A stretch of 64,000 nt of DNA, from contig NZ_QGEG01000002.1 in assembly GCF_003149745.1 (NCBI RefSeq), forward strand, positions 744,001 to 808,000, given 5' to 3'. The stretch is from Flagellimonas aquimarina. GTDB lineage: Bacteria > Bacteroidota > Bacteroidia > Flavobacteriales > Flavobacteriaceae. A model generated the notes under the pieces. That model saw only the letters and a list, made by a program, of their open reading frames with translations, was not told where the DNA came from and searched no databases. Of this stretch, positions 1 through 64,000 are shown one piece after another (positions within the stretch are counted from its first letter, which is position 1; each line of letters starts with the position of its first letter). The translations under genes and the position numbers were made by a program.

Positions 1-1
1 A

Positions 2-766
2 TTTTTTAAATATCAAGGAACGGGAAATGATTTTGTGGTCATTGACAACAGACTGGAACTTTTCCCCAAAAACGATACCAAATTGATTGCCAAACTATGT
101 GACCGGAAATTCGGTGTAGGTGCAGATGGCCTTATTCTGCTTGAGGATGATGCAGAATCTGATTTTAGAATGGTGTATTTTAATGCAGATGGTGGGGAAA
201 GTAGCATGTGCGGTAACGGTGGTAGATGTTTAGTGGCGTTTGCAAATTATTTGGGTGTCATTGATAAGGAGACCACATTTAATGCAATTGATGGATTGCA
301 TTATGCTACAATAGAGGATGATATAGTAAATCTTAAGATGCTAAATGTCAGTGAAATAAGAGAAAAACTTATGTATGTTTTTTTGGATACAGGTTCTCCA
401 CATCATGTTCAACTGGTTGAAAACTTGAAAGATTTAAATGTAAAATCTGAGGGTGAGAAATTACGCTATGGCCTTTATGGAGAATCTGGCAGTAACATTA
501 ACTTTGTAAGACAATCGGACAAGGACTCTTTTGATGTAAGAACTTATGAGCGAGGGGTGGAAGATGAGACATTGTCTTGTGGAACAGGAGTTACGGCTGT
601 TGCCCTGGCAATGCATAAACAAGGAAAAACAGCATCCAACAGGGTGAGCATCAATACCCAAGGTGGTGTTTTGACCGTCGAATTTTTGCAGCAAAATGGA
701 GGGTACACCGATATTTTTTTAAAGGGACCAGCCAAGCAGGTTTATAAAGGAGAGATTGAATGTTAA
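2..766 (+). CDS. dapF: Diaminopimelate epimerase (5' end outside window)
   Basis: Converts LL- to meso-diaminopimelate, the last step before lysine and the cross-linking residue of peptidoglycan; cytoplasmic. The reading frame is open from the first bases and reads the family N-terminus KYQGTGNDFVVIDN, so the gene starts a few codons before the window. Both catalytic cysteines are present: one in MCGNGGRC (near nt 210) and one in LSCGTG (near nt 580). Its TAA overlaps the next gene's ATG (ATGTTAA, 760-766), which suggests translational coupling. Family assignment is secure; only the start is missing. dapA of the same pathway lies 19 kb away, so the lysine genes are not clustered. Confidence 0.96.
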   Translation, partial: FFKYQGTGNDFVVIDNRLELFPKNDTKLIAKLCDRKFGVGADGLILLEDDAESDFRMVYFNADGGESSMCGNGGRCLVAFANYLGVIDKETTFNAIDGLHYATIEDDIVNLKMLNVSEIREKLMYVFLDTGSPHHVQLVENLKDLNVKSEGEKLRYGLYGESGSNINFVRQSDKDSFDVRTYERGVEDETLSCGTGVTAVALAMHKQGKTASNRVSINTQGGVLTVEFLQQNGGYTDIFLKGPAKQVYKGEIEC

Positions 767-1293
767 GCTTAAAAGGAGAGCAAATTTATCTAAGGGCTTT
801 AGAACCAAAAGACTTGGATTTTCTTTACCAGCTGGAAAATGATACCGCCATATGGGAAATCAGTGGTACCATAAAACCTTATTCAAAAAAAGTATTGCAG
901 CTCTATTTGGAAAATTCTCATAGAGATATATATGACGTAAAGCAGTTACGGCTATGCATATGCAACAAGGATGATCACTGCATTGGTTTAATTGATTTGT
1001 TTGATTTTGATCCAAAGAACAGAAGGGCGGGCATTGGTGTTGTAATTGCCAATACTGAAAATAGAAATAAAGGTTTGGGTGCAGAAGCTATATCCCTTCT
1101 TTGCAATTACGCTTTTACAACACTGGACCTTCATCAGTTGTACGCTAATATACTTGAGGGAAACGATGCAAGTATACATCTATTTGAAAAACTGGGCTTT
1201 AGTAAAATAGGAGTAAAAAAAGAATGGATCAGAACCAATAGCGGTTTTAAAAATGAGATAATTTTTCAAAAAATAAATTCCAATGTATCTTAA
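760..1293 (+). CDS. GNAT family N-acetyltransferase (RimJ/RimL type)
   Basis: A 177-residue single-domain GNAT protein. The N-terminus (LKGEQIYLRALEPKDLDFLY) resembles RimJ/RimL and spermidine acetyltransferases, and the acetyl-CoA pyrophosphate loop is RNKGLG at about residues 102-107, followed by a long helix. It probably transfers an acetyl group to a protein N-terminus or a small amine, but the substrate cannot be read from the sequence. It overlaps dapF by 7 bases and mltG by 11 bases, so the three genes are probably one transcription unit. The wall-related neighbours do not prove a wall-related substrate. Confidence 0.85.
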   Translation: MLSLKGEQIYLRALEPKDLDFLYQLENDTAIWEISGTIKPYSKKVLQLYLENSHRDIYDVKQLRLCICNKDDHCIGLIDLFDFDPKNRRAGIGVVIANTENRNKGLGAEAISLLCNYAFTTLDLHQLYANILEGNDASIHLFEKLGFSKIGVKKEWIRTNSGFKNEIIFQKINSNVS

Positions 1294-2326
1294 AAAAGTA
1301 CTTTGGGCAGCTGCCCTTCTTGGTCTTTTGATTTGTGGCTTTATGGCCTATCAGATTTACAGCGCCATTTTTAGTCCAAACACTCAATTTAATAATGACG
1401 AAGCATTTGTCTATGTACGCTCAGATGCTACTTTTTCAGAGGTAAAAACGAATCTAGCCCCTCTGCTCAAGGATTTGGGAACATTTGAATCTGTTGCAGA
1501 ACGTAAGGGATATGTTAATAATGTCAAAGGTGGCAAATTCTCCATCCGAAAAGGGATGAATAACAATGAGATCATAAATTCCCTTCGCAGCAATAATATT
1601 CCCGTTAAGGTATCATTCAATAATCAAGAATCTTTAACTGCATTGGCAGGCAGGATATCTGAACAGATTGAAGCGGACAGCCTTTCACTTTTACAGGCTT
1701 TTAATGACGCCGAATTTCTTAGCGATTCCAAATTTGATGATGACTCAAAATTGGGAATGTATATTCCAAATACCTATGAGTTCTTTTGGAACACCAGCGC
1801 ACAAAACTTTAGGGATAGAATGTTGAAGGAATACCAGCGGTTCTGGAACGATGGTCGATTAGAAAAAGCTAAGAACCTTAATCTTTCACCTTCTCAAGTC
1901 ACTTCCTTGGCGGCTATTGTCCAAAAAGAGACCGTAAAAGCTGAAGAACGGCCTAGGGTGGCGGGTGTTTACCTAAATAGAATAAAAAAAGGGATATTAT
2001 TGCAGGCAGACCCCACTGTGATCTTTGCCATTAAGAAAGAAACCGGCAATTACGACACTATTATTAAAAGAGTATTGTATCGAGATTTGGAAATGGATTC
2101 CCCTTATAATACCTATAAGTACAGTGGAATTCCTCCCGGCCCTATTACCATGCCGGATATTTCCTCGGTGGAAGCCGTTTTAAATTTTGAAAAACATGAT
2201 TACCTGTATTTTGTAGCGGATGTTTCAAACTTTGGCTATCATATGTTTGCCAAATCATTGGCACAACATAACCGAAATAAGGCACAATATATCCGATGGC
2301 TCAATGCCCAAAAAATCCGTAGATAA
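1283..2326 (+). CDS. mltG: Endolytic murein transglycosylase MltG (YceG-like)
   Basis: MltG cuts nascent glycan strands at the inner membrane and so sets their length. The protein has 347 residues, the usual family size. It begins with one membrane helix (about residues 5-27), then a LysM-like region and the YceG catalytic domain. The catalytic glutamate is Glu216 in AAIVQKET, and the substrate-site motifs QADPTV (about 241-246) and YSGIPPGPI are intact. The start overlaps the acetyltransferase stop by 11 bases. With dapF upstream and another lysozyme-fold protein downstream, this end of the window is concerned with cell-wall precursors and remodelling. Confidence 0.95.
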   Translation: MYLKKVLWAAALLGLLICGFMAYQIYSAIFSPNTQFNNDEAFVYVRSDATFSEVKTNLAPLLKDLGTFESVAERKGYVNNVKGGKFSIRKGMNNNEIINSLRSNNIPVKVSFNNQESLTALAGRISEQIEADSLSLLQAFNDAEFLSDSKFDDDSKLGMYIPNTYEFFWNTSAQNFRDRMLKEYQRFWNDGRLEKAKNLNLSPSQVTSLAAIVQKETVKAEERPRVAGVYLNRIKKGILLQADPTVIFAIKKETGNYDTIIKRVLYRDLEMDSPYNTYKYSGIPPGPITMPDISSVEAVLNFEKHDYLYFVADVSNFGYHMFAKSLAQHNRNKAQYIRWLNAQKIRR

Positions 2327-2422
2327 TACTCCTTGTCGTTTATTTTCAGCGCTTTAACGTAATTTAGGCGTCATTTAAGAAAAACTTAAGAGCTTTATAA
2401 GTGTTAAGATAAAGTCTCCCCC

Positions 2423-2430
2423 TATATTTG
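2423..2430 (+). promoter_or_regulatory. Putative -7 promoter element TATATTTG
   Basis: TATATTTG matches the Bacteroidota sigma-A -7 consensus TANNTTTG in the 159-base gap before the gene at 2486. No good TTG -33 element sits 17-23 bases upstream. It would give a leader of about 50 bases. Confidence 0.4.
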
Positions 2431-2485
2431 CCGATCAAATTTAATTTCACTGCTTTAGAGCATTGAAATCTTAAATATGTGAGTT

Positions 2486-3130
2486 ATGAAAAGATGGATA
2501 GGTTTTATTTTGCATCTTGCCATGATTGTAATTTTGACAAGCTTTGGCACATACACTGTAACTAAAAAGCTGGACTACAAAGTTCCAGATTCGTTGAAAG
2601 TAAAAACGAGTTTTGAACCTTTCGTTCTTCAAGAATCATTTGATACTTTGGATGGAACTTTGATTACCCCTCCCTTTTTAGGAAATGCTTACAATGGTTT
2701 TAAAGAGGCCTTGGCCTTTAAAGAATCACAGGGAAGGTATGGCGTTGTTAACACTTTTGGATACCTTGGAAAATACCAATTTGGATTGGGCACCTTAAAC
2801 TTGATGGGAGTCTATGACTCTATGGAATTTCTAAATGACCCGGCACTTCAAGAGAAAACATTTGAAACCAATATAGCACGTAACAAATGGATTTTAAGAA
2901 GAGACATCAAGCGTTTTAATGGAAAGCGCATTAGAGGGGTTCAAATTACAGAGTCTGGGATTTTGGCAGCGGCACATTTGGCAGGAGCAGGAAATGTAAA
3001 AAAATATTTACGTTCTTATGGAAAGAATGATGTAGCAGATGCATATGGTACCAGTATCTCTTATTACATTAAGAGGTTTGCGGGATACGATATTTCCCGA
3101 ATTGAACAAAAGAGAAACGCGAAAGTGTAA
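2486..3130 (+). CDS. Membrane-anchored lysozyme-fold peptidoglycan hydrolase, putative
   Basis: A 214-residue protein with an N-terminal membrane helix or uncleaved signal (about residues 5-25) and a periplasmic domain. The segment ALAFKESQGRYGVVNTFGY (about 75-93) followed by LGKYQFG (94-100) looks like the start of a lytic transglycosylase/lysozyme fold: a glutamate (Glu80) followed by a serine and then a GxxGxYQxG motif. I infer glycan-strand cleavage; the exact family is uncertain and activity is untested. The gene has its own candidate promoter and is followed at once by a strong terminator, so it is probably transcribed alone. Confidence 0.65.
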   Translation: MKRWIGFILHLAMIVILTSFGTYTVTKKLDYKVPDSLKVKTSFEPFVLQESFDTLDGTLITPPFLGNAYNGFKEALAFKESQGRYGVVNTFGYLGKYQFGLGTLNLMGVYDSMEFLNDPALQEKTFETNIARNKWILRRDIKRFNGKRIRGVQITESGILAAAHLAGAGNVKKYLRSYGKNDVADAYGTSISYYIKRFAGYDISRIEQKRNAKV

Positions 3131-3151
3131 ATATTCTTTATAGATACAATT

Positions 3152-3181
3152 AAAAACCAGAACTTGATTCTGGTTTTTTTA
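3152..3181. terminator. Bidirectional intrinsic terminator
   Basis: An 11-bp stem (AAAAACCAGAA with TTCTGGTTTTT, loop CTTGA) is flanked by an A run on one side and a T run on the other. It lies between convergent genes and can end transcription from both strands. Confidence 0.85.
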
Positions 3182-3907
3182 TGCCTGAATGATAAATATA
3201 GTGGGCCGTTTGTTTAGGTCAACCGTAATTTCGCCCCATTCGTGTACAGTTTTGGTTTGTATGAATTCTGTTGGTAGGGTAATATCACTGGCAATACAAA
3301 GTTTGGTGCTTTTATGAAGAACTCTTTTCAGTTCTAACAAAAGTTTGTCATTTCTATATGGGGTTTCCATGAATATTTGTGACTGCTCTTTTTCTCTTGA
3401 AAGCCGTTCTAGGTTTTTAATCATGGCCTTGCGCTCCGAAGTATCTATGGGTAAATAACCATTAAAAGCAAAGTTCTGTCCATTCATGCCACTGGACATC
3501 ATTGCCATAAGAATAGAAGAAGGCCCTACCAGAGGAACAACTTGTATCCTTTTCTCATGGGCAGCCTTAATTACATCTGCGCCAGGGTCTGCAATACCTG
3601 GGCATCCCGCTTCAGACAAGACCCCTACATTAAACCCATGAATACAAGGGTCTAAATAAGTTGGTATTATTGCCGGGTCGGTAAATTTGTTCAAGGTTTC
3701 AATATGTAAACTCGGCTGAGCTTTACTGGGACTGATTTTTTTAATGAAATGACGGGCTGTCTTTTCATTTTCCACAATATAGTGGTCTGTGTTTTCAATT
3801 GTCCTTTTAATTGAAATAGGAAGCACTTCTAAAGGTGCATTGTCTCCTAATGTGGTAGGAATCAAGTAAACTTTACCCAAAACAAGACCTGGTTTTACCT
3901 CTTCCAT
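3179..3907 (-). CDS. RsmI-like SAM-dependent methyltransferase (tetrapyrrole methylase fold)
   Basis: A 242-residue protein of the tetrapyrrole-methylase superfamily. VLSEAGCPGIADPG (about residues 96-109) corresponds to the RsmI motif SDAGTPGISDPG, and LVGPSSILMAM is the second SAM-binding loop. RsmI methylates the 2'-OH of C1402 in 16S rRNA. Bacteroidota often carry both a true RsmI and a divergent relative that starts like this one (GKVYLIPTTLGD), so I call it RsmI-like rather than RsmI. It lies 4 bases downstream of the tyrosine-phosphatase gene and ends at the shared terminator. Confidence 0.8.
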   Translation of the reverse strand: MEEVKPGLVLGKVYLIPTTLGDNAPLEVLPISIKRTIENTDHYIVENEKTARHFIKKISPSKAQPSLHIETLNKFTDPAIIPTYLDPCIHGFNVGVLSEAGCPGIADPGADVIKAAHEKRIQVVPLVGPSSILMAMMSSGMNGQNFAFNGYLPIDTSERKAMIKNLERLSREKEQSQIFMETPYRNDKLLLELKRVLHKSTKLCIASDITLPTEFIQTKTVHEWGEITVDLNKRPTIFIIQA

Positions 3908-3911
3908 TTAG

Positions 3912-4364
3912 TTAATTTAATTTTTTCGCAATTGCTTCGCAAGCTCTGTTGATCATATGGTATACCTCTTCAAAACCATCAGCTCCCCCATAATAGGGGT
4001 CTGGTACTTCATTGAACCCTAAATCTACTTCATCAAGCAACAATCTAACTTTTTTTTCATCCTTTTCACTACTTGCCAGATTTAGAATGTTTGTAAAATT
4101 ATTCTTATCCATTGCATAAATCCAATCAAATTCTATGAAATCGTTTTTGGAAAACTGCCTACACTTTTGAGAACTAATATCAATTCCATGCTTTTGTGCT
4201 ACAGCGATAGACCTTTTATCTGGCTGGTGTCCAACATGGTATCCTGCCGTTCCAGAGGAGTCCACAAATATGGAATTAGAGTCCACTTTTGATTTTAATA
4301 TGCCTTCTGCCAAAGGTGATCTGCAGATGTTTCCTAAGCAGACCATTAAAACTTTGGTTTTCAT
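3912..4364 (-). CDS. Low-molecular-weight protein-tyrosine phosphatase
   Basis: A 150-residue cytoplasmic phosphatase. The catalytic P-loop CLGNICRS (Cys9 to Arg15, CX5R) is intact, and the general-acid aspartate is Asp122 in PDPYYGG. Members remove phosphate from phosphotyrosine in proteins and sometimes act on arginine phosphate or small molecules; the partner is not visible here. No exopolysaccharide tyrosine-kinase gene lies nearby, so a role as the capsule-linked Wzb type is not supported. It sits 13 bases after dnaA and 4 bases before the RsmI-like gene, and the three are probably co-transcribed. Confidence 0.92.
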   Translation of the reverse strand: MKTKVLMVCLGNICRSPLAEGILKSKVDSNSIFVDSSGTAGYHVGHQPDKRSIAVAQKHGIDISSQKCRQFSKNDFIEFDWIYAMDKNNFTNILNLASSEKDEKKVRLLLDEVDLGFNEVPDPYYGGADGFEEVYHMINRACEAIAKKLN

Positions 4365-4377
4365 GAAGCTAAAAAGA

Positions 4378-5802
4378 TTAAGAGAATTTTTTGCTTAGGT
4401 CCTCAATGTATTTCCTGAACTGTTTATCGGTTTCGGCTAGGTTATCTACTGTTTTACAAGCATGTAGAACAGTGGCGTGATCTCGTTTTCCTATCTGAGA
4501 ACCAATACTGGCAAGTGAAGCCTTTGTGAATTTTTTTGCAAAAAACATAGCCAATTGTCTGGCCTGAACAATGTGGCGTTTTCTGGTTTTTGATTGCAAT
4601 GTGGCAACATCCATTTCAAAATAGTCCGAAACCACTTTTTGAATATAATCAATGGAGACTTCTCTTTTTGTGTTTTTCACAAACTTCTCTACCACCTGTT
4701 GTGCTAGCTCCAAAGTAATCTCACGTTTATTAAAAGAGGATTGGGCAATTAAGGAAATGACCGCCCCTTCCAGCTCCCTTATATTTGTTTTTATATTCTT
4801 TGCAACATGATCAATGATTTCTTCTGGCATTTCTACCCCATCACGGTACAATTTGTTCTTTAATATGGATATCCTAGTTTCAAAGTCAGGACTTTGAAGT
4901 TCTGCGGAAAGTCCCCATTTAAAACGTGACAATAGTCGTTGTTCAATATCCTGCATATCTACAGGTGCCTTATCTGATGTAAGGATAACCTGTTTTCCGT
5001 TTTGATGCAAGTGATTGAATATATGGAAGAAAACATCTTGAGTTCCAGATTTACCGGACAAGAATTGCACATCGTCGATTATGAGAACATCTATAAGTTG
5101 ATAAAAATGGATAAAATCGTTCCTGGTGTTCTTTTTTACAGATTCAATATACTGTTGAGTAAACTTTTCTGCAGAAATATAGAGTACCGTTTTTTCTGGA
5201 TACTTGTCTTTTATTTCAACTCCAATGGCATGTGCCAAGTGTGTTTTGCCTAAACCAACACCTCCAAAAACCAATAATGGATTAAAAGATGTGCCACCTG
5301 GTTTATTGGCAACTGCCATACCTGCAGACCTTGCAAGCCTATTGGAATCACCCTCTAGAAAATTCTCGAAATTATAATTTGGGTTTAACTGGGACTCTAT
5401 TTTAATATTTCGAATACCAGGAATCACAAATGGATTCTTTAGTTCTGGACTTTTTGATGTAATTGGGACATCAAGTTCTTGAGGACCAACGGCGGTACGA
5501 TTAGAACTTGGAATCTGTTCTGTGAACGGTTCCTTATTACCGTACTTATTTTCCATTTTAATGATGTAAATAAGTTTTGCGTTGCTTCCCAACTCTTTGG
5601 TAAGGGCTACTTTTAAAAGTTTAACATAATGTTCCTCTAACCATTCATAAAAGAATTTACTGGGAACTTGTACGCTCAGCGCTTTGTCTGTTAACTTGAT
5701 AGGCTTGATAGGTTCAAACCAGGTTTTGAATGCCTGCGGTTGGATATTATCCTTGATAAAAGCCAAACAGTTGTTCCATACGGAATTTGCAGTAACACTC
5801 AT
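4378..5802 (-). CDS. dnaA: Chromosomal replication initiator protein DnaA
   Basis: DnaA binds DnaA boxes and opens the origin. All four domains are visible in 474 residues: the N-terminal interaction domain (about 1-80), a variable linker (about 90-130), the AAA+ ATPase with Walker A GGVGLGKTH (180-188) and Walker B LIIDDVQF (240-247), and a C-terminal DNA-binding domain with the signature GKRDHATVLHACKTV (about 438-452). Length is typical. The 205-base upstream gap (5803-6007) has no cluster of DnaA boxes, so I do not place oriC here. Confidence 0.98.
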   Translation of the reverse strand: MSVTANSVWNNCLAFIKDNIQPQAFKTWFEPIKPIKLTDKALSVQVPSKFFYEWLEEHYVKLLKVALTKELGSNAKLIYIIKMENKYGNKEPFTEQIPSSNRTAVGPQELDVPITSKSPELKNPFVIPGIRNIKIESQLNPNYNFENFLEGDSNRLARSAGMAVANKPGGTSFNPLLVFGGVGLGKTHLAHAIGVEIKDKYPEKTVLYISAEKFTQQYIESVKKNTRNDFIHFYQLIDVLIIDDVQFLSGKSGTQDVFFHIFNHLHQNGKQVILTSDKAPVDMQDIEQRLLSRFKWGLSAELQSPDFETRISILKNKLYRDGVEMPEEIIDHVAKNIKTNIRELEGAVISLIAQSSFNKREITLELAQQVVEKFVKNTKREVSIDYIQKVVSDYFEMDVATLQSKTRKRHIVQARQLAMFFAKKFTKASLASIGSQIGKRDHATVLHACKTVDNLAETDKQFRKYIEDLSKKFS

Positions 5803-6007
5803 AAAAGTTTTTTCCTTAGTTTTTGTTGGTTAGCTTTAAAGCTTTAGATTAAACACCTAAGGGGAATTAGATGCTTATTGGATGCGACAAATATGTGAAC
5901 AAATCTTTGAAAAAAAAAATGATTTAGTGGTTGAATATTCTGTTTTTTTTTCGCATGTTTCCTTATTGTTAACCAAGCCTCTAAATATATAATTTTTCAG
6001 TTAATAT

Positions 6008-6406
6008 ATGAGATTAAATTCATTTTCTTTTAGGGTCCGTTATGGAGAAACCGACCAAATGGGTGTTGTGTACCACGGCAACTATGCACAATACCTAGAA
6101 ATGGGCAGGGTAGAGTGGTTAAGAGCTTTGGGAGTAACTTATAGGAGCATGGAGGAAAATGGAATCATACTACCTGTAATTTCCCTACAAATAGACTATA
6201 AAAAATCTGCCCTTTACGATGATTTGATTACTGTAGAAACCATTATTAAAAAAGCTCCATTGGTAAAGATTGAATTCGACTATAAAATCTATAATGAAAC
6301 TAGGGAATTACTGGCTGAAGCAAATACTGTCCTTGCTTTTATAGATAAGAAAACCAATAGGCCTATAAAATGTCCAGATTACATTCTGGATAAATTGGAT
6401 TTTTAA
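6008..6406 (+). CDS. Acyl-CoA thioesterase, YbgC-like hotdog fold
   Basis: A 132-residue 4HBT/YbgC-type thioesterase hydrolysing small acyl-CoA or acyl-ACP thioesters. The active-site segment YGETDQMGVVYHGNYAQYL contains the catalytic aspartate (Asp16) and the following His23, and the start MRLNSFSFRVRYGETD is at the usual distance. In proteobacteria YbgC sits next to tol-pal; that context is absent. Its stop shares the tetranucleotide TTAA with the stop of the convergent YigZ gene, leaving no room for a terminator between them. Confidence 0.9.
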   Translation: MRLNSFSFRVRYGETDQMGVVYHGNYAQYLEMGRVEWLRALGVTYRSMEENGIILPVISLQIDYKKSALYDDLITVETIIKKAPLVKIEFDYKIYNETRELLAEANTVLAFIDKKTNRPIKCPDYILDKLDF

Positions 6407-7014
6407 TCTCTTGATTGAACCATGACGTTTTGCATTTCATCGAACATTTGCTTGGTTTGAACTTCTTGACTCTTCCTTACCGAAATAAGAAGTGAACATC
6501 TCAGGTCCATTTTTTGCGAAAGAATGACAATCCCTTTTTGCTTAATAGAGCGCATTACCTTGTCCATTTCTGAATAATCAAAATCCAATTGAAAATTTGA
6601 ATCTATTGTTTTTTCAATGATGACCGCATGCTCTAATGCCATTTGGGCAGAGGAGCGGTAAGCTTGAATAAGTCCGCCCACACCAAGTTTTGTTCCTCCA
6701 AATACTCTGGCAACGGCAACCAGAACATTGGTAACTCCAAAAGATTGAATCTGCCCATAGATGGGCATTCCTGCTGAGTTGTTGGGTTCACCATCATCAT
6801 TTGCCCTATAGGTATGTGTCTTTTCTCCCAATTGCCATGCAAAGCATACGTGACCGGCGGCATGGTGTTTCTTGCGCAACGATTCTATGATTGGCTTAAC
6901 GTCTTCTTCCGAAGAAATTGGGAAAGCATAGCCAAAAAATTTACTTTTCCTATCCTTAAATAGAATTCCAGCAGAAGGTTCTTCTAAAGTCTTATAAATG
7001 TCTTCTTCTTTCAT
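6403..7014 (-). CDS. YigZ/IMPACT family protein
   Basis: A 203-residue YigZ-family protein. The conserved core is clear: AGHVCFAWQLG, then the acidic loop RANDDGEPNNSAGMPI (GEPSGTAG in relatives), then VFGGTKLGVGGLIQAY, with a ferredoxin-like C-terminal domain. YigZ is related to the eukaryotic translation regulator IMPACT; its bacterial role is unsettled. The start overlaps the transporter stop as TAATG, the third such junction in a ribD-HAD-EamA-YigZ operon. Confidence 0.9.
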   Translation of the reverse strand: MKEEDIYKTLEEPSAGILFKDRKSKFFGYAFPISSEEDVKPIIESLRKKHHAAGHVCFAWQLGEKTHTYRANDDGEPNNSAGMPIYGQIQSFGVTNVLVAVARVFGGTKLGVGGLIQAYRSSAQMALEHAVIIEKTIDSNFQLDFDYSEMDKVMRSIKQKGIVILSQKMDLRCSLLISVRKSQEVQTKQMFDEMQNVMVQSRD

Positions 7015-7877
7015 TAGAACAAGGCTACTAGCATAATACTAACTATGGCCAAGACTATGCCGCCACAGTTTTTTAAACTTAGTTTCTCCTTGAAGATAAT
7101 TATTCCGAGAAGGGTGGAGAGCATTACAATGGCTACATTGTTTAGTGTAAAAATGGCTGCACTATCAAAACCTTTGTTTTGAAGTGCTCTAATAAGAAAG
7201 AAAATAGAGAAATAATTGGGGACACCGAGCACAATACCGCCTGCAATATTTCTAAAATTCACTTTCGCAGGGTTTTTCATAGCCTTTATACCAATAAAAA
7301 CAAATCCAGTAAGTGCTGCAAAACCAAAAACCATAGATGAAAAAATAGCAACTTCTTCAGGGTCTAAATGATTTTCTTGAAAATACTTCATGCAGATATC
7401 AATGATACCCGAGCCTAAAAAAACAAGTAATGGAAGTAACAAGGCCTTCTTGGATAGTACAATTGATTTTTCTTTCATTGAAGCAAAATAAACCGCAGCT
7501 AAAGCCAGTAGAATTCCAATTATTTGAAAAACGGACAAGGCCTCCTTGTAAAACATAACTCCGAAGACCACAGGCATAACCAATGACATCTTTGTTGCCA
7601 CTGAAGCTACGGCAACACCCGCAACCTGAGATGCTCTGGCCATAAGATTGAAAACTATGATAAAAAAAACTCCAAGAGCCAGTGTGCCTAAAAACCATGA
7701 CTTGTTTACAATTTCATTAAAGTTCACATCACCGTCATACAAAACAAGACCTACTAAAAAGGCAACAACGTAGTTGGTAATGATAGCATAAAGTGTTTGA
7801 ATTTTATAGGTGCTGAACAATTTAAAAATGACAAAAATTAAACTGGAGCAAAGAACACTAAGTGCAAGGTTCAACAT
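7014..7877 (-). CDS. EamA/DMT-superfamily transporter
   Basis: A 287-residue integral membrane protein with about ten predicted helices in two EamA repeats, typical of the drug/metabolite transporter superfamily (for example AGVAVASVATKMSLVMPVVF in the first repeat). Substrate is unknown; its place behind ribD would fit a riboflavin-related or general metabolite, but that is only inference. I choose the ATG at 7877 because it overlaps the HAD stop as TAATG and puts the first helix at the N-terminus. A longer form starting at 7931 would add 18 hydrophilic residues inside the HAD gene. Confidence 0.85.
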   Translation of the reverse strand: MLNLALSVLCSSLIFVIFKLFSTYKIQTLYAIITNYVVAFLVGLVLYDGDVNFNEIVNKSWFLGTLALGVFFIIVFNLMARASQVAGVAVASVATKMSLVMPVVFGVMFYKEALSVFQIIGILLALAAVYFASMKEKSIVLSKKALLLPLLVFLGSGIIDICMKYFQENHLDPEEVAIFSSMVFGFAALTGFVFIGIKAMKNPAKVNFRNIAGGIVLGVPNYFSIFFLIRALQNKGFDSAAIFTLNNVAIVMLSTLLGIIIFKEKLSLKNCGGIVLAIVSIMLVALF

Positions 7878-8479
7878 TATAAATAAGATTTTAATTGGGT
7901 AATATCTTCCTTGCCCACTTGAAGATTCCATGTATTGATGCCAAGAAGGGCCGCTGCTTCTGTATTTTCTGCAGTATCATCCACAAATATGGTTTCCGAA
8001 GCGTTTAGTTTGTTTTCAGCCAGAACAAACTCAAAGATTTCCATATCTGGTTTTCGCATTCTCATTTCATAGGATAGATAAAATACTTCAAAAGCATTCT
8101 TAAACCTATTGAACTTTTTGGTTCCCATTTGCTGTTTCACATATTCAATATGTATCTCATTGGTATTGCTTAAAAGAAAAAGGCGGTACTGATTTTCTTG
8201 CGCCAATGCTTCAATAAATTCTAATCTTCTATCTGGAAAATCCAATAATATTGCGTTCCATGCGGACACTAAATCTACCTTAGCCGCTGTTGGGAAATAG
8301 CCAGAGACCTCTTCTAGGAATTTGGATGAACTTAGTAGGCCCTTTTCATAATCCTTGAACAGAGTGTCCAAAGCTGGAGTTAGGTCTTTAAAACCAAATT
8401 TTTCCATGGCTTTGGGTGTAGCAGATTTGTCTAGATCAATGAAAATATCGCCAAAGTCCAGAATAATGTTTTTAATCAT
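7877..8479 (-). CDS. HAD-superfamily phosphatase (YihX-like)
   Basis: A 200-residue HAD hydrolase. Motif I is ILDFGDIFIDLD with nucleophile Asp8; the second position is glycine, as in the sugar-phosphatase YihX group (DLGN). Motif II is LLSNTNE, motif III the lysine in RKPDMEIFE, and motif IV FVDDTAEN. It probably dephosphorylates a small metabolite. Because riboflavin synthesis needs a HAD phosphatase after the RibD step, and this gene overlaps ribD by 8 bases, removal of phosphate from the pyrimidinedione intermediate is an attractive but unproven role. The ATG at 8479 is chosen over a TTG at 8485. Confidence 0.85.
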   Translation of the reverse strand: MIKNIILDFGDIFIDLDKSATPKAMEKFGFKDLTPALDTLFKDYEKGLLSSSKFLEEVSGYFPTAAKVDLVSAWNAILLDFPDRRLEFIEALAQENQYRLFLLSNTNEIHIEYVKQQMGTKKFNRFKNAFEVFYLSYEMRMRKPDMEIFEFVLAENKLNASETIFVDDTAENTEAAALLGINTWNLQVGKEDITQLKSYL

Positions 8480-9524
8480 TTTCAAATATTGATAACGAGT
8501 CGGATAAAATGGGTTTTGTATCTAAAAGTCTTCCTGAAATTTTTGGCGCTGAAATTCCATTTTTAAAGGTGGTCGGGCCTTTAAAAATTCTTGCTTCATC
8601 CCATAGACCTTCATCAATAAAGGTTTGAAGCGTTTTTGAGCCACCTTCAATTAGCAAGCTTATGATTGAATGTTTATAAAGAGCTGAAAAAATCTGTTTA
8701 CCAATGGGAATGGAGAAATCAATCAATTCATAATCAATACCATTCAAATAGTTGGATGGATCGGTAATTTGAGTAAATACTATTGTTTTTACACTAGTGT
8801 CCAAAACATGAAAATCAGAAGGAATCTTCAAATCTTTATCTATTACAACGCGAATGGGATGTTTTCCTTCCCAATTTCTTACCGTTAGTTTTGGGTTGTC
8901 TTCTAAAACAGTGTTTGTGCCAACCAAAATAGCCTGTTCTTCACTACGCCATTTATGGACCAGTTGTTTGGAGTACGTATTGGTGATCCATACCGGTTCC
9001 GGTGTCTTTTTCCTTACTTTGGCATCCGGGGCTATAAAACCATCTTGTGTCTCTGCCCATTTTAAAACAACATAAGGCCTCTTCTTCTCTTGAAAACATA
9101 AAAACCGTTTATGGTGAGCCCTGCAATCTTTTTCTAGAATACCAATAGTTACATTGCAACCAGATGCTTTCAGTTTTTCAATTCCTTTTCCCGCAACTTT
9201 ATCATGTGGGTCTTGAAGCCCTATATAGACTTCAGGAATCTTGTGTTCAATAATAAGATCTGTGCACGGAGGGGTTTTACCAAAATGGGAACAAGGTTCC
9301 AAACTTACATAAAGTGTGGCCTTAGAAAGGAGCGTATTGTCTTTTACAGATTTAATTGCGTTTACCTCTGCATGGTTGCCGCCATATGGGCTGGTAAAGC
9401 CTTCACCGATAATTTGGTCTTTGTGAACAATGACACAGCCTACCATGGGATTTGGCGCTGTGGTTCCAATCCCTTTTTTGCCCAACTGAATGCACCGTAA
9501 CATGTATTTTTCATGTATATTCAC
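8472..9524 (-). CDS. ribD: Bifunctional riboflavin biosynthesis protein RibD
   Basis: Deaminates the pyrimidine produced from GTP, then reduces its ribose side chain. Numbered from the GTG at 9524, the zinc deaminase domain has His51 and Glu53 (NHAEVNA) and Cys78/Cys87 (EPCSHFGKTPPC), followed by the reductase domain from about residue 145 (VVLKWAETQDGFIAPDAK). Length (350) fits. The GTG start gives MNIHEKYMLRC, the usual flavobacterial beginning; the more upstream TTG at 9542 would add residues unlike the family. A -7 element TATTTTTG ends 4 bases before the GTG, so the mRNA may be leaderless. Confidence 0.94.
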   Translation of the reverse strand: MNIHEKYMLRCIQLGKKGIGTTAPNPMVGCVIVHKDQIIGEGFTSPYGGNHAEVNAIKSVKDNTLLSKATLYVSLEPCSHFGKTPPCTDLIIEHKIPEVYIGLQDPHDKVAGKGIEKLKASGCNVTIGILEKDCRAHHKRFLCFQEKKRPYVVLKWAETQDGFIAPDAKVRKKTPEPVWITNTYSKQLVHKWRSEEQAILVGTNTVLEDNPKLTVRNWEGKHPIRVVIDKDLKIPSDFHVLDTSVKTIVFTQITDPSNYLNGIDYELIDFSIPIGKQIFSALYKHSIISLLIEGGSKTLQTFIDEGLWDEARIFKGPTTFKNGISAPKISGRLLDTKPILSDSLSIFEND

Positions 9525-9528
9525 ATCG

Positions 9529-9536
9529 CAAAAATA
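9529..9536 (-). promoter_or_regulatory. Putative -7 element TATTTTTG of ribD
   Basis: TATTTTTG on the minus strand fits TANNTTTG and ends 4 bases before the ribD GTG. No TTG sits at the ideal distance upstream, so this is tentative. Confidence 0.4.
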
Positions 9537-9553
9537 GAACAATAAAACACAAT

Positions 9554-10039
9554 ATGGGTGAAGCCATAATTAGAGAAATTACTCCAAATGACAATGCTCA
9601 GGTAGCACAGGTGGTGCGTAAAGTTTTGTTGGAAATGGGCGTTCCAAAAATAGGAACAGCTTATGCCGATAAAGCGTTGGATGATATGCATGGAAATTAC
9701 AATAGTCCCAAGGCAACTTATTTTGTTATTGAAGACAACGGGCAAATTATAGGTTGTGCGGGAATTGCGCAATTGGATAATTACGAGGGCAATGTGTGCG
9801 AATTGCAAAAAATGTATTTATTGAAAGAAGCCAGAGGCAGGGGATTAGGTGCTAAAATGATCAAGGTATGTTTAGAAAGAGCCAAATCATATGGTTTTGA
9901 TCAATGCTATTTAGAAACCATGCCTTATATGAAAGCTGCACAAAAACTATATAAAAACAATGGTTTTGAATATATAGATTCCCCAATGGGCGACACAGGC
10001 CATTACTCATGCCCAGTTTGGATGCTTAAAAAACTATAA
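9554..10039 (+). CDS. GNAT family N-acetyltransferase
   Basis: A 161-residue GNAT protein. The ATG at 9554 gives MGEAIIREITPNDNAQVAQV, a standard GNAT N-terminus, whereas an earlier start at 9452 would read through the ribD 5' region. The acetyl-CoA loop is EARGRGLGAKMI, preceded by CELQKMYLL and followed by FDQCYLETMPYM, then the C-terminal GFEYID strand. This layout resembles the small-molecule or peptide acetyltransferases often annotated as the PaiA/YhhY type. It is divergent from ribD (29 bases apart) and 1 base upstream of prmC, so probably co-transcribed with prmC-ligA. Substrate unknown. Confidence 0.88.
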   Translation: MGEAIIREITPNDNAQVAQVVRKVLLEMGVPKIGTAYADKALDDMHGNYNSPKATYFVIEDNGQIIGCAGIAQLDNYEGNVCELQKMYLLKEARGRGLGAKMIKVCLERAKSYGFDQCYLETMPYMKAAQKLYKNNGFEYIDSPMGDTGHYSCPVWMLKKL

Positions 10040-10040
10040 T

Positions 10041-14778
<4,738 letters not shown>

Positions 14779-14886
14779 TATTGGTTTATCTAGATATTAC
14801 CTTAAATATACTTTTGCTACAGTCTAATTTAATCAAGGAAATGGACAATAATTGATTTCATGGGAACAAATTGGATATAACATGCA

Positions 14887-14894
14887 TAATTTTG
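14887..14894 (+). promoter_or_regulatory. Putative -7 element TAATTTTG
   Basis: It fits TANNTTTG, 35 bases before the chosen start of the gene at 14930. The nearest upstream TTG (14871) is too close for an ideal -33 element. Confidence 0.35.
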
Positions 14895-14929
14895 TAAACA
14901 TCTTTAGTTATGGATTTGTAAAAACAAAG

Positions 14930-15232
14930 ATGATATCACTAAAAACATATAAAGAATTTAGAGAGACTTTAGTTGGTGAAAAACCGCAGGATAGTTGGCC
15001 TTTGGCGTTGCAATCCCTGTGGTGGGCAGCCAAAGGAGATTGGGATGCTTCTCATAACATTGCACAAGATTTACATACCAAAATGGGGAGCCGGATCCAT
15101 GCATATTTACATAGGGTTGAAGGAGATGAATGGAATGCGGGTTATTGGTACAGGAAAGCGGGAAAACCTTTTCCCCATACCAATTTTGAAAAGGAGTTAA
15201 ACGATTTGGTGGCACATGTTTTGAAAATATAA
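14930..15232 (+). CDS. Conserved hypothetical protein, about 100 residues
   Basis: A short cytoplasmic protein of a family seen in many bacteria but without a known role. Its hallmarks are LQSLWWAAKGDWDASHNIAQ, IHAYLHRVEGDEWNAGYWY and RKAGKPFP. The tryptophan- and histidine-rich helices look like a compact TPR-like bundle. I choose the ATG at 14930 (MISLKTYKEF) because the family begins there and a TAATTTTG element lies just upstream; a start at 14852 would add 26 unlikely residues. It has no signal peptide and no operon partner. Confidence 0.7.
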   Translation: MISLKTYKEFRETLVGEKPQDSWPLALQSLWWAAKGDWDASHNIAQDLHTKMGSRIHAYLHRVEGDEWNAGYWYRKAGKPFPHTNFEKELNDLVAHVLKI

Positions 15233-15244
15233 AATGCTAATAGG

Positions 15245-15775
15245 TCAATTTTCTCCTAAATATTCCTTTGGAATAGGGTTGTCTTCAGATTCTTGAGTCC
15301 AATAAATATTGATTACCCACCACCTTTCACCATCATTTAATAGTTGTATGCTATTTATGCCTCTCATAAAAGGAACTTCATCAGTTTCGCTTTTAAAAGC
15401 TGCATAGGTGCTAAATACTTGCGTAATGTTTCCAAAAGTATCTACGGTTCTATGAATTTCCTTTTCAAAAAAACCATTTTCCAGAAACCATTTTCCTGAC
15501 TTGCCTATATAATCCTCCAAGGTCATAAAACGAGCTCCATAAAGACCTTCTTTGTTTTTACCTGTGGGGATTAGTTTTGCATCGGTATGGAATAAATACT
15601 TAAAGAGTTCCCAGTCTCGTTCCTGGCCTTTCTCACCAGAAATCACCTGATAAAGATTTGTAATTGTGCTGTCCAATGACTGCACTTTTTCCATATACTT
15701 TTCATCATAAGATTGAGCGCTGATGCTTATTGAAAAAACACAGCATATGACTAGAAGCAATTTTGTTTTTTGCAT
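15245..15775 (-). CDS. Secreted NTF2/SnoaL-like protein, function unknown
   Basis: A 176-residue exported protein. The signal peptide ends ISISA, with Gln at the first mature position. The rest fits an NTF2-like (SnoaL/DUF4440) fold: an N-terminal helix around WELFKYLFHTDAKLIPTG, then strands including ITQVFSTYAAF and the C-terminal pair IQLLNDGERWWVINIYW. Such folds are enzymes or ligand-binding domains; no catalytic residues can be assigned. It converges with the 14930 gene (12 bases between stops) and lies 59 bases downstream of the metallo-beta-lactamase-fold gene. Confidence 0.65.
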   Translation of the reverse strand: MQKTKLLLVICCVFSISISAQSYDEKYMEKVQSLDSTITNLYQVISGEKGQERDWELFKYLFHTDAKLIPTGKNKEGLYGARFMTLEDYIGKSGKWFLENGFFEKEIHRTVDTFGNITQVFSTYAAFKSETDEVPFMRGINSIQLLNDGERWWVINIYWTQESEDNPIPKEYLGEN

Positions 15776-15834
15776 TTCTGTTCAGCTATAATCACAAATG
15801 GGCCTAGTTATCTAGATTATCGCAATATAAAAAA

Positions 15835-17346
15835 TTACTTTCTCACAAACCGCTGTTCTTGTGCATCAAAGGCAAACTTATAGATATCATATTTACCACC
15901 ACGACCATCTTTTTCCAGTTTTTGGGCCACAATCATCTGTTCCCCGTCGCTGCGTAAGCTGATCATGCCATAGCGGGTAAGATAGGAGTTGATTTCTTTG
16001 TATTTCTTAACCATTTCTTCTTTGAGACCTTCAAGGACTAGTTGATTTGCCGGTGTATCCACAAGATTGGCTTTAAAATCTTCATACTCTGTTCTGGCTT
16101 CTTCCCATTTTTGGTACTTTTTTACAAGTTCTGGGATGGTTGCTGAAGAAAAATCTTTGTTGGAACGTGCCAGTTCGGTGCTAAAAATTAAAGGTTTTTT
16201 GCTATATCCAGTTTTTCCTATTGCGCCTAATGTATCTGGCCTGGGATGACTGTAATTCTCATTATCTCCGCTTGAAATAACTGTACCTAAGGCATTTATG
16301 TTTTCCAGAAATTCATAACTAAACAAGTGACTGCCGTGGTGACAGGCTTTCGCAATATCTGCTTGTAAATCTGCCTTGGCGTTAGCGCCAAGTTTATGGT
16401 TGATGTATTCCCCGGCCTCCTCATTGATGTCTCCACCAAGCATGACCCGTAAATGTTTGTGTTTCAACATTAGCAAAACAGAATGGCCGTTTTTTGTTTT
16501 CCCGTTGTCTTTAAGGAAGGGCAGTGCTTGTTTTCCATCTTTTTGTGTAATAATTGGAGCAATAACTTTTAATGAAAGTTCGTTGTCGCCACCATTTCCT
16601 AGTAAAAAACCTGTACCGTTATTCAATGCTTCAAAAGTTGGTTGAGGTTGTTGCGATAGGGATAGAGCCATGGTTTCTGGGTATTGAGACCCAGTGCCTG
16701 AAGAATTTTGTGGGTCATTGAGGATTGACTTCATTGCCGTATCAGTCAGTTCTAATGATAGTAAATATTTTTCACCATCTGAAAGCTCGTCAACTTTACC
16801 CAACTGGGTATTCCAACCTTTGGTATTGTCCACCGGACGATGTACAATCCCGCTATGATAGATTTTGTCGAACTTAATGGCAGGTTCTTCAAAAATATCG
16901 GCAAAACCTAAATAGTGATCATTATCTGGGTGGCTGACTATGGCCTTAAACTTCATTGGCAAACTAGTATTCTTATCCAAATTAAACCGCCAATAGAGAT
17001 AACGGTACATATTGTCTCCTTTACCTGCATCGATTAAATAATGTTTGTCATCTGGTGTGACCATATGGCAGCCATCACCTTGCCCTATGTCCACAAAATT
17101 GACCTCAAGAATTCTTTGTTTTTGTATGTTTTCAATAGAAATCCAACCCGTTCTGTTTCTGGAGCGTACCAGCACGCGATCATTGACCACTTCAGTATCT
17201 AAAATGGCGATGTAATCTCCAAAAAGAAGATGTTGCACCCATTTTGATGAAGTTTCGCTTTCAAGAATTTTGGCATCTGGAAATCCTGCATATGTAAACT
17301 TTCTGGATCCGTTGGTATTAAAAAAGGTGGGATCTAATTGTGACAT
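15835..17346 (-). CDS. ComEC/Rec2-type metallo-beta-lactamase-fold hydrolase with N-terminal SH3-like domain
   Basis: A 503-residue protein without a signal peptide. An SH3-like segment (about residues 25-75, LLFGDYIAILDT ... RTGWISIENI) precedes a metallo-beta-lactamase fold of the kind fused to the competence protein ComEC. Metal-site motifs are VSHPDNDHYLG (138-144 core), VMLGGDINEEA and ACHHGSH; VDIGQGDGCHMV opens the domain. Stand-alone relatives are putative nucleases or phosphodiesterases, so hydrolysis of nucleic acid or a phosphoester is plausible but not shown. A perfect 22-bp palindrome lies 45 bases upstream of the start. Confidence 0.8.
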   Translation of the reverse strand: MSQLDPTFFNTNGSRKFTYAGFPDAKILESETSSKWVQHLLFGDYIAILDTEVVNDRVLVRSRNRTGWISIENIQKQRILEVNFVDIGQGDGCHMVTPDDKHYLIDAGKGDNMYRYLYWRFNLDKNTSLPMKFKAIVSHPDNDHYLGFADIFEEPAIKFDKIYHSGIVHRPVDNTKGWNTQLGKVDELSDGEKYLLSLELTDTAMKSILNDPQNSSGTGSQYPETMALSLSQQPQPTFEALNNGTGFLLGNGGDNELSLKVIAPIITQKDGKQALPFLKDNGKTKNGHSVLLMLKHKHLRVMLGGDINEEAGEYINHKLGANAKADLQADIAKACHHGSHLFSYEFLENINALGTVISSGDNENYSHPRPDTLGAIGKTGYSKKPLIFSTELARSNKDFSSATIPELVKKYQKWEEARTEYEDFKANLVDTPANQLVLEGLKEEMVKKYKEINSYLTRYGMISLRSDGEQMIVAQKLEKDGRGGKYDIYKFAFDAQEQRFVRK

Positions 17347-17390
17347 GATTTTTTGATTTTACTAGTTAGACATAGAAAAGGACACTCTTC

Positions 17391-17412
17391 AATATAGGAA
17401 ATTTCCTATATT
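17391..17412. repeat. Perfect 22-bp palindrome upstream of the metallo-beta-lactamase-fold gene
   Basis: The arm AATATAGGAAA is followed directly by its exact reverse complement TTTCCTATATT, with no loop. Lack of a loop and of a T run argues against a terminator. The position, 45-66 bases before the start at 17346, suits a dimeric regulator's operator. Confidence 0.6.
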
Positions 17413-17533
17413 AAAACTTATGGAGATGTAAAGGAGGTAATAAGTATTGTGTAAATGATTGGATTTAAAGCGTGAATTGTGCCAAAAATCCAAAAGAGTG
17501 TTAAAAAGATACCATAAACCTGCCCGTGAGGTT

Positions 17534-18445
17534 TTACACCGAAATACTCACTCCATTTGCAGAAGTATTTTTCTGTCCATCAAAATAAAAATCTATCCTG
17601 CCAAGGTTGATGCCAAATGCTCCAACCTGGTTCACCAATACAGAATCTCCATTTTTATTAATGCGAACGTCTGGTTTGTCCAAAAAGGTATGTGTATGGC
17701 CTCCAATAATCAAGTTTGTGTAATAAGTGCTTTGAGCAAGTTGGGTGTCTGAAGGTCTTTCGGGGCGGTCGTAATCATACCCTAGATGGGAAAGACAAAC
17801 AATAAGGTCACAACTCTCCTCTTCTTTAAGTTTACGTTCCATGTCCAAAGCTATTTCAAACGGATTTAGATATTTGGTCTCTTTATAGAGTCTTTTTGTA
17901 ACCAAACCGTCTAATGCAATCCCAATGCCGTATACGCCAATTTTAATTTCATCTATCATGTAAATCTTGTAGGGTTTAACAAAGCCTTCCATTACCGTAT
18001 TGGTAAAGTCATAATTAGCAGACAATAACTCAAATTTGGCATGTGGAACCTGCGCTAACAACCCATCAACGCCATTATCAAAGTCATGATTGCCTATAGT
18101 TGCAGCATCATAATTAAGTTTGCTCATTAATCTAAATTCCAACTCACCACCATAGAAGTTGAAATAAGGAGTGCCTTGAAAAATATCCCCTGCATCAAAG
18201 AGCAAAGTATTTGGATTTTCGTTTCTGATATTATCTACGAGAGTAGCTCTTCTGGCTACTCCTCCCAAATTGGCATAAGCGGAATGCGAGCTAGGAAAAG
18301 GGTCAATATGGCTATGCACATCATTGGTGTGCAAGATTGTAATGTGTCTGCTGTTAAAACCGGAACACGAATTTAAACCAAGTCCTCCAAGACCTATTAA
18401 AGCTGAAGTGGCTGCTGTGTTTGTTAAAAAATCTCTTCTTTTCAT
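17534..18445 (-). CDS. 5'-nucleotidase-type metallophosphatase (catalytic half), Tat signal
   Basis: A 303-residue calcineurin-like phosphatase matching the N-terminal catalytic domain of UshA-type 5'-nucleotidases. The N-terminus MKRRDFLTNTAATSAL looks like a twin-arginine signal. The dinuclear metal site is complete: HTNDVHSH (Asp42, His44), DAGDIFQG, IGNHDFDNG, CLSHLGYD and GGHTHTF. The C-terminal substrate-binding domain of UshA is missing, but a separate gene for it ends exactly where this one begins. It probably hydrolyses nucleotides or similar phosphoesters in the periplasm for phosphate or nucleoside uptake. Confidence 0.88.
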   Translation of the reverse strand: MKRRDFLTNTAATSALIGLGGLGLNSCSGFNSRHITILHTNDVHSHIDPFPSSHSAYANLGGVARRATLVDNIRNENPNTLLFDAGDIFQGTPYFNFYGGELEFRLMSKLNYDAATIGNHDFDNGVDGLLAQVPHAKFELLSANYDFTNTVMEGFVKPYKIYMIDEIKIGVYGIGIALDGLVTKRLYKETKYLNPFEIALDMERKLKEEESCDLIVCLSHLGYDYDRPERPSDTQLAQSTYYTNLIIGGHTHTFLDKPDVRINKNGDSVLVNQVGAFGINLGRIDFYFDGQKNTSANGVSISV

Positions 18446-19213
18446 TTAATCAAGTTGAATAAATCTATCGTCCACTTCTGCTTTTATACTATCTACTTTT
18501 TTAAAATGGTCAATAATGGCATTTCGTAAAAGGTAACCTGTATCTGTTGTAGAAATTATGTTGTCAAAGAAACCGATACTGGGTCCTCCTTGCACTAAAT
18601 AATCAGATGTGGCAACGTAGTAATTTCTGTTTTCATCAAAGGGACTACCTTGTATACTGACAGATTCCAGTGCTCCTCTTTTGTTCAATACAATCTGCAT
18701 TCCAGAAATTGGATGTGGGCGTTCAGATGTCGAGAGAAAAGTGATAAGCTTTCTAACGGCGGTGCCACTAAGCTCGACTACAGAAATATAGTTTTCAAAA
18801 GGCATTACTTGATACGCGTTTCTCGCGGTCACATGACCTTTAGAAATAATTGAGCGAATTCCACCCCTGTTTAGAACCACAAAATCTAGTTCTTCACCCA
18901 TTTTAGATTTAAAAATTGGATAGGTTTCTTGAAAAACGATATCAGCCATTAAATTCCCCATAGCAGTATTACGATTTCCATCATCCAAAAGAAGGGATTT
19001 AGGTGCATAGGCCAATGTGCTGTCCAAAACTTCATTTATCCTATTCTTAAAAGGAGCTACAAAGGTCTCTATAGAATCCACGGCATTTAACGAAGTATCA
19101 ATTTTTATTTGCCTTCCGGTAACTTTTGAGAGCGGTCCCTTTTGCTGGTTGCACGACAGTAAAAAACAAAAAGTTATAAATACAACAATTTGTTTTAATT
19201 TTAAATAATTCAC
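18446..19213 (-). CDS. 5'-nucleotidase C-terminal domain lipoprotein
   Basis: A 255-residue lipoprotein (lipobox FLLSC, Cys21) made of the UshA-type substrate-binding domain: GNRNTAMGNLMADI, VVLNRGGIRS, MPFENYISVVELSG, and VQGGPSIGF. In UshA this domain is the second half of one chain; here it is encoded first and the metallophosphatase second, with the stop and the next ATG adjacent. The two proteins probably form one enzyme at the membrane. The start is GTG at 19213; no in-frame ATG would keep the signal peptide. Confidence 0.87.
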   Translation of the reverse strand: MNYLKLKQIVVFITFCFLLSCNQQKGPLSKVTGRQIKIDTSLNAVDSIETFVAPFKNRINEVLDSTLAYAPKSLLLDDGNRNTAMGNLMADIVFQETYPIFKSKMGEELDFVVLNRGGIRSIISKGHVTARNAYQVMPFENYISVVELSGTAVRKLITFLSTSERPHPISGMQIVLNKRGALESVSIQGSPFDENRNYYVATSDYLVQGGPSIGFFDNIISTTDTGYLLRNAIIDHFKKVDSIKAEVDDRFIQLD

Positions 19214-19249
19214 GTAGTTATCTTTGTTAAGTAATCTTGGTAGAATAAT

Positions 19250-19257
19250 TACCTTTG
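19250..19257 (+). promoter_or_regulatory. Putative promoter (-7 TACCTTTG) of the 19276 gene and dapA
   Basis: TACCTTTG fits TANNTTTG. A TTG at 19224-19226 lies 23 bases upstream, at the edge of the accepted spacing. A second match, TATCTTTG at 19219-19226, overlaps that TTG. Expected leader is about 13 bases. Confidence 0.5.
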
Positions 19258-19275
19258 TAAAAATGCATAAAAAAT

Positions 19276-19809
19276 ATGTTTTTAAAAGGGCTCCAAGATA
19301 AATTTAAAGTTAAATCGGGTCTTAAATTTTTACAGGAGGAAATGGAAAAACCTCCTATGGCCGTTAATAGGGAGAAGGGGATAAGTAGTATAGGTTGTAT
19401 TGTTGATGTAGATAACTTTAAAAATGCGGAGGCATTTTATGAACTTATTGATGAGTTTTCTCTTAGACCAAATGCTATTAAGATTATTGGTTACAAAAGA
19501 GAATACGACAAAAATTCCCCTTACGCTATCCAAATTTTTTCTGACAAAGATTTAGGCTGGAAGGGTGTAATTGAAAATGGCTACGTGTTGGAGTTTTTAG
19601 GTAGGGAGTATGATCTGTTGATCAATTATTACGAAGAAGACAATTTGATGATGAAGCTTCTATCCGTTAAAACCCCTGCAAGACTCAAAGTAGGCTTTGG
19701 AACCTTGGATCCAAAAATCAACGATTTAATTTTAAATACTCCTTATAAAGACTTTAAAGTTTTTAAGGGCGAACTGAAAAAGTATTTGAAAGTATTAAAA
19801 GAATTGTAA
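19276..19809 (+). CDS. Conserved flavobacterial hypothetical protein (DUF6913-like)
   Basis: A 177-residue cytoplasmic protein typical of Flavobacteriaceae, where it commonly sits upstream of dapA. Recognisable segments are [43 protein letters not shown] and [13 protein letters not shown]; the C-terminus is lysine-rich. No catalytic motif is visible and I cannot assign a function. Its TAA overlaps the dapA ATG (TAATG), so the two are translationally coupled and share the promoter near 19250. The DUF name is from memory of the family and should be treated as a pointer. Confidence 0.7.
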
Positions 19810-20696
19810 TGGAACAGTTAATGGGTACGGGAGTTGCTTTAGTAACTCCGTTTAATGAAGATTTGTCTATTGATGTAAATGCACTTCAACAAATTGTTGA
19901 GCATTGCATTAAAGGTGGTATTGATTATTTGGTAGCTCTTGGCACAACAGGAGAATCAGTTACACTTTCCAAGACCGACAAGCAACTGGTTATCGATACT
20001 GTTGTTAGAACAAATGCAGGTAGATTACCCTTGGTTTTAGGAATTGGGGGGAATAACACTGCTGCTGTTATTGAAGACCTTAATACCTTTGATTTATCGG
20101 AGTTTGATGCTGTGCTATCTGTTTCACCATATTACAACAAGCCAACCCAAGAAGGCATTTACAGGCATTTTGAAGCCATTGCCGAGGTATCACCAAAACC
20201 GATAATCCTTTATAATGTTCCTTCTAGAACTGGAAGCAATATGCAGCCAGAGACTACATTGCGTTTGGCCAATGTGCCCAATATCGTTGCTATTAAAGAA
20301 GCATCTGGTGACAAAATACAAATTGACCGGATTATTAAAGGAAAGCCTATGGATTTTCTTGTTATTTCTGGTGATGACTTTAACGCACTTCCCACAGTCT
20401 TGGCAGGTGGAGCAGGGGTTATCTCAGTTTTAGGCCAGGGATTGCCCAATATGTTTTCTGAAATGATACAACTTGGAAGACAAGGCAATTCTGATGATGC
20501 CTATGAGATCCATCATACCCTTTTACCATTTATGGAGATGATTTTTGAAGAAGGAAACCCGGCAGGAATAAAAAGCATTTTTGAATCTATGGGACTTTGC
20601 AAGGCATATGTTAGGCTACCTTTGGTAGAAGCCACCCCACATTTGAAAAGCAGAATACACAGCTTTTTGAAATCATTGGACAAGGTTCATGCTTGA
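19809..20696 (+). CDS. dapA: 4-hydroxy-tetrahydrodipicolinate synthase
   Basis: Condenses pyruvate with aspartate semialdehyde, the first committed step to diaminopimelate and lysine. The 295-residue TIM barrel has the Schiff-base lysine Lys163 in [10 protein letters not shown], the proton-relay Tyr135 in YNVPSRTG, and the substrate loop GTTGES (45-50). Length and motifs are standard. It is coupled to the upstream hypothetical gene and followed by a hairpin at 20710-20729. dapF, later in the same pathway, is at the start of the window. Confidence 0.97.
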
Positions 20697-20709
20697 AGTT
20701 CGTTAAATG

Positions 20710-20729
20710 TTCGCTAAAACCTTAGCGAA
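20710..20729. terminator. Hairpin after dapA, possible weak terminator
   Basis: An 8-bp perfect stem (TTCGCTAA / TTAGCGAA) with a 4-base loop lies 13 bases after the dapA stop. No T run follows immediately, so it may be an RNA-stability element rather than an efficient terminator. Confidence 0.4.
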
Positions 20730-20790
20730 TGGTCTTTACTGCTGTTATTTTTAGAGTTTAAATGTATTTTTTAAATCCGTTGATTATCAC

Positions 20791-20798
20791 TAATTTTG
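20791..20798 (+). promoter_or_regulatory. Putative -7 element TAATTTTG of the bamD operon
   Basis: It fits TANNTTTG. Using the 6-base spacing seen at ffs, RNA would start near 20804. That lies inside the first possible ATG (20803) and supports the second ATG at 20815 as the bamD start. Confidence 0.5.
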
Positions 20799-20814
20799 CA
20801 AAATGTTTTTGAAA

Positions 20815-21630
20815 ATGAAGTCGATTCTCCCTATTCTCTTTGTAGCAATTTTTCTTTCTTCATGTAGTGAGTACCAAAAGGTGCTTAAAAATGAAGATGT
20901 AAAGGCCAAATATGATTTGGCTCAGAAATACTATGATGCGGAAGATTATAAAAGGTCAAAAAGGTTGTATGAGCAAATAGCTCCAAAATATGTGGGTAAG
21001 CCACAAGGAGAACGAGTAATGTTCTTTTTTGCAAATACATATTTTAAGACCAAAGACTATTACCTTTCAGGATATCAGTTTGAGCGTTTTATTAAATCTT
21101 ACCCAAAGAGCGACAAGATCCAAGAAGCGTCCTTTTTAGGGGCACAGAGTTATTATGAACTTTCGCCTTTATATTCTTTAGATCAAACAGATACGGATAA
21201 GGCGTTGGCAAAATTGCAGACATTCATCAATACTTACCCAGAATCGGAGTATTTTGAACAGGCCAACACCATGGCTAAGGAGTTGACAACAAAGAAGGAA
21301 AAGAAGCAAATAGAAATAGCAAAACAATTCAACAAATTGGGACAGTTTAATTACCCGATCCTAGTTTCGGCAATTACAGCTCTTGATAATTTTATTTCGG
21401 ACAACCCTGGTTCTGTTTTCAGAGAGGAAGCACTGTATTATCGAATTGAAGCTGCTACCAGTTTAGCACTTAACAGTACACAGAATAGAAAAAAAGAACG
21501 TTTGGAAGATGCTCAGGGCGCATACAATACCTTAATTCGCTATTTTCCAGAAACAAAGTTTAAAAAGAAAGCGGATAATCTATCCGAAAAAATCCAAAAG
21601 GAGTTGGGCGAGTATCCCAATTCCAAATAA
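20815..21630 (+). CDS. bamD: Outer membrane protein assembly lipoprotein BamD
   Basis: BamD is the essential lipoprotein partner of BamA in inserting beta-barrels into the outer membrane. From the ATG at 20815 the protein has 271 residues, with the lipobox LSSC at Cys17, followed by TPR repeats (for example YDLAQKYYDAEDYKRSKRLY and YLSGYQFERFIKSYPKSDKI). An ATG at 20803 would add four residues but lies too close to the -7 element. It heads a compact run bamD-rpoZ-coaBC-porD-recN, an order I associate with Flavobacteriaceae. Confidence 0.93.
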   Translation: MKSILPILFVAIFLSSCSEYQKVLKNEDVKAKYDLAQKYYDAEDYKRSKRLYEQIAPKYVGKPQGERVMFFFANTYFKTKDYYLSGYQFERFIKSYPKSDKIQEASFLGAQSYYELSPLYSLDQTDTDKALAKLQTFINTYPESEYFEQANTMAKELTTKKEKKQIEIAKQFNKLGQFNYPILVSAITALDNFISDNPGSVFREEALYYRIEAATSLALNSTQNRKKERLEDAQGAYNTLIRYFPETKFKKKADNLSEKIQKELGEYPNSK

Positions 21631-21650
21631 ATAGTTTAAATAAGCAGCAT

Positions 21651-21977
21651 ATGCAAGATTTGAAAAATACAAAAGCTCCTGTTTCTACAGTTACACACAA
21701 TAGAAACGAATTTGATGACAAGACCGATAACATTTATGAGGCAATTTCGATCGCTTCAAAACGTGCAATTCAGATTAATTCAGAGATAAAGAAAGAACTG
21801 TTGGAAAAGCTGGAAGAGTTTGCCACGTACAGTGACAGTTTAGAGGAAGTCTTTGAAAACAAGGAGCAGATAGAAGTTTCCAAGTTCTACGAAAAATTGC
21901 CAAAACCACATGCATTGGCGGTTATGGAATGGTTGGAAGACAAAATCTATTATAGAAACACAGAAAAAGACGCATAA
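21651..21977 (+). CDS. rpoZ: DNA-directed RNA polymerase omega subunit (Bacteroidota type)
   Basis: Omega helps assemble and stabilise RNA polymerase by clamping the beta' subunit. The 108-residue protein has the Bacteroidota form: TDNIYEAISIASKRAIQINS is the conserved omega core (compare N-Y-E-I-V-...-A-R-Q in other phyla), followed by a lineage-specific helical tail with LPKPHALAVMEWLEDKIYYR. It lies 20 bases after bamD and 3 bases before coaBC, so all three are probably co-transcribed. Confidence 0.88.
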   Translation: MQDLKNTKAPVSTVTHNRNEFDDKTDNIYEAISIASKRAIQINSEIKKELLEKLEEFATYSDSLEEVFENKEQIEVSKFYEKLPKPHALAVMEWLEDKIYYRNTEKDA

Positions 21978-21980
21978 GAA

Positions 21981-23186
21981 GTGCTTAGCGGTAAACACAT
22001 CCTTTTGGCCGTTACAGGGGGAATTGCCGCATATAAGACCACATTTCTTGTTAGGTTATTAATAAAAGCTGGTGCTGAGGTCAAAGTTATTATGACCAAT
22101 AGTGCCGGCTCTTTTGTTTCTCCACTTACCCTTTCCACCTTATCTAAAAATCCAGTATTAACAGATTTTGTTAACCAAGAAGATGGTAGTCTATCTTGGA
22201 ACAACCATGTGGAGCTTGGCCTTTGGGCGGACATCATGATCATTGCTCCAGCAACGGCGAACACACTCTCCAAAATGGCCAATGGCACTTGTGATAATTT
22301 GTTGTTGGCGACGTATTTATCAGCTAAATGCCCAGTCTATTTTGCCCCGGCTATGGACTTGGACATGTACAAGCACCCGTCAACAGCTGAATCGTTTAAA
22401 AAATTAAAGTCCTTTGGAAACATAATAATTCCTGCCGATTCTGGAGAATTGGCAAGCGGCTTGTATGGAGAAGGGCGTATGGCAGAACCTGAAGCCATTG
22501 TAGAATTCATCAAAACAGATTTATCTCGCGGGCTTCCTTTAAGCGGCAAAAGAGTTTTGATTACCGCTGGGCCAACCCATGAAGCAATTGACCCTGTTCG
22601 GTTTTTAGGAAATCGTTCTTCAGGGACCATGGGTTTTGAACTTGCAAAAAGAGCTGCCAATTTAGGAGCAGATGTGGTTTTGGTCTCAGGCCCAACAAAT
22701 CTAAATATCGATCATGGCGAAATCAATTTAATAAAAGTGACCACTGCCCAAGAAATGTATGATGCATGTCACCAACATTACAATAAAACAGATGTTGCAA
22801 TATGTGCGGCAGCTGTTGCGGATTATCGCCCCAAACATGTTGCCAAGGAAAAGATGAAAAAGAAAGAAGGTGATTTGCAAATAGAACTGGAAAGAAATCC
22901 AGACATCCTTCTTTCATTGGGAGAAAAAAAAACAAATCAATTTTTGGTCGGCTTTGCTCTTGAAACTGAAAACGAGCTTGAAAATGCCAAAGGAAAACTG
23001 CAACGTAAGAATTTAGATGCAATCGTATTAAACTCTCTAAAAGACGACGGAGCAGGTTTTGGAGGCAATACCAATAAAATTACTTTTATTGATAAGAATT
23101 TGGATATAAAAACGTTTGATTTGAAGACGAAGTCGGATGTAGCTTCAGATATTTGGGAAGAAATCACCTCCAGAATTCATGCGTAG
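21981..23186 (+). CDS. coaBC: Bifunctional phosphopantothenoylcysteine decarboxylase / phosphopantothenate-cysteine ligase
   Basis: Carries out two consecutive steps of coenzyme A synthesis. The N-terminal flavin domain (CoaC, about 1-185) has catalytic His76 in WNNHVELGLWAD and the flavin motif APATANTLSKMANG; its substrate clamp reads PAMDLDMY. The C-terminal ligase (CoaB, from about 186) shows VLITAGPTHEAIDPVR, FLGNRSSGTMG and the lysine-rich AKEKMKKKEG. The start is GTG (MLSGKHILLA). It overlaps porD by 8 bases. coaE, the last step of the pathway, is 5.5 kb downstream. Confidence 0.96.
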   Translation: MLSGKHILLAVTGGIAAYKTTFLVRLLIKAGAEVKVIMTNSAGSFVSPLTLSTLSKNPVLTDFVNQEDGSLSWNNHVELGLWADIMIIAPATANTLSKMANGTCDNLLLATYLSAKCPVYFAPAMDLDMYKHPSTAESFKKLKSFGNIIIPADSGELASGLYGEGRMAEPEAIVEFIKTDLSRGLPLSGKRVLITAGPTHEAIDPVRFLGNRSSGTMGFELAKRAANLGADVVLVSGPTNLNIDHGEINLIKVTTAQEMYDACHQHYNKTDVAICAAAVADYRPKHVAKEKMKKKEGDLQIELERNPDILLSLGEKKTNQFLVGFALETENELENAKGKLQRKNLDAIVLNSLKDDGAGFGGNTNKITFIDKNLDIKTFDLKTKSDVASDIWEEITSRIHA

Positions 23187-24069
23187 AATTTTATTGCTCA
23201 CTTTTTTGTTATCACTATCGCAAATAACTTTTGCCCAAGAGTTAAATTGCACGATTACCGTCAACTCTGATCAGGTAAGCCAGACGAATCAACAGATTTT
23301 TAGAACTTTGGAACGGTCGCTCAGTGATTTTGTGAACAAAAGCAAATGGACAAATAGGGTTTATAAAGAGAATGAGCGCGTAAGCGCCAGAATGTTCATT
23401 ACAGTAACCCAATACGAATCTGATAGGTTTGAGGCTAATATTCAGATTCAATCTTCAAGAACCGTTTTCAATACCTCATATGAAAGCCCAGTTTTTAATT
23501 ACAAAGACGATGCTTTTAATTTTCAGTATCAAGAATTTCAACCTTTGGTGTATAACGAGAATGTATTTGAATCCAATTTAATTGGAGTGATATCCTATTA
23601 TGTATATGTTATTTTAGGTTTGGATGCAGATACTTTTTCTTTGGAGGGAGGGGACGATTTATTTAGAAAAGCCCAGAATATTGTAACGCAGGCACAAGGG
23701 TCAAATTTTTCTGGATGGAACCAGGAAACAGGACAGCGTACCCGTTTTGAGCTGGTTGATAATTTATTGAGCAACTCCTTTAGGGAATACCGCATTGCCA
23801 TGTACAATTACCATAGAAAAGGACTTGATATTCTTGGGGATAACAATAGTACTGGAAAACAAGTTATTGCAGGCAGTATGCGTCTGTTCGAAACTTTGAT
23901 CAAGCGCAGACCAAATGCGTTCTTAATTCAAACTTTTTTCGATGCCAAGTCAGAAGAGATAAGAAATATATTCTCTGATGGACCAAAGATAGACATCGTA
24001 AAACTCAAAGAAACCCTTAATCGGGTAGCACCATTTTACTCCAACACTTGGAACGAGATAAAATACTAG
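23179..24069 (+). CDS. porD: Type IX secretion-associated protein PorD (DUF4835)
   Basis: A 296-residue exported protein of the DUF4835 family, annotated in Flavobacteriaceae as T9SS protein PorD. The signal peptide ends ITFA, followed by Gln at position +1. Family features include ELNCTITVNSDQV at the mature N-terminus, DFVNKSKWTNRVY, and the end APFYSNTWNEIKY. The molecular role is not well defined; the name rests on family membership. It overlaps coaBC by 8 bases and precedes recN. Being in the same operon as bamD is sensible for an envelope-assembly factor. Confidence 0.85.
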   Translation: MRRILLLTFLLSLSQITFAQELNCTITVNSDQVSQTNQQIFRTLERSLSDFVNKSKWTNRVYKENERVSARMFITVTQYESDRFEANIQIQSSRTVFNTSYESPVFNYKDDAFNFQYQEFQPLVYNENVFESNLIGVISYYVYVILGLDADTFSLEGGDDLFRKAQNIVTQAQGSNFSGWNQETGQRTRFELVDNLLSNSFREYRIAMYNYHRKGLDILGDNNSTGKQVIAGSMRLFETLIKRRPNAFLIQTFFDAKSEEIRNIFSDGPKIDIVKLKETLNRVAPFYSNTWNEIKY

Positions 24070-24115
24070 CGCATTTATCCAAAGAGATTTATCTTTACAA
24101 AGTAAATCTTCAGCA

Positions 24116-25768
24116 TTGCTAACAAATCTTTCAATCCAAAATTATGCACTCATAGATGATGTAAATGTTTCATTTGCATCTGGATTTACCACTATTACTG
24201 GCGAGACCGGAGCGGGTAAATCTATATTGTTGGGTGGACTTTCACTGGTTTTGGGAAAACGTGCCGATTTGACCTCCCTTAAGAATCAGGAGAAGAAGTG
24301 CATTATAGAAGCTGAATTTGATATTTCAAAATATCAATTGCCCAGCTTTTTTAACACCCATGATTTAGATTACGAAGACCATACCATTTTAAGACGAGAA
24401 ATTCTGCCCAGCGGTAAATCAAGAGCATTTGTAAATGACTCTCCGGTAACTCTTGATATTTTAAGGGGATTGGGAGAACGATTGGTCGACGTACATTCCC
24501 AGCATCAAACTTTAAGATTGACCGAAAATGATTTTCAACTTAAGGTAGTGGATGCGCTTGCGGAAAATGGAAATAATATTAAAGCCTACAAGACGCATCT
24601 AGAAGAATATAGGCAAGTTACAAAGGAGTTACAGGCTTTGATGGATTTTCAGGCAAACTCAAATAAGGAACATGATTACAATAGCTTTTTACTAAAAGAA
24701 TTGGAGACAGCTTCGTTAAAGAAAGGTATTCAAGAAGAGTTGGAAGCTGAATTTGAGCAGTTGAACAATGTGGAACAAATAATGGAACAGTTATCCCATG
24801 GGCATCAATTGTTGAATGATGAACAAGTGGGTGTTTTGGGGAAATTGGCCGATTTAAAACGGGCTTTTCAAAGTTTGGCTGATTTTGGGACTACATATTC
24901 TGCTCTTAATGAGCGCGTGCAGTCCATTTTTATTGAAGCAGATGACATAGCCAATGAGCTTGAACAGATAAAGGATGGGGTGGAAGCGAACCCATCTAGA
25001 TTGGAAACGGTAAACGGGCAATTGCAACAATTGTATGATTTGCAGAAAAAGCATCACGTTAATTCGGTTAATGAACTGATCAGTTTACGAAACCAGTTGG
25101 CAATACAAGTTGATGCTGTTGAAAATATAGAATCAAAAATTAAGGAAAAAGAAGAAGAAGTCTCCAAAGCGGAGAAACAGTTAGATGAACGGGCAACTAA
25201 AATAAGAAATGCCAGAAACACCGTAATTCCAAGATTAAAAAGCATGCTTCAAGAAAGCCTGTATTCTCTTGGCATGCCTTCGGCAACATTTAAAATAGAA
25301 GTAAACCCATCTTCTGTTTTTAAAACAAATGGGAAAGATAATCTTACTTTCTTGTTTTCTGCAAACAAGGGCTCAGATTACGGTGAACTGAAAAAAGTAG
25401 CATCAGGAGGGGAGTTGTCCCGCATTATGTTGACGATAAAATCCATTTTGGCAGAATACGAACAATTACCCACTATGATGTTCGATGAAATTGACACAGG
25501 TGTTTCCGGGGAGATTTCTAACCGTATGGGTGAGATTATGCAGCAAATGAGCAATACCATGCAGGTTTTCTCTATTACCCACTTACCTCAAGTAGCTTCA
25601 AAAGGACAACAGCAGTTTAAGGTGTTTAAGGAAGAACAAGAAGGAAGTACCAGCACTCAAATGAAAAAGCTTAATGCAGACGAGCGTATCAACGAGCTTG
25701 CCGAAATGTTAGGAGGTAAGTCCGTATCAGAATCTGCTTTGGCCCATGCCAAACAATTATTGCAATAA
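24116..25768 (+). CDS. recN: DNA repair protein RecN
   Basis: RecN is an SMC-like ATPase in double-strand-break repair. In 550 residues: Walker A GETGAGKS (29-36) at the N-terminus, two long coiled-coil stretches (about 150-220 and 320-370), and the C-terminal ABC half with the signature ASGGELSRIML and Walker B MMFDEIDTGVSG, then the histidine switch in ITHLPQVAS. The start is a TTG (MLTNLSIQNYALID), which matches the family; no nearby ATG gives the right N-terminus. A near-consensus TATCTTTA lies 26 bases upstream. Confidence 0.95.
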   Translation: MLTNLSIQNYALIDDVNVSFASGFTTITGETGAGKSILLGGLSLVLGKRADLTSLKNQEKKCIIEAEFDISKYQLPSFFNTHDLDYEDHTILRREILPSGKSRAFVNDSPVTLDILRGLGERLVDVHSQHQTLRLTENDFQLKVVDALAENGNNIKAYKTHLEEYRQVTKELQALMDFQANSNKEHDYNSFLLKELETASLKKGIQEELEAEFEQLNNVEQIMEQLSHGHQLLNDEQVGVLGKLADLKRAFQSLADFGTTYSALNERVQSIFIEADDIANELEQIKDGVEANPSRLETVNGQLQQLYDLQKKHHVNSVNELISLRNQLAIQVDAVENIESKIKEKEEEVSKAEKQLDERATKIRNARNTVIPRLKSMLQESLYSLGMPSATFKIEVNPSSVFKTNGKDNLTFLFSANKGSDYGELKKVASGGELSRIMLTIKSILAEYEQLPTMMFDEIDTGVSGEISNRMGEIMQQMSNTMQVFSITHLPQVASKGQQQFKVFKEEQEGSTSTQMKKLNADERINELAEMLGGKSVSESALAHAKQLLQ

Positions 25769-25822
25769 AAGAGTCTCTTTTTAATCATATTAATCAAAAC
25801 CTCAAAACTCGATAAGAATAAA

Positions 25823-25830
25823 TATCTTTG
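25823..25830 (+). promoter_or_regulatory. Putative -7 element TATCTTTG of fabI
   Basis: It fits TANNTTTG and predicts a leader of about 22 bases before the fabI ATG. I find no clear TTG -33 element. Confidence 0.45.
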
Positions 25831-25857
25831 TCGCGAAATCAACTATAGATAGTTAAT

Positions 25858-26670
25858 ATGGCTTACAATCTTTTAAAGGGTAAAAAAGGAATCATTTTTG
25901 GAGCGTTGGATGAGAATTCGATTGCATGGAAAACAGCGGAGCGCGTTCATGAAGAAGGCGGAACTTTTGTGTTGACCAATGCTCCTATTGCAATGCGTAT
26001 GGGACAAATTAAGGAGCTGGCTTCAAAGACAAATTCTGAAATTATTCCTGCAGATGCAACAAATGAGGAAGATTTGCAGAATTTGGTAACACAGGCTATG
26101 GAGATTTTGGGCGGAAAGTTGGATTTTGTGCTGCACTCTATAGGAATGTCCGTTAATGTTAGAAAAGGAAGGGCATATACGGATGAGAAATATGATTTTA
26201 CTGCTAAAGGGTGGGATGTTTCTGCACTTTCTTTTCATAAAGTGATGCAGTCTTTGTATAAATCTGACGCCATGAACCAATGGGGAAGTATTGTTGCCTT
26301 AACTTATATGGCAGCGCAAAGAACTTTCCCAGATTACAATGATATGGCGGATAATAAAGCCTACCTAGAGTCGGTAGCTAGAAGTTTTGGATATTTCTTT
26401 GGAAAGGAAAAGAAGGTTAGAGTAAATACGATTTCTCAGTCTCCAACACCAACTACTGCAGGGCAGGGGGTCAAAGGATTTGATGGTTTTATTAGTTATG
26501 CTGAGAAAATGTCACCGTTAGGGAATGCCTCTGCAGCAGATTGTGCTGATTATACTGTGAGCCTTTTTTCTGATTTGACAAAGAAAGTTACAATGCAGAA
26601 TTTATTCCATGATGGAGGATTTTCCAATACCGGAGTAAGTCAAGAAGTTATTGATGCGTTTACAAAATAA
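25858..26670 (+). CDS. fabI: Enoyl-[acyl-carrier-protein] reductase (NADH) FabI
   Basis: Performs the last reduction in each fatty-acid elongation cycle. A 270-residue SDR-type enzyme with the FabI opening LLKGKKGIIFGALDENSIAW (nucleotide-binding), the middle segment VALTYMAAQRTFPDYNDMAD and the lysine in NKAYLESVARSF that make up the Tyr-Tyr-Lys active site, and VNTISQSPTPT near the substrate loop. It is the target family of triclosan-like inhibitors. It has its own promoter and terminator, so it is a single-gene unit. Confidence 0.95.
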   Translation: MAYNLLKGKKGIIFGALDENSIAWKTAERVHEEGGTFVLTNAPIAMRMGQIKELASKTNSEIIPADATNEEDLQNLVTQAMEILGGKLDFVLHSIGMSVNVRKGRAYTDEKYDFTAKGWDVSALSFHKVMQSLYKSDAMNQWGSIVALTYMAAQRTFPDYNDMADNKAYLESVARSFGYFFGKEKKVRVNTISQSPTPTTAGQGVKGFDGFISYAEKMSPLGNASAADCADYTVSLFSDLTKKVTMQNLFHDGGFSNTGVSQEVIDAFTK

Positions 26671-26686
26671 ATAATACATACAGTTG

Positions 26687-26720
26687 CAAAAGCCATCCTT
26701 TTAATGGATGGCTTTTGTGT
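26687..26720 (+). terminator. Intrinsic terminator of fabI
   Basis: A perfect 12-bp stem (CAAAAGCCATCC / GGATGGCTTTTG) with a 7-base loop starts 16 bases after the fabI stop and is followed by GTGTTTTT. It ends 6 bases before the glycosyltransferase start. Confidence 0.85.
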
Positions 26721-26726
26721 TTTTAG

Positions 26727-27734
26727 ATGAATACAATTTTTTCCATAATCGTCCCGGTGTACAACAGACCTGAAGAAATTCAAGAGTTGTTAGAAAGTCT
26801 TGTGGAACAGGATTTTAAAGATAGTTATGAAATTGTCATTGTAGAAGATGGTTCTGCACAAGATTCAAAAGAAGTTGTAAAAGGCTATCAAGAAAAGCTT
26901 CAAATCTCTTACTACTTTAAAGAAAATACCGGTCCAGGCGATTCTAGAAATTATGGAATGCAAAACGCAAAGGGGAATTATTTTATTATTCTTGATTCTG
27001 ACTGCATTCTTCCCGCCCAATATCTAAGCGAAGTAAAAAAAGAGCTGCATACAAATTTTGTTCACTGTTTTGGTGGGCCAGATGCAGCACATGAATCGTT
27101 CACTGCGGTTCAAAAAGCGATAAACTATGTAATGACCTCATTTTTTACAACAGGAGGTATAAGGGGAGGCGATACATCCGTGGGGAAGTTTCAACCACGT
27201 AGTTTCAACATGGGCATTTCTAAAGAAGCTTTTGATAAAGTGGGTGGGTTTGGTCAAATTCATCCTGGAGAAGACCCAGATTTATCCTTTAGAATATGGA
27301 AGGCAGGGTATATCACCAGATTGTTTCCAAAAGCATTTGTTTACCATAAAAGGCGGATAGACTGGAACAAGTTTTATATTCAAGTCAATAAGTTTGGTAT
27401 GGTTAGGCCAATTTTAAATAAATGGCACAAAGGAACGGCAAAACTGACCTATTGGTTTCCCACACTTTTTATGATAGGATTAATAGGGGTGTTTATCATG
27501 GCTCTGGCCGGAATCATTTTTCCTTTGGGGATAGTCATAGGATACTTTTTATTCTTGTTTTTTGATGCGTTGGTGAAAAATAAAAGCATCAAAGTGGCGT
27601 CCTTGGCAATTTTTGCAGCACTAACACAGTTTACTGGATATGGAATAGGTTTTTTAAAATCCACGATCTTGGTTAATTTTAGCAAAAGGGAGCCTGAAGT
27701 ATTATTCCCTAAATTGTTTTTTAAAAAAAAGTAA
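26727..27734 (+). CDS. Family 2 glycosyltransferase with C-terminal membrane helices
   Basis: A 335-residue inverting GT2 enzyme. The GT-A fold starts FSIIVPVYNRPEEIQELLES, then VEDGSAQDS, the metal-binding ILDSDCILP, and the acceptor/base region GGFGQIHPGEDPDLSFRIW. Two or three hydrophobic helices follow (about 240-320), so the enzyme is anchored on the inner membrane with its active site in the cytoplasm. The acceptor is unknown; no polysaccharide locus surrounds it. It is 3 bases before the YbbR-domain gene and probably starts the operon with coaE. Confidence 0.88.
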   Translation: MNTIFSIIVPVYNRPEEIQELLESLVEQDFKDSYEIVIVEDGSAQDSKEVVKGYQEKLQISYYFKENTGPGDSRNYGMQNAKGNYFIILDSDCILPAQYLSEVKKELHTNFVHCFGGPDAAHESFTAVQKAINYVMTSFFTTGGIRGGDTSVGKFQPRSFNMGISKEAFDKVGGFGQIHPGEDPDLSFRIWKAGYITRLFPKAFVYHKRRIDWNKFYIQVNKFGMVRPILNKWHKGTAKLTYWFPTLFMIGLIGVFIMALAGIIFPLGIVIGYFLFLFFDALVKNKSIKVASLAIFAALTQFTGYGIGFLKSTILVNFSKREPEVLFPKLFFKKK

Positions 27735-27737
27735 AAA

Positions 27738-28694
27738 GTGTTCAAAAAAGTATTTGGTGGACTAAATAAAAGGAAGGTAAAGGTGTTCTTCCTCTTTTTG
27801 GTATGTTCATTCCTTGCTTGGTTTTTGAGCAATTTGTCAGAGCCTTACGAATCTAGGGCCAATTTTAGTTTAAACTACAAAAACTTACCAGATACATTGT
27901 TGTTGGGCAATAATGCGATTAATTCTATTGAGGCTAAATTGCGAGCTAGTGGGTTTAAGTTTCTTTATTACAATTTTGTGAACAAACGAGTAGATGTAGA
28001 TTTATCCGAAGTGATGAATGAGAGCGGTAATTTCACATTGACCGAAGATGTCCTGAAAAAACAAATGGAACGTCAACTTTCCCAGAGTATTTCCTTAATC
28101 GACCTAGATAGGGACAAACTTGTTGTGGATCTTTATCAAGTAGCATCCAAGGAAGTGCCAATAAAAGCAAATTTGGATTTACAGTTTGAACAAAACTATA
28201 TTTTACAAGGTGAACCACTTGTAACTCCGAATATGGTTTTAGTGAAGGGCCCAAAAAGCGAAATAGATACGTTAAATGTCATATATACATCAAAGATAGA
28301 ACTGGCTAATGTTTCTTCTGATTTTTCAAAAGATGTTTTATTGGTTTTTCCCAAGAACCTATCTAATAGCATATTTTCAATCAATAGAACCAACGTTTCT
28401 GGAAAAGTTGCAAAATTCTCAGAGAAAGTTTTTGATGTTCAAATCCGAGTGTTGAACCTGCCCGAAGGCTATCAAATCAATACTTTTCCTAATTCTGTAT
28501 CCGTACTTTGCAAAGCCACCATAGAACAATTGAAATCAATCACTGAAAAGGATTTTGAAGTCATTGCGGACTACAAGCAGTTAAGCGGTTCAAACAATAA
28601 TGCGTTGTTTTTGGAGGTTACAAGAAAACCGGAAAAGGTGCATGGAGTTAGGTTACTTGAAAATAAGGTTAACTTTGTTTTAGAACAAAAATGA
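27738..28694 (+). CDS. YbbR-like domain membrane protein
   Basis: A 318-residue protein with one N-terminal membrane helix (about 14-32, VKVFFLFLVCSFLAWFL) and an extracytoplasmic part built of YbbR-type beta repeats (for example VPIKANLDLQFEQNY and LVKGPKSEIDTLN). YbbR/CdaR proteins in Firmicutes control a diadenylate cyclase, but no cyclase gene is nearby here; in Bacteroidota the gene is usually next to coaE. The start is GTG, 3 bases after the glycosyltransferase stop. It overlaps coaE by 4 bases (ATGA). Function unknown. Confidence 0.8.
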   Translation: MFKKVFGGLNKRKVKVFFLFLVCSFLAWFLSNLSEPYESRANFSLNYKNLPDTLLLGNNAINSIEAKLRASGFKFLYYNFVNKRVDVDLSEVMNESGNFTLTEDVLKKQMERQLSQSISLIDLDRDKLVVDLYQVASKEVPIKANLDLQFEQNYILQGEPLVTPNMVLVKGPKSEIDTLNVIYTSKIELANVSSDFSKDVLLVFPKNLSNSIFSINRTNVSGKVAKFSEKVFDVQIRVLNLPEGYQINTFPNSVSVLCKATIEQLKSITEKDFEVIADYKQLSGSNNNALFLEVTRKPEKVHGVRLLENKVNFVLEQK

Positions 28695-29278
28695 TTGTTG
28701 TTGGACTTACAGGAGGGATAGGAAGCGGCAAGAGCACAGTTGCAGGCATGTTCAAAGACCTTGGAGTACCTGTTTATGACTCTGACTTTGAGGCAAAACG
28801 TTTAATGACGACTTCAACTGAGTTAAAAAATGCAATAATAGAATTGCTGGGAGATAAAGCTTACGAAGGTGAAATTCTAAACAGGAATTTTATCGCGAAC
28901 AAGATTTTTGAAAATCCTGAGACATTACAAAAGTTAAACAAAATTGTTCATCCTGCGGTTAGAGCAGATTTTTTGGAGTGGACCTCAAATCAAGAAGCAC
29001 CATACGTGATTCAGGAGACAGCGTTGATTTTTGAAAACGATGCACAAGACAATTACGACTATGTAATTTTGGTAAAGGCGCCGGTAGATTTTCGTCTTAA
29101 AAGAGTAATAGAAAGGGATGGATCAAGCAAGCAAGAAGTTTTGGGTCGTATGAAAAACCAAATGAGCGATGACAAAAAAGAAGCTCTTTCAAATATTTGT
29201 ATTGACAATATTGATTTGGAAATCACCGAAAAAAGAGTCGCAGAACTTCATCAAAGACTTGTAAGACAAGCGGATTGA
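28691..29278 (+). CDS. coaE: Dephospho-CoA kinase
   Basis: Phosphorylates the 3'-OH of dephospho-CoA, the last step of CoA synthesis. The 195-residue P-loop kinase begins MIVVGLTGGIGSGKSTVAG (Walker A at 8-15), with YDSDFEAKRL binding substrate and the lid region around LKRVIERDG. Length is typical. It is translationally coupled to the YbbR-domain gene by an ATGA overlap, a common flavobacterial order. Confidence 0.95.
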   Translation: MIVVGLTGGIGSGKSTVAGMFKDLGVPVYDSDFEAKRLMTTSTELKNAIIELLGDKAYEGEILNRNFIANKIFENPETLQKLNKIVHPAVRADFLEWTSNQEAPYVIQETALIFENDAQDNYDYVILVKAPVDFRLKRVIERDGSSKQEVLGRMKNQMSDDKKEALSNICIDNIDLEITEKRVAELHQRLVRQAD

Positions 29279-29355
29279 CCAGTAATTTTAACATTTTTGT
29301 TAAGGTTAGGTTAAACGGTCAAAGGCCTAAATGTTAAATTTCTAATTTTACCCCA

Positions 29356-30939
29356 ATGAACAAGAAGCTATTCGTTCTTCTCGTCATTCTCATGAGTTTA
29401 TCTCTTACTGGGATAATTTTTGTTCAAGTGTATTGGATAAGAACATCAGTAGACGACAAGGAGGAGCAATTCTCAAGAACGGTAACAGACATACTGGATA
29501 AAGTAGCCAGCAGGGTGGAGAAGAGGGAGATGAAAGACTATTCAGATCGTTTAGCTTCGTTGGTAGATAGTATTGGACAACCTAAAACCACTCAGTTCAG
29601 AAATTTTTTATTTGTTGATCGAGATTTGAATTCCGATGAGATTCTGTTTTATTCACATGGAATTCTAGAAGAAGATTATAATATAACATCAACGTTCTTT
29701 GATAATTTAAGTGGGGAAGAGGATACCACTACAATTAAAAACTATACGAGCAAGCGAACCAAAGCCGTCTTTAAAGAAGAATATGGACTAGATGGTAAAA
29801 GCTACAGTCTAACGCCTATTCAAAAAGCTGAAAAGATTGGAGGGTTGTCCAAAATTGATAAAGCTGCTTGGGAAGATGTTTTTATGGAGTATGCTAAAAG
29901 TAGGCCAATACATAAAAGGGTATCCAAACAAGAATTAGAATTACTGCTAAGTCAGGAATTGGGCAATAGAAATATTGATATAGATTATGAATACGGAGTT
30001 TACAGTCAAGGTTATCCAACAAAGGTAAAATCCAAGAAATTCAAGTTTTCAGAGTCCAAGATGTACAAAGCTCCAATATTCAAGGATAGTGAAGGAAATA
30101 CTAGTTTTTCATTGTTGCTTACGTTTCCAACGATGAAGAAATTTCTCTTTCAATCCATAATGAGCATGGCGTTGTTATCGTTGATTTTTACATTGGTAAT
30201 TATGGTGGCCTACTCCAGTGCAATCTACCAGTTGATAAAGCAGAAACAGATATCTGAAATAAAAACAGATTTCATAAATAACATGACTCATGAGTTTAAG
30301 ACTCCAATTGCGACAATAAATCTGGCAGTTGAAGCCATACGAAACCCAAAGTCCATTGAGGATAAGGAAAAGGTATTGCGCTATTTGGGTATGATTAGAG
30401 ATGAGAACAAACGTATGCACGCACAAGTGGAGAACGTACTTAGAATTTCTAAGCTGGAAAAAAACCAACTTGACATTCGAAAGGATAGGGTAGATGTGCA
30501 CGACATAATAGTGGATGCAATAGCTCATGTTGAATTGATTGTTGAAGATCGGGGAGGTTATGTAAAGTCCAATTTGGAAGCAGAGAGATCTGAGGTTTTG
30601 GCCAACGATGTTCACTTTACCAACGTAATAGTAAACATTCTGGACAATGCGGTGAAGTATTCAACAGAGTCCCCAAAAATTGATGTTTTTACCGAAGTGG
30701 TTAAAAACAGTATAATCATAAAAATACAGGACCAAGGAGCTGGAATGAGCAAGGCGGTGCTAAAAAGAGTTTTTGAAAAATTTTACCGGGAACATACCGG
30801 AGACATACATAATGTAAAAGGCCATGGATTGGGATTGGCTTACGTAAAAAGAATTATAGAAGATCATCAGGGTGAGGTTTATGCAGAGAGTGAAAAAGGG
30901 AAAGGAAGTACTTTCTTTATAAAACTACCTTTAATTTAG
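29356..30939 (+). CDS. Sensor histidine kinase (two-component, HisKA type)
   Basis: A 527-residue membrane kinase: helix 1 at about 5-27, a large periplasmic sensor (about 28-260) without a recognisable fold, helix 2 at about 268-292, then HisKA with phospho-accepting His312 in NNMTHEFKTP, and a HATPase domain with NVIVNILDNAVKYS (N box), IQDQGAGMS (G1) and HGLGLAYVKRI (G2). It is 6 bases upstream of its partner response regulator. The signal sensed is unknown. Pairs of this type are common and conserved in Flavobacteriaceae. Confidence 0.93.
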   Translation: MNKKLFVLLVILMSLSLTGIIFVQVYWIRTSVDDKEEQFSRTVTDILDKVASRVEKREMKDYSDRLASLVDSIGQPKTTQFRNFLFVDRDLNSDEILFYSHGILEEDYNITSTFFDNLSGEEDTTTIKNYTSKRTKAVFKEEYGLDGKSYSLTPIQKAEKIGGLSKIDKAAWEDVFMEYAKSRPIHKRVSKQELELLLSQELGNRNIDIDYEYGVYSQGYPTKVKSKKFKFSESKMYKAPIFKDSEGNTSFSLLLTFPTMKKFLFQSIMSMALLSLIFTLVIMVAYSSAIYQLIKQKQISEIKTDFINNMTHEFKTPIATINLAVEAIRNPKSIEDKEKVLRYLGMIRDENKRMHAQVENVLRISKLEKNQLDIRKDRVDVHDIIVDAIAHVELIVEDRGGYVKSNLEAERSEVLANDVHFTNVIVNILDNAVKYSTESPKIDVFTEVVKNSIIIKIQDQGAGMSKAVLKRVFEKFYREHTGDIHNVKGHGLGLAYVKRIIEDHQGEVYAESEKGKGSTFFIKLPLI

Positions 30940-30945
30940 AAAATT

Positions 30946-31659
30946 ATGGAGACAGAGAAAAAGAAAATACTATTGGTGGAAGACGATCCTAATTTTGGGA
31001 TTGTATTAAAGGATTATTTGTCCATGAACGACTTTGACGTTGTTTTGGCAAAAAATGGAATGGAAGGTTTTGAAAAATTCAAAAAGGACAATTATGATGT
31101 CTGTATTTTGGATGTTATGATGCCCTACAAAGATGGCTTCACGCTAGCAAGGGAAATAAGGGAAAAAAATGAGAATGTGCCAATTATTTTCCTTACTGCA
31201 AAAACCATGAAGGAAGACGTGCTTAAAGGATATAAAGCGGGAGCAGATGATTATTTAAATAAACCATTTGATTCTGAAGTGCTTTTAATGAAACTTAAAG
31301 CAATACTTCAAAGAAAAGCATCTAGTACATTGGCAGACAGTAAACAATTTGAATTTGAAATAGGCAATTTTCATCTAAATTCTAAACTACGTTTCTTAAA
31401 ATACATGGAAGAAGAACCTGTAAAGCTTTCTCCTAAAGAAAACGAGTTGTTAAGATTGCTTGCATTGCATGAAAATGATTTAATGCCCAGAGAATTGGCA
31501 TTGACAAAAATCTGGAGAGATGACAATTATTTCACCTCTAGGAGTATGGATGTATATATCGCCAAATTAAGAAAGTATTTAAAGCGCGATGACGTTGTGG
31601 AAATCTTGAACATTCACGGAGAAGGATTTAGATTGGTTGTTAAAGCAGAAAACCAATAG
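30946..31659 (+). CDS. OmpR-family response regulator
   Basis: A 237-residue regulator partnered with the kinase just upstream. The receiver has acidic residues Asp13/Asp14, phospho-acceptor Asp56 in CILDVMMPYKDG, the switch threonine in IIFLTAKTM, and the lysine in YLNKPFDSE. The C-terminal winged helix (about 130-235) shows KLSPKENELLRLLALHEN and the recognition region SMDVYIAKLRKYLKRD. All phosphorylation residues are present, in contrast to the LytTR regulator at 55502. Followed by a strong terminator. Confidence 0.95.
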   Translation: METEKKKILLVEDDPNFGIVLKDYLSMNDFDVVLAKNGMEGFEKFKKDNYDVCILDVMMPYKDGFTLAREIREKNENVPIIFLTAKTMKEDVLKGYKAGADDYLNKPFDSEVLLMKLKAILQRKASSTLADSKQFEFEIGNFHLNSKLRFLKYMEEEPVKLSPKENELLRLLALHENDLMPRELALTKIWRDDNYFTSRSMDVYIAKLRKYLKRDDVVEILNIHGEGFRLVVKAENQ

Positions 31660-31681
31660 GAGTAATCTTCATATAAATAAC

Positions 31682-31707
31682 AAACCACCTTTTTAGGTGG
31701 TTTTTTT
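31682..31707. terminator. Bidirectional intrinsic terminator
   Basis: A 9-bp stem (AAACCACCT / AGGTGGTTT) with a TTTT loop and a T run lies between convergent genes. The T run includes the last bases of the permease stop codon. Confidence 0.85.
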
Positions 31708-33043
31708 ATACAAAAAAGTAAAGAATGGATACGGTAAAGATTCCAACAAATGCAAGAATGGTGGTCATCATGGTCCAAGACTTAAATGTTTGCTTTTCCG
31801 TAATGCCCAAATACTGACCAACCAACCAAAAACCACTGTCATTAACATGAGAAAAGATGCTTGCCCCGGAAGCTATGGCAATTACCATACATGCAAGCTC
31901 TATTGGGCTTAATGCAGCGTTCACCAACAAAGGAGATACCAATCCGGCAGCTGTTATCATTGCTACGGTAGAAGAGCCCTGAACAATTCTAACAATAGCA
32001 GCACTTATAAACGCAAAGGCCAAAACAGGAAAACCGGCATTGCTCAAAGAAGTTGCCAGTAGTTCACCGGCACCAGTATTTGTCAAGACCTGTTTAAAAA
32101 CTCCTCCCGCACCGGTAAGCAATATAATAGTGCCTGCTGGAGCCAAGGATTTACTTGTAATATCAAAAAGTTGTTGTTTGGTAAACCCTTTTCGTATTCC
32201 AAAAAAATACCAAGCCAAAATATTTGCAATAATTAAAGCTGAAAAAGGATGACCCACCAAAGCGATTCCATTTAAGACCATTTTATTGGTTATTCCCATT
32301 ACACCAGTTGAGACTATGGTGTTCAAAAGGATAAGGACGATGGGGAAAGCAATGATCAGCAAAGTTTGCCCAATAGGAGGCAATGTTGGTGGGTCCTTAC
32401 TCTCGACCAGTTTAGGGGCTTCCACAAATATCTTTTTTGATATATATCGACCAAATAGCAAACCTGCAATCAAAGCAGTTGGAATACCAGCTAAAAAACC
32501 AACCAATATAACCCACCCCAAATCAGCCCCTATAATATCCGCAACTGCAATAGGGCCGGGAGTGGGAGGGATGAAGGCGTGCGTTATGGCCAGTCCTGCA
32601 AGTAAAGGTATTGCATACAGTAAAAGTGATTTGCCGGTTTTACGCTGTAATGCGTAGATCATAGGAACAAGAATAATAAATGCTACATCAAAAAAAACGG
32701 GTATAGCTATTAAAAAACCAGAAATCACCATTGCGGATGGCGCTTTTTTCAACCCAAATTTAGATACCATAAAATCTGCTATGGTCTTTGCTCCACCAGA
32801 GGCCTCTAAGATTCCTCCGAACATTGCGCCCAGACCTACCACAGTGGCCACAAAGCCTAAAGTACTGCCCATTCCATCCTGAATGGTTTTGATGATTTCA
32901 TTTGCATTTAAACCTGCTATGAGTCCAACGGTAATGCTGCCTATCAGGAGTGCTATGAAAGCATTGATACGTAATTTTAAAATTAAAAATAAGAGTACGG
33001 CAATACCGCCTAAAACGGCTATTAACAAATTGGTTTCAATCAT
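31706..33043 (-). CDS. Gluconate:H+ symporter, GntP family
   Basis: A 445-residue inner-membrane permease with about 12 predicted helices. Family hallmarks include GLGAMFGGILEASGGA, AFIPPTPGPIAVADIIGADLG, GAGGVFKQVLTNTGAGE and VNDSGFWLVGQYLG. GntP members carry gluconate and related sugar acids. The gluconokinase gene directly upstream (ATGA overlap) makes gluconate the likely substrate: uptake, then phosphorylation to 6-phosphogluconate. No GntR-type regulator is adjacent. Confidence 0.93.
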   Translation of the reverse strand: MIETNLLIAVLGGIAVLLFLILKLRINAFIALLIGSITVGLIAGLNANEIIKTIQDGMGSTLGFVATVVGLGAMFGGILEASGGAKTIADFMVSKFGLKKAPSAMVISGFLIAIPVFFDVAFIILVPMIYALQRKTGKSLLLYAIPLLAGLAITHAFIPPTPGPIAVADIIGADLGWVILVGFLAGIPTALIAGLLFGRYISKKIFVEAPKLVESKDPPTLPPIGQTLLIIAFPIVLILLNTIVSTGVMGITNKMVLNGIALVGHPFSALIIANILAWYFFGIRKGFTKQQLFDITSKSLAPAGTIILLTGAGGVFKQVLTNTGAGELLATSLSNAGFPVLAFAFISAAIVRIVQGSSTVAMITAAGLVSPLLVNAALSPIELACMVIAIASGASIFSHVNDSGFWLVGQYLGITEKQTFKSWTMMTTILAFVGIFTVSILYFFV

Positions 33044-33534
33044 TGTAGTTGGTTTGTTATTTCTTGTACAATCAGGTCTGGAGTTAAAGAAATGGGGACT
33101 GTAATGGCTTTTTCGGGCGCTTCAAGAGTATCAAATTGTGATTTAAGAAGTTTCAGTGGCATAAAGTGTCCCTTTCTGCTTTCCAATCTTGATTTGATAA
33201 GTTCAAATGAACCTTTCAAATAAATGAACTCAAGACTTCCTTTCATGTCTTCCAACAGAATGTCTCGGTAACTTTTTTTAAGGGCAGAGCAAGCAATTAT
33301 TGCCCCTTGGGACTTGTGTTCTTTTGCCAACTCGTTTAATCTTATGAGCCATCCCTTTCTATCATCATCATTTAGTGGGTTTCCTGCCTTCATTTTTTTT
33401 ATGTTGGCCTCTGGGTGAAAGTCATCTCCATCAAAAAAAGGAATTTGCAGTGTCTTGGATAACAGTTTGCCAATGGTAGACTTTCCGGTTCCAGATACGC
33501 CCATTATAACATATACCCTTTTAATATTAGGCAT
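33040..33534 (-). CDS. gntK: Gluconokinase
   Basis: Phosphorylates gluconate to 6-phosphogluconate for the pentose phosphate or Entner-Doudoroff route. The 164-residue P-loop kinase starts VYVIMGVSGTGKST (Walker A at 12-20), followed by the diagnostic DGDDFHPEANIKKMKAG and PLNDDDRKGWL, then CSALKKSYRD and FIYLKG. It overlaps the permease by 4 bases and miaA by 8 bases, an odd operon partner for a tRNA-modification enzyme. Confidence 0.94.
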   Translation of the reverse strand: MPNIKRVYVIMGVSGTGKSTIGKLLSKTLQIPFFDGDDFHPEANIKKMKAGNPLNDDDRKGWLIRLNELAKEHKSQGAIIACSALKKSYRDILLEDMKGSLEFIYLKGSFELIKSRLESRKGHFMPLKLLKSQFDTLEAPEKAITVPISLTPDLIVQEITNQLQ

Positions 33535-34450
33535 GCGGATTTAATTTAAGTTCATTAGTGATTTTTTCAAGGATAAGTGACGGTTCAGTATTATAATCCA
33601 CCCAAAGAATATGCTTATTTTTTCTTAGCCATGTTAATTGCCTTTTGGCAAAACGCCTCGTATTTTTCTTGATTTCTGAAATAGCAAAATCCAAAGAAGA
33701 ACTACCGTCAAGATACGCAAAGAGCTCTTTGTACCCTACAGTTTGCAGCGCATTAAGGTCTCTGTGCGGATATAGTTTTTTTGCTTCATCCAATAACCCA
33801 TCTTTAATCATTGTGTCTACTCGTTGGTTAATGCGCTCATAGATTACCTCTCTATCCGCTTTAATGCCAACATAAAAAGAATTGAAATTTTTCTTTTCTC
33901 TTTTCTGATTCAAGAACGAGGAGTATGGTTTTTTGGCGGTTATACAAACTTCCAAAGCCCGTATTACCCTATGGGCGTTATGAATATCCACTAAATTATA
34001 GTATTTCGGGTCCTTGGCATTTAGTTCTTCTTGCAAAGATTTTAAGCCCTCATTTTCAAGCCTTTGATTTAAAGAGTGCCTCAACTCTAGATCTATATCA
34101 GGAAATTCATCTAACCCGTTTACTACAGCATCAACATAAAGGCCGCTTCCGCCCACCATAACAACATAATCCTTGTCTTGGAAAAGTGTATCTATTCTTA
34201 CGGTCGCTTCCTTTTCAAAGTCCCCTACGGAATAAGGTTCAAAAATACTCTTGTGTTGGATAAAGTGATGTGGAACGGCTTGCAACTCCGCTTTGGATGG
34301 CACTGCAGTACCTATGTTCATTTCTTTGAAGAATTGGCGAGAGTCTGCAGAAATGATCTCGGTTTTAAAATGTGTTGCAAGTGTAATTCCCAATTTGGTC
34401 TTTCCAATTGCGGTAGGCCCAACCACTGTAATCAAAGTTTTTAAACTCAT
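33527..34450 (-). CDS. miaA: tRNA dimethylallyltransferase MiaA
   Basis: Adds a dimethylallyl group to A37 of tRNAs reading codons starting with U. From the ATG at 34450 the protein has 307 residues: P-loop VVGPTAIGKTKLG (about 9-21), SADSRQFFKEMNIGTA, QAVPHHFI, GGSGLYVDAVVNG, and TRRFAKRQLTWLRKN near the C-terminus. I prefer 34450 because it overlaps the channel stop as ATGA and gives the usual MSLKTLITVVGPTA; a GTG at 34465 would add five residues. Confidence 0.95.
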   Translation of the reverse strand: MSLKTLITVVGPTAIGKTKLGITLATHFKTEIISADSRQFFKEMNIGTAVPSKAELQAVPHHFIQHKSIFEPYSVGDFEKEATVRIDTLFQDKDYVVMVGGSGLYVDAVVNGLDEFPDIDLELRHSLNQRLENEGLKSLQEELNAKDPKYYNLVDIHNAHRVIRALEVCITAKKPYSSFLNQKREKKNFNSFYVGIKADREVIYERINQRVDTMIKDGLLDEAKKLYPHRDLNALQTVGYKELFAYLDGSSSLDFAISEIKKNTRRFAKRQLTWLRKNKHILWVDYNTEPSLILEKITNELKLNPHA

Positions 34451-35286
34451 AACAAATCTCCGCACTTATAACAGTTTGAAGCATCATCACGATGACCTTC
34501 GGAAGCACAACTGGGGCAAGCTTGCGTGTTTGTATGGACAAGACTATTTCCTTTTTTGCCTTTTCCATGTCTTGAAAACTCGACTGTGACAATGCCAGTG
34601 GGCACCGCAATGATTCCATATCCCATAATCATGATTACCGTGGCCAGAAACTGCCCTAAATTGGTTTGAGGAGCAATATCCCCATAACCTACAGTGGTCA
34701 ATGTTACTATCGTCCAATAAATACTTCGGGGAATACTGGTAAAACCAGCCTCATCATCTTCAATAAGATACATGATCGTACCCATAATTACGGAAAGAAT
34801 CAAAACAACATAGATAAAAACCGCTATTTTGGCCCTACTGGCCTTTAATGCCGCTTTTAGTTGAGATGCCTCTCCCATAAACTTTACAAGCTTTAATATT
34901 CTGAAAACCCGCAGGAGACGGAAAGCTCTTACGGCCAACAAAACTTGAGAACCAGCAAGAATATATGAAAGATAAAGTGGGATGGTCGATACAAAATCAA
35001 TGATACCATAGAGGCTAAAGACATACTTCAATGGTTTTTTAATGCTAATGAGTCTTGCAATGTATTCCAGGGTAAAAAAAATGGTAACCACCCATTCTAA
35101 GGTCAATAGAATCTTATGGTAATGCAAGTCCACTTCCTTTATGCTTTCCAGCATCACAAGAATTACACTAAGCACAATCAGAACAAAAAGGACAATGTCA
35201 AAAAACTTTCCTAAAGGTGTGTCCGCTTCATAAATGATTTCATGAAGCGTATTTTTCCAACCAGAATGTATTTTATGCTCTTTCAA
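34447..35286 (-). CDS. Voltage-gated-like potassium channel with C-terminal zinc ribbon
   Basis: A 279-residue six-helix ion channel. S4 has the arginine ladder RAFRLLRVFRILKLVK, and the selectivity filter TTVGYGD follows the pore helix SIYWTIVTL, so potassium is expected. The last 30 residues carry a four-cysteine zinc ribbon, CPSC ... CYKCG. The start codon is TTG overlapping the exonuclease stop as TTGA; the next in-frame ATG would remove the first helix, so TTG is almost certain. Function of the ribbon is unknown; it could be a tetramer contact or a redox/metal sensor. Confidence 0.88.
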   Translation of the reverse strand: MKEHKIHSGWKNTLHEIIYEADTPLGKFFDIVLFVLIVLSVILVMLESIKEVDLHYHKILLTLEWVVTIFFTLEYIARLISIKKPLKYVFSLYGIIDFVSTIPLYLSYILAGSQVLLAVRAFRLLRVFRILKLVKFMGEASQLKAALKASRAKIAVFIYVVLILSVIMGTIMYLIEDDEAGFTSIPRSIYWTIVTLTTVGYGDIAPQTNLGQFLATVIMIMGYGIIAVPTGIVTVEFSRHGKGKKGNSLVHTNTQACPSCASEGHRDDASNCYKCGDLL

Positions 35287-36644
35287 AGGGCAGGCGTTAA
35301 TTCCAAAACCTTGAGTTTGTTATTTTTTCTCAAATAGGATTCTATGATAAAAGATGTGTTTTCGTCGCTCGTTATTGGGGTAATAATGGATTCTAAGATA
35401 TGAATATTATTTATTTGGTGATTAAGTTCTACATAACCAAAGCCTTTTAGGGCTCCATTTTTAATCAATATAAGGCTACGTTCTCCAATTTCCCTGCCTT
35501 GGTCCAATAATGCGATGCTCTTATCAACAACACTATATTTATAAAATACCGCTTCTATTTTTTGATTGTATTCAAAAACATCCTCAACATCCGCACACCC
35601 ATCCATGCAACCATTTTTTGCATGTTCACAAATTACATCTAGCCCTAAGGAGGTTGGGCATAGTTTAAACTCAGTACTTATTTTGCTGAGAAAACTTTTT
35701 GCTGAAGGAATACCGTTAAAACCAATGTTCTTGTCTTTTTGATGTTTATGGTGCACAACATCCAAGGTAATGTGAGGAGTGCCGTTTTTTGAAAAATTAA
35801 TTACATGGGAAAAGAGCTTTTTCTTTGTAATGGTATTGTATTTGGGCTTGGTCCTTTTTAATTCTTGATATTCTTTTAAAATAGCAACCAGTTCACTACC
35901 TGTATGTTCATAGCTTACCTTTTTAGTTTCTTTCTGTAATTTTCTTGCTAATTGCCCAACATTTGTAAAATGTTGGTTTACTCTTCGTTTAATATCCTTT
36001 GTTTTTCCAAGAAAAATAATATCCCCATCCTTGTCATGCATATAATATACACCTGTTTTTGATGGTAAATCGGAAACGATATCCAACTGTTTTGGTGACA
36101 GTTCTCCGTGGGCTTCTTCACGAATCACTTCTTTGATGATGGTTTTTTCTGAATCTTTATCTAACAGCAGTTTGAATAGTTTTAGAGTTGCTATTGCATC
36201 GCCATTTGCCCTGTGGCGATCACTCATGGGAATGCCCAAAGAACGGACAAGTTTGCCTAAACTGTGCGACTCAGCATCCGGAAGTAATTTTTTTGAGAGG
36301 TCAACCGTACAAAGTGTCTTTCTTTGAAAATCATAGCCTAATCTTCTAAATTCTGTTCGAAGTATCCTGTAATCAAATTGGGCGTTGTGAGCAACAATAA
36401 CAGCGCCATCTGTAATTTCTATAATACGTTTTGCCACTTCATGGAACTTTGGTGCGGAACGTAACATCTTGTTGTTTATTCCTGTAAGTTTAACCACGAA
36501 CGGCTGAATTTCTCTTTCTGGATTTATTAAACCAATAAATTTATCCACTACTTTATGGCCATCAAACTTGTGGATTGCAATCTCCATGATACCTTCCTCA
36601 TTGTATTTTCCTCCGGTGCTTTCGATATCGAGTATGACGTACAT
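35283..36644 (-). CDS. DnaQ-type exonuclease fused to a GIY-YIG nuclease domain
   Basis: A 453-residue two-nuclease fusion. Residues about 1-170 are a DEDDh 3'-5' exonuclease: LDIESTGG (Asp6, Glu8), VAHNAQFDYRIL and HRANGDAIATL. Residues about 195-275 are a GIY-YIG domain like that of UvrC (PSKTGVYYMHDKDGDIIFLG, then KTKDIKRRVNQHF). A C-terminal part of about 170 residues has a cysteine cluster, CEHAKNGCMDGCADVED. Relatives combine proofreading-type exonuclease with UvrC-like incision, so DNA repair is likely; the substrate is unknown. It overlaps the channel gene by 4 bases. Confidence 0.85.
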   Translation of the reverse strand: MYVILDIESTGGKYNEEGIMEIAIHKFDGHKVVDKFIGLINPEREIQPFVVKLTGINNKMLRSAPKFHEVAKRIIEITDGAVIVAHNAQFDYRILRTEFRRLGYDFQRKTLCTVDLSKKLLPDAESHSLGKLVRSLGIPMSDRHRANGDAIATLKLFKLLLDKDSEKTIIKEVIREEAHGELSPKQLDIVSDLPSKTGVYYMHDKDGDIIFLGKTKDIKRRVNQHFTNVGQLARKLQKETKKVSYEHTGSELVAILKEYQELKRTKPKYNTITKKKLFSHVINFSKNGTPHITLDVVHHKHQKDKNIGFNGIPSAKSFLSKISTEFKLCPTSLGLDVICEHAKNGCMDGCADVEDVFEYNQKIEAVFYKYSVVDKSIALLDQGREIGERSLILIKNGALKGFGYVELNHQINNIHILESIITPITSDENTSFIIESYLRKNNKLKVLELTPAL

Positions 36645-36667
36645 GAAAAATGCTGAAAAAATATGAA

Positions 36668-37327
36668 TTATGAATAGTTACGGGCTCCAAAGATACTACT
36701 TCCAATTCGCACCATAGTACTTCCTTCTTCAATGGCAATGGCATAATCACCACTCATACCCATTGAAAGTACAGGGATATCAGGAAGTTTTTGCTTTAAG
36801 TCATCAAAAATGGATTTTAACGAAGCAAATTCTTTTCTTATCTGTCTTTCATCTTTAGTAAAGGTGGCCATGCCCATTAGACCAACAACTTTGATATTTT
36901 CTAATGCCATAAAATCATGGGAGTTGATAACGGCATAAAGTTCGGTTTTGTCCAGTCCAAACTTGGTTTCTTCCTCAGCTATGTGCATTTGAAGCAAGCA
37001 AGGAATTACACGATCATATTTTTTAGCTTGTTTATTGATTTCCAGAAGCAATCTAAAACTGTCTACGCCATGGATCAAGGAAACAAATTCGGCCATGTAT
37101 TTTACTTTATTGCGTTGCACATGCCCGATCATATGCCATTTAATATCCTTAGGTAATGTTTCCCATTTCTGGGTCATTTCTTGAATTTTGTTTTCCCCAA
37201 AAACCCGTTGTCCAGCTTCATAAGCTTCTAGAATGGCCTCATTGGGTTTGGTTTTGGAAACCGCAACAAGAGTTACTTCCTTTGGAAGTTTGTCTTTTAT
37301 AGCTGTAAGATTATCTTTTATTGACAT
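36668..37327 (-). CDS. YggS-family PLP homeostasis protein
   Basis: A 219-residue single-domain PLP-binding barrel of the YggS/PROSC family, which buffers free pyridoxal phosphate rather than catalysing a set reaction. The PLP lysine is Lys25 in LVAVSKTKP; other signatures are FGENKIQEM, WHMIGHVQRNKVK, GLMGMATF and LSMGMSGDYAIAIEEGS, ending with MVRIGSSIFGAR. It is 23 bases upstream of the exonuclease gene and 22 bases after the DUF1015 gene, all in one direction. Confidence 0.95.
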   Translation of the reverse strand: MSIKDNLTAIKDKLPKEVTLVAVSKTKPNEAILEAYEAGQRVFGENKIQEMTQKWETLPKDIKWHMIGHVQRNKVKYMAEFVSLIHGVDSFRLLLEINKQAKKYDRVIPCLLQMHIAEEETKFGLDKTELYAVINSHDFMALENIKVVGLMGMATFTKDERQIRKEFASLKSIFDDLKQKLPDIPVLSMGMSGDYAIAIEEGSTMVRIGSSIFGARNYS

Positions 37328-37349
37328 ACGTTTTTAGTATTCAATTCTT

Positions 37350-38585
37350 TCAAAATTCATAGATAGCTAACCCACTTCTTAGTTTAGGCTCTATATAGGT
37401 GCTTTTTGGGGGCATCACCAATCCTGCATCTGCAATGGCCTTAATTTCATTTATGTTGATAGGGACAAGGCTAAATCCCACTGCAAATTTCCCATTGTCA
37501 ATAGCGTCCTTCATCCCAATAACATTGTGCTTTCCATAGCCATAAGAAATACGTTTGTCATTGCGTAAGTCATGGATTCCCAAGACGGGCTCTAAAATGG
37601 TCTTGTACAGTATTTGAGTATCCAACTCACTTAGGGCATCAGTGAATTGGTATACTTTCTTCCTTAGATAAAGTGAATAAAATTCGCCATCCAAATACAT
37701 GCTAAAATGATGTTTTTGAGTGGGTTTATAGAGTCCATCGTCTTTTTTTTCAATCCTGAAATAGGTGTCCAATTTAATCAAGAACTCATTTTTAGTATAA
37801 CCATTTAAGTCCTTGACCATCCTGTTAAATTCGTATATCCTGATTTCGGACTCAGGAATGAGATAGGTCATAAAATAATTATAAGCTTCCTTGCCCGTAT
37901 GAGACTTGTGCTCTGATTTCATTTTTTCTGCCAACAGATTAGACGAAGCGCTTCTGTGGTGGCCATCCGCAATGTATAGGGCATCTATTTTAGAAAATTC
38001 GGATTGCAGTTTGTCAATGGCTTGCTTGTCCGCTATTTTCCAAAGTTTGTGACTTATTTTATCTGTAGTTGTGAAATTGTATTGAGGTTCTTGTTCTGTT
38101 TCTTTTTTTAATAGTTTACTTACAGATTCATTTTCGGCATAGGTCATTAACACGGGCTCTGCATTAAACCCTACCGTATTCAGATAGTCTGCAAAGAGCT
38201 CTTCCCTATGTTGAATGGTATCCTCGTGTTTTTTGATAACATCGTTCTGATAATCCAATACACTACAGGCACAAAAGAGCCCCAGCGTTTTGAATTTTCC
38301 TTTTGATATTTGATAGAGGTAAAAAGATGCTTCCTCGTCTTTTTGGAAGATGTTGTCCTCCAAAAATTCTAGATATCTGTTATACACAAGTTTAAACCGT
38401 TCTTTGCCTGCAATGCTTTCATGGAATTTATATCCTGGGTTAATAATGTGCAGGAAAGAGAAAGGATTGTACTTCAGTTGAGATTTTAATTCATCCTTAG
38501 AATACTCTTGATAAGAGCGAGAAGCTACAAAAGAAGCTTTATCCCTTGTTGGGCGAATGGCTTTAAATGGTTTTACATGGGCCAT
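37350..38585 (-). CDS. DUF1015 family protein (HTH/SpoOJ-related)
   Basis: A 411-residue cytoplasmic DUF1015 protein. The opening VKPFKAIRPTRDKA, the NPFSFLHIINPGY segment, the conserved YIADGHHRSASSNLL and MTYLIPESEIRI are typical. Members occur widely and have no established function; the DGHHR motif suggests a metal or phosphate site. It is 6 bases downstream of the dehydrogenase gene in the 40.4-36.7 kb minus-strand run. Confidence 0.88.
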   Translation of the reverse strand: MAHVKPFKAIRPTRDKASFVASRSYQEYSKDELKSQLKYNPFSFLHIINPGYKFHESIAGKERFKLVYNRYLEFLEDNIFQKDEEASFYLYQISKGKFKTLGLFCACSVLDYQNDVIKKHEDTIQHREELFADYLNTVGFNAEPVLMTYAENESVSKLLKKETEQEPQYNFTTTDKISHKLWKIADKQAIDKLQSEFSKIDALYIADGHHRSASSNLLAEKMKSEHKSHTGKEAYNYFMTYLIPESEIRIYEFNRMVKDLNGYTKNEFLIKLDTYFRIEKKDDGLYKPTQKHHFSMYLDGEFYSLYLRKKVYQFTDALSELDTQILYKTILEPVLGIHDLRNDKRISYGYGKHNVIGMKDAIDNGKFAVGFSLVPININEIKAIADAGLVMPPKSTYIEPKLRSGLAIYEF

Positions 38586-38591
38586 TAAGGT

Positions 38592-39479
38592 TTAATTAAA
38601 TTGTGTTGAGACTCTTTCCGCTTTTCTTGATTCTGAATAATCATAAAATCCTTCGCCAGACTTTACCCCTAATTCACCTGCCATGACCATATTAACCAAT
38701 AGGGGGCATGGGGCATATTTTGGGTTCTTAAACCCATCATACATTACATTCAAGATAGAAAGACAAACATCTAAACCAATGAAGTCCGCTAATTGCAATG
38801 GTCCCATGGGGTGGGCCATACCTAATTTCATTACGGTATCAATTTCCTGAACTCCGGCTACACCATTGTATAAGGTCTCAATAGCTTCATTGATCATTGG
38901 CATGAGAATTCTATTGGCCACAAACCCTGGATAATCATTTACTTCGGTTGGGGTCTTGCCTAATTTTGCTGATAATTCCATAATGGTTTTTGTAACCATA
39001 TCAGATGTACTATACCCACGAATAATTTCTACCAGTTTCATAATGGGTACAGGGTTCATAAAATGCATGCCAATTACCTTATCTGGACGGTTTGTTGCCG
39101 CTGCAATTTGGGTTATTGATATGGATGAAGTATTTGTGGCCAAAATGGTTTTGGCATCGCAAACCTCATCTAAATCTTTAAAAATCTTAAGTTTAATAGT
39201 TAGATTTTCTGTGGCGGCCTCAACAACTAAATCTGTTCCCGAGACACCTTCTTTTAAATCTGTATATGTTGAAATGTTACCTAATGTTTCCTCTTTGTCC
39301 TTTTCTGATATGGAGGTTTTGGCCAGCATACGGTCCAAATTCTTGGTGATGGTTGCCAAACCTTTTTCTAAAGATGCTTGCGCAATATCTATAAGATGTA
39401 CTTGAAATCCATTTTGCGCAAAAACATGAGCAATTCCATTACCCATTGTTCCGGCTCCAATTACTGCAATAGTTTTCAT
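38592..39479 (-). CDS. 3-hydroxyacyl-CoA (3-hydroxybutyryl-CoA) dehydrogenase
   Basis: A 295-residue NAD-dependent dehydrogenase that interconverts (S)-3-hydroxyacyl-CoA and 3-oxoacyl-CoA. The N-terminal Rossmann domain has GAGTMGNGIAHVFAQNG, and the ATNTSSISITQIA and GMHFMNPVPIMKLVEII motifs carry the catalytic His-Glu pair; the C-terminal helical domain includes GFVANRILMPMINEA. Single-domain length suggests a butyryl-CoA-type or general beta-oxidation enzyme rather than a FadB fusion. It lies 4 bases after the oxidoreductase gene. Confidence 0.93.
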   Translation of the reverse strand: MKTIAVIGAGTMGNGIAHVFAQNGFQVHLIDIAQASLEKGLATITKNLDRMLAKTSISEKDKEETLGNISTYTDLKEGVSGTDLVVEAATENLTIKLKIFKDLDEVCDAKTILATNTSSISITQIAAATNRPDKVIGMHFMNPVPIMKLVEIIRGYSTSDMVTKTIMELSAKLGKTPTEVNDYPGFVANRILMPMINEAIETLYNGVAGVQEIDTVMKLGMAHPMGPLQLADFIGLDVCLSILNVMYDGFKNPKYAPCPLLVNMVMAGELGVKSGEGFYDYSESRKAERVSTQFN

Positions 39480-39483
39480 TAAA

Positions 39484-40449
39484 TTATTTTTTAAACGATT
39501 CTATAATTTGAAGGGCTACACGTAAGGCTTGTGTTCCTTGTTTTAGGGTTACCACTGGATCTGTGTTGTTCTTAATGGCATCTGCAAAAGTTTCAAGCTC
39601 ATCCAATATGGCGTTGTTGGTTTCAATATCTGGGTTTTCAAAATAGATTTGCTTTTTTTCACCTTCTGCATTTTGCAGAACCATATCAAAATCTCCAGGA
39701 TTTTCTGGAGCGTCCTTCATTTTTACCACTTCAACTTTCTTTTCCAAAAAATCTACCGAGATATAAGCATCTTGCTGGAAAAACCTGGATTTCCGCATGT
39801 TTTTAAGGGAAATTCTACTAGAAGTAAGATTTGCTACGCAGCCATTTTCAAACTCGATTCTTGCATTGGCTATATCCGGTGATTTGCTTATTACAGAAAC
39901 CCCACTGGCATTGATTTGCTTTACTTCGGATTTTACCACACTCAATATTACATCAATATCATGAATCATTAAGTCCAATACTACGGGGACATCGGTTCCT
40001 CTTGGATTAAACTCAGCTAGCCGATGGGTTTCAATGAACATGGGTGTTTCAATATTGTCCTTTACCGCCAAAAATGCGGGGTTAAAGCGTTCTACGTGTC
40101 CAACCTGACCTTTTATGTTATGCTCATGAGCTAATTTCAATAATTCTTCAGCCTCCTCAAAAGTATTGGTAATGGGCTTTTCAATAAAGATATGCTTCCC
40201 TTTTTCAATGGCCTTTTTGGCGCAATCAAAATGGGATAGGGTAGGCGTAACGATATCCACAACATCTACCGAACCAATAAGCGTATTGATGTTTTCAAAA
40301 TAAGTGTACCCAAATTCATCCGCTACTTTTTTCGCGTTGATTTCATCTGGGTCGTAAAACCCTACTAGTTCATAGTTGCTGGATTCATTTAAGAGCCTGA
40401 GGTGAATTTTACCCAAATGTCCTGCACCTAGGACACCAACTTTTAGCAT
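39484..40449 (-). CDS. Gfo/Idh/MocA family oxidoreductase
   Basis: A 321-residue NAD(P)-dependent oxidoreductase. The Rossmann motif GVLGAGHLGKIH opens the protein, HIFIEKPITNT carries the family lysine-proline pair, and PVVLDLMIHDIDVILSVV includes the catalytic-site aspartate/histidine region. Substrates in this family are usually sugars or inositols, occasionally biliverdin; none can be named here. The ATG at 40449 is chosen over a TTG at 40467. It divergently faces pcm. Confidence 0.9.
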   Translation of the reverse strand: MLKVGVLGAGHLGKIHLRLLNESSNYELVGFYDPDEINAKKVADEFGYTYFENINTLIGSVDVVDIVTPTLSHFDCAKKAIEKGKHIFIEKPITNTFEEAEELLKLAHEHNIKGQVGHVERFNPAFLAVKDNIETPMFIETHRLAEFNPRGTDVPVVLDLMIHDIDVILSVVKSEVKQINASGVSVISKSPDIANARIEFENGCVANLTSSRISLKNMRKSRFFQQDAYISVDFLEKKVEVVKMKDAPENPGDFDMVLQNAEGEKKQIYFENPDIETNNAILDELETFADAIKNNTDPVVTLKQGTQALRVALQIIESFKK

Positions 40450-40564
40450 ATGTACTGTTTTTGTCAAAAATAAGGATATGGTACCACTCTTCCATAAAAA
40501 TAAGAAGTCAACTAGTTATAAAATTAGTGGAGAACTTTATAAATTCGTGTACCAGACCAAAAAC

Positions 40565-41206
40565 ATGAAAGATACTTTAAAGCATAGGGGTATGCGGAAC
40601 AAGTTGGCCGAATTGTTGTCAGCTAAAGGAATACAGGATTCAAAAGTTTTAGATGCCATAAAAACAATACCACGGCACTTGTTCTTAGATAGTAGTTTTG
40701 AAGACCATGCATATCAAGACAAAGCATTTCCCATTGGGGCTGAACAAACCATTTCCCAGCCATATACAGTTGCTTTTCAAACAGAATTGCTCAATTTAAA
40801 ACCCAATGATTCTGTTTTGGAAATAGGTACTGGAAGTGGGTATCAAACCGCTGTATTACTCCACTTAAGAGCTAAGGTGTATACTATAGAAAGACAGCGG
40901 GAACTTTTTAAAAAAACCAAACTGTTTTTTAGTAAAATGAATTACCGCCCTAAAAAGGTCATTTTTGGTGATGGATACAAAGGATTGCCAGAAGAAGCTC
41001 CTTTTGATGGCATAATTGTTACCGCTGGGGCCCCCGAAGTTCCAAAGCCGTTAATGTCCCAGTTGAAAGTAGGAGGACGTTTGGTTATTCCTGTTGGGGT
41101 TGAAGAGCAAATTATGACACTTTTTACAAGAAAATCTGAAAAAGAATTTGAAAAGCAAGAATTGGGCTCTTTCCGATTTGTACCCTTATTAGAAAATAAA
41201 AATTGA
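40565..41206 (+). CDS. pcm: Protein-L-isoaspartate O-methyltransferase
   Basis: Repairs damaged proteins by methylating L-isoaspartyl residues. The start at 40565 gives a 213-residue protein beginning MKDTLKHRGMRNKLAELL, the normal length; an ATG at 40478 would add 29 unrelated residues. Motifs: PRHLFLDSSFEDHAYQD, IGAEQTISQPYTVAFQTE, the SAM loop VLEIGTGSGYQTAVL, and GGRLVIPVG. It stands alone, divergent from the oxidoreductase and convergent with smpB (2 bases between stops). Confidence 0.93.
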   Translation: MKDTLKHRGMRNKLAELLSAKGIQDSKVLDAIKTIPRHLFLDSSFEDHAYQDKAFPIGAEQTISQPYTVAFQTELLNLKPNDSVLEIGTGSGYQTAVLLHLRAKVYTIERQRELFKKTKLFFSKMNYRPKKVIFGDGYKGLPEEAPFDGIIVTAGAPEVPKPLMSQLKVGGRLVIPVGVEEQIMTLFTRKSEKEFEKQELGSFRFVPLLENKN

Positions 41207-41208
41207 AG

Positions 41209-41670
41209 TTATTGATTAAAATTCTTCTTAATCCTGGATAAATCTTTCTTATTGTCCCTGTCCTTTATTGTTTCACGTTTGTCGTACAATTTTTTACCCT
41301 TTGCCAGCCCTACGTTTACTTTGGCCAATCCTCTTTCATTAATGAAAAGATTAAGCGGAATTATAGTGAGTCCTGAGGTTGTAACCTCCTTACGTAATTT
41401 TTTTAATTCTTTTCTATTGAGCAATAACTTGCGCTCTGCCTTGGGTTTGTGGTTATAATGCCCTCCATGGCTATATTCATCAACTTGCATGTTAATAACA
41501 AAGAGTTCCCCCTTATCATTAAATTCGCAAAAACTCTGGGACAATGATGCTTTGCCTAAACGGATGGATTTTATTTCAGTACCTCCCAAAACAATCCCGG
41601 CCGTATAGGTGTCCAAAATTTCATAATCAAATCTGGCCCGTTTGTTCTTTATGTTAATATTTTTCTGCAT
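41209..41670 (-). CDS. smpB: SsrA-binding protein SmpB
   Basis: SmpB delivers tmRNA to stalled ribosomes for trans-translation. The 153-residue protein starts [18 protein letters not shown] (ATG at 41670; an ATG at 41679 would add three residues), with the OB-fold signature [35 protein letters not shown] and [13 protein letters not shown], and the basic C-terminal tail [18 protein letters not shown] that enters the mRNA channel. No tmRNA gene is in the window. A TATTTTTG element ends 6 bases before the ATG, so the mRNA may be leaderless. Confidence 0.96.
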
Positions 41671-41676
41671 TGTTGG

Positions 41677-41684
41677 CAAAAATA
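41677..41684 (-). promoter_or_regulatory. Putative -7 element TATTTTTG of smpB
   Basis: It fits TANNTTTG on the minus strand and ends 6 bases before the smpB ATG, predicting a transcript that starts at or next to the start codon. The -33 region is not well matched. Confidence 0.45.
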
Positions 41685-41736
41685 GAAACTCTTATCCAAG
41701 AAAATTGTAATGTTACAATAGATTTTACGATTATCA

Positions 41737-42495
41737 ATGAAAACCAAACTAATGAAAAGACTTTTTGTTGTAGCTCTATTGCTTTTATCTTTTGCCTGCA
41801 AAGAAAAACCCAAACCAAGTTTTACCGCTCAAGAAGTTGTGGACAAATCCATAGAAGATAGTGGAGGAAGCCTTTATGCCGATCATGGCACGTCATTTTT
41901 ATTTAGGGATAGAAAGTATATCTCTGAGAGTGCTGGGGGGAAGAAAGTATTAAAACGCATCTCCTTTTTGGACTCCGTTACTATAACCGATGTTAAAACC
42001 AACTCGGCTTTTAAGCGTTATATGAATGATACAATTATAAATTTATCTGATTCCATTGCAAACAGGTATGCTAATTCTGTTAACTCGGTACATTATTTTG
42101 CCAGGCTTCCATACGGTTTAAACGACCAAGCGGTTAGCAAAGAGCTTTTAGGAGAGGAAACAATAAAGGGAAAAAACTATTATAAGGTCAAAGTCACATT
42201 TGATCAAAATAACGGAGGTAAGGATTTTGATGATGTTTATGTATACTGGTTCAATAAGGAAACATTTAAGCCAGACTATTTAGCCTATGATTTTCATGTA
42301 AACGGCGGTGGCCAACGTTTTCGCGAAGCTTATAATGAACGTTATGTTAATGGCATTCGTTTTGTAGATTATAATAACTACAAGGCCAAAATAAAGGAAA
42401 CTTCCATTTTTGAAACAGGAAATTTATTTGAAAAAGGAGAACTGGAGCTACTTTCTAAAATAGAGCTTTTAGAAATAGAGGTAACTAAAAATTAA
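41737..42495 (+). CDS. Lipoprotein of the DUF6503 type, function unknown
   Basis: A 252-residue lipoprotein (lipobox SFAC near residue 21). After a short linker it shows AQEVVDKSIEDSGG, then a beta-rich domain with VHYFARLPYGLNDQ, GKNYYKVKVTFDQNNGGKDF and VYVYWFNKETFKPDYLAY, features I associate with flavobacterial DUF6503 outer-membrane lipoproteins that resemble a LolA-like half barrel. No catalytic residues stand out. An alternative ATG at 41752 would trim five residues. Its stop shares TTAA with the convergent phosphatase-like gene. Confidence 0.72.
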   Translation: MKTKLMKRLFVVALLLLSFACKEKPKPSFTAQEVVDKSIEDSGGSLYADHGTSFLFRDRKYISESAGGKKVLKRISFLDSVTITDVKTNSAFKRYMNDTIINLSDSIANRYANSVNSVHYFARLPYGLNDQAVSKELLGEETIKGKNYYKVKVTFDQNNGGKDFDDVYVYWFNKETFKPDYLAYDFHVNGGGQRFREAYNERYVNGIRFVDYNNYKAKIKETSIFETGNLFEKGELELLSKIELLEIEVTKN

Positions 42496-43025
42496 TCCAT
42501 TTTTAGACGAATATCAGTTGCTACTCCATCAATGATTCTAACAATGAAGAGGCTACTGTTGTCATGGTCGTCCATATGTTCGTATTTTTCGATCTCAAGA
42601 AGATTATTCACAAAGTTTGGGGTTGAGTTACTGTGGCCCACAACCAATACATTAAGTCCTTCGTTCGAGGTTTTAAATGCTTCAATATCTACTGATTTTG
42701 GGTCGTAATACTTTACGTCAATATCTTTTTTAACAGATGTTGGTGCTGCGGTCATTGAGGTACGCTCATAGTTGGTGGAGTATATCACATCTAAATCAAT
42801 AGGGTCAAAAACTTCGGCCCAATGTATGGCCCTGCCTAAACCATCTTGATTTAATTCGGGATCATTGTTTTCAGGGTCCGTTCTATCCTTTTCCGCATGT
42901 CTTATAAAATAGAAAGTGGAAACCACCGGTTCTTTGGTATTTTCCATATCTTTATTGGAGTCATTGCAACTAATACTTCCAACAATAAAAATTGTAATTG
43001 CAATTATAAGTTTGGTCGTTCTCAT
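42492..43025 (-). CDS. Histidine phosphatase family lipoprotein
   Basis: A 177-residue lipoprotein (lipobox GSISC, Cys20) with a compact histidine-phosphatase domain: FYFIRHAEKDR holds the catalytic RHA, STNYERTSMTA a second arginine, and VLVVGHSNSTPNF the second histidine. Its size resembles SixA-type phosphatases, but it is exported, so it would act on phosphomonoesters outside the cytoplasm. It is divergent from the PorP/SprF-SPOR gene, with a 17-bp near-palindrome between them. Confidence 0.85.
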   Translation of the reverse strand: MRTTKLIIAITIFIVGSISCNDSNKDMENTKEPVVSTFYFIRHAEKDRTDPENNDPELNQDGLGRAIHWAEVFDPIDLDVIYSTNYERTSMTAAPTSVKKDIDVKYYDPKSVDIEAFKTSNEGLNVLVVGHSNSTPNFVNNLLEIEKYEHMDDHDNSSLFIVRIIDGVATDIRLKMD

Positions 43026-43068
43026 GATTACTATTCTAAAGGTCCCTCTTATGTTATATTTATGATGT

Positions 43069-43085
43069 TTAAATGTAACATTTAA
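43069..43085. repeat. Dyad symmetry (8+1+8) in divergent promoter region
   Basis: TTAAATGT, one A, ACATTTAA: perfect arms around a single central base. It lies 44 bases before the minus-strand histidine-phosphatase gene and 16 before the plus-strand gene at 43101, where an operator could control either. Confidence 0.5.
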
Positions 43086-43100
43086 TTTTCGTTTTCTTGT

Positions 43101-44591
43101 ATGCTTAAGTCCGTGGTTTGTATTATAATGCTTTTAATGGCCGCATCTATCTGGTCGCAGGAGAGGACACTCCCCCCTGATGTTAGACAACATAACCTTA
43201 CTCAATTCAATTCAAATCTGTTAAATGCATCTTATGGTACCGATTGGAACAATCCCAATTCTTTTTCCATCTGGACACGATGGCAATGGCAGACTGTGGA
43301 TGGAGACCCAACCAGCATATTTGCTAACTATACCCACCAACTTAATCAAAAATCAGTTTTGGGGATTGGTTTCTTGCAACATAATACAGGAATTTTTGTA
43401 GATGTTGGGGCCAATATTAACTATGCGTACAATTTTGTGTTTGAAGATAATATTAAACTAATAGTTGGAGCTAACCTATTTGGGTTTCAAGAAAAATTGG
43501 CAGATGATCGTTTTGTTCCAGATCCAGATATTGATTTGCCACAATTAGAGGGTACAAATGCTTTTATTGTCCTTTTTTCTCCAGGAATACGATTGCAAGT
43601 AAACCAGTTCAATTTAGGATTGGCCGTGGAAAATGCGTTGGATTATAATTTTTCTGACAATGCAGGAAGAGGAGGAGATTTAAGAATATTGACAGGTACG
43701 TTAAGCAATGATTTTCCCGTAAACGTATTTTCAAATGAAAGCAACAGTTTTGTAAGACCAATTGTTTATGTAAGGGCAATACCAGACCATGATACTCAGT
43801 TTGGAATCAATGGATTGTTTTCAACATCTAAATTCTGGGTACAGGGAGGTTATAACAGTTTTTATGGAGTTTCTGGAGGGTTGGGAGCAACTTTTGCCAA
43901 GCAATTATCTATTGGCGGTTTATTGGAATTTGGTACGGATTCTCCCTTAAGTGATGAAGACCCTACTTTTGAATTGATTGCTTCCTATCATTTTGGAAAA
44001 ACGGATAACCGTAAAAAAGTTGTTGGCTTTGATGTTGAAAAAGAAGATGCTTTAGCTTTGGAACGAATAAGAGCTGAAGAAGAGGAACAACAGCGCAAGA
44101 AAGCTGAAGAAATAGCGCTGACCGAAAGGAAAAGAGTGGAGCAGGAGCAAATAGAAAAGACTAAAAGAGAAGAGGAACTATTGATCAGACAACAATTTAT
44201 AAGAGATTCCATTACCAAAGTTCAACTGGCCGCTTTAAAATTAAAAGAAGAGCAAAAGAAATTGGATAGCATTGCCAAATTGCAGAAGGAACAAAATGTT
44301 GAAGTACGACCTAACGAAAAATATGAAGAGGTCGCCAATGCAGAAGGGCTGGAGCCAGGATTTTACTTAATTGCCAATGTTTTTGGTACAAAAAAATATT
44401 TTGACAACTTCATGATTGCCCTCAGGAAAAAGGGATTGAATCCAAAATCTTTCTACAGAAGTTTAAATAAGTACAATTATGTTTATTTAGATCGCTATAA
44501 CAGTATGAATGAAGCCCGCAAAGCTCGAGACAGTAAGTTTTTTGGAAAATACCCAGATAAAACTTGGATTTTCAGAGTTAGAGGAAAGTAA
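43101..44591 (+). CDS. PorP/SprF-family outer-membrane protein fused to coiled coil and SPOR-like domain
   Basis: A 496-residue protein. The signal peptide ends ASIWS, followed by Gln. Residues about 20-305 form a beta-barrel of the PorP/SprF family used by the type IX secretion system (LTQFNSNLLNASYGT, VLGIGFLQHNTGIFVDVG, IVLFSPGIRLQVNQFNLGLA). Residues about 320-395 are a charged coiled coil rich in Glu, Arg and Lys. The last 80 residues (GFYLIANVFGTKKYFDNFM, ending TWIFRVRG) look like a SPOR peptidoglycan-binding domain. Together they would link an outer-membrane barrel to the cell wall. Confidence 0.8.
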   Translation: MLKSVVCIIMLLMAASIWSQERTLPPDVRQHNLTQFNSNLLNASYGTDWNNPNSFSIWTRWQWQTVDGDPTSIFANYTHQLNQKSVLGIGFLQHNTGIFVDVGANINYAYNFVFEDNIKLIVGANLFGFQEKLADDRFVPDPDIDLPQLEGTNAFIVLFSPGIRLQVNQFNLGLAVENALDYNFSDNAGRGGDLRILTGTLSNDFPVNVFSNESNSFVRPIVYVRAIPDHDTQFGINGLFSTSKFWVQGGYNSFYGVSGGLGATFAKQLSIGGLLEFGTDSPLSDEDPTFELIASYHFGKTDNRKKVVGFDVEKEDALALERIRAEEEEQQRKKAEEIALTERKRVEQEQIEKTKREEELLIRQQFIRDSITKVQLAALKLKEEQKKLDSIAKLQKEQNVEVRPNEKYEEVANAEGLEPGFYLIANVFGTKKYFDNFMIALRKKGLNPKSFYRSLNKYNYVYLDRYNSMNEARKARDSKFFGKYPDKTWIFRVRGK

Positions 44592-44600
44592 AGGGCAGGG

Positions 44601-45197
44601 CTATTTTTTTATCTCCTTTTTTACCAGTTGTTCTAAATAGGCAATGGTATTTACCAAATACTTTCGATCTCTTGTCATTGTTGACATGGCTATTGCCCCT
44701 TGAAGCATGGTAAACAATTGTTTTGCAAATTGGAGAGGTGGAACAGGTAAATGAATTTCCCCTTGTTTTATACCATTTTCTAAAACCAGTGCTATTTTGC
44801 CCTCTATTTCTTTGATGGTTTCTTTAACAGCAGCAGAAAGTTGGCTATTGTTATTTTGTGCATCTACTCCTACATTTAGAATTGGGCAGCCACCAAAAGG
44901 AAGCGTAAAAACATCATATTGTCTATAAAAACGTATGAGAGAAAAAAGCTTGTCCAATGATTTACCTTCTATATTGAGTTTTTCATCAACAATGGCCAAA
45001 AGGTGACTGCGGTTATATTCAAAAGCAGATAATGCTAAAGCTTCCTTATTTTCAAAGTTCCCATAAATAGCACCTTTGGTGAGACCGGTAGCTTCTGTAA
45101 GATCGCTCATACTGGTGCCAACATATCCAAACTTGTTAAAAATTGGAGCTACGGTCTCAATAATATATGCGGTGGTACGTTCTGCTTTTTTGGTCAT
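44601..45197 (-). CDS. TetR/AcrR family transcriptional regulator
   Basis: A 198-residue repressor. The N-terminal HTH reads IIETVAPIFNKFGYVGTSM, then SDLTEATGLTKGAIYGNF, the family signature, followed by ENKEALALSAFEY. The C-terminal ligand domain (about 70-198) contains FGGCPILNVGVDAQNNNSQL, a pattern seen in the YcfQ/TetR_C_11-like group. No obvious target transporter is adjacent; its own upstream region (45241-45253) has a short CATA ... TATG symmetry that could be an operator. Ligand unknown. Confidence 0.9.
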   Translation of the reverse strand: MTKKAERTTAYIIETVAPIFNKFGYVGTSMSDLTEATGLTKGAIYGNFENKEALALSAFEYNRSHLLAIVDEKLNIEGKSLDKLFSLIRFYRQYDVFTLPFGGCPILNVGVDAQNNNSQLSAAVKETIKEIEGKIALVLENGIKQGEIHLPVPPLQFAKQLFTMLQGAIAMSTMTRDRKYLVNTIAYLEQLVKKEIKK

Positions 45198-45259
45198 AGT
45201 GGTTCTGGCTAGTGCATGGCTGATGCTAATATATAAAAAACATATACTGTATGGTATTT

Positions 45260-45300
45260 TAAAAAAGAAATGCCCTTACTTTTAACAAAGTAAGGGCATT
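45260..45300 (-). terminator. Intrinsic terminator of clpB
   Basis: A 13-bp perfect stem (AATGCCCTTACTT / AAGTAAGGGCATT) with a 6-base loop is followed, read on the minus strand, by TTTCTTTTTT. It begins 19 bases after the clpB stop. Confidence 0.85.
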
Positions 45301-45318
45301 AATCAGTTGAAAATTAGA

Positions 45319-47919
45319 TTATTTCACTAATTCGTTTTGATTTCTAAAGACAAGTTGTTCATCAAATGAATCTAGAAGAACAATACTTTCTGCTTTTATT
45401 TTACCAGATAGCAGTTCTTTAGACAAGTTGTTCAAGACCTCCTTTTGGATAAGTCTTTTTACAGGTCTTGCTCCAAATTGAGGATCGTACCCTTTTTCTG
45501 CTAGATAATCGATAGCTTCATCTGTGGCATCCAAGGTAATGTGTTGTTTAGATACCATTTTCTTCAATTGTTCTAGTTGGAGCCCTACAATTGCTCTAAT
45601 ATTGGATTTATCCAAAGGAGTGAACATGATAATATCATCTATCCTGTTTAAAAACTCTGGACGAACCGTTTTTCGCAACAATCCCATAACTTCAACACGC
45701 GCTGCACTGGCTGCACTTTGAACATCCAATGCATCTTCAAACTTCTCTTGGATGATTTGACTGCCCATATTGCTGGTCATGATAATAATGGAATTCTTGA
45801 AATCAGCTACGCGCCCTTTATTATCCGTTAATCTTCCTTCGTCCAAAACTTGCAACAGGATGTTGAATGTGTCTGGGTGTGCCTTTTCAATTTCGTCTAA
45901 AAGAACTACAGAGTATGGTTTTCTTCTAACCGCTTCTGTTAGTTGTCCTCCTTCGTCATAACCAACATATCCAGGAGGCGCGCCCACCAACCTGCTTACG
46001 GAATGACGCTCTTGATACTCACTCATATCTATCCGCGTGATGGCGTTTTCATCATCAAACAAATAGGCGGCCAGTGTTTTTGCCAATTCGGTTTTACCTA
46101 CACCGGTGTTTCCTAAAAAGAGGAAAGAGCCAATAGGTTTTTTAGCATCTTGCAACCCTGCTCTACTTCTTCTAATTGCATCAGAAACAGCTATGATCGC
46201 TTCTTCTTGGCCCACAACACGCTTATGTAGCACATCTTCCAATTGCAGGAGTTTTTCACGTTCGCTTTGCAACATTTTGGTAACGGGAATACCAGTCCAT
46301 TTGGCCACTACTTCTGCTATGTCCTCATTGGTCACCTCTTCCTTGATAAGCGTTCCTGCGCTTTGCTGATTAGCCAACTCATCTTGCAGTTTTTCCAATC
46401 TTTCTTGCGACTCCTTTATTTTGCCATAGCGCAGTTCTGCGACTTTGCCATAATCTCCATTGCGTTCGGCACGTTCAGCTTCCAATTTAAAGTTTTCAAT
46501 ATCCTGTTTGGTTTTCTGGATATTGTCCACAACGGTCTTTTCGCTTTCCCACTTAGCAAAAATCTCATTTCTCTCTTCTTTAAGATTGGCAAGTTCTAGA
46601 TTTAAGCTTTGTAGTTTGGCCTTGTCATTCTCTCGTTTTATGGCTTCAATCTCAATTTCCAACTGCATAATTTTTCGGTCCAGCACGTCCAACTCTTCTG
46701 GTTTGGAATTGATTTCCATCCGTAGTTTAGATGCTGCTTCATCCATGAGGTCGATAGCCTTGTCCGGTAGAAAACGATTTGTTATGTAGCGTTGTGAAAG
46801 TTCTACAGCAGAAATTACTGCTTCATCTTTTATCCTGACCTTGTGGTGCGCTTCATATTTTTCCTTTATTCCTCTTAAGATGGATATAGCGCTTTCCGTA
46901 TCTGGTTCGTCTATGACTACTTTTTGAAACCTACGCTCTAGCGCCTTGTCCTTTTCAAAATATTTTTGATACTCATCCAGTGTTGTTGCCCCAATAGCTC
47001 TAAGTTCTCCTCGTGCCAATGCGGGTTTTAAAATGTTTGCTGCGTCCATTGCTCCCTGACCGCCACCTGCACCAACAAGCGTATGTATTTCATCAATAAA
47101 AAGTACAATATCTCCATCTGAAGAGGTTACTTCCTTAATAACCGATTTTAACCGCTCTTCAAATTCACCCTTGTACTTGGCTCCAGCGATTAGCGCTCCC
47201 ATATCCAAAGAATAAATGGTCTTGTTTTTAAGGTTTTCTGGGATGTCCCCTTGAACTATTCTATGGGCCAGCCCTTCAGCGATGGCTGTTTTACCTACAC
47301 CTGGCTCACCCACTAGCATGGGATTGTTCTTTGTTCTTCTCGATAGAATTTGCAAAACCCTTCTTATTTCTTCATCTCTACCAATTACTGGGTCTAGCTT
47401 ACCACTGTCTGCAAGTTGATTAAGGTTTTTTGCGTATTTATCTAATGAATTGTAGGTGTTCTCTGCGCTTTGCGAGGTTACCTTTCCACCTTTTCTTAAT
47501 TCTTGAATAGCTGCATTTAAGTCTTTTTCTGTAACTCCCTGATCCTTTAAAATCTGGGCTATTTTACTTTTTGACTTAAAAATAGCAAGCAACAAATGTT
47601 CAATAGATACAAATTCATCGCCTTGCTTTTTTGCTATGATGCTGGCTTCATTCAAAGACTTACCCGCTTCTCTAGAGAGCATTATCTCGCCTCCAGATAC
47701 TTTGGAGAAACTTTCCAATTCCTTATCAAGAATTTGATTGAGCAGTGCTGTATTCACATTTAATTTTTTTAGAATAAATGGTAGTACATTTTCGTCTACT
47801 TCAGCTATAGCCTTAAATAGATGCTCATTTTCTATTTGTTGATGTCCATGCCCCTGGGCAAGCTGTTGCGCTTGCTGTACGGCTTCTTGTGATTTTATAG
47901 TGTAATTGTTGAAATTCAT
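45319..47919 (-). CDS. clpB: ATP-dependent chaperone ClpB
   Basis: ClpB is a hexameric disaggregase working with DnaK. In 866 residues: the N-terminal Clp repeat domain (about 1-145), AAA+ module 1 with Walker [14 protein letters not shown], a coiled-coil middle domain (about 400-520), and module 2 with [15 protein letters not shown] and [13 protein letters not shown]. Sensor and arginine-finger regions are intact. The ATG at 47919 ([17 protein letters not shown]) is the family start; an ATG at 47946 adds nine residues. No CIRCE-like repeat is seen upstream. Confidence 0.97.
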
Positions 47920-48033
47920 TTTCAATTGTTTTTTTGTTTCTAACATTTCAACAACCTTACCATTACAAGGATACAGTCAAAATGTCGCTAAAAGTCTTAA
48001 AACAGAGGACATTTCGTCAGTTTTGTAAGCTTT

Positions 48034-48064
48034 TTGTTCTTAGTCGACAGAACAACTAAATTTG
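48034..48064 (+). promoter_or_regulatory. Consensus flavobacterial promoter of ytxJ (TTG-N20-TAAATTTG)
   Basis: TTG at 48034-48036 and TAAATTTG at 48057-48064 are separated by 20 bases, an excellent match to TTG-N17-23-TANNTTTG. With the 6-base spacing seen at ffs, RNA begins at the ytxJ ATG itself. Confidence 0.75.
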
Positions 48065-48068
48065 TGAT

Positions 48069-48458
48069 ATGGGAATATTTGGTAGTGTATTTGGAAATAA
48101 AGGTGAGTCGGCAAAAGAGGAAAAAATCATTCCTTGGATTCCTTTAACATCAGTAGAACAATTGGATGAAATTGCCGAAAAATCAAAAACAAGAACTCAA
48201 CTTATTTTTAAGCACTCAACCACTTGTGGTATTAGCCGAATGGTACTAAATATGTTTACCGGTTCCTATTCACTTAGTGATGAACAAGATATTTACTTTC
48301 TGGATTTGCACGCCCATAGAGATGTTTCTAACGAAGTGCAATACAAGTTCCAGGTAATGCATCAGTCTCCACAACTTTTGATCATAAAGAATGGCGAGGT
48401 AACGTATCACACTTCGCACGGCGCAATTGCGGATACCAACCTATTGGAATATATATAA
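48069..48458 (+). CDS. ytxJ: YtxJ-like bacillithiol-system protein (monothiol thioredoxin fold)
   Basis: A 129-residue protein of the YtxJ family, proposed to act as a monothiol bacilliredoxin. The active-site region is LIFKHSTTCGISRMVL, with one cysteine in a thioredoxin-like fold; other family points are YFLDLHAHRDVSNEV and HQSPQLLIIKNGEVTYHTSH. It would remove bacillithiol from mixed disulfides. The gene has its own consensus promoter and a terminator. The ATG lies 5 bases after the -7 element, so its mRNA is predicted to be leaderless. Confidence 0.88.
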   Translation: MGIFGSVFGNKGESAKEEKIIPWIPLTSVEQLDEIAEKSKTRTQLIFKHSTTCGISRMVLNMFTGSYSLSDEQDIYFLDLHAHRDVSNEVQYKFQVMHQSPQLLIIKNGEVTYHTSHGAIADTNLLEYI

Positions 48459-48490
48459 AAAAGGCCCCAACATTTGTTGGGGCCTTTTTT
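48457..48490. terminator. Bidirectional intrinsic terminator
   Basis: A 15-bp stem (core AAGGCCCCAAC / GTTGGGGCCTT) with A and T runs on either side lies between the convergent ytxJ and lipoprotein genes and overlaps the ytxJ stop. Confidence 0.9.
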
Positions 48491-48494
48491 ATAT

Positions 48495-49679
48495 CTAGTT
48501 AAACTGATATTGCCTAATAATGGTTTTTAGCCTTTGTTTAAGATCTTCACCGGCATCATATACCATCTGTTCATTGCTAGGAAACGGAACAGCCCTAATA
48601 TCCAATAGAGGAGCTAAATCGTTGTCCAATGCTCTTTTGTCTCCTTTGTAGTTTGCATATACATGTTCAAAAACAAACTCACTGGATAAGGGATAAGAAT
48701 TTATCTCTTGACCACTGGACAGATCAGTGAAACTTACCTTAGCTCCAATTTGGGCCGCTTTGAACTGTGTAAACTGGTAGAAGTTGCATCTTACCGTACG
48801 GAACTTATCTACTTTAATTTGATTTCCTAAACTATCCTTTACGGCATTTCCGTTTTCATCAAGCAGAAACTCGTAACCATCTTTTATTTGTCTTTCCTTT
48901 ACGATCTGCTTTTCGTTCACCCGTTCTGGAGAAATGTTTATTTCTCTAAAATTCAAGTTCATGGCATAGTCGTATTTTACATTGGACAAAGGGTTTGCAT
49001 GGTATTCTGTCCAAAAATCGTCAATACCAAAGGTGTTAAAGTCCAACAATTCATCTTCTAACCGCTCCGGAATTATTTGCTCCGTATCATTACCTATGTC
49101 TACTCTTACATATTCTAGACCTTTTCTATAGGCCTCATCCATCTTGACCACGGTTTCTTTGTATCCGGGATTAATGTCTTGCAAATATTTTAGATCTTTA
49201 TACGCTGCCCTATAATCCTCTTTTTCACGAGCCGTGGTAAATAAGTTAGAGGCATTGTTGTACAAATACTCTGACAGCTCATTTTTTGTGTTGAGAATGC
49301 TAGAATCATAATTTGAGAAATTGAAAGATGCATTTCTACCTTCATCCCTAAGGTTTAGAGGTAAAAGAGGCCTAATACGTTTTTGAATCTGTTTTAGTTG
49401 AAGATATTTATTGTAAATAGCTTCTAAGTTTGCAGGATTGCCGTCTTTTTGTAAAAATGTAATTTGCTCCTGCTCTCTTTGCGAGTTTTTGGCAAAAGCA
49501 TCTTCTAAAAGTAAAATATAGGCCTGATTGCCTTTTTTTGTCTTGTTTTCTGCTAAGTTTTTAATGGCTTTGTTCATAGCGGAAACGTAGTTGCCGCTAT
49601 TTAAAGCTTCTTGCGTCTTCTTTACTCCACCGCAGGCAGCAAGTAAGACCAATGTGCTAATAAGTAATAGTTTTTTCAT
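48495..49679 (-). CDS. Lipoprotein with TPR-like helical N-terminus, function unknown
   Basis: A 394-residue lipoprotein (lipobox LLAAC, Cys16). Residues about 20-175 are helical and TPR-like (ALNSGNYVSAMNKAIKNLAE, YRAAYKDLKYLQDINPGYKE). The second half is beta-rich, with YAMNLNFREINISPERVNEK and VRCNFYQFTQFKAAQIGAKV. It is familiar from Flavobacteriaceae genomes but has no name I trust. The gap before glyA (49680-49927) contains no further gene; it holds A/T-rich promoter DNA for both divergent genes, including TAATTTTA about 25 bases before glyA. Confidence 0.7.
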   Translation of the reverse strand: MKKLLLISTLVLLAACGGVKKTQEALNSGNYVSAMNKAIKNLAENKTKKGNQAYILLLEDAFAKNSQREQEQITFLQKDGNPANLEAIYNKYLQLKQIQKRIRPLLPLNLRDEGRNASFNFSNYDSSILNTKNELSEYLYNNASNLFTTAREKEDYRAAYKDLKYLQDINPGYKETVVKMDEAYRKGLEYVRVDIGNDTEQIIPERLEDELLDFNTFGIDDFWTEYHANPLSNVKYDYAMNLNFREINISPERVNEKQIVKERQIKDGYEFLLDENGNAVKDSLGNQIKVDKFRTVRCNFYQFTQFKAAQIGAKVSFTDLSSGQEINSYPLSSEFVFEHVYANYKGDKRALDNDLAPLLDIRAVPFPSNEQMVYDAGEDLKQRLKTIIRQYQFN

Positions 49680-49927
49680 GGCTTTTGATTTTATTGATTT
49701 TCATATGGTTTTCAACAGCCGTGCCAAAAACCTACATTCTATTAACGAAAAAGGACAAACGGTAGTATAATATCGGTGAAAGACGCATAAAAACTATATT
49801 TTAAGAAGTTTTGGAATTCCTTCTTTATTGTTAATTGTTGTTTGATAAAATCAATTTCTACAACAATTTTTTTCGATTTAATTAGCTATTCTATTCGTAA
49901 TTTTAGCACTTCTTAATTTAAAAGCAA

Positions 49928-51202
49928 ATGCAAAGAGACCACGAAATTTTTGAACTAATAGCACAGGAAGAGGAACGCCAGATAGAAGGTATAGAGCTTA
50001 TAGCTTCTGAGAACTTTACCAGTCCTCAAGTTATGGAGGCAGCAGGCTCGGTTCTAACCAATAAATATGCTGAAGGTTACCCTGGAAAAAGGTATTATGG
50101 TGGTTGTGAGGTGGTCGATGAAGTTGAGCAACTCGCTATAGATCGTGCTAAGGAACTTTTTGGAGCTGTTTATGCAAACGTTCAACCACATTCTGGTTCA
50201 CAAGCAAATGCAGCGGTTTACCATGCTTGTTTAAAGCCAGGGGATACCATTCTAGGTTTTGACTTGTCCCATGGCGGACATTTAACTCATGGGTCACCTG
50301 TAAATTTCTCTGGTAAATTGTACAACCCGGTTTTTTATGGGGTGGATGAAGAAACAGGAACTTTGAATTATGATAAGATTCAAGAAATTGCCACTAAAGA
50401 ACAACCTAAACTGATTATAGCAGGCGCGTCTGCGTATTCCAGAGATATGGATTTTAAGCGATTTAGAGAAATTGCTGACAGTGTAAACGCTATATTGCTT
50501 GCAGATATCTCGCACCCGGCAGGATTGATAGCTAAGGGTATTATGAACGACCCTATTCCACATTGCCATATTGTTACCACCACAACGCATAAAACTTTAA
50601 GAGGCCCAAGAGGAGGTTTGATCTTGATGGGAGAGAATTTTGAAAACCCATTTGGCATTCGCCTTAAAAATGGCAATCTCCGCAAAATGTCTGGTTTGTT
50701 AGACCTGGCAGTTTTTCCAGGAAATCAAGGTGGCCCATTAGAACATATCATTGCCGCCAAGGCAATTGCTTTTGGAGAAGCACTTTCTGATAACTTCCTA
50801 CATTATATGTTGCAGGTAAAGAAGAATGCAGATGCTATGGCAAAAGCGTTTATGAAAAAGGATTATAAGGTCATCTCTGGTGGAACGGACAACCATATGA
50901 TGTTGATAGACCTAAGAAATAAGAATATTACAGGGAAGGATGCAGAAAAAGCTTTGGAACTGGCTGCAATAACCGCCAACAAAAACATGGTTCCTTTTGA
51001 TGATCAATCCCCGTTTATTACTTCTGGAATTAGATTTGGAACTCCTGCCATTACCACTCGTGGACTAAAAGAAGCGGATATGGAAACCATTGTTGATTTT
51101 ATAGATGAAGTTATCATGAATCCGGAGAATGAAGAACATCTTGACCAAATAAGAATAAAGGTCAATGACTTAATGAAGTCAAGACCTTTATTTAACGCTT
51201 AG
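49928..51202 (+). CDS. glyA: Serine hydroxymethyltransferase
   Basis: Interconverts serine and glycine, loading tetrahydrofolate with a one-carbon unit. The 424-residue PLP enzyme shows [68 protein letters not shown], and the PLP lysine in [15 protein letters not shown]. Sequence and length are standard. It stands alone with a divergent lipoprotein gene upstream. Confidence 0.97.
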
Positions 51203-51217
51203 AAACTGCGGGATGTA

Positions 51218-51234
51218 CTTAGGTTAAGCCTAAG
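51218..51234. terminator. Small hairpin between glyA and the convergent gene
   Basis: CTTAGG, loop TTAAG, CCTAAG: a 6-bp stem starting 15 bases after the glyA stop, without a T run. It is a weak candidate for a terminator or stability element. Confidence 0.3.
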
Positions 51235-51247
51235 GTTTAGAAATAGT

Positions 51248-51904
51248 TTAATCCAAAAGGAAAAAATCTTCCTTACGAAGTTGTTTTGTTTTAAGGTTGT
51301 ACACGATTACATCATGTTGTAAATCGTCATCAAAATAGAGTCCCCAATAATCAAAATAACTTTTGTTGTTTTTTTCCAATGTTAAGACACTTCGGGTGTG
51401 ATCTTCAAAAACGGGAACAAAAATCTCATAAGGCATTTCTGTCAATCCCTTTGTGAGATATACAAAATGTGCACTGGTTTTGAATATTATTGCAGCTAAT
51501 TGTTGAGGAATACTATAATCACTTATTCTAGAAACTATAATGGAGGTATCCCTAAAGTGCAAAGAAAGTTCAGCAATATCAATAGCATTTTTATTCACTT
51601 TGCTCAGCTTTTGAAAAGCTGCATCAAATGAAGATATGCCCTTTGCACCTTCTAAATCGCAAGCAAAACCACCCCAATTTCCTTTGTTAAAATGATGAAG
51701 ACTTTCTGTAAGTCCAAAATTACAATATAGGTCCAGAATTAAATCTGTTTTCTCAGTACTTGTATGGTAATGGCATTGCACTTTTACCTCGGCATAAAAA
51801 TCTTTTTCCAGGATTTTAATGAAATCATCCAGACCATCGGCGGTAACAAAAGCCTGTTGGCCGTCTAGGGGAAAATTAGATTTGACTTTTCTTTGGAATG
51901 GCAT
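51248..51904 (-). CDS. Cytoplasmic protein of unknown function in the signalling island
   Basis: A 218-residue protein without signal peptide or membrane helix; I do not recognise the family. The ATG at 51904 gives MPFQRKVKSNFPLDGQQAF; a TTG at 51910 would add two residues. Visible features are an N-terminal acidic helix (ADGLDDFIKILEKDF), a histidine-rich strand VQCHYHTSTEK, CNFGLTESLHHFNKGNWGGF, and a C-terminal acidic stretch FDYWGLYFDDDLQHDV. It has its own candidate promoter embedded in an 11-bp dyad, and the CTGGGGGTTT element further upstream, so it looks like a regulated target of the neighbouring system. Confidence 0.6.
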   Translation of the reverse strand: MPFQRKVKSNFPLDGQQAFVTADGLDDFIKILEKDFYAEVKVQCHYHTSTEKTDLILDLYCNFGLTESLHHFNKGNWGGFACDLEGAKGISSFDAAFQKLSKVNKNAIDIAELSLHFRDTSIIVSRISDYSIPQQLAAIIFKTSAHFVYLTKGLTEMPYEIFVPVFEDHTRSVLTLEKNNKSYFDYWGLYFDDDLQHDVIVYNLKTKQLRKEDFFLLD

Positions 51905-51926
51905 ATTCAATGGATTGCATAGTTGT

Positions 51927-51967
51927 TCTAATCCAAAGTTAAAGCGAATCTTTTTTTTTGGATTAGA
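51927..51967. repeat. 11-bp inverted repeat around the promoter of the 51904 gene
   Basis: TCTAATCCAAA and TTTGGATTAGA are perfect inverted arms 19 bases apart. On the minus strand TAACTTTG (51934-51941) fits TANNTTTG and overlaps one arm, predicting RNA start near 51928. The dyad could be an operator or, in RNA, a leader hairpin. Confidence 0.55.
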
Positions 51968-51972
51968 GGAAA

Positions 51973-51995
51973 ACCTTAAAAATTCTGGGGGTTTT
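51973..51995 (-). promoter_or_regulatory. Copy A of a shared upstream element (CTGGGGGTTT type)
   Basis: Reads, on the plus strand, CCTTAAAAA, then TT, then CTGGGGGTTT. A near-identical copy lies at 56293-56313. Both are upstream of minus-strand genes at about 55-90 bases from the start codon. Probably a regulator site; not identified. Confidence 0.5.
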
Positions 51996-52080
51996 CTTCT
52001 ATTTACCCGTTTTTTTGCATAAAAAAAGCCGAAAGTGGTTAAAATCTGACAATAAACCTATTCTATGGATGTGATAGGAA

Positions 52081-52749
52081 TTATATGAATCCTCTATTTT
52101 TTGCCGCTAAAATTAAAGCAAGATCATTTTCATTTTCAGTACCAAAAAGTGATTTTAAATGCCGCTTTCTATTTTCAATAGAAGAGGGGGACAACCTTAT
52201 AAAATGTTCCAAATCTTTATTTTTGGTACCTATGGAAAGATGGTACAATATCTTTTTATCCTTCTCATCTAAGCTAATATCATTGGTCATTTTCTTTCTA
52301 ATGGCAGAAAGCGCTTTGGATGAGTAATAGGGAGGATTTAAGGTGATGGTCTTAACAGCATCTTCCAGAGTTTTTGGGTCTATATCCGTTTTTACCAAAT
52401 ATCCATCTGGGTCAACGGTTTTTAGAATACTGTTTATTCTGTAATTGTCACTAAAAGAAGACATGAAGGCAATCTTGGTCTCTGGCACTAGTTTACGTGC
52501 CAAAACTCCCAAATCTTCTCCGGTATGTGGCTGATCTTCGTTAGGTGGAAATAATTGAACATCTAAAAATAGAATATCATACTTGAATGAATTAGCGGAT
52601 TCTTCTATAAGTTTTCTGCCCATTTCATAAGTATTGGCGGTATCTACAATGATACTATGACCTTCAAAAACAATTCGTTCAAGGATAAATTTATACCCAA
52701 GCATGGTCATCTCATGATCGTCTATCGCCAATATTCTCAGTGTCTTCAT
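52081..52749 (-). CDS. Response regulator with LuxR-type helix-turn-helix
   Basis: A 222-residue two-component regulator. The receiver has acidic residues Asp10/Asp11 (ILAIDDHEMT), phospho-acceptor Asp63 in YDILFLDVQLFPP, and the lysine in GYLVKTDID, so phosphorylation is possible. The C-terminal HTH reads DEKDKKILYHLSIGTKNKDL, then IRLSPSSIENRKRHLKSLFG, of the NarL/LuxR kind. The start may be the ATG at 52749 (chosen; MKTLRILAIDD) or an ATG at 52767 that overlaps the kinase stop. It pairs with the TPR kinase just upstream. Confidence 0.88.
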   Translation of the reverse strand: MKTLRILAIDDHEMTMLGYKFILERIVFEGHSIIVDTANTYEMGRKLIEESANSFKYDILFLDVQLFPPNEDQPHTGEDLGVLARKLVPETKIAFMSSFSDNYRINSILKTVDPDGYLVKTDIDPKTLEDAVKTITLNPPYYSSKALSAIRKKMTNDISLDEKDKKILYHLSIGTKNKDLEHFIRLSPSSIENRKRHLKSLFGTENENDLALILAAKNRGFI

Positions 52750-52759
52750 ACCAGTTGAT

Positions 52760-54856
52760 TTAAACATTCAGTACTTCTTTGCGTTCCGAAATGTCATTTA
52801 AACTATCTAATCTTATGTAGCTATTTGGCAATGAAACGGTAACAACGGTTCCCTTACCTTTTTTACTATCAATATCTAAAGTGCCTTTTACTTTTTTAAC
52901 TCTTGAAATTACATTTCGCAAACCAATACCGCGTTTTCCCTTGCTTATGTCAAAACCGACACCATCATCTGCAATAGTCAATTTCAAAATGTTGTCTTCT
53001 GTACTGAAATTTACTTTTGCATTTTTACATTTTGCGTGTTTTACACAGTTTTGCAGCGATTCTTGAACAATTCTGTATGCATTGATCTTTATATCGCCTT
53101 GCAAATCATCCCAATCCACATTTTCGTCATACGTAAAAGAACATGAAATCCCAGAAGAATCACTTATAGTTCTTATAAGGTCATCCAGGGATACAATAAA
53201 GTTATAAAATTTTTGATAAGAAGCATCACTAAGCTCATGTGAAATGGTCCTTATTTCTTCCTCCAATTCCCTTAGTTTTTCAATAAGTTCTGCCCTTTGT
53301 TCAACAGAAGCTTCATCTTCTTTGTCATTTAAACCGCTAAGGATCAATCGTATTCCGAGCATTTGGCCCAAAATACCATCATGTAGCTCCTCTGAGATAC
53401 GTTTTTGCTCCAATTGCTTGCCTTCTTCAAACTTACCTTGTTGCGAAAGCATTAGGTTATAAATTTCTTGGTTGCTTTCTTGTTGTTTTTGTTGAAACTT
53501 TAACCTGTTGTTGCTTATGCGCTGCCAGATAATGGTAAAAAGTGAGATACCCAGAAGTACAAGGCCCAATACAACCCCTATCCATATCTGTTTTTGGCGG
53601 GAAAGCAGTTCATTGCGTTGGATCACCTCATCTGTCTCCAAACGGATACGGGCAAATTTATCTCGTATGGCCCGTTCTTCGTCTTTTATTTTTTCGCTTA
53701 GGTCATAATACTCATTGGAATAAGCAACTGCGTTTTCACTATCTATATTTGTGAGTAGGCGTAATACCTCTAGATACCTGTCATTGTTTGAAGTTTCCTT
53801 TGCCAATAATCTAGATTCTTTGGCATATTGAGTAGAATTAATAGTGTCTCCTTGAGCAGCTAAAAGCTCTGCATAGTATTGTTTAGTTCTGGCCTGTTCA
53901 AATGAATAACCAATACTATCATTCACATTCATAGCATTTAAAAGAATGGCATTAGCCTGTGCATAATCTTTTTCGCCTTTAAACAAAGTATAAGCATGAC
54001 TTACTAGGACTAAGGAAAATAATCTAGGACTTTCAGTCTTGAAACTATTATCGCTTAAGAGTTCTTGATACGCAACTTTTGCTTTTTTATATTTCTTCTG
54101 ATCTAAAAGGACACTCGCAATGTTATTTTTGTTCTGCCTTATGTATTCAATCTTGTTTTTAGGTGAATACCTTTGTAGATAAGTATATGCCTTTTGATAG
54201 TATTCCAATGCTTTTTGCGAATTATTCATACCCTTGGCGATAATTCCTAACATATTGTTACAATTGTAAAGTCTTCCATCATCCTCCAAATCATCAAAGA
54301 TTTTTAAAGCAGACGTGATACTCACTTCAGCTCCCAAGTAATCTTTATAAGAATCTTGAATTCTACCCATACTATATAACATTCGCCCCTTTAAAGAAAG
54401 TGATGTTGAATCTATGGCTAATTGATCAAAACTTTTATATGCCTTTCTATAATGAAAGTAAGCGCTATCCAAAATATCATTTGAACGAAAGAAAGAAGCT
54501 AAATCCCAATGGGATTCGCCAAGAGCCATATATATTTTGGCATTTTGTGACAAATCCAGAACTTTTCGGTTCATTTTTCTAAATTTCAAAGAATCGTTTA
54601 GTTTTTTATAGGCCAGAGAAATTCTGGAAAGATGACTTAAACGAAGTGTATCATTGGAGAGTTCATTTGCATCAAACTCGGCTTTTTCTAAAAATTGTTT
54701 TCTTTCATTGATAGAGAGATGTGAGCTGTCGCGCGCAATATTAATCCATGTTTTTATTGTCTCGGACTTAGGATTAGACCCAATTTCCCTATGGGTTGAT
54801 TCCTTCCCACAGGAAGACAAAATAAGAAGAACTAGAATTATATACTTGTTTTTCAA
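52760..54856 (-). CDS. TPR-domain lipoprotein sensor histidine kinase (HisKA_3 type)
   Basis: A 698-residue kinase. A lipobox (LILSSC, Cys16) follows the hydrophobic N-terminus, so the periplasmic end may be lipid-anchored. Then come about seven TPR repeats (residues about 60-390; for example ALEYYQKAYTYLQRYS, KKYKKAKVAYQELLSD), a membrane helix (IWIGVVLGLVLLGISLFTII, about 425-445), a coiled coil, a HisKA_3 domain with His492 in SEELHDGILGQMLG, and a HATPase ending with GIGLRNVISRVKKVKG. TTG is the start, since an in-frame stop lies shortly upstream. It matches the neighbouring LuxR-type regulator. Confidence 0.88.
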   Translation of the reverse strand: MKNKYIILVLLILSSCGKESTHREIGSNPKSETIKTWINIARDSSHLSINERKQFLEKAEFDANELSNDTLRLSHLSRISLAYKKLNDSLKFRKMNRKVLDLSQNAKIYMALGESHWDLASFFRSNDILDSAYFHYRKAYKSFDQLAIDSTSLSLKGRMLYSMGRIQDSYKDYLGAEVSITSALKIFDDLEDDGRLYNCNNMLGIIAKGMNNSQKALEYYQKAYTYLQRYSPKNKIEYIRQNKNNIASVLLDQKKYKKAKVAYQELLSDNSFKTESPRLFSLVLVSHAYTLFKGEKDYAQANAILLNAMNVNDSIGYSFEQARTKQYYAELLAAQGDTINSTQYAKESRLLAKETSNNDRYLEVLRLLTNIDSENAVAYSNEYYDLSEKIKDEERAIRDKFARIRLETDEVIQRNELLSRQKQIWIGVVLGLVLLGISLFTIIWQRISNNRLKFQQKQQESNQEIYNLMLSQQGKFEEGKQLEQKRISEELHDGILGQMLGIRLILSGLNDKEDEASVEQRAELIEKLRELEEEIRTISHELSDASYQKFYNFIVSLDDLIRTISDSSGISCSFTYDENVDWDDLQGDIKINAYRIVQESLQNCVKHAKCKNAKVNFSTEDNILKLTIADDGVGFDISKGKRGIGLRNVISRVKKVKGTLDIDSKKGKGTVVTVSLPNSYIRLDSLNDISERKEVLNV

Positions 54857-54910
54857 TTTGATATACTAAAAAGTAAGCGTTTTTTTGTTTTCTTTTACTA
54901 CAAGGTAACA

Positions 54911-54943
54911 AAAAAAGCCCCAAACCGAATAGGATTTAGGGCC
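54911..54943 (-). terminator. Intrinsic terminator after the small lipoproteins
   Basis: Read on the minus strand, GCCCTAAA pairs with TTTGGGGC across a 10-base loop and is followed by a TTTTTTT run. It ends the unit of the two small lipoproteins, 22 bases after the last stop. Confidence 0.7.
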
Positions 54944-54964
54944 ATGTTTCAAAATTGGATTCAT

Positions 54965-55183
54965 TCATAACTCTCTATCGTCGTTCATCACAGAAATTAA
55001 GTTTTCAGAACTATTTCTTACAATGAAGTGAACCAGATTCTTTTGATTTACTATTGTTTCGTTTGTTCTTGAAGTTGTGATGACTCTCGAATTCGAGAAA
55101 TTCTTGTCACTATAATTTACATTACATGATAAAAAGCTAAAACCAATTGACAGAACAGCTGTTTTTGTTAAAAAAGTTGTCAT
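54965..55183 (-). CDS. Small lipoprotein (72 residues), function unknown
   Basis: A short exported protein with a lipobox FSFLSC (Cys20 counting from the ATG at 55183), then NVNYSDKNFSNSRVI and a mostly polar tail LVHFIVRNSSENLISVMNDD. An upstream TTG at 55198 would add five residues. Nothing points to an enzyme. It follows the 52-residue lipoprotein gene (55204-55362) by 20 bases and ends in a terminator. The pair lies downstream of the LytTR regulator in the same direction. Confidence 0.65.
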   Translation of the reverse strand: MTTFLTKTAVLSIGFSFLSCNVNYSDKNFSNSRVITTSRTNETIVNQKNLVHFIVRNSSENLISVMNDDREL

Positions 55184-55203
55184 TTTATTGGGTTTCAAGA
55201 TGC

Positions 55204-55362
55204 TTATCTATCATCAGGGTTTGATGAATCAGAGTCGGTGGAATCCTGATCTTCCAAACTAGCCATTAGGTTTTCTGTTTCCTGTACATCTGTCTCTGCT
55301 TCGCAAGAAAACATTCCAAAAGTCATCACTGCAATTGCCAAAATACTTAGCGTCTTTCTCAT
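55204..55362 (-). CDS. Very small acidic lipoprotein (52 residues), function unknown
   Basis: A short open frame that ordinary length cut-offs miss. It encodes MRKTLSILAIAVMTFGMFSC, a textbook lipoprotein signal with lipobox GMFSC (Cys20), followed by 32 residues rich in Asp, Glu and Ser: EAETDVQETENLMASLEDQ and DSTDSDSSNPDDR. The mature peptide is therefore strongly negative and probably disordered. The stop is 20 bases before the next small lipoprotein's ATG, suggesting one mRNA. The signal and lipobox make a real gene likely despite its size. No homologue is known to me. Confidence 0.7.
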   Translation of the reverse strand: MRKTLSILAIAVMTFGMFSCEAETDVQETENLMASLEDQDSTDSDSSNPDDR

Positions 55363-55415
55363 AATATTAGGTTTTAGGGTTAGAACTTTAGGTTCACGAC
55401 GGCAAGATATTTAGC

Positions 55416-55447
55416 ACAAATGTCTAGTTGCTTAGTGCTACAAATGT
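55416..55447. repeat. Direct repeats ACAAATGT upstream of the small lipoproteins
   Basis: ACAAATGT at 55416-55423 recurs at 55440-55447, 24 bases start to start. LytTR regulators bind two direct repeats about 21-22 bases apart, and a LytTR gene is next door. The spacing is slightly long, so this remains a suggestion. Confidence 0.4.
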
Positions 55448-55501
55448 TTTAGTATTTGTAATAATTGTATTAGAATTTTAAGAAAAACTATGAGAATTAA
55501 C

Positions 55502-56236
55502 TTAATTAAGGGCTTTTATGGATGCTTTGGAGAGCATTTCCTTTAAAGTATCTATTTTGCCTTTATAGGTTTTGGAAAAAGGAAGTTCTTTCTCCGTTTC
55601 ATTGCGAAGCGTGCAAATGGATTTGCCGTAATTGATACGAGATACGTACCTGCTATTTAGAATATAGCTCTGGTGTATGCGAATAAAACTTTCTGGAAGT
55701 CTTTCCTCAAAAGACTTCAGGGTTTTAAAAGCACTTACCACATTGCCATCCCGCATAAAAAAGTCAGTAGCGTTGTTATCCGACTTTAGATACAAAATAT
55801 CATTGGTATCTAAATAGTGATAATCATTGTAAGTTTTCAGGCAGATGGTGGAGGGCATGTTTTGTTTAGGATGCAATTTTCGCAAACGCATTATGCTCTT
55901 GCGCACATCAAACTCATTATGGGGAAGAATCCAATAATCAAAAAAACCACTTTTAATGGCATTATATGCGTACTTTTTTGTTGTTGAAAAGCCTATGACA
56001 ATTGGCAGTGCCTGCATAAACTGGTTCAACTCTGTAATCATCTGAAAGTAAGGCATGCTGTCTTCAACAAGGTTGATAAAGACTACATCTGGTGTAAACT
56101 TTAAAATAGTATTCAATCCTTCTTCAGGGTTTTGAGCTGTACCCATACATGTAAAATCACCATACTCTTGCAAATAAAGTTGCAATTGTAGCTTTGTAGT
56201 AGCATTAGAGTCTATTATGATATACGTATAATCCAT
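55502..56236 (-). CDS. LytTR-type regulator with a degenerate receiver domain
   Basis: A 244-residue protein laid out as a LytTR response regulator. The C-terminal LytTR domain (about 135-240) is typical: YHYLDTNDILYLKSDNNATD, FEERLPESFIRIHQSYILN, and YGKSICTLRNETEKELPFSK. The receiver (1-120) has lost its chemistry: the acidic pair is Asp9-Ser10 (IIIDSNATT), the phospho-acceptor position is Asn55 (DVVFINL), and the lysine is replaced by Leu104 (DYWILPHNE). It is therefore probably phosphorylation-independent. The small lipoproteins follow in the same direction. No kinase gene is adjacent. Confidence 0.85.
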   Translation of the reverse strand: MDYTYIIIDSNATTKLQLQLYLQEYGDFTCMGTAQNPEEGLNTILKFTPDVVFINLVEDSMPYFQMITELNQFMQALPIVIGFSTTKKYAYNAIKSGFFDYWILPHNEFDVRKSIMRLRKLHPKQNMPSTICLKTYNDYHYLDTNDILYLKSDNNATDFFMRDGNVVSAFKTLKSFEERLPESFIRIHQSYILNSRYVSRINYGKSICTLRNETEKELPFSKTYKGKIDTLKEMLSKASIKALN

Positions 56237-56292
56237 GTGTAAAGTACTGGTTGCAAGTTACTAACGCATGAAAAGAACTCACTACAGTTTTC

Positions 56293-56313
56293 CCTTAAAA
56301 AAACTGGGGGTTT
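56293..56313 (-). promoter_or_regulatory. Copy B of a shared upstream element (CTGGGGGTTT type)
   Basis: Plus strand: CCTTAAAAA, then AA, then CTGGGGGTTT, differing from copy A (51973-51995) only at the two central bases. It lies 57-77 bases upstream of the LytTR start. Confidence 0.5.
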
Positions 56314-56365
56314 CCCACAAAATCACCTTTTTTTTGTTAAATAACCATGAATTTTGAAGGAAGAA

Positions 56366-57922
56366 TCAATTATCCGCAAGATTTTCATATGCACCAATAT
56401 CAGGATTTAGGGTCCTATTCACTCCTAAAATATCAGATAGTATTGGTGGGACAATATTGGAATCGGCAGCATCTAAAGCAGCAGAATTTGCTCCTATTTG
56501 AAACTGATTTTCAAAAGGCTTTGTGAAATCTGGCTCTGAGTTAAAAATTATATTCTCATATAAACCAGTATCTTCAAAATTAAACAAAGGGTTATCTGTA
56601 AACTGGTTGTTAGAATCATTAAACCGCAAAAGACAGTTTCTAAAACTAAAATTAAAAGCTGCGTTCGTATCCTGTTGCAGTGAAAGTTCAATGGACTGTG
56701 TGCCATCAATTATACAATTGATGAAATCCGCATTTTCTAAATCTCTAGTAATCGTTTCTCCCGTAGTGGATTGTATAAAGTTGTCCAGGGCCAGTGTTAC
56801 TCCAGAACGGAACCCGTTGTTCCAATAGTTGGCCAGTGTACAATGAGCAAATCTGTACTTTCCACCAGAATTTGCATGGAACGAAATATTGCCCGCACCG
56901 CCCAAGACCATATTTTCTGCTACTACACTTGCTTTTATTGCCCAAAGGTTGGTGTCCAAACTATTGTAAATCTGAGAGTTTGTTAGTGTTAGGGTAGGAG
57001 TGGTCAACAGGTCATCACCCTCCACACGTAGACCAACTGTTGCGTTTTTAAGGGTGAGATAGGAAATACTGTTGTTTATGCTTCCCTCTCTTAACCAAAT
57101 AGTTCCCCATTGTCCGGGTTCATTGGCATAAGACGACTCCAGTCTGTCACCTTCAAAGATAACTTCGTTTTCCAATAACTCCTGATCTTCGCTCAATAAG
57201 CCATTTACCAGTAGAGACGCTCCTGAACTTACTATGAGCCCGGAGTTTTTGTGAAAATGTATGCGAGCTCCAGCTTCAATGGATAAGGTGTTGCCATCAG
57301 GTACTGCTGCATAGCCATAAATTACGTAAGGCTTTTCATTGGTAAACTGGAGTTCATCTGGTTCTAAAAGAAAACCTTCAATGCTAATTTCATTCCCCTC
57401 TTCGTCCAAACCAAGAACCAAGGTTTCCTTTGTACCGTCCGATAGTTCTCTCGGATATAAAAAAACAGCATCCTTTACCAGCGTAACCAATGGTATTTCC
57501 TGCGCATTGGAGCCGTTACCAAAAATGATGTCATCAGTATACAAAAACTCATTTTCAAAAGTTTGGGCAACGTCAAAAGTGGTCTCAATAAAAACAAACA
57601 AGCTGTCTTTGGCCAATAAAGGTATGTTGGTGAATTCTTTTCCGGCCATGCCATCTACATTAAGCCTATAGCTGCTGTTCTGACCGCTTTCCAGACCAAT
57701 AAAAGGAACTAGGATATCATCACTGCTTCTGTTGTATACTTTAAGAGTATAGGTACTGCTTCCAATATTGGTGAAGATGGTATCCAAAAAAACAGTGTCT
57801 TTGGAAAATTCCAAGTTACCTGAGCTAGGAGAATAATCAAAATCCTTGCGGCAAGAGCTCCATGTAATTACAAGAGCAAGCCCTAAAACTATCGCGATTA
57901 ACTTTGTATACCAGTGGTTCAC
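56366..57922 (-). CDS. Lipoprotein with parallel beta-helix, function unknown
   Basis: A 518-residue lipoprotein (lipobox ITWSSC, Cys24). The N-terminal part has an Ig-like fold (VFLDTIFTNIGSSTYTLKVY). From about residue 200 it is a right-handed beta-helix with repeated short strands: NTLSIEAGARIHFHKNSGL, SYLTLKNATVGLRVEG, ADFINCIIDGTQSIE. The C-terminal NSAALDAADSNIV ... GAYENLADN ending is the choice-of-anchor Q feature. Beta-helix proteins often bind or cleave polysaccharide; no catalytic residues are evident. GTG start overlapping the thioesterase stop as GTGA. Confidence 0.72.
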   Translation of the reverse strand: MNHWYTKLIAIVLGLALVITWSSCRKDFDYSPSSGNLEFSKDTVFLDTIFTNIGSSTYTLKVYNRSSDDILVPFIGLESGQNSSYRLNVDGMAGKEFTNIPLLAKDSLFVFIETTFDVAQTFENEFLYTDDIIFGNGSNAQEIPLVTLVKDAVFLYPRELSDGTKETLVLGLDEEGNEISIEGFLLEPDELQFTNEKPYVIYGYAAVPDGNTLSIEAGARIHFHKNSGLIVSSGASLLVNGLLSEDQELLENEVIFEGDRLESSYANEPGQWGTIWLREGSINNSISYLTLKNATVGLRVEGDDLLTTPTLTLTNSQIYNSLDTNLWAIKASVVAENMVLGGAGNISFHANSGGKYRFAHCTLANYWNNGFRSGVTLALDNFIQSTTGETITRDLENADFINCIIDGTQSIELSLQQDTNAAFNFSFRNCLLRFNDSNNQFTDNPLFNFEDTGLYENIIFNSEPDFTKPFENQFQIGANSAALDAADSNIVPPILSDILGVNRTLNPDIGAYENLADN

Positions 57923-58314
57923 ACTTTTTTGAATAAATTTTGAACTGATTCTGGAACCCGTTTTGGCCTAAACGTTTTAGCATCCAAAAGGCACCATTCT
58001 GTAATAGCGTTAACTAAAAGTTGCTCGGTTTTATTGTTTCGTATCTCAACAACTCTTGTGGACAATGGTCCTCTTGTACTTTTTATATGTGTGTTCACTA
58101 CAATTGGGTCATCGAGCTTTGCTGGTTTTGCGTAGGTGATATTATGGTTTTTCACTACCCAGACCATTTCATTCCTGGTGGCTTCATCCACAACCTTTAA
58201 CCAATGGTTTTTAGATATTTCCTGAACCCACTCAATATACCTTATGTTGTTGACATGGTTAAGGTCATCAAGATCTTCTTCTACTACCTTAAAAGTTTCT
58301 TTGTAGTGCTGCAT
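57919..58314 (-). CDS. Acyl-CoA thioesterase (hotdog fold)
   Basis: A 131-residue hotdog protein. The N-terminus YKETFKVVEEDLDDLNHVNN, then IRYIEWVQEISKNHW, matches acyl-ACP/acyl-CoA thioesterases, with the catalytic-site segment DLNHVNNIRYIEW, and VVKNHNITYAKPAKLDDPI, WCLLDAKTFRPKRVPE typical of the family. It overlaps the cyclase gene as TAATG and the beta-helix lipoprotein as GTGA, forming a three-gene operon. It is a second, distinct thioesterase from the YbgC-like one at 6008. Confidence 0.86.
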   Translation of the reverse strand: MQHYKETFKVVEEDLDDLNHVNNIRYIEWVQEISKNHWLKVVDEATRNEMVWVVKNHNITYAKPAKLDDPIVVNTHIKSTRGPLSTRVVEIRNNKTEQLLVNAITEWCLLDAKTFRPKRVPESVQNLFKKV

Positions 58315-59393
58315 TAGCTTTTTTTGCGGATTTTCACCTCAAAAAGCTTGTTCCAGTTTTTACCGGTTACAAAAAAAGTTCCCCTTTCCTTATGATAGGC
58401 CACTCCGTTGAGAACAGAATTGCCTTCGTCCCATTGTGGCCCTTTGTCGATTTTGTTTTTCAGCCCTCCAAAATTTATTACGCCTTCAATGGCCCCAGAA
58501 GTGGCATCTATGATCATCATGCTTTCTTTTTGGTAGACATTGGCATAGATTTTCCCGTCCACAAATTCCAGCTCGTTTGCCATATTGAATATTGATTTGT
58601 TGGTCACAGTTTCAATATAGCCCTGTTCTTCAAGGGTAGTTGGGTTCAAAAACCAAATTCTTTCTGTTCCGTCGCTTTTAAAGAGCTTTTCACCATCGTT
58701 ACAAAGGCCCCAGCCTTCGCGGCTTTCACCATAGCTAAAATTTTGAATTTTCTCCAGGTTTGAAGGGTTGTAAACGTACCCAAGCCCACTTTGCCAGGTT
58801 AGTTGGTAGAGCTTATCATTGAGCAAGGTGATGCCTTCTCCGAACACTGTTTTGTCCAGATCTATTTGTTGAAGAATTTCTCCTGTTTCAAAATCTACTT
58901 TTCTAACAGTTGAAGCTCCTTTTTTTCCGGTACTTTCATAAAGAACTCCATTGCTGAATTCCAAGCCTTGCGTGTAAGCTTTTGGATCATGGGGGTAGGT
59001 GTTGATAATTTCATAGGTATAAACTTCTGGTGCTTTTGCGGCCAAGAGCTTAATCTTTTTTTGAATTTCTACTTGCTGATCTTCAATTTTAAATTTTGCG
59101 ACCAACAGTTTATTTCCCAAAGTGGGCATGTTAAGAATTACCTTGCCATTTGCTTGGGTCAATTGTCTGCCATCAATAAAATAGTCAGGGATAGATATCT
59201 CAATATCCTTTTTGTTCTTTATGGCAATGCCAACTTCCTGTTTTTGCTGGAACTTCTTTTTGTTTCCTTCAAGCTGAATATCAAAAAGTTTGGCAGGGTC
59301 TTTATCTCCGCCGCAAGCCAGAAAAAAAAGTAAGAATCCGTAAACTGAAAGTAGTTTAGTCATAATTTTTAAAACGTGTTTCATATTAAACAT
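58314..59393 (-). CDS. Glutaminyl-peptide cyclotransferase (beta-propeller type), lipoprotein
   Basis: Turns an N-terminal glutamine of exported proteins into pyroglutamate. The C-terminal part (from about 120) is the metal-independent plant-like five-bladed propeller: PHDPKAYTQGLEFSNGVLYE, GEGITLLNDKLYQLTWQSG, ISGREGWGLCNDGEKLFKSDG-type segment (REGWGLCNDGEKLFKSDGTE), VDGKIYANVYQ, and NGVAYHKERGTFFVTGKNW. A lipobox (FFLAC) puts it in the periplasm. Three ATGs (59393, 59384, 59363) are possible. A promoter at 59439-59432 on the minus strand fits TANNTTTG. Confidence 0.87.
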   Translation of the reverse strand: MFNMKHVLKIMTKLLSVYGFLLFFLACGGDKDPAKLFDIQLEGNKKKFQQKQEVGIAIKNKKDIEISIPDYFIDGRQLTQANGKVILNMPTLGNKLLVAKFKIEDQQVEIQKKIKLLAAKAPEVYTYEIINTYPHDPKAYTQGLEFSNGVLYESTGKKGASTVRKVDFETGEILQQIDLDKTVFGEGITLLNDKLYQLTWQSGLGYVYNPSNLEKIQNFSYGESREGWGLCNDGEKLFKSDGTERIWFLNPTTLEEQGYIETVTNKSIFNMANELEFVDGKIYANVYQKESMMIIDATSGAIEGVINFGGLKNKIDKGPQWDEGNSVLNGVAYHKERGTFFVTGKNWNKLFEVKIRKKS

Positions 59394-59425
59394 GCTTGAC
59401 CATCGAAATTAAGAATGTAATATGA

Positions 59426-59455
59426 TTGCAGCAAATTTAAAAGGTCGTATATTTG
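59426..59455 (+). promoter_or_regulatory. Promoter of ffs (TTG-N19-TATATTTG)
   Basis: TTG at 59426-59428 and TATATTTG at 59448-59455 with a 19-base spacer. The RNA starts 6 bases after the element. On the other strand TAAATTTG (59432-59439) with a TTG 23 bases upstream serves the cyclase gene, so two promoters overlap back to back. Confidence 0.8.
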
Positions 59456-59460
59456 CATTT

Positions 59461-59554
59461 GGCAAGTCCTACACGACCAGCTCCTGCAAAATCCCCCAGG
59501 GTGGGAACGCAGCAAGGGTATGTGGTCGTAGCGGTGCGATGTAGGTAGCTTGCC
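59461..59554 (+). ncRNA. ffs: Signal recognition particle RNA, small bacterial type (ffs)
   Basis: RNA of the signal recognition particle, which with Ffh targets membrane and secretory proteins. The terminal stem GGCAAG (59461-59466) pairs with CTTGCC (59549-59554). The apical domain-IV core GGGTGGGAACGCAGCAAGG, preceded by CTCCTGCAAAATCCCCC, contains the conserved GGAA tetraloop and the Ffh-binding internal loops. A run of T (59555-59561) right after the stem acts as the terminator. About 94 nucleotides, the small domain-IV form. The consensus promoter ends 6 bases before it. Confidence 0.95.
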
Positions 59555-59616
59555 TTTTTTTGTTCCCAAAAGTCACGTAATTGTGAATGCTTCAACTACA
59601 ATTTTAAACCGTAATT

Positions 59617-60426
59617 ATGGATAAAAAAGTTGTTTTGATAACTGGTGGTTCCTCAGGCTTAGGAAAGGCCATCGGTACTTATTTGACCTCCAAGAATTTT
59701 AAGGTTTACGGCACCGCCAGAAATCCAAAAAACTACCAAGATTTTGACGCTTTTGAGCTCTTGCCACTGGATGTGAAGATTCCGGAGACCATTACCAAAG
59801 CGGTTGCCGATGTCATTTCTAAGGAGGGAAGATTGGATGTTTTGATCAATAATGCAGGGGTAGGCATTACTGGCCCTATTGAAGAAACACCACATGAAGA
59901 AATATTAAATGTTTTTGACATTAATTTTCACGGACCCGTGCATGTAATGAAAGCCGTTTTGCCCCAAATGCGTGAACAAGGTGGAGGAAAAATCATAAAT
60001 ATCACCTCCATTGCTGGTTATATGGGCCTACCATTTAGAGGGTATTATTCTGCATCTAAAGGTGCATTGGGATTAATTACAGAAGCTTTGAGAATGGAGG
60101 TCAAGGATTTTGACATTACCATTACCAATCTTGCCCCGGGGGATTTTGCTACCAATATAGCGGCAGGTAGGTATCACTCGCCAGTTACAGATGGCTCGCC
60201 TTATCAAGAGGTGTATCAAAAATCGTTGAACTTGATGAACGAACATGTTGATGCTGGGGGCAATCCTATACAAGTTGCAGAGAAGGTTTACGGAATCATT
60301 CAGAAAAAAAGCCCAAAAGTTCATTACCCAGTAGGAGAGTTCATGCAAAGGGTTTCACTTTCTTTGAAGAAGATTTTACCGGACAAACTGTACGAGAAAC
60401 TTCTCCTTAATCACTACAAGCTGTAA
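59617..60426 (+). CDS. SDR family NAD(P)-dependent oxidoreductase
   Basis: A 269-residue short-chain dehydrogenase. VVLITGGSSGLGKAIGTYL is the TGxxxGxG cofactor site, INNAGVGITGPIEE the NNAG motif, IINITSIAGYMG the catalytic serine, and YYSASKGALGLITEAL the catalytic Tyr-Lys. The arginine in GTARNPKNYQ favours NADP. The C-terminal tail (LSLKKILPDKLYEKLLLNHY) is like flavobacterial retinol-dehydrogenase-type SDRs. Substrate unknown; it has no operon partner. Confidence 0.9.
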   Translation: MDKKVVLITGGSSGLGKAIGTYLTSKNFKVYGTARNPKNYQDFDAFELLPLDVKIPETITKAVADVISKEGRLDVLINNAGVGITGPIEETPHEEILNVFDINFHGPVHVMKAVLPQMREQGGGKIINITSIAGYMGLPFRGYYSASKGALGLITEALRMEVKDFDITITNLAPGDFATNIAAGRYHSPVTDGSPYQEVYQKSLNLMNEHVDAGGNPIQVAEKVYGIIQKKSPKVHYPVGEFMQRVSLSLKKILPDKLYEKLLLNHYKL

Positions 60427-60459
60427 AGTGATGGCATGTTTTTTGATAATTGAAGAAAC

Positions 60460-60876
60460 ATGAGACAAACCAAAAGAATATTCGGAATTTTCGTAGTTAT
60501 CGCAGCATCTTTTTTCTACGGCTGTGATGAGATTTATGAGTGCATCTTTAATATTGAGCCCGAAATACATGATAGGCAATTGCTTATTGGTGTTGTTGGG
60601 GAAAGATATAGTGACTTTATCACTGCTGAGATAAGTAATGAGGTAAATGATAATGACTATGATTACTTTTTTGATGTTCTAGGAGAGCTTCCGCCCGGAC
60701 TCTTCTATGATGAAAATCGAAGGTCCATAGAAATATTTGGTATTCCAGAGGAGGCCGGTGTGTATAGATTTAGAGTAGAATTGTTTGTCGAATCTTTCGA
60801 CTTTAACGGTTTTGATTCCAGCCCAACTTGTTCAGAATCTACGATTAGGGATTTTACATTGCAAGTCTTGGAATAG
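60460..60876 (+). CDS. Small lipoprotein with Ig-like (He_PIG-type) domain
   Basis: A 138-residue exported protein with a lipobox FFYGC (Cys22). The mature part contains GELPPGLFYDENRRSIEIFG followed by IPEEAGVYRFRVEL, the pattern of putative Ig/cadherin-like domains (a loop LPPGL followed by G-x-P-x-x-A-G-x-Y). Two cysteines (YEC near the N-terminus and SPTCSES near the end) could form a disulfide in the periplasm. Function unknown; such domains bind proteins or sugars. Confidence 0.65.
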   Translation: MRQTKRIFGIFVVIAASFFYGCDEIYECIFNIEPEIHDRQLLIGVVGERYSDFITAEISNEVNDNDYDYFFDVLGELPPGLFYDENRRSIEIFGIPEEAGVYRFRVELFVESFDFNGFDSSPTCSESTIRDFTLQVLE

Positions 60877-60985
60877 ACTCTATATACGTTCGTTTGTTAT
60901 TTTTAATCAAAAATTGAAGTCAAGGCTTCTTATTGTTGTAAATTCGCAGCTGATTCTATATACAACTTAAAACAACGTAATAAGA

Positions 60986-61642
60986 ATGAAATTTTTTATT
61001 GATACAGCCAATCTTGACCAAATCTCCGAAGCACAACAACTGGGAGTTTTGGATGGTGTGACCACCAACCCATCTTTGATGGCCAAAGAAGGAATTACCG
61101 GAAAGGAAAGCATCCTAAAACATTATGTGGATATCTGTAACATTGTTGATGGTGATGTCTCAGCAGAAGTAGTTTCAACAGATTTTGATGGCATGGTGAA
61201 AGAAGGGGAGGAGCTTGCAAAATTGCATGAGCAAATCGTTGTGAAAGTTCCTATGATAAAGGACGGTGTAAAAGCATTAAAATATTTTTCAGATAAAGGA
61301 ATAAGAACCAATTGTACTTTGGTGTTCTCTGCAGGACAGGCTTTATTGGCCGCAAAGGCCGGAGCTACTTATGTGTCTCCTTTTTTAGGACGTTTGGATG
61401 ATATCTCTACAGATGGACTTAACTTAATATCTGAAATAAGACTTATATATGACAACTACGGATTTGAAACCCAAATCTTAGCGGCATCAATCCGCCATAC
61501 AATGCATGTAATTGATTGTGCAAAAATTGGTTCAGATGTGATGACCGGACCTTTATCTTCAATAGAAGGCCTTTTAAAACATCCACTTACCGACATAGGT
61601 TTGGAAAAATTCTTGGCTGACTACAGGAAAGGGAACGGATAA
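60986..61642 (+). CDS. fsa: Transaldolase-family / fructose-6-phosphate aldolase
   Basis: A 218-residue short transaldolase of the TalC/FSA group. The start [20 protein letters not shown], the [13 protein letters not shown] loop, the Schiff-base Lys87 in IVVKVPM, and [33 protein letters not shown] are diagnostic. Bacteroidota often use this short form as their main transaldolase in the pentose phosphate pathway, so it may work as transaldolase rather than as FSA; the sequence alone does not separate the two. It is followed by a terminator. Confidence 0.92.
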
Positions 61643-61664
61643 AGAAAAAAGTATAAATCATAAG

Positions 61665-61698
61665 AAGCTCCAGAAACTAATGTTTTTGGGGCTTTTTT
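61665..61698 (+). terminator. Intrinsic terminator of the transaldolase gene
   Basis: A 13-bp stem including G-U pairs (AAGCTCCAGAAAC / GTTTTTGGGGCTT, loop TAAT) followed by a T run, between convergent genes. Confidence 0.8.
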
Positions 61699-61700
61699 GT

Positions 61701-63089
61701 TTAGAAAGAAGTATACAGGTTTGCAAATGCGTCAACAATTACAGTGTCTTTGGCAATAACACATTTGTTTAGGCCGTCTATGATCATTGCGGTTTGTATT
61801 TCTTTAAAGTCCTCTCCACGAAATTGAGTGTTTTTATCCAATTGGTATTCTTCAACTATACTTAACCATTGTGGGTAGCTAGTCCTTAGGTTAATGCCAA
61901 CAAAAGTATAATCAGGATATTTGGCCTTCAATCTTGAGACATGATTGGTCACATTCCTAAAATGTCTTTTTTGCGAAGCGGTCCAAAAATAAAAGACTGT
62001 TTTCTTCTCTTTGCTTACTTCTTTTATGGACAACTTGTTATGGTTTACATCTGAGACAATTAGGTCGGGGAGATCATTGTTCGGCTGCAGGTTTTGAATT
62101 CCTTGATATAGGTAGGTGATCTCTTCTTTATGTTTATCATTAGAAGACAATGAACGAAACTTATCAATAAAAATTTGGCACTCCATATTAGTGGAGTTAC
62201 GTTCTTTAAGCAAATAATCCATTGCAATGTTTCTAAACAGAATATCCCTAAGTTCTGTTTCTTTTACCAAACTATCCACAAGACTAAGCTTGTGCTTGTT
62301 AAAATGTAAATGATTGCTTACGGCTACTTTGTTTTCTGTTCCACAATTTTTCATACATGCCATATAGGACAGGTTGCCAAAGTGGTACTTCATAAAATCA
62401 AAATAGGGTCTAAAATAGGTTAAATCCCTACTGTTTAAATCTAAGGTTTTTCTATAGTCGTAAAAGCCATCCTCTAAATCATGGATGGTTTCTTCACCGG
62501 TTTTTTTCTTATGGTAGAAAGGATACTTCTCTTTATGTATGTAACTGTTATAATCAATTGAAGCTTTTGCCATAGCCAACACTCTATCAGTTAACTGATT
62601 ATCCTGGACAAGCTCTTCTAAATGTGTTATTTTCAAAAGTCTTAAAGAATCAACTCTTTTATTGAAAGCTTCAGGGTCTAGCTTGTAATAGCTGTGTATT
62701 ATAGCTTCCTCATTTTCATAAGCAAGGAACATTTCAATCAAGAAATTATTGATTTCACTTCCCTTGCCAGAAAAGACAAGAGATTCATCAAACTCCATGG
62801 TATTGAGTCTTATAAGAATGCTATCACCTTCCTGAAGATATAAGTATTGTAGCTCAGGACTGTGGTCAAAGTGGTAAAGGCCTTCCTCAATTCCTTGCAG
62901 GTTAAAAGCAAAACGATTGCCCTCATCCAATTTAACAGAGTCTATAAAACTATCGTTTCTATAAAGAACAACATAGTCGCTAGTAGGGTTTACAATTTCG
63001 CCTCCAAAGAAAACCGAAGGACACCCGTCTGATTTTTCAGAGCATGCCAAAATTGAAAAAAGAGAGCAGCAGAGTAAAAATCTTATCAT
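61701..63089 (-). CDS. Lipoprotein with degenerate thioredoxin/TlpA-like domain
   Basis: A 462-residue lipoprotein (lipobox ILAC, Cys16). After an N-terminal beta-rich region (GGEIVNPTSDYVVLYRND, like DUF4369) and a helical middle, the last 150 residues resemble a TlpA/thioredoxin fold: LPDLIVSDVNHNKLSIKEV, KKTVFYFWTASQKRHF, DYTFVGINLRTSYPQWLSIV. The place of the active CxxC after FYFW reads TASQKRHF, with no cysteine, so it cannot act as a thiol oxidoreductase. Position and export fit a periplasmic binding role. The gap upstream (63090-63259) has no gene. Confidence 0.72.
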   Translation of the reverse strand: MIRFLLCCSLFSILACSEKSDGCPSVFFGGEIVNPTSDYVVLYRNDSFIDSVKLDEGNRFAFNLQGIEEGLYHFDHSPELQYLYLQEGDSILIRLNTMEFDESLVFSGKGSEINNFLIEMFLAYENEEAIIHSYYKLDPEAFNKRVDSLRLLKITHLEELVQDNQLTDRVLAMAKASIDYNSYIHKEKYPFYHKKKTGEETIHDLEDGFYDYRKTLDLNSRDLTYFRPYFDFMKYHFGNLSYMACMKNCGTENKVAVSNHLHFNKHKLSLVDSLVKETELRDILFRNIAMDYLLKERNSTNMECQIFIDKFRSLSSNDKHKEEITYLYQGIQNLQPNNDLPDLIVSDVNHNKLSIKEVSKEKKTVFYFWTASQKRHFRNVTNHVSRLKAKYPDYTFVGINLRTSYPQWLSIVEEYQLDKNTQFRGEDFKEIQTAMIIDGLNKCVIAKDTVIVDAFANLYTSF

Positions 63090-63232
63090 ATAAAGGGAAC
63101 CATATGTTTGACCAACAAAATTAAGTATACCATATAGTGATCCCTGTTAATAGCTAGTTAAATGTTGTAAAACCTTGTAATTGTGTAGTTTAATAATGTG
63201 TTTTTAAATTAGTAATAAGGACCTGTTTTAGC

Positions 63233-63240
63233 TATTTTTG
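63233..63240 (+). promoter_or_regulatory. Putative -7 element TATTTTTG of the ABC-F gene
   Basis: It fits TANNTTTG and predicts a leader of about 14 bases before the ATG at 63260. The -33 region is poorly matched. Confidence 0.45.
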
Positions 63241-63259
63241 CAAAAAAATTAATAGTTGC

Positions 63260-64000
63260 ATGTTATCAGTATCTAATTTATCTGTGCAGTTTGGAAAAAG
63301 GGTTTTGTTTGATGAAGTAAATGTGACCTTCACCCATGGAAATTGTTATGGCATTATTGGTGCCAATGGAGCAGGAAAATCTACTTTTTTAAAAATTATT
63401 GCAGGGCAAATTGATGCCACTTCCGGAAACGTACATTTGGAACCAGGAAAGAGGATGTCCATTTTGGAACAGAATCATAACGCTTATGATGAAGTTCCAG
63501 TTTTGGAGACAGTTGTCATGGGTAATAAACCTCTGTTTACGATTAAAAAAGAGATTGACGCCCTGTATGCGGATTATACTGATGAAAATGCCGAAAGAAT
63601 TGGAGAGCTGCAAGTTCAGTTTGAAGAAATGGACGGATGGAATGCAGATAGCAATGCCGCCGCATTGTTGTCCAACCTGGGAATTTCAGAGGAGTTGCAT
63701 TATACCAACATGGCTGATATGGACTCCAAATTAAAGGTACGTGTGCTTTTGGCCCAAGCTTTGTTTGGCAACCCGGATCTATTGATCATGGATGAGCCCA
63801 CAAACGATTTGGATTATGAAACCATAAGTTGGCTAGAGAATTTCTTGGCCAATTATGAAAATACGGTTATCGTTGTATCTCACGATAGGCACTTTTTAGA
63901 TGCTGTTTGTACGAGCATTGCAGATATAGACTTTGGAAAAATCAATCTTTTCTCGGGAAATTATACGTTCTGGTACCAAAGTAGCCAATTGGCGGCCCGT
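63260..64000 (+). CDS. ABC-F family ATPase (3' end outside window)
   Basis: The first 247 residues of a soluble ABC-F protein, with no stop before the edge. MLSVSNLSVQFGKRVLFDEV opens the first nucleotide-binding domain, Walker A is GANGAGKST (34-42), Walker B is LLIMDEPTNDLD, and the switch is VVSHDRHFLD. The signature region, usually LSGG-like, reads MDSKLKVRVLLAQALFG, as in the YbiT-like subgroup. ABC-F proteins act on ribosomes or rescue stalled ones; resistance types exist, but this one looks like the housekeeping kind. Confidence 0.9.
   Translation, partial: MLSVSNLSVQFGKRVLFDEVNVTFTHGNCYGIIGANGAGKSTFLKIIAGQIDATSGNVHLEPGKRMSILEQNHNAYDEVPVLETVVMGNKPLFTIKKEIDALYADYTDENAERIGELQVQFEEMDGWNADSNAAALLSNLGISEELHYTNMADMDSKLKVRVLLAQALFGNPDLLIMDEPTNDLDYETISWLENFLANYENTVIVVSHDRHFLDAVCTSIADIDFGKINLFSGNYTFWYQSSQLAAR

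Follow-up and report, generated by a model that had tools for sequence, protein, structure and literature searches.

How is a transcription factor controlled that has kept the fold of a receiver domain but lost the residues that take up phosphate? The question is raised by a LytTR gene in the 64,000-nucleotide stretch of the Flagellimonas aquimarina genome analysed here (the window). An earlier note on this DNA had held that the receiver of this protein cannot be phosphorylated in the usual way, and had proposed that a kinase cascade could act on it at the transcription level through a shared upstream element.

The LytTR gene and its receiver

55502..56236, minus strand (56236→55502): LytTR transcription factor with a degenerate (pseudo-)receiver, 244 aa; D9, S10, N55, S84 and L104

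In a Pfam profile search, the LytTR domain (PF04397) scored 60.7 bits against a cut-off of 22.6, and Response_reg scored 21.0 bits, which is under its cut-off of 30.2. The AlphaFold model (mean pLDDT, 87.4) retains the receiver fold, in agreement with the fold-like pattern previously noticed. The best full-length structural match is ComE (4cbv); the LytTR domain of AgrA (3bs1) was also matched, and the receiver matches that of Staphylococcus aureus LytR (6m8o; TMt, 0.85). In the model, β3 comprises residues 51-55 and β5 residues 100-103. Because β3 ends at residue 55, Asn55 occupies the acceptor position, and because β5 ends at residue 103, Leu104, which directly follows it, occupies the lysine position. 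Asp59 (in VEDS), the alternative phospho-acceptor that the earlier note had considered, lies in the loop after β3 according to both the model and the alignment and was ruled out.

The genome of F. aquimarina contains 25 LytTR matches, from which 14 paralogues were chosen for their intact receivers; all 14 aligned sequences have D10, D55, T84 and K104, against S10, N55 and L104 in the window protein. This alignment confirmed the previously reported Asp9-Ser10, Asn55 and Leu104 of this minus-strand ORF. A phosphorylatable receiver has an acidic pair, an acceptor Asp, a Thr/Ser and a Lys, and the window protein departs from this set at S10, N55 and L104. By the features tested in sequence and model, it is a pseudo-receiver, with the fold present and the catalytic residues gone, and, judged by its residues, a LytTR-domain protein rather than a phosphorylatable LytTR response regulator. 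Another LytTR gene of the same genome (G000:C2:903265-903534, locus L019) also seems to encode a receiver without the acceptor Asp, with Ser at the aligned position.

An orthologue with 70-95% identity was found in 34 of 35 same-genus genomes, the sole exception being G002 (98% complete). At a threshold of E 1e-25, relatives were present in 120 of the 397 genomes sampled from the family and in 5 of the 295 sampled from the class (own genome counted in both); all five belong to the same family, and no spread beyond the family was seen in the class sample at this threshold. The nearest named relatives (72-80% identity) are from Muricauda, Allomuricauda and Flagellimonas.

Residues were compared in 48 close module-bearing sequences (the window and 47 relatives) and 26 diverged ones. 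In the close set, neither an acidic residue at position 10 nor D55 occurs (0/48 each); residue 55 is Asn in 46 sequences and His in the other two, and K104 is present in one. The diverged set has N (17), D (5), E (2), R (1) or C (1) at position 55, D at position 10 in 3 sequences and K at position 104 in 15. Thus, the loss of the residues for usual phosphorylation is conserved among close relatives, as far as sequences tell, and the possibility raised in the earlier note that orthologues retain the canonical residues did not hold. Its question of whether they keep Asn55 and Leu104 receives a divided answer: Asn55 is kept in most sequences of both sets, and position 104 is almost never Lys in the close set but is Lys in more than half of the diverged one. 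D100, Y101, W102 and P105 are kept in at least 95% of group A of the residue alignment, and the DNA-binding domain is conserved across 70 aligned LytTR sequences.

A different state was found in more distant genera. Among loci titled Flavobacterium, 25 of 28 have Glu55, and T84 and K104 are kept in 22 and 23 of these 25, respectively; many Flavobacterium relatives retain all but the acceptor. Loci titled Aquimarina (n = 7) have Glu55 in six cases and Asp55 in one. A LytTR tree of 118 family members with 6 outgroup rows showed strong clustering of the residue states, which require 13 changes against a shuffled mean of 50.8. A full phosphorylation site is present in only two of the 118 members, L120 and L121. 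L121 has neither a kinase nor a regulator gene downstream, and the surroundings of L120 cannot be judged because the contig ends ~750 bp past the gene. The Flavobacterium relatives L229, L231 and L243 carry Gln, Gly or Arg at residue 55; they form their own clade and have a kinase match but no regulator match downstream.

Glu at the acceptor position is a known phosphomimic. In the LytTR protein YpdB, the D53E replacement resulted in constitutive target expression, as described in the relevant passage of PMC4847170, and Glu and Asn are named as the commonest replacements of the acceptor Asp in the part of PMC4395418 concerned with aspartate-less receivers. By analogy, these data suggest that Glu55 in Flavobacterium represents a locked active form. 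The LytTR family thus appears to have abandoned phosphate control by two routes, having either lost it (Asn, with other site residues gone) or frozen it (Glu, with the rest of the site mostly kept), and both routes are compatible with an always-ready LytTR protein.

The conserved unit and its peptide genes

55204..55362, minus strand: small exported peptide precursor (export predicted), 52 aa; signal-like sequence, lipobox-like Cys and acidic C-terminus ending NPDDR
54965..55183, minus strand: second small protein of exported type, ending NDDREL; 72 aa if started at ATG, 77 aa if started at the TTG at 55198
54910..54946, minus strand: terminator-like hairpin and T-run (-13.5 kcal/mol; TTTTTTT), after the peptide genes and before the kinase gene
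52760..54856, minus strand: sensor histidine kinase with an N-terminal hydrophobic segment, a TPR sensor of ~340 residues, one membrane helix, HisKA_3 (His492) and HATPase_c
52081..52767, minus strand: LuxR/NarL-like response regulator with a complete phosphorylation site (D16, D17, D69 and K126)

The LytTR gene is the first member of a unit whose order on the same strand is LytTR, small exported peptide, terminator-like hairpin, TPR histidine kinase and canonical response regulator. In 74 of 81 loci, the LytTR gene is followed on its own strand by the kinase gene and then the regulator gene; the seven exceptions comprise three loci cut by contig ends (L110, L117 and L120), two with the regulator alone (L086 and L095) and two with neither gene (L115 and L121). 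The same succession was found in 62 of 80 named loci, a set that overlaps with the former in organisms. Because the whole chromosomal neighbourhood is conserved in close relatives, linkage among these says little. In two sets of diverged relatives (33 and 48 loci), however, the kinase gene was found in 28 and 43 loci and the regulator gene in 29 and 41 loci, respectively, and each flanking gene tested was found in at most one locus per set. The unit therefore appears, from gene content, to hold together where flanking genes change. The kinase His is kept in all 75 sequences examined, and D17, D69 and K126 of the regulator in all 76. As the kinase/regulator pair is intact, the degeneration of the receiver does not reflect a wider decay of the locus.

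The upstream neighbour of the LytTR gene in the window encodes a choice-of-anchor-like protein. Several variants of the unit were encountered. In L086, L095, L206 and L218, the regulator gene directly follows the LytTR gene with no peptide or kinase gene between them, and a prepilin-like ORF lies further downstream in the first two. In three Flavobacterium relatives (L246, L248 and L250), the regulator gene starts <30 bp from the LytTR gene, the kinase match comes after the regulator, and a different small exported-type ORF lies between the two. L144 (G210) carries two tandem TPR kinases in one module (matches at +490 and +2685), and L084 (G090; 5937-7789) carries two tandem LytTR paralogues before a peptide precursor with CDDCAHDSDDRET repeats. 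Downstream of the regulator gene in the window is a gene for a 220-aa hypothetical protein without a family (51248-51910, minus strand), a homologue of which lies near the module in 46 of 47 close relatives of set 1.

The first 445 residues of the kinase were modelled confidently (pLDDT, 93) as an all-helical TPR structure, the final long helix of which includes the membrane segment. We infer that the TPR region, which precedes the single membrane helix and the kinase domain, lies on the extracytoplasmic side. The structures nearest to the model are LGN TPR domains, many of them in complex with partner peptides according to their titles, and Rap receptors (8rtc, 8rst and 6t46), several with their pheromones, are found among ranks 33-48 of the structural matches. 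TPR folds are common and occur in many proteins without shared ligands, and the match therefore indicates a capacity rather than a ligand.

Peptide precursors of relatives were collected as ORFs between the LytTR and kinase genes with a basic start and a hydrophobic stretch, a rule that may admit a few wrong frames. This gave 137 distinct precursors, 45-177 aa in length (median, 55), whose export is predicted from the hydrophobic N-termini. An exported-type precursor (by this prediction) is thus encoded beside a sensor kinase, as in peptide-pheromone two-component systems. A Cys at positions 15-30, possibly of a lipobox, is present in 101 of the 137, and Asp is the commonest residue among the last 25. 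Tandem repeats were detected by script in 19 of the 137: the precursor of Zobellia barbeyronii (L186) contains ten copies of a 14-residue unit, that of a Dokdonia (L205) seven copies, and those of Arenibacter (L194 and L196) four and five, and the tandem precursors of Flavobacterium and a near relative (L230-L254) contain two to five copies and no Cys at positions 15-30. Many repeat units include RR, KK or RK. Of the 72 loci scanned, 66 have a T-run preceded by a hairpin of -8 kcal/mol or lower (a raw count without a shuffled control).

Among the peptide genes of the genus, differences at codon positions 1, 2 and 3 numbered 1870, 958 and 3494, respectively (all pairs of 21 genes), a pattern that fits coding selection. 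A search of the own genome for a second copy of the peptide returned nothing beyond a chance match at E 0.07. Counterparts of the second small protein were found in the window's genus, where they are often present and variable in sequence, with an end that mostly follows (D)D(E)R-x-L; under a strict rule, an R-x-L end, mostly DDREL-like, was found in 13 of 21 loci. Further ends were seen in L161 and, as NDGRQP, in L162. Profile matches of the small proteins to SpoVAE, SpoVABEA and BSAP5b (E 0.006-0.011) were under the cut-offs and were dismissed.

Co-divergence of peptide and sensor was assessed by partial rank correlations, which amounted to 0.21 (70 loci), 0.06 (45), 0.17 (20), 0.06 (25) and 0.25 (25); the observed values were reached in 0, 71, 21, 81 and 13 of 300 permutations, respectively, and for other genes of the locus the partial values ranged up to a similar size. 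Co-divergence of the two beyond that of the rest of the locus is thus weak and inconsistent.

Elements before the LytTR and peptide genes

56281..56312, minus strand: E1 (AACCCCCAGTTTTTTTAAGGGAAAACTGTAGT), a conserved promoter element whose core lies ~74 bp ahead of the LytTR start; the module's response regulator is the presumed binder
55445..55498, minus strand: three direct repeats (AATTCTCATAG / AATTCTAATACA / AATACTAAAACA) recurring every 21 bp, presumably an array of LytTR binding sites

Several other genera have E1 in dyad form, for example ACCATAG-N5-CTATGGT. When the 48 close loci were scored for dyads, the top one fell between -73 and -79 relative to the LytTR start in 34 of them, and in 14 of the 48 it exceeded all 30 shuffles. 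The window's own promoter scored 9 of 14 against a shuffle mean of 9.3 and did not beat its shuffles, because the form found in its genus is CCNNAG-T7-AAGG. This genus form matches in 38 of 40 genus genomes, next to the LytTR gene in 36, against one match of the backward control in all 40. In Flavobacterium, no E1 was recognised by eye.

The upstream element of the earlier note, thought to be shared with other genes of the window, was not borne out: one match above chance, that before the LytTR gene itself, was found in the window, and one in the whole genome. A repeat search of 54850-56450 yielded a single exact pair, of 12-mers, and otherwise only two-copy matches that were short and imperfect. 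The idea of a kinase cascade acting at the level of transcription has fared better and fits the locus well, as a canonical pair lies directly downstream and the LytTR start is preceded, with almost constant spacing, by a conserved element.

Eleven more E1-like matches were found elsewhere in congeners, and eight of them, together with one array-like place, were fetched. The match of L273 precedes a further small gene, whose product has a lipobox-like SCEAES stretch; the others lie before lipoprotein-like genes (L275, L276 and L278), before a gene resembling uvrC (L272 and L277) and before other genes (L271 and L274). Since E1-like matches thus precede other genes of congeners, the likely reader of E1 is the module's regulator or a relative of it, and the matches elsewhere suggest a wider regulon of this regulator class.

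In relatives, the LytTR and peptide genes are separated by a gap with three direct repeats (AATWCTNNCAGA-like in the genus), which recur every 21 bp in most close loci. Scored with a simple consensus, the array outdid all 20 shuffles in 40 of the 46 close loci and in a single one of the 27 diverged loci. For the diverged loci and Flavobacterium, recognition was by eye only, as a changed array that keeps the period of 21. Allowing up to two mismatches, the array has one match in the own genome, in the LytTR-peptide gap, and none for the backward control. The 40 genus genomes contain 69 such matches, 33 of which adjoin the LytTR gene (in 33 genomes; 19/19 exact and 7/9 one-mismatch matches), and the remaining 36 do not exceed the 42 matches of the backward control. 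A two-repeat CAGA pattern has matches in 31 of the 40 genomes, 29 of which have it beside the LytTR gene; the own genome is not among the 31. With up to one mismatch, 22 of its 23 matches adjoin the LytTR gene, and three genomes contain one backward-control match each. Because the array pattern was derived from these loci, adjacency to LytTR is partly a matter of construction, and the informative part of the evidence is the uniqueness of the array and its count in other genomes. According to the pertinent section of PMC4847170, published LytTR sites consist of two 9-11-nt repeats with 11-13-nt spacers, which the period of 21 bp fits. As the sole array of the own genome lies at the peptide gene, the circuit would mainly feed itself.

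A possible circuit, its alternatives and related systems

The peptide gene, the 21-bp array and the tandem-repeat precursors of relatives, all absent from the earlier note, point to a self-contained peptide-sensing circuit. We propose, at about even odds, a peptide-sensing-like circuit of Flavobacteriaceae in which the pseudo-receiver LytTR protein serves as the second, dose-controlled tier of a two-tier switch. The exported small peptide would act as a signal on the extracytoplasmic TPR sensor of the histidine kinase, which, to judge from gene order and intact residues, would phosphorylate its canonical LuxR-like partner. The phosphorylated regulator may then bind E1, as the conservation and nearly fixed position of this element suggest, and change, presumably raise, transcription of the LytTR gene. 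Having no residues to take phosphate, the LytTR protein would be active in proportion to its own amount. It would bind the three 21-bp-phased repeats before the peptide gene and, if it acts as an activator, close a feedback loop. Who binds what, the activation and the role of the peptide as ligand are deduced here from the arrangement of genes and elements.

A more far-reaching version, which we advance tentatively and at somewhat less than even odds, is a prohormone-like peptide pheromone system of Gram-negative bacteria, with tandem precursors, a TPR receptor kinase, two-tier amplification and a dose-driven change of the receiver. Tandem-repeat precursors would be exported and cut at basic residues, and the resulting short peptides would be read by the extracytoplasmic TPR receptor kinase. 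The tiers would be the phosphorylated LuxR-like regulator and then the phosphate-free LytTR protein feeding the peptide gene, and the decay (Asn55) or freezing (Glu55) of the receiver would have evolved because the second tier is dose-controlled. We know of no precursor design of repeated cores and basic sites from Gram-negative bacteria.

The same wiring could also serve a peptide that is an end product, such as a metal-binding, adhesive or antimicrobial lipopeptide of the surface or periplasm or an envelope-stress sentinel, with the TPR kinase sensing something else. Such a product would account for the Cys, perhaps of a lipobox, at positions 15-30 in 101 of 137 distinct precursors, for the weak co-divergence with the sensor and, if metal is bound, for the prevalence of Asp in the last 25 residues. 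Tandem short cores, many with RR, KK or RK, are nevertheless easier to explain as released peptides, the tandem precursors of L230-L254 lack the Cys, and the only array of the own genome lies at the peptide gene itself, as expected of a circuit that mainly feeds itself; we therefore regard an end product as rather unlikely, though a serious competitor. Less probable still is control of the pseudo-receiver by a partner (the phosphorylated LuxR-like regulator, the kinase or a ligand), in which the activity of the LytTR protein and not its amount would be regulated. The kept receiver fold, with D100, Y101, W102 and P105 in at least 95% of group A, speaks for such control, and FrzS and WhiI/BldM are given as pseudo-receivers acting through partners in a passage of PMC12632262. 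The conserved element before the LytTR gene, however, argues for control of amount, and Glu55 in Flavobacterium suggests a locked active form, in line with the account of YpdB D53E in part of PMC4847170.

The choice of reader for the array could also be wrong. Another of the 25 LytTR matches in the own genome, at least 14 of which have canonical receivers, might bind it, with the window protein acting elsewhere or as a repressor, but the array adjoins the orthologous LytTR gene in the genus and in other genera and has one copy in the own genome, and we consider such a division of roles improbable. The least credible explanation is that the LytTR protein is a decaying regulator without function: the receiver does fall under the Pfam cut-off, but an orthologue at 70-95% identity persists in 34 of 35 congeners and the DNA-binding domain is conserved in the 70 aligned sequences.

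With respect to known systems, the dose-controlled two-tier switch has its nearest functional analogy in ComCDE/Agr and its nearest described wiring apparently in CmrRST. In ComCDE/Agr, the LytTR regulator receives its phosphate from a polytopic membrane kinase. As in the present unit, a peptide gene, a histidine kinase and a LytTR regulator occur together, and LytTR direct repeats are found at target promoters, but here the kinase has a TPR sensor and a LuxR-like partner, and the LytTR protein lacks the phosphorylation site. RRNPP/Rap receptors are cytoplasmic, bind imported peptides and have no kinase domain. They share a TPR superhelix with the window kinase, and that of Rap binds short peptides (8rtc, 8rst and 6t46), although fold similarity is weak evidence; in contrast to a cytoplasmic receptor, the TPR region of the window precedes a membrane helix and a kinase domain and would lie on the extracytoplasmic side.

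In CmrRST of Clostridioides difficile, as portrayed in part of PMC12632262, a normal kinase/regulator pair is likewise linked to a pseudo-receiver transcription factor, the level of which may carry the signal. CmrR and CmrT belong to the OmpR family according to the corresponding passage of PMC12548384, whereas the pseudo-receiver protein here is of LytTR type and its gene stands before a peptide gene with a repeat array; the passages on CmrRST in PMC12632262 and PMC12548384 mention neither a peptide gene nor a TPR sensor. LytTR regulatory systems (LRS; HdrRM and BrsRM) also place a LytTR protein in a feedback loop, with direct repeats mostly 12 bp apart, and have a membrane inhibitor protein beside the regulator, as outlined in sections of PMC6193735. 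No such inhibitor was seen at the window locus, where the peptide, TPR kinase and regulator genes lie downstream and the gene for the choice-of-anchor-like protein upstream, and where the degenerate receiver has been retained. Aspartate-less receivers and pseudo-receivers treated in parts of PMC4395418 and PMC12632262 similarly combine a receiver fold with the absence of the acceptor Asp; the term 'LytTR' does not occur in the main text of either paper, and in the present case both routes (Asn and Glu) are found in one family linked to a two-component system. Among the literature matches listed, with preprints and most subscription journals lying outside, no publication was recognised as describing the unit.

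The switching of pseudo-receivers is called a mystery in a passage of a 2025 perspective (PMC12632262). The present locus family offers a natural series of related LytTR pseudo-receivers, with a conserved upstream element, a probable target array and a partner two-component system in one locus and with both Asn and Glu replacements; such a series makes the idea of dose control directly testable. Flavobacteriaceae are major degraders of marine polysaccharides, and if the peptide is a signal, the unit would represent a widespread cell-cell signalling system in this family. In a coevolution study of Flavobacterium johnsoniae, as reported in an excerpt of PMC10197871, two genes with adjacent tags (FJOH_RS09515 and RS09520), one for a LytTR protein and one for a histidine kinase, were both mutated, and this pair is a possible lead to the module in that species.
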